Assembly: GCA_027297085.1 (NCBI GenBank)
Contig: JAPUIL010000282.1
Span: 1-11,628 of the forward strand
Length of the DNA stretch: 11,628 bases
Direction: 5' to 3'
Source of the DNA: Verrucomicrobiota bacterium
GTDB lineage: Bacteria; Verrucomicrobiota; Verrucomicrobiia; Opitutales; UBA2995
The translations under genes and the position numbers were made by a program. The number at the start of each line of letters is the position of its first letter. The stretch's first letter is position 1. Under the pieces are notes generated by a model, which saw nothing but the letters and a program-made list of their open reading frames with translations, was not told where the DNA came from and searched no databases. Below, piece by piece: positions 1-11,628 of the stretch.

Positions 1-2492
1 CGCTAGTTGACCTCGAGGAATTTAAGATAGAGGAACTCTCCCTGGAAAAGTCCGATTCATTAATGCCTACCGACCGAACAGTCGATTCCGCGTTTATGGC
101 TGATATGGATCTGATCGATATTCCCCGGTCGGTAATGGTGCTGAGTCCTGAGGCAATGGCTCAGTTTCAGATCAGGGATTTTTCGGATCTAAACAAAGTG
201 GGTGCAGGTACATCGCGCATCAATTACTACGGAGTCCCCGGAGCTCCCATTCTCCGCGGAGCCAAAGGAGGCACCTACTTCAACGGCATGTTGCGCGCTT
301 TCAACCGAAACGAAATGCCCATTTCCTTTGGTTCCCTGGAAGCTTTGGATGTGGTGCGGGGCCCGGCGCCAAGCCACCTGGAGGTAACCAATATTGGAGG
401 TTATGTTAATTTCATCCCTAAATCTCCTTTCTTCGACGAAAACCGCGGGTCCATTCAGCTTCAGGCAGGCAGTCACGATTTCTACAATGTTAAGGTTGAT
501 TCGGGTGGTCCACTTCTGCTGGGCTCCAAGCCTTCGGCCTACCGAGTATCTATAACGGGGCAATCGGCAGATAGCTATTACGATAATGTCAGTAACAACT
601 TCCTTTCGATCTATGGAAGCGTGAAGAGCGAGCTATCTAAAAACGTCAAACTTTTCGCGGGAGCTGAATACTACCGATTCAGAAGCAACGAAAACGTGGG
701 CTGGAATAGGCCAACCCAGGCCTTGATTGATAACGGCGAATATGTGATCGGCGAATCGCCAGACATCTCCACGCCGGTCTGGAATGGAGTGGCAAATCGC
801 AACCTCACCGAATGGCCATACAATACGATCATTCCCGGACTGGTCGCCCTGGCTGTTCCCGGGGATATTGCCCGCGAACGAATTCCGGCTAGCCAACTGA
901 CACTCATGCATAACCTGAATTTGCAGGTTGGTTTGGACCAAACTTACCGTGTGCTATCTCAGGAAGAAATCGATGAACGCGGCATCTTTTTACCTGCTTG
1001 GTTTAACCGCAGTTTCGCGGAAGCAGAACTGGCAACCATCACACCGGATATTCAGGATGCCTATGTTTACACACCAGAATATTTTGAAAACGGTGGGCAA
1101 GTACTGACTGAAAAAATCAATGGCAGCACGGTACTGGCCGATCCCAATGACTTTGCCGACTCGGAAGATTTAATAGCCTTTTTCGATTTTGAATTTCTGG
1201 GCAACCCGGACCGTAGAATCGAGTGGAAAAACTTTTTAGAATACCTGAATACGCAAAAGCAATCATCCTACGGTTACGCCATCGATACACAACAAACCAT
1301 TGTCGCTTCGAAATTGCTGATTACAGACAAGGTCCTGATTCCTCGAACAAAGCTTCAATACGGCGTAGGAATACGCTACACCGACGCTTGGATGGTACAG
1401 GACTTTTTCGCTGAACCCTTCAGTCGCAGAGACATTACATCCGGCACGATCAGTTCCAACTCCATCATCCTCACAGGATCTCAAATTGGACCCGATGGTA
1501 AAAACTTCTGGTCGCCTTCCGGAGGAGCCAATGTGGCATCCGGCCTCTTGCAAACCAGTGTATTTGCCCAAGCCAAGGTCGATTTTAACGACTCATTTTT
1601 CGCACTAGTCAGTGGACGTATTGAATATGCGGATTTTGACGTATCACTCCCGCCCCAGGTTGATCGCGGCAGTCCCTCGCTTGAGGAAACGCTCGCCTCA
1701 GGCAGCGGTCATAAAACCATCACCTCCATCAGTCTCAACCCGGTTATCAAACTAGACGAAAACTTCAGTTTGTATGGAGCTGCTCAGGTGGGTACCTCCA
1801 TGGACCCTACCCAGGGAGGGCCTATTTTTGGAGAAGACAATTTTGCTGAGGCGAAACTCTACGAGATCGGCCTTAAAGGAAGTTTTGCAGAAAATTCGCT
1901 CTACTTTTCTGGAGCCGTCTACCGTTGGGAGCAAAACCGATTCAATACGCGAGACGCACGAAGTGAGCCTCTCGAAGCCGAAGGACTTGAATTTGAAATG
2001 ACCTGGAAACCTGTGGAGCCACTCACCTTGATTGTAAGCTTCGACAACCTTCAGGTAAAACGAAACTCCAGCCTCGGATTTCGAAGCCTTGTGATGACTG
2101 AACAGGATTGGGCCTTAAGCGGGGGAATCCTCAACGCCGCTGGTGGGGTTAATCCTCCATCCAACCCGAACCTGATTTACCCCGGTTTTCCGGAACGCAA
2201 TCTGAAGCTCTTTGCCATTTACCAACTGGAAAACGGACTGGGTTTCGCCGGTGGACCTATTTGGCAGGATGCCTTTTGGCTGAATTTCGACCGAACCATC
2301 CGTTTGCCGTCCTCAACGGTCTGGAACTTCAACTGCTTTTACAAAACGGATTCATGGGAGACCATGCTCTCCATCGAGAACGCCTTTGATGAAGATTATT
2401 TTCTGGGTTCGGAGCCGGTCTTCGGCGCCAACACTCTGGTCACCAAGGCACCTGATGTTGAAGGGACTCTGACGGTTACCATATTCTTTTAA
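1..2492 (+). CDS. TonB-dependent outer-membrane receptor, 5' end outside window
   Basis: The reading frame is open from base 3, so the ATG at 63 is probably internal and the true start, with its signal peptide, lies left of the window. About 829 residues are visible. The first in-frame residues (LVDLEEF) resemble the TonB-box-like segment of Opitutae receptors. A plug domain follows: IDIPRSVMVLSPEAM, the DVVRGPAPSHLEV segment, and GGYVNFIPKSP, which matches the GG-VN--TK-P signature of plug domains. The rest is rich in alternating aromatic and polar residues, as in a 22-strand beta-barrel, and ends in TVTIFF with the terminal Phe typical of outer-membrane proteins. Such receptors import siderophores, vitamins or glycans using TonB-ExbBD energy. 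The substrate cannot be told from sequence, and no partner gene (SusD, ABC transporter, regulator) is in the window. The family is secure; the ligand is unknown. Confidence 0.9.
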   Translation, partial: LVDLEEFKIEELSLEKSDSLMPTDRTVDSAFMADMDLIDIPRSVMVLSPEAMAQFQIRDFSDLNKVGAGTSRINYYGVPGAPILRGAKGGTYFNGMLRAFNRNEMPISFGSLEALDVVRGPAPSHLEVTNIGGYVNFIPKSPFFDENRGSIQLQAGSHDFYNVKVDSGGPLLLGSKPSAYRVSITGQSADSYYDNVSNNFLSIYGSVKSELSKNVKLFAGAEYYRFRSNENVGWNRPTQALIDNGEYVIGESPDISTPVWNGVANRNLTEWPYNTIIPGLVALAVPGDIARERIPASQLTLMHNLNLQVGLDQTYRVLSQEEIDERGIFLPAWFNRSFAEAELATITPDIQDAYVYTPEYFENGGQVLTEKINGSTVLADPNDFADSEDLIAFFDFEFLGNPDRRIEWKNFLEYLNTQKQSSYGYAIDTQQTIVASKLLITDKVLIPRTKLQYGVGIRYTDAWMVQDFFAEPFSRRDITSGTISSNSIILTGSQIGPDGKNFWSPSGGANVASGLLQTSVFAQAKVDFNDSFFALVSGRIEYADFDVSLPPQVDRGSPSLEETLASGSGHKTITSISLNPVIKLDENFSLYGAAQVGTSMDPTQGGPIFGEDNFAEAKLYEIGLKGSFAENSLYFSGAVYRWEQNRFNTRDARSEPLEAEGLEFEMTWKPVEPLTLIVSFDNLQVKRNSSLGFRSLVMTEQDWALSGGILNAAGGVNPPSNPNLIYPGFPERNLKLFAIYQLENGLGFAGGPIWQDAFWLNFDRTIRLPSSTVWNFNCFYKTDSWETMLSIENAFDEDYFLGSEPVFGANTLVTKAPDVEGTLTVTIFF

Positions 2493-2520
2493 AACTCCTT
2501 GATAGGCGGCATCGCGAGGA

Positions 2521-2556
2521 CCAACCTTCGCCTCAATAGGCTACGGCTTGGCACGC
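2521..2556 (+). repeat. Solo copy of structured hairpin repeat (copy C)
   Basis: This lies in the gap between the receptor and the TPR gene. It can be read as CCAA-CC, then TTC, then GCCT-CAAT-AGGC, then TAC, then GG-c-TTGG. That is an outer stem, a 3x3 internal loop, a 4-bp inner stem and a 4-base loop, with one bulged C at 2547. The flanks CCTTCGC and GCTACGG, and the TGGCACGC that follows, match the two repeats around the GIY-YIG gene (4860-4904 and 5243-5283). The inner stem differs from theirs by a compensated change. It is shorter and more diverged than those copies, so membership is likely but not certain. Confidence 0.45.
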
Positions 2557-2562
2557 GCGATT

Positions 2563-2613
2563 GCCCTACCATGTTTTGACCCGAATGGTAGGGCCACTGC
2601 GTCTCCGCAGTGC
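2563..2613. repeat. Double-hairpin palindromic (REP-like) element between convergent genes
   Basis: Two adjacent perfect stems are visible. The first is GCCCTACCAT (2563-2572) with ATGGTAGGGC (2585-2594), 10 bp with a 12-base loop. The second is CACTGCG (2595-2601) with CGCAGTG (2606-2612), 7 bp with the loop TCTC. They abut with no spacer, a layout common for dispersed REP-type elements. It sits between convergent genes and has no long T-run, so it could act as a weak bidirectional terminator or an mRNA 3' end stabiliser. No second copy is present in this window. Confidence 0.6.
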
Positions 2614-2637
2614 CGAAATATTGGAGTCGGTAGCTGA

Positions 2638-4311
2638 TCAATTAACAGCTGCTCCTGGCTCACAGTAGCAGGATGAAGTCGGACGTGTGTCCGCATTGGC
2701 CCAGGCCACTTTGATTTTTGAATCCAGAGTTTGAGCTTCCTTATTTTTGCCTTGAGCTCGTAGCGATTGCTGAAGACCGATTAAGCCCCACCCGTTGTTT
2801 CGGTTTCGCACCAGATCTTCACGGTAGACGGTTTCTGCTTCTTCAACTCGACCATCGGCCATCAAGAGTGCCCCGAGTGCGTGTCGCACCGGCAACATCC
2901 ATCCGGGAGGTTCATCGTAGATCAGAGCATCTTCTTCCCGTATACCAAAGCGGAGCTTAGCGAACGCTTCTTCCTTTTTACCTTCACGCCAGAGCAGTTC
3001 ACCTTCGATCATGGCCTGGGCGATTGGCAGGACTTTGCTTACAAGATTATTCAATATATGCCAGTCTTCGGGTACTGCCTTTACAGCTTCATTGAAAGCA
3101 TTCATTTCAACGCGTGCCTGTTTGGTTCTTCCCAGAGCAGAGTTGGCAATCGACCGGGCGTAAAACCGAACGGCTCTACTGACGAGTCGGTAGTCCTTGT
3201 AGTCCGGCTCCTCCAAAATCTCCTCCCACTTACCAAATCGGATCATAGTGTGGAACGTGGTTGGCATGACGCCTTCAATGAAATCGGACATTGCTCTTAG
3301 CGGCTGCTCCGGCATTTCGTTTTCCAGATCACGAGCCGCCTTCAGAGCGTCTTCGTAACGGCCCGACATCATCGCAGCGTATGATAAGAAATGCAGATTG
3401 TGGGCAAAATACATATAATACTTAAAAGGTTCCTGAGCATACTTGAAATAGGCGCGATCTGCTTCAACCGCTTCGGCATTCACCTCCACCGCCTCAGAAT
3501 ATCGACCGACCCTGATGTAAATATGTGATGGCATGTGAACCAGGTGCCCAGCCCCAGGGACCAACGTTCGAAGGCGATCCGATGCGGGTACAGCACGATC
3601 GGGATCCTGCGAAGCTTCCACTGTGTGAATATAAAAGTGGTTAGCGCCGGGATGCTGGGGATGCAGTTCCATAGTCTTCTCGAGAACAGCTACGATTTCC
3701 TCCACTCTACCTTTTGGACTGCCGTCATTATCCCAATAGTCCCAAGGCTGCAGGTTCATCAAAGAATCTGCAAAAATTGTACCTACTTCAGGATCTTCAG
3801 GAAATTTTCTAAAGGCCGCTTCCATGGCATCGGCAAATGCCCGGTCCAATCCGGAGCGATCCGCCGGAGCAGGATATTCATAGCGGGCCGACACCGCGTT
3901 AACTAGCGCTACTTCTTGCGGCGTTGCACTTCCAATACGCTCCAGCGCATTGTCCGAGGCCTCGCGAGCCAGCCGGGAACGCTCTTCCCCCATTTCCGCA
4001 TCATTGATGTTGATGCCATGCGAATAGGCAATTCCCCACCAGGGCATAGCGGCTTTAGGATCCTTTTCTGCCGCAGCTTGGAATGACCGAATGGCTTCAT
4101 CGTGATTGAAGCCATACATGAGTTGTATGCCCTGATTGAATAAAGCCTGGGCTTCATCGGAAGTCGTGGAGATGGTTCTTTTATAGTCTCCGAAACCTTC
4201 GTAAAGACCTTCCACAACCGAATCCGACTGAGAGCAGCCAGTTAAGAAAATGCCAGTAACGGTGATTACAACGAGGAAGAAAATACGATTTTTAGTGGAG
4301 TAAAAATTCAT
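2638..4311 (-). CDS. TPR-repeat lipoprotein with conserved His motifs and C-terminal CxC
   Basis: 557 residues. The N-terminus is a lipoprotein signal: NKRIF-like charged start (K7, R9), a hydrophobic run of about residues 10-22, then the lipobox L23-T-G-C26, so the mature protein is lipid-anchored. A first TPR-like helical pair lies near residues 55-88 (LFNQGIQLMYGFNHDEAIRSF). More TPR-like helices cover the middle (GRYSEAVEVNAEAVE, GRYEDALKAARDLE) and the end (GRVEEAETVYREDL). Between them are His-rich segments: HPQHPGANHFYIHTVEAS, GHLVHMPSHIYIRVGRY and FAHNLHF. I recognise these as conserved in a widespread TPR family without an assigned function. The mature chain has only three cysteines: lipid Cys26 and a C-terminal C548-Y-C550. 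It converges with the receptor gene, so it is a separate unit. The region before the ATG shows no strong Shine-Dalgarno. TPR lipoprotein is secure; the role is unknown. Confidence 0.85.
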   Translation of the reverse strand: MNFYSTKNRIFFLVVITVTGIFLTGCSQSDSVVEGLYEGFGDYKRTISTTSDEAQALFNQGIQLMYGFNHDEAIRSFQAAAEKDPKAAMPWWGIAYSHGININDAEMGEERSRLAREASDNALERIGSATPQEVALVNAVSARYEYPAPADRSGLDRAFADAMEAAFRKFPEDPEVGTIFADSLMNLQPWDYWDNDGSPKGRVEEIVAVLEKTMELHPQHPGANHFYIHTVEASQDPDRAVPASDRLRTLVPGAGHLVHMPSHIYIRVGRYSEAVEVNAEAVEADRAYFKYAQEPFKYYMYFAHNLHFLSYAAMMSGRYEDALKAARDLENEMPEQPLRAMSDFIEGVMPTTFHTMIRFGKWEEILEEPDYKDYRLVSRAVRFYARSIANSALGRTKQARVEMNAFNEAVKAVPEDWHILNNLVSKVLPIAQAMIEGELLWREGKKEEAFAKLRFGIREEDALIYDEPPGWMLPVRHALGALLMADGRVEEAETVYREDLVRNRNNGWGLIGLQQSLRAQGKNKEAQTLDSKIKVAWANADTRPTSSCYCEPGAAVN

Positions 4312-4345
4312 GGGTTTTTGAGGTTATTTTTTGAAATGAAATTAG

Positions 4346-4374
4346 ATTATGCAGGAACTAAACTGCGATGAATA
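4346..4374 (-). promoter_or_regulatory. Possible promoter for the TPR lipoprotein gene
   Basis: Read on the minus strand, CATAAT (4351-4346) matches 5 of 6 bases of a sigma-70 -10 box and lies about 35 bases before the ATG. The -35 candidate TATTCA at 17-base spacing (4374-4369) matches only 3 of 6. The surroundings are A/T-rich. This is weak support. Confidence 0.25.
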
Positions 4375-4743
4375 ATTGATGATTTCGAGTTTAGGATAAT
4401 TCGCCTCCCTTGACCAGTAGGATCTGCACGGTAATGGCACCTCTTCCGTACCGTAAGAAGTTGGATAAAAAAACCCAAGGTTGGACTAAATCGATTCCCA
4501 GCCGATAAAATCGATCACCTTTTGCCAGTGGATAGTATATACAAACCGAAGAAGGCCGTGGGCCAGTCAGCATAAGTCGCGATGAAGAGCGCTTGTATTG
4601 TTATCGTTAACCCCTCAGCGCCAGTGGTCACATCGAACCGTTGACTACGATCCAAAGCACTTTGATCAATTTCATGGTACAGACCCGCATATTTCAACTT
4701 TACCAGGTCAGAAATGAGCTTCGTTAGATCTGCTTTTCAGTGC

Positions 4744-4773
4744 TTGACGACCCCTCATTTTATTACCACTTTA
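4744..4773 (+). promoter_or_regulatory. Possible promoter of tRNA-Gln
   Basis: TTGACG at 4744-4749 is a good -35 match, 41 bases before the tRNA 5' end. The -10 is poor: ACTTTA (4768-4773) at 18-base spacing is the best I see. Position relative to the tRNA is right for a stable-RNA promoter. Confidence 0.3.
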
Positions 4774-4789
4774 CCCAATCTTTTGTTGT

Positions 4790-4864
4790 AGCCCGATGGT
4801 GTAATTGGCAACACAGATGGTTTTGGTCCATCCATTCTAGGTTCGAGTCCTAGTCGGGCTGCCA
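4790..4864 (+). tRNA. tRNA-Gln (anticodon TTG), CCA encoded
   Basis: A full cloverleaf can be drawn. The acceptor AGCCCGA (4790-4796) pairs with TCGGGCT (4854-4860). The D stem is GTGT/ACAC (4799-4802 and 4811-4814) with a loop containing TTGG. The anticodon stem is GATGG/CCATC with loop TTTTGGT, giving anticodon TTG at 4823-4825. The variable loop has four bases. The T stem is CTAGG/CCTAG with loop TTCGAGT. The discriminator base is G4861 and CCA is encoded at 4862-4864. All stems are perfect and a G discriminator fits bacterial tRNA-Gln. It reads CAA codons, and CAG by wobble. The 3' end is shared with the hairpin repeat that begins the GIY-YIG module. Confidence 0.95.
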
Positions 4865-4904
4865 TCCTTCGCTTTCACTTTGTTCAAGCTTCGGATGGCA
4901 CGCC
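4860..4904 (+). repeat. Structured hairpin repeat, copy A, fused to the tRNA 3' end
   Basis: The outer stem TGCCATCC (4860-4867) / GGATGGCA (4893-4900) is 8 bp. A symmetric TTC/TTC internal loop comes next (4868-4870 and 4890-4892), with the inner stem GCTT/AAGC (4871-4874 and 4886-4889) partly sharing bases with it, and an 11-base loop. The left outer arm uses the last two acceptor-side bases and the CCA of tRNA-Gln. Bases 4865-4904 match copy B (5243-5283) closely: the first 16 bases are identical, then there is one single-base length difference and a few substitutions. Confidence 0.65.
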
Positions 4905-4944
4905 AAGAAGCGATAAAGCAGCACACATGATTCGATTACAACTT

Positions 4945-4982
4945 AGCGAAGGATGCCCTTCGTAGCTTCAGCGGAGTAGGGC
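4945..4982 (+). repeat. Palindromic leader of the GIY-YIG gene, carries its ribosome binding site
   Basis: Two alternative foldings overlap. One is CGAAGG (4947-4952) / CCTTCG (4957-4962) with loop ATGC. The other is GCCCT (4955-4959) / AGGGC (4978-4982), which encloses the GGAG (4973-4976) that serves as the Shine-Dalgarno 8 bases before the ATG. In addition, AGCGAAGGATG (4945-4955) is an exact 11-base reverse complement of 4863-4873 at the start of copy A. These competing pairings could hide or expose the ribosome binding site. Confidence 0.55.
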
Positions 4983-4984
4983 CT

Positions 4985-5230
4985 ATGTATTACGTCTATC
5001 GATTAACAACCACCCTGGATCCAAAACGCCACTATACCGGCTTCACAACGGATCTCTCGAATAGATTCAAAGCTCACAACAAAGGAAGTAATAAACCTAC
5101 GGCAACTTACCGACCCTGGAAGCTGGTTTTCTACGCCGCGTTTGAGGATAAAGAATCCGCCCTGGATCTTGAAAGATATCTGAAAACCGGTTCCGGAAAG
5201 GCTTTTGCAAGGAAACGGCTTTGGAAATAA
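4985..5230 (+). CDS. Small GIY-YIG nuclease-superfamily protein
   Basis: 81 residues, the usual size for stand-alone single-domain GIY-YIG proteins of the UvrC-N/YhbQ type. The hallmarks are in order: YVY at residues 3-5 (the GIY element), YTG at 17-19 (the YIG element) with Tyr5 and Tyr17, Arg27 and His31 in the DLSNRFKAHN helix, and Glu63 in the LERYLK helix, the expected metal-binding Glu. So the active site appears complete. There is no added DNA-binding domain, unlike phage homing endonucleases. The ATG at 4985 follows GGAG with good spacing. The gene sits 120 bases after tRNA-Gln and is bracketed by two copies of a hairpin repeat, with a palindrome supplying its ribosome binding site. 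Short proteins of this kind occur in many copies in some bacterial genomes, and their role is not settled. The family is secure. A link to repeat mobility or processing is inference. Confidence 0.88.
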   Translation: MYYVYRLTTTLDPKRHYTGFTTDLSNRFKAHNKGSNKPTATYRPWKLVFYAAFEDKESALDLERYLKTGSGKAFARKRLWK

Positions 5231-5242
5231 CGCCGGTGAGAT

Positions 5243-5283
5243 TCCTTCGCTTTCACTTCGCAAAAGCTTTCGGATGGCACACC
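5243..5283 (+). repeat. Structured hairpin repeat, copy B, after the GIY-YIG gene
   Basis: This is a direct repeat of 4865-4904, about 378 bases downstream and 12 bases after the GIY-YIG stop. The inner stem is GCTTT (5249-5253) / AAAGC (5263-5267) with a 9-base loop. The outer stem is reduced to TCC/GGA (5243-5245 and 5272-5274), because the base context left of it is not a tRNA end. A short CGGTG (5234-5238) / CACCG (5280-5284) pair brackets the element. Confidence 0.6.
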
Positions 5284-5344
5284 GTAAAATACAGTCAGAG
5301 CAAAGGAAGTTGCTTAAAGCTTTTGTTTTTCAACGATTGACGTC

Positions 5345-5370
5345 CTCGTAGGGATTCACCTACAAGAAGG
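5345..5370 (+). promoter_or_regulatory. Hairpin next to the pyrH ribosome binding site
   Basis: CTCGTAGG (5345-5352) pairs with CCTACAAG (5359-5366) around the loop GATTCA, 8 bp with one C/A mismatch. The right arm runs into AGAAGG (5365-5370), the Shine-Dalgarno 5 bases before the pyrH ATG. The fold would cover the first bases of the ribosome binding site. It may be a translational control element or another palindromic repeat. TTGACG at 5337-5342 resembles a -35 box, but any matching -10 would fall on the hairpin. Confidence 0.4.
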
Positions 5371-5375
5371 CTTTA

Positions 5376-6116
5376 ATGCAATCTGACACTCCCGCGAAAC
5401 GCGAATTGAAGTATAAACGCATCATTCTGAAGCTGAGTGGTGAAGTATTAAAAAACCCGGAAACGGGGGATCCGATCGATCCGGACGTCCTGATGCGGAT
5501 CTGCAAACAGCTGAAGGAAATCTGGGATTTTGGAATGGAAATCGGCGTTGTGGTGGGGGGTGGGAACATATTCCGTGGCCTTCAGGGCGAAGGCAAAGGT
5601 ATAGCCCGGACGACTGGAGACTACATGGGCATGCTGGCTACGGTAATAAATTCCATGGCCCTGATGGATTGCCTGGAAAAACTGGGAGTTGTGACGCGTG
5701 TTCTCTCGGCCATCCGCATGGATGAAGTGGCGGAACCCTTCGTTCTCCGCAGGGCTACCCGGCACCTCGAGCGTGGGCGACTTGTCATATTCGGAGCCGG
5801 CACCGGAAACCCGTATTTCTCAACGGATACAACTGCCGCTCTCCGTGCCAATGAGGTTCAGGCTGAGATCATTTTAAAAGCCACCAAAGTGGACGGCATC
5901 TACGATAAGGATCCCATGAAGTACGCGGATGCTAAAAAGTACGACGAGCTCACCTACATGGAGTGTTTAGCTCAACGATTAAACGTCATGGATTCCACAG
6001 CTTTCTCGCTTTGTATGGATAATAATGTTCCCATTCTTGTGATTGACCTCAACGATCCCAGCGCGATCAGAAAAGCGGTTACGGGAGAATCTATCGGAAC
6101 CCTCGTCCACGAATAA
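5376..6116 (+). CDS. pyrH: UMP kinase (uridylate kinase)
   Basis: 246 residues, normal for bacterial PyrH. It phosphorylates UMP to UDP with ATP in the cytoplasm, in pyrimidine nucleotide synthesis, and is a hexameric amino-acid-kinase-fold enzyme. Visible family motifs are LKLSGEVL near the N-terminus (phosphate-binding Lys), [27 protein letters not shown] (UMP site), [35 protein letters not shown] and the conserved [14 protein letters not shown] near the C-terminus. The ATG at 5376 has the Shine-Dalgarno AGAAGG 5 bases upstream. A 16-residue N-terminal tail ([14 protein letters not shown]) precedes the core. It is followed by frr after 24 bases, the classical pairing, so the two are very likely co-transcribed. 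The hairpin before the start may modulate translation. Confidence 0.97.
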
Positions 6117-6140
6117 TACCAATTCTACTGAAATACATTT

Positions 6141-6698
6141 ATGAGCAAGGAAATCATTGATGATACGAATCAAAGTATGACCAAGGCCGTTGAGCATACA
6201 TTACACGAATTCTCCACCTTGCACACAGGGAAAGCATCTCCGTCGATGGTGGAAAACGTGATGGTGGAAGCTTACGATAGCAGTATGCGGCTGCGAGACA
6301 TGGCGGCCATAACCACCCCGGATCCCCGGACCATTCAGATTCAACCCTGGGACAAGTCGGTAATTCAGAACATTGAGAAGGCTATCCAGACGGCCAACCT
6401 CGGATTGAATCCCTCAGTTGATGGAGTTATAGTTCGAATTCCGATTCCCGAGCTGAGTGGTGATCGCCGGCAAGAATTGGTTAAAGTTGCTCATCGCATG
6501 GCGGAAGACGGTCGAATCAGTGTGCGCCATGCGCGCAAAGATGGCCTTTATTTTTTGAAAGAAGCCAAAAAGGACGGCGACCTTTCCGAGGATGATTTCA
6601 ACCGCTGGGAAAAGGAAGTGCAGAAAATAACGGACAAATTTGTGAGCCAAATCGACGAACATCTGAAAGGCAAGGAACAGGAGCTCCAACAAATCTGA
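6141..6698 (+). CDS. frr: Ribosome recycling factor
   Basis: 185 residues, the standard RRF length. Together with EF-G it splits the post-termination ribosome into subunits. Family segments are THTLHEFSTLHTGKASPSM-like (the RTGRASPSL equivalent, here LHTGKASPSM), DPRTIQIQPWDKSVIQNIEKAI, LGLNPSVDGVIVRIPIPELS, the helix RRQELVKVAHRMAEDGRISV with RHARKDG, and a long C-terminal charged helix ending in KGKEQELQQI. These fit the two-domain structure: a three-helix bundle plus a small beta domain in the middle. The start at 6141 gives the normal N-terminus but has only a weak Shine-Dalgarno, which suits translational coupling to pyrH 24 bases upstream. Transcription probably ends at 6820-6844. Confidence 0.97.
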   Translation: MSKEIIDDTNQSMTKAVEHTLHEFSTLHTGKASPSMVENVMVEAYDSSMRLRDMAAITTPDPRTIQIQPWDKSVIQNIEKAIQTANLGLNPSVDGVIVRIPIPELSGDRRQELVKVAHRMAEDGRISVRHARKDGLYFLKEAKKDGDLSEDDFNRWEKEVQKITDKFVSQIDEHLKGKEQELQQI

Positions 6699-6705
6699 AC
6701 ACCAA

Positions 6706-6728
6706 GTCGCGACCGAGGTCACTCCTAC
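6706..6728 (-). repeat. Short REP-like palindrome after frr
   Basis: Read on the minus strand, this begins GTAGGAGTGACC and ends GGTCGCGAC. It forms a stem GTGAC/GTCGC (one G-T pair) with the tetraloop CTCG, flanked by the GTAGGAG head. This head-plus-hairpin layout resembles REP elements of the GTAGGAGCG type known in several proteobacteria. It starts 8 bases after the frr stop. A 10-base perfect palindrome, AAGCTAGCTT, lies shortly after it at 6755-6764. No second copy is in the window. Confidence 0.4.
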
Positions 6729-6819
6729 ACTTCGAAACCGGCATCCTAATGCAGAAGCTAGCTTGCTGACCATACCTGTCATAATAGCTTCTCCAGGCTT
6801 AAATTGAAGAATTTTCAAG

Positions 6820-6844
6820 GCACCGCAATAGCGGCGCTTTTTTT
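6820..6844 (+). terminator. Rho-independent terminator of pyrH-frr
   Basis: The stem GCACCGC (6820-6826) / GCGGCGC (6831-6837) has one A/C mismatch and the loop AATA, followed directly by seven T (6838-6844). It is a classical intrinsic terminator, 122 bases after frr and 58 bases before the proB start chosen here. Confidence 0.8.
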
Positions 6845-6902
6845 ATTGGCGTTTTGGGAAGAAATGGATTCCCATCGCCGACATCTAACCAGCCCGAAAC
6901 CA

Positions 6903-8018
6903 ATGCTCACTCACTTTTCCAATGCACGGCGCGTTGTCGTAAAACTGGGAACCAACCTCCTGACTACAGGCGACGGCGAAATGGACGAAGCACGCGTAAA
7001 GTCGTTCTGCGACCAGGTGGCCAGGCTTCGGCAAAAAAACATCCAGGTAATATTAGTCAGTTCGGGTGCAGTTGGGTTGGGAATGGGGAAACTAGGCTTG
7101 GAAAAACGTCCTAAGCTTATTGAAAAACTGCAGGCTTGCGCTGCGGTGGGTCAGAGCATTCTTACCCAAACCTGGCAAAAACACTTCGAGCCATTTGGGC
7201 TAGTCGTTGGCCAGATTCTCCTTACCCGGGACGACGTGCGCGGGCGCAGACGTCATGTGGCGATCATGAACACCATCGAAACCCTTCTCCGCGAAGGCGT
7301 GGTGCCCATCCTAAATGAAAACGACTCAGTGAGCGCAGAGGAGTTGGAGATAAAGTTCGGAGACAACGACATACTGTCCGCCCTGGTTGCCAGTCTAACC
7401 AAGTCGGATGTTCTGGCAATCCTCACCACAGTCAAAGGCTTGCTGGACCTGGATAACGGCGATCACCTCATTCCCATTGTGGAAAACATCACGCCCGAAA
7501 TCGAGGCTCTGGCTAAGGGCACCACCAGCAAAACTTCCATTGGCGGCATGATTTCAAAAATAGAAGCGGCCAAGGTGGCGACTCACTCCGGTTGCGGCGT
7601 CTTTTTCGGAGCTGGGTATGCCGAAAATATTTTGACCGACCTCATTGAAGGCAAAGCAGAAGGCACTTTCTTTATCCCTTCAGACAATCCTCTCGAAAGT
7701 AAGAAACGCTGGTTGGCTTATTTTGAAAAACCCCAAGGACAGATTTGCGTCGATGCCGGGGCAGTCAAAGCGCTCAAGGAAAACGGCAGTAGCCTACTGG
7801 CTAAAGGCATACTCAAATGCGATTCAGATTTCGCGGCGGATTCCCTGATCGAAGTAGCCGACGAATCAGGCAAAGTATTTGCGCGTGGATTGACCCGGTT
7901 CACCAGTGATCAACTGCAGTCGATCGTGGGTAAATCATCAGAAGAAATTTCCCAGGCCTTTCCCGAACGCAAGAAATTCGAGGTAATCCATAGAGATGAC
8001 CTGGTAGTGATCGCTTAG
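6903..8018 (+). CDS. proB: Glutamate 5-kinase with PUA domain
   Basis: With the start at 6903 the protein has 371 residues, the normal size for ProB with a C-terminal PUA domain. It converts glutamate to glutamyl 5-phosphate using ATP, the first step of proline synthesis, and is typically inhibited by proline. Motifs are RRVVVKLGTNLL (Lys14), LVSSGAVGLGMG, LLTRDDVRGRRRHV, VPILNENDSVS, IKFGDNDILSALVA and GGMISKIEAAK. The PUA domain covers roughly the last 90 residues (GTFFIP through DSLIEVADESGKVFARGL). The frame stays open up to 6804, but the upstream 33 codons run through the terminator at 6820-6844, so they are not coding. An ATG at 6864 is possible but would add an unusual tail. No strong Shine-Dalgarno is visible. 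proA is not in the window. ProB is secure; the exact start is less so. Confidence 0.95.
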   Translation: MLTHFSNARRVVVKLGTNLLTTGDGEMDEARVKSFCDQVARLRQKNIQVILVSSGAVGLGMGKLGLEKRPKLIEKLQACAAVGQSILTQTWQKHFEPFGLVVGQILLTRDDVRGRRRHVAIMNTIETLLREGVVPILNENDSVSAEELEIKFGDNDILSALVASLTKSDVLAILTTVKGLLDLDNGDHLIPIVENITPEIEALAKGTTSKTSIGGMISKIEAAKVATHSGCGVFFGAGYAENILTDLIEGKAEGTFFIPSDNPLESKKRWLAYFEKPQGQICVDAGAVKALKENGSSLLAKGILKCDSDFAADSLIEVADESGKVFARGLTRFTSDQLQSIVGKSSEEISQAFPERKKFEVIHRDDLVVIA

Positions 8019-8124
8019 GCATAGTATGACTCACTCGGTGCGGCAGGGAACCCTTCATGTGCCTGCAAAGAATTCTTGAAAATTTGTTTCACACTCAAAG
8101 CACGATGCTTAACGTCGGCTCTTT

Positions 8125-10131
8125 ATGGATTCTGAGAGCTGGTCATCCTCCCCACAACAGATGGGGTACCCACCCATCGATTTTCGTGCTGAACTGAACG
8201 AGGAACAATTTGCCGCGGTCACTGCGCCGGACGGTCCGGCTTTGGTATTGGCCGGAGCAGGCTCAGGCAAAACTCGCACCCTGATCTACCGTGTTGCCTA
8301 CCTGCTGGAACAAGGCGTGCACCCCGGCAATATAATGCTGCTGACCTTTACTAACAAAGCAGCCCGGGAAATGCTGGCCCGCGTGGAAGACCTGACCGGT
8401 GTCCCTCGCCGTGCGTTCTGGGGTGGAACCTTCCACTCCATCGGTCAACGCATGTTGCGCATGCACGGCGAACCTCTGGGCATCCATTCCAACTATACAA
8501 TTTTGGACCAATCAGACGCAGAGTCTTTACTTGCGGATGTTATTCGCGGCGTGGATGCCTTCTTTCTAAAGGACAAAAATAACCCCAAAGCCAAAGTAAT
8601 TGCCAATGTCATCAGCCTCTCTCGCAACACCTGCCAGTCAGTTGAAGATTCGATTAAGCAGTTTTCCCCCTACTTCCACGAGTACATTCCAGACTTCGAG
8701 AAATTTTATGAAGCTTATCAAACCAGGAAAAAGCAGCAACAGGTAGCAGATTACGACGACCTACTGGTTTACTGGTTAGAGATCCTGAAAACCCAGGACC
8801 AGATTGCCCACTACTACCAAGACCGATTTCAACACATCCTGGTCGACGAATATCAGGACACCAACAAGATCCAGGCTCAAATCGTCGACCTGATTGGCAG
8901 CCGCAATCAAATCATGGCAGTGGGGGATGACGCCCAGAGCATCTACTCCTGGCGCGGGGCAAACTACAAAAACATCCTTCATTTTCCCGATACCCACGAA
9001 GGTACCGAGATGTACCGAATTGAGACCAACTATCGTAGCACACCGGAGATTCTGGGCTTCGCCAACGACATTATCAATCAGTTCGACGCCGGACAGGGAT
9101 TCCATAAAGTACTGCGGCCTGTAAAGGAGCCTCACCTCCAGCCTATGATGATCCAGGCCATGGACGGCCGGGAAGAGGCATCGATTGTAATTCGCCGGAT
9201 TCAGGCCCTGTTGGAGGAAGGAAGGTCCCTCAGCGATATCACGATCCTTTACCGGGCGCACTACCAGGCGGTCGACTTGCAAATGGAACTTACCCGAGAA
9301 AACGTTCCATTTCAGATCACCAGTGGAGTACAATTCTTTGAGCAGGCCCACATCAAGGATCTGGTCGCGCAAATCAAATTTGCCTACAACTCCAACGATT
9401 CCCGGGCCTTTCACCGGTTCACCGGGCTTTTGCCCAAGGTCGGAGAGAAAACTGCTGAAAAAATTTTTCAGACCGCTTTCCAGGAAGCTCAAACAACCGG
9501 TGGACATATTGCGTCTATGTTTCTGACGAAAAAGGTCGTGGCCAAAGTGCCCAAAGGGGCCCGCGACCACTGGGAGTCATTGGCGGCCACCATTCAGGCA
9601 GTCGTCAAGGCAGCCTCATCTGAAACACCCAGCAAGATAGTGGCTATCGCTGTAGAAGGCTGGTATTCGGACTACATTAAGACTCTTTACCCCAATTACC
9701 TGCAACGGATGGACGATCTGCAGAGCCTGATCGGATTTGCCCAAAGGTTCACCGACTTACAGGAGCTTCTCTCCCAATTGGTCCTGATGAACTCCGAAAC
9801 CTCTAGGACCTCCATTGACCCCGACGAAGATCAACTGCGGCTGACAACCGTCCACCAGGCTAAGGGGTTAGAGTTTCCAGTCGTATTTATTCTAGGCTGT
9901 TCAGACGGATTTTTCCCATTAAAACGGGCTATTGACCGCGGGGACCTCGATGAAGAAAGACGCTTATTCTACGTAGCCGTGACCCGCGCGATGGATGAAC
10001 TCTATATGACCTCTCCACGCATGACTCAGTTTGGAGGCAACACGAATATCATGGACCCGAGCCGATTTATTCAGCGCGTCAATCCCGAACTCTATGAAGT
10101 CGTACGGTTGAAGCGGTATAGCTCCTGGTAG
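8125..10131 (+). CDS. Superfamily 1A 3'-5' DNA helicase (UvrD/PcrA/Rep family)
   Basis: 668 residues, close to Rep and slightly shorter than PcrA/UvrD. It unwinds DNA with ATP in repair or replication restart. All helicase motifs are present in order: LNEEQFAAV Q-motif (24-32), Walker A AGAGSGKT (43-50), TFTNKAAREM, the GTFHSIGQRMLR segment, Walker B DEYQD (241-245), QSIYSWRG (271-278), ETNYRSTPEIL, TTVHQAKGLEF (574-584) and YVAVTRA (616-622) with arginine-finger Arg621. Thus the enzyme should be active. The C-terminus is short and basic (VRLKRYSSW) and lacks the long tail by which PcrA binds RNA polymerase. I cannot say whether it is the UvrD, PcrA or Rep ortholog. The ATG at 8125 lacks a clear Shine-Dalgarno, and Met13 is an alternative start. 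It lies 106 bases after proB. Confidence 0.95.
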   Translation: MDSESWSSSPQQMGYPPIDFRAELNEEQFAAVTAPDGPALVLAGAGSGKTRTLIYRVAYLLEQGVHPGNIMLLTFTNKAAREMLARVEDLTGVPRRAFWGGTFHSIGQRMLRMHGEPLGIHSNYTILDQSDAESLLADVIRGVDAFFLKDKNNPKAKVIANVISLSRNTCQSVEDSIKQFSPYFHEYIPDFEKFYEAYQTRKKQQQVADYDDLLVYWLEILKTQDQIAHYYQDRFQHILVDEYQDTNKIQAQIVDLIGSRNQIMAVGDDAQSIYSWRGANYKNILHFPDTHEGTEMYRIETNYRSTPEILGFANDIINQFDAGQGFHKVLRPVKEPHLQPMMIQAMDGREEASIVIRRIQALLEEGRSLSDITILYRAHYQAVDLQMELTRENVPFQITSGVQFFEQAHIKDLVAQIKFAYNSNDSRAFHRFTGLLPKVGEKTAEKIFQTAFQEAQTTGGHIASMFLTKKVVAKVPKGARDHWESLAATIQAVVKAASSETPSKIVAIAVEGWYSDYIKTLYPNYLQRMDDLQSLIGFAQRFTDLQELLSQLVLMNSETSRTSIDPDEDQLRLTTVHQAKGLEFPVVFILGCSDGFFPLKRAIDRGDLDEERRLFYVAVTRAMDELYMTSPRMTQFGGNTNIMDPSRFIQRVNPELYEVVRLKRYSSW

Positions 10132-10160
10132 TCTCGTATTGCTCAAGTCACTGTTCGAGT

Positions 10161-10180
10161 CCATGGTCTCACTACCATGG
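10161..10180 (+). terminator. Small hairpin after the helicase gene, possible terminator
   Basis: CCATGGT (10161-10167) pairs perfectly with ACCATGG (10174-10180) around a 6-base loop, 30 bases after the helicase stop. No T-run follows, so intrinsic termination is doubtful. Confidence 0.3.
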
Positions 10181-10291
10181 CTACTTTATGGTCTACGTCT
10201 TGATGAGGCAGCATCGGCCGTGAGGACAATGATTAATCCGTGCACATCCAGTGAGTTCAGCTTGCTATTTATCAATGCGTGCTTGGGAACA

Positions 10292-10318
10292 TTGACTCGC
10301 CAGAGGTTTTCTTACTTT
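10292..10318 (+). promoter_or_regulatory. Possible promoter giving a leaderless transcript
   Basis: TTGACT (10292-10297) and TACTTT (10313-10318) resemble -35 and -10 boxes at a short 15-base spacing. A start site about 7-8 bases after the -10 would fall on or next to the ATG at 10327, which has no Shine-Dalgarno. The match is modest. Confidence 0.25.
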
Positions 10319-10326
10319 CTCACATC

Positions 10327-10779
10327 ATGTCACTTTTTCGATTAGCCCTTCTTGAATTATTAATTTCGACAAGCTTCTCCTTCGCTTCCATCGAATACCT
10401 GGAACAGCGGTATTTTCCTGAAGAGTCGTTCATGCGGATATCCGAATATTTCAACGGCATTGAAGTGGCGGGCAATCGAATAATCATACGCTCGGACGCA
10501 GAACATCGAACAGGCCATTACGTGACGTTTCAATTATCCTCCTCCTACTCAATCGACCACTTCAAATTGGAAGTGTACGAGCACGGCTCCAAGGAGCCGA
10601 CCGACTATCTGTTTAAACCGCAGTCAACCATACCGGTGGGCAAACCTGTTTTCCTCGGACTTACTGGAGAAAAGTGGATGGATAAAAAACGGCCCCCGGT
10701 GGCGTATCGACTGTCACTTATAGGAAAGGACGGCAAAACGCTAAATTCCGCGACCAGTTTTCTCTGGGGAGATGACTAA
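10327..10779 (+). CDS. Small exported protein of unknown function
   Basis: 150 residues from the ATG at 10327; I do not recognise the family. This start is preferred over 10279 because it puts a signal peptide at the very N-terminus: MSLFR, then a hydrophobic run LALLELLISTSFSF, with a likely cut after SFA (before SIEYLEQ). The mature part of about 128 residues has a mix of aromatic and polar stretches suggesting beta strands (RIIIRSDAEHRTGHYVTFQL, FKLEVYEHGS), no cysteine and no membrane segment, so a periplasmic or surface protein is likely. It has no Shine-Dalgarno. Its end overlaps the start of the DNA glycosylase gene by 8 bases, indicating co-transcription and perhaps coupled translation, although a link in function between an exported protein and DNA repair is not obvious. 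That the gene is real is supported by the signal peptide and the overlap. Confidence 0.65.
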   Translation: MSLFRLALLELLISTSFSFASIEYLEQRYFPEESFMRISEYFNGIEVAGNRIIIRSDAEHRTGHYVTFQLSSSYSIDHFKLEVYEHGSKEPTDYLFKPQSTIPVGKPVFLGLTGEKWMDKKRPPVAYRLSLIGKDGKTLNSATSFLWGDD

Positions 10780-11628
10780 ACATTGGTCTCCTTGGTATAC
10801 CTACGACGATTGGCAACCGGATTTTATATCCTTCAAAGAAACTCTAGATGGCGGTCAGGCATTTTGCTGGCACGCAATTGACGAGCATACATTTGAGGGG
10901 GTAGTATTGAAAATCCCCATACGATTACACTGGAATCCGGATAACCAAATCCAATGGTCAGCAGCGGGTGGACTGATCACAGAAACATCTGACATCTTAT
11001 CCGATTACCTGGGAAGTAATCACTCGTATAAGGATTACTATGACACGCTGCCATGGCGTAGCGATACGCACCTAAAGCGTTGCATTGAACAGTTTCGGGA
11101 ACTGCGCATACTCCGGCAACCACGTGGAGAAACTTTACTTGGTTTTCTCTGCAGCGCCACCAAGCAAATTGTGCAGATTAAAGAAATGCTAACTCTTTTA
11201 CGGGACCGGTTCGGAACTCCCTTGCCTTCAGGTCACAAGGCCCTCCCGACCTGGGAACAACTTTACCATATAGGCGAATTGGAGCTACGGGATTGTAAGT
11301 TGGGCTTCCGCGCTGCTAACATCAAAAAGACGGCTGCATGCTTGGCTGAGAGAGATAACTATCTCGAGTCTGTAATCTCTAGCTCTTACACTGAGGCTAA
11401 ATCGCAGCTTTGTTTCTTGCCGGGCGTTGGCGAAAAAGTAGCCGACTGCGTGTTGCTTTTTGGCTATAATAAGTTGGAGGCTTTCCCAGTAGATACTTGG
11501 GTTATTAAAGTCATGAAACGGCATTACGGACTCGATAACTGGCACCCCAAACAGGTAGCCCAATTCGGTCGATCCCACTTTGGAGCCTACGCCGGATTGG
11601 CCCAACAATTCCTCTTCGCCTGGGAGAG
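10772..11628 (+). CDS. ogg: OGG1-like 8-oxoguanine DNA glycosylase, 3' end outside window
   Basis: The frame is open from the ATG at 10772 to the window edge (285 codons). It should excise 8-oxoguanine and cut the DNA backbone by beta-elimination. The N-terminal OGG domain shows DGGQAFCWH. The HhH-GPD domain shows LGFRAANI and LPGVGEKVADCVLLFGY with catalytic Lys222, then FPVDTW with Asp241. The Lys-to-Asp distance of 19 equals that of human OGG1 (249 and 268). The last visible part, GAYAGLAQQFLF, aligns with the human segment holding Gln315 and Phe319, both kept, so only a short tail is missing. Arg180 matches human Arg204. However, CSATKQIVQI (127-136) replaces the human CSSNNNIARI, so Asn149 and Arg154, which read the opposite cytosine, are Thr130 and Gln135. 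The start overlaps the upstream exported-protein gene by 8 bases, with GGGG just before it. Confidence 0.92.
   Translation, partial: MTKHWSPWYTYDDWQPDFISFKETLDGGQAFCWHAIDEHTFEGVVLKIPIRLHWNPDNQIQWSAAGGLITETSDILSDYLGSNHSYKDYYDTLPWRSDTHLKRCIEQFRELRILRQPRGETLLGFLCSATKQIVQIKEMLTLLRDRFGTPLPSGHKALPTWEQLYHIGELELRDCKLGFRAANIKKTAACLAERDNYLESVISSSYTEAKSQLCFLPGVGEKVADCVLLFGYNKLEAFPVDTWVIKVMKRHYGLDNWHPKQVAQFGRSHFGAYAGLAQQFLFAWE

Follow-up and report, generated by a model that had tools for sequence, protein, structure and literature searches.

A small gene for a GIY-YIG nuclease and the short quasi-palindromic repeat that precedes it, here called R, recur in many bacteria as a unit of the form CCA–R–GIY-YIG–stop, and the comparison of sequences shows that this unit has a preference for the ends of tRNA and tmRNA genes. 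R and the gene together are probably a minimal mobile element that settles at the CCA end of these RNA genes, and we infer that the protein acts on R. The window, i.e., the whole stretch of 11,628 nucleotides that was analysed, is a single contig (C204) from a fragmented MAG (G000; 4.85 Mb, 849 contigs, 76% complete). The layout noticed in a first-pass annotation of this DNA is real and recurrent, while the interpretation offered there, a nuclease with a hairpin repeat arranged like RAYT transposases with REP elements, is partly supported.

Parts of the element and its protein

The features concerned are the following:

4790..4864, + strand: tRNA-Gln gene (TTG anticodon) with encoded CCA, the host site of the element (ARAGORN; Rfam tRNA 4790-4861)
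4862..4982, + strand: full copy of repeat R, whose first three bases are the CCA of the tRNA (covariance model R1)
4862..4898, + strand: hairpin a-b of R, with a CCATCC/GGATGG stem, a TTC/TTC internal loop and inner GC pairs
4946..4955, + strand: segment c of R, GCGAAGGATG, the reverse complement of CATCCTTCGC and an alternative partner for a
4956..4981, + strand: hairpin d of R (CCC..GGG), which has the plan of a-b on the opposite strand and holds a GGAG before the gene
4985..5230, + strand: GIY-YIG nuclease gene, 81 aa, ATG start (ORF list, Pfam, homologue alignment)
5243..5280, + strand: partial second copy of R, the left half without CCA (direct-repeat comparison)
2521..2594, + strand: diverged R on its own, with neither a tRNA nor a GIY-YIG gene (model match E=0.0019; not a seed)

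From CCA to stop codon the element measures 369 bp, and the only other ORF of at least 60 aa within it is an overlapping antisense frame. The hairpin is adjacent to the tRNA-Gln gene, as the first-pass annotation had it, but does not merely begin there, since its first stem (CCATCC at 4862-4867 paired with GGATGG at 4893-4898, as read from the sequence) uses the CCA itself. The layout of a-b is CCATCC-TTC-GC...GC-TTC-GGATGG, and as single-stranded DNA the segment 4861-4905 folds better than all of 200 shuffled versions (z -3.8). R at 4862-4982, itself one of the seeds of model R1, scores 74.3 bits with that model; its quasi-palindromic character is reflected in a match of 33.5 bits on the opposite strand. 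Two direct copies of R had been described as flanking the gene. The second, at 5243-5280, is indeed a direct repeat (16 and 12 nt exact), but of the left part of R only; it lacks the CCA, folds no better than chance (z -0.42) and overlaps a weak R1 match (5253-5405, 14.9 bits). The related repeat seen earlier at 2521-2556 is real and extends to 2594 (18.7 bits, E=0.0019), and no GIY-YIG or tRNA call overlaps it. An inverted repeat at 2556-2601 (17 nt arms, 82%), behind ORF 63-2492, overlaps the d hairpin of this solo copy. That a palindrome supplies the ribosome binding site of the gene is plausible in the window, where GGAG at 4973-4976 precedes the start codon, but cannot be general because in the best-80 loci the distance from the end of R to the gene match has a median of 30 bp and reaches 553 bp. 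In five congeners the tRNA-Gln gene is divergent from pyrH, and in the window tRNA-Gln, R and the nuclease gene are co-oriented with it; the block 4400-5375 seems to be inverted in G000, or misassembled.

The 81-aa product is a GIY-YIG domain (PF01541, E=1e-16), as claimed from the start. The Pfam domain spans residues 1-72 of the protein, which has no separate DNA-binding domain; apart from GIY-YIG, Pfam gives T5orf172 under its cut-off, and no Y1 (HUH) transposase domain was found in this search. The closest PDB sequences are UPF0213 BH0048 (1zg2, E=1.6e-10) and SLX1 (7cq2, E=3.8e-7), the latter a structure-specific nuclease that prefers branched DNA. In an alignment of 13 homologues Tyr17 and Glu63 are invariant and Tyr5 and Arg27 nearly so, and we take all four to be catalytic. 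The closest named homologue (79% identity) is annotated as Verrucomicrobia bacterium. To judge from the two closest pairs (dN 0.037/dS 0.67 and dN 0.076/dS 0.74, i.e., dN/dS of about 0.05 and 0.10), the protein is under purifying selection in the pairs measured. With the window protein alone as query, none of 72,556 plasmids and one of 50,697 phages were matched, the phage match being partial (63% coverage, 49% identity); the homologue profile matched two loci in IMG/VR. As far as seen, the element is chromosomal.

Recurrence at tRNA and tmRNA ends

The homologue set was obtained by searching the 13-homologue alignment against named genomes and keeping the best 80 of at least 554 relatives. 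Among these best 80, a complete tRNA (47) or tmRNA (14) gene on the same strand ends within 350 bp upstream in 61 cases, and in 68 when T-arm...CCA remnants are counted; for comparison, of the other mechanical ORFs at these loci that reach 200 aa (241 in all), a single one has a tRNA or tmRNA in that position. The RNA genes at these 80 loci bear 13 labels, 12 tRNA isotypes plus tmRNA. Seventeen phyla are represented in the 74 of the 80 records that have a named phylum, and tRNA/tmRNA-linked loci occur in 16 of them, i.e., in all but Nitrospirota. In the phylum of the window, 15 of 27 further loci have a tRNA or tmRNA, and six of the 12 misses have less than 500 bp of contig upstream. The same layout is found in strain genomes and in a record titled complete genome (L036, L041, L048, L086). 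The unit leaves the RNA gene intact and uninterrupted, as the ARAGORN call for the window's tRNA-Gln illustrates.

R accompanies the gene at most of these places and is not confined to the window, for it occurs in many genomes. Model R1 was built from 15 copies, one from the window and 14 from a list of 19 candidates pre-chosen for a pairing of a with both b and c; L039, L040, L069, L074 and L086 were left out, mostly for irregular d hairpins. With this model R is detected upstream of the gene and on the same strand in 73 of the best 80 loci (59 of the 66 that are not seeds), and 74 of 81 plus-strand matches fall within 400 bp upstream of the gene, a space of 31 kb out of 374 kb; at many sites R1 matches both strands. 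A fuzzy search, in which pairing was a condition and variety was not, recovers a CCANNN stem with its complement in 52 of 89 loci, the variants including CCAGCC/GGCTGG, CCATCC/GGATGG, CCACCC/GGGTGG, CCAGAC/GTCTGG, CCATTC/GAATGG, CCACAC/GTGTGG, CCAACC/GGTTGG and CCACCT/AGGTGG. This search replaced a strict regular expression that matched 9 of the 89 loci. The covariance model was likewise adopted because a pattern built on the exact core of the hairpin was too weak, with four places in the window's own genome against three in a reversed control.

The hairpins of R covary, as the aligned copies show: both sides change in 6 of 16 pairs, a value reached by none of 500 shuffles, and four of the six lie in hairpin d. 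The alternative a-c pairing covaries about as much as a-b, and these counts are partly circular because the seeds were chosen for clear hairpins and pairing. Such covariation is compatible with a function in DNA or in RNA and does not separate the two. Direct repeats of at least 16 nt on both sides of the gene are present in only 10 of 79 loci (none of 79 shuffles), so that the R–gene–R arrangement is a recurring by-product rather than the definition of the element. The analogy with REP and RAYT that had been drawn from it is strengthened from another side, a second GIY-YIG clade with a repeat of its own (see below), but the dominant feature is attachment to tRNA/tmRNA ends and not flanking by two copies.

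Occupied sites, empty sites and solitary repeats

Related genomes differ in the presence of the element at a given site. In six genomes of one genus the tRNA-Gln site, located via pyrH in the five congeners and read by eye, exists in empty, hairpin-only and occupied states. It is empty in G001 and G004, where a terminator-like hairpin and its T run follow the CCA; a single short hairpin is present in G005 and a rearranged one in G003, G002 has two tandem copies of R (two R1 matches) followed by a gene-start-like stretch at the contig end, and the window has R–gene–partial R. Past the CCA the congeners are too divergent for a target duplication to be read. At tRNA-Ser(GGA) the site is occupied in G002 and empty in G003. 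The two sites are taken as orthologous from their downstream flanks, which are homologous (75% over 724 bp), no match having been found between the upstream ones; G002 is longer here by about 395 bp, near the size of R plus gene. Relatives with an empty site thus exist at both tRNA genes.

The complementary observation, one unit in two different surroundings, comes from 14 close pairs of loci compared at a threshold of E 1e-3. Between L054, at a tRNA-Gln, and L089, which lacks a tRNA, 431 bp of L054 align with 87% identity, beginning 6 nt inside the tRNA end and running through the stop codon of the gene; in the rest of about 5 kb the two loci have nothing in common but a second R copy in L089. 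Two further pairs appear to point the same way more weakly: L065 and L088 (75%) have in common only the final 9 nt of tRNA-Ser and what follows up to the stop of the gene, L088 having 148 bp of contig ahead of this stretch, and in L055 and L110 (71%) the common stretch starts roughly 19 nt before the end of tRNA-Ser and includes the gene, with two further matches of 23 and 31 nt. In L071 (tRNA-Val) and L085 (tRNA-Leu), 66% identical, it starts roughly 24 nt before the end of the tRNA and again includes the gene, with one further 27-nt match. Long flanks are common to four of the 14 pairs (L060/L093, L033/L034, L032/L033 and L057/L061), which therefore represent the same site. The other six pairs share the tRNA and the gene, with or without R, save that L063/L088 gives nothing at E 1e-3. 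On the protein tree, built on few columns and with many forks left open, 28 changes of the tRNA label are counted, compared with a mean of 41 and a minimum of 36 in 300 shuffles; the element thus shows partial fidelity to its site. Since the isotype is partly conserved and four of the 14 pairs are at the same site, much of the inheritance is vertical.

R also occurs without the gene. Among the top matches from genomes of the window's order and phylum (90 loci, whose 159 matches were merged by hand into 105 copies where opposite-strand, overlapping or duplicate; two separate weak matches, L197 124-161 and L213 2187-2304, were left out), 62 of the 105 begin at a complete tRNA or tmRNA end, from 16 bp before to 6 bp after it. 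These are almost evenly divided between copies with a GIY-YIG match within 400 bp downstream (32) and copies with none (30). The remaining 43 do not abut a complete tRNA or tmRNA: 8 follow a T-loop-like motif where no complete tRNA was called, some of them perhaps tRNAs missed by ARAGORN or contig edges, and 35 lie elsewhere, two of these at contig edges. Arrays behind tRNA genes or fragments were noticed at L200, L124, L144, L121 and L264. The extra units in them start with the terminal ~20 nt of the tRNA and are joined at a CAATCC junction near the T-loop, and some of the arrays hold T-arm-like sequence such as GGGATTTGAACCC. Fragments of tRNA 3' ends had raised the suspicion of a T-loop target, a claim that is not made because the junction motif GCCAATCC belongs partly to R itself.

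At the level of whole genomes, R and the nuclease gene go together, and the repeat is thus not independent of GIY-YIG genes. Of 36 genomes including that of the window, 8 have both, 3 the gene only, 4 R only and 21 neither (Fisher p=0.0018); for 193 genomes of the phylum the corresponding numbers are 48, 35, 8 and 102 (p=7e-15), both p-values being overstated because the genomes are related and not independent. The exceptions in the larger set amount to 35 of 83 GIY-YIG genomes without an R match and 8 of 56 R genomes without a GIY-YIG match; here the R search used stricter filters, with 21 candidates scored per genome, and the GIY-YIG profile at E 1e-6 may also catch other clades. Genome sets and R positions for both tables were transcribed by hand. 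R seems to be low-copy, with at most 16 R1 matches per genome (both strands counted) among the 115 candidates scored in each genome of the smaller set; 21 were scored per genome of the larger set, and the R counts of both sets are therefore minimum values.

Mechanism, rivals and known relatives

The recurrence at many tRNA ends, together with the absence in some close relatives, makes R and its gene look like a very small mobile element, and the best reading is that of a minimal chromosomal element, homing-like or RAYT-like. Occupied and empty sites, gene-less copies of R and tandem copies are there to be seen in the genomes; the steps that would connect them are the following. Settling at the CCA end would leave the tRNA or tmRNA gene intact. 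The protein may recognize R as a hairpin or cruciform, or else the junction between CCA and R, and might then nick or break R, cleavage being the presumed activity. Repair of the break could carry copies of R, alone or together with the gene, to other tRNA ends, and subsequent loss of the gene would leave a solo R as a remnant or a non-autonomous copy, as REPINs are to RAYTs.

The main rival places the action of R at the RNA level. R would be a structured 3' trailer of the tRNA or tmRNA transcript that controls 3' maturation or GIY-YIG expression, with the CCA paired in a stem, alternative a-b and a-c folds, and a GIY-YIG protein that either acts on RNA or is a co-opted host gene. The co-orientation of R with the complete tRNA or tmRNA at whose end it starts in those 62 of 105 copies speaks for such a trailer, as does the retention of two mutually exclusive pairings of one 5' arm, in seeds chosen for both. 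We nevertheless hold it to be unlikely, given that R also sits away from tRNAs (2521-2594 in the window; the 35 copies lying elsewhere), is matched on both strands in many places and, at one and the same tRNA, occurs in some congeners and is missing from others. Moreover, tRNA is the sole Rfam family matching 4700-5400, and a known RNA family for R was rejected on that result. It is likewise rather improbable that R is a MITE-like repeat moved by another enzyme, with the GIY-YIG gene as a passenger such as a repair or defence nuclease. That some genomes carry R without a GIY-YIG match (8 of 56 R genomes, and 4 of 12 in the 36-genome set) would fit a passenger, but the unit of L054 and L089 between unrelated flanks consists of R and gene only, R lies upstream of the gene in 73 of the best 80 loci, dN/dS is low in the measured pairs and another GIY-YIG clade goes with another repeat.

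tRNA genes are the usual sites of group I introns and integrase-driven islands, and a remnant of either might be expected here; the intact tRNA, the Rfam result and the lack of a further ORF of at least 60 aa in the unit, save for the overlapping antisense frame, make this a very improbable origin. A group I intron was discarded because no conserved ribozyme core interrupting a gene was found (Rfam, tRNA-Gln), and an integrase-type island because, that antisense frame apart, the GIY-YIG gene is the only ORF of this size in the unit. Finally, a contig from a MAG in 849 pieces, 76% complete, invites the suspicion of chance or an assembly artefact, an explanation already refuted by the recurrence in L036, L041, L048 and L086, among strain genomes and a complete-genome record, and of negligible probability.

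Among known systems, the mobile element proposed here resembles RAYT/REPIN pairs in having a small enzyme gene beside short hairpin repeats, and gene-less repeats whose presence tracks the gene, in low copy number and with limited candidates scored. Like REPINs as portrayed in PMC8049555, R joins two hairpins in opposite orientation beside the gene, and different clades have different repeats. It differs in its GIY-YIG domain, where RAYTs have a Y1 (HUH) transposase, in settling at tRNA/tmRNA 3' ends, and in a copy number that seems low (at most 16 matches per genome among the candidates scored), compared with the at least 69 REPINs per E. coli genome given in PMC8049555. The free-standing GIY-YIG homing endonucleases encoded by the seg genes of T-even phages are intergenic, with SegB between tRNA genes, and their spread is consistent with double-strand-break repair, or “intronless homing”, as outlined in PMC2988022. 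The gene of the window is also intergenic and beside a tRNA, but the element is chromosomal as far as seen, and its protein is an 80-aa domain only, tied to a conserved hairpin and tRNA ends. A GIY-YIG domain with conserved residues and occupied and empty alleles at one site are found as in homing endonucleases, and a separate DNA-binding domain is not; since one defining feature of each group is thus missing, the element is filed neither there nor under RAYT/REPIN. To UPF0213 and SLX1 the likeness is that of nuclease-domain sequence; the window protein consists of this domain only (81 aa against 304 aa of the SLX1 chain), and its gene is linked with a repeat and with the ends of tRNA genes.

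Integrative elements that reside at tRNA genes use a tyrosine integrase. The element of the window has the tRNA 3' end as harbour, an intact gene and, near some copies, tRNA 3' fragments in common with them, but no integrase was found and the unit is below 0.5 kb. Searches of an open-access library gave no description of an R–GIY-YIG element at tRNA ends, and the open-access papers that hold the core GTCATTGCGAGG appear unrelated from their titles and the starts of their abstracts. Neither the enzyme class nor the general notion of a selfish nuclease is new; the pairing with a covarying hairpin at tRNA/tmRNA ends was not found described.

The second GIY-YIG clade, represented by L030, has strong matches (E below 1e-15) in exactly three of the 36 genomes, G014, G008 and G034, with weaker cross-matches in G023 and G000. 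The same three genomes hold 117, 15 and 6 copies of the exact motif TGTCATYGCGAGG, which is present once in G020 and absent from the remaining 32. This motif is the core of GTCATN(2-3)GAG repeats. GTCATN(2-3)GAG or its complement, a motif picked after inspection of the flanks, lies within 350 bp on both sides of the gene in 11 of 13 loci of this clade, compared with none of 80 first-clade loci and none of 2000 random windows from the same loci. Other associations were observed in passing. At L287-L296, GTCATTCTGAGCGAAGCGAAGAATCC-type repeats, often inverted, bound the second clade. L002 (G000:C272:5664-5894), on a contig that may be a contaminant, has another GIY-YIG gene of the window's genome, with copies of TATTTCACAGGGTA / TACCCTGTGAAATA around it in both inverted and direct orientation; this is a third type of repeat. 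L003 (G000:C802:7023-7178) is a broken third relative with an R-like hairpin CAGCCTTCGCTC...GAGCGAAGGCTG upstream. The GIY-YIG genes of L015 and L027 are accompanied by the 3' half of a tRNA and by a GAAGGCC...GGCCTTC hairpin, so that one more type of repeat is linked to tRNA; the tRNA 3' half of L027, read by eye as tRNA-Met, is duplicated.

Small GIY-YIG nucleases could even be the engines of a whole unrecognised class of mobile elements, a view to which we give somewhat less than an even chance. Each clade would have its cognate quasi-palindromic repeat, whose spread would require a nuclease directed by the hairpin but no transposase, recombinase or reverse transcriptase; one clade would live at tRNA/tmRNA ends in at least 16 named phyla and another between GTCATN(2-3)GAG repeats. 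If the mobile-element reading is true, it would provide an author and a mechanism for short palindromic repeats at bacterial tRNA ends and in intergenic regions, and would explain why small genes annotated as “GIY-YIG nuclease family” are so patchily distributed between close relatives. It would also open to experiment a case in which the spread of a hairpin is driven by a structure-specific nuclease acting alone, and the CCA end of tRNA and tmRNA genes would be a natural safe-harbour insertion point that requires no integrase.
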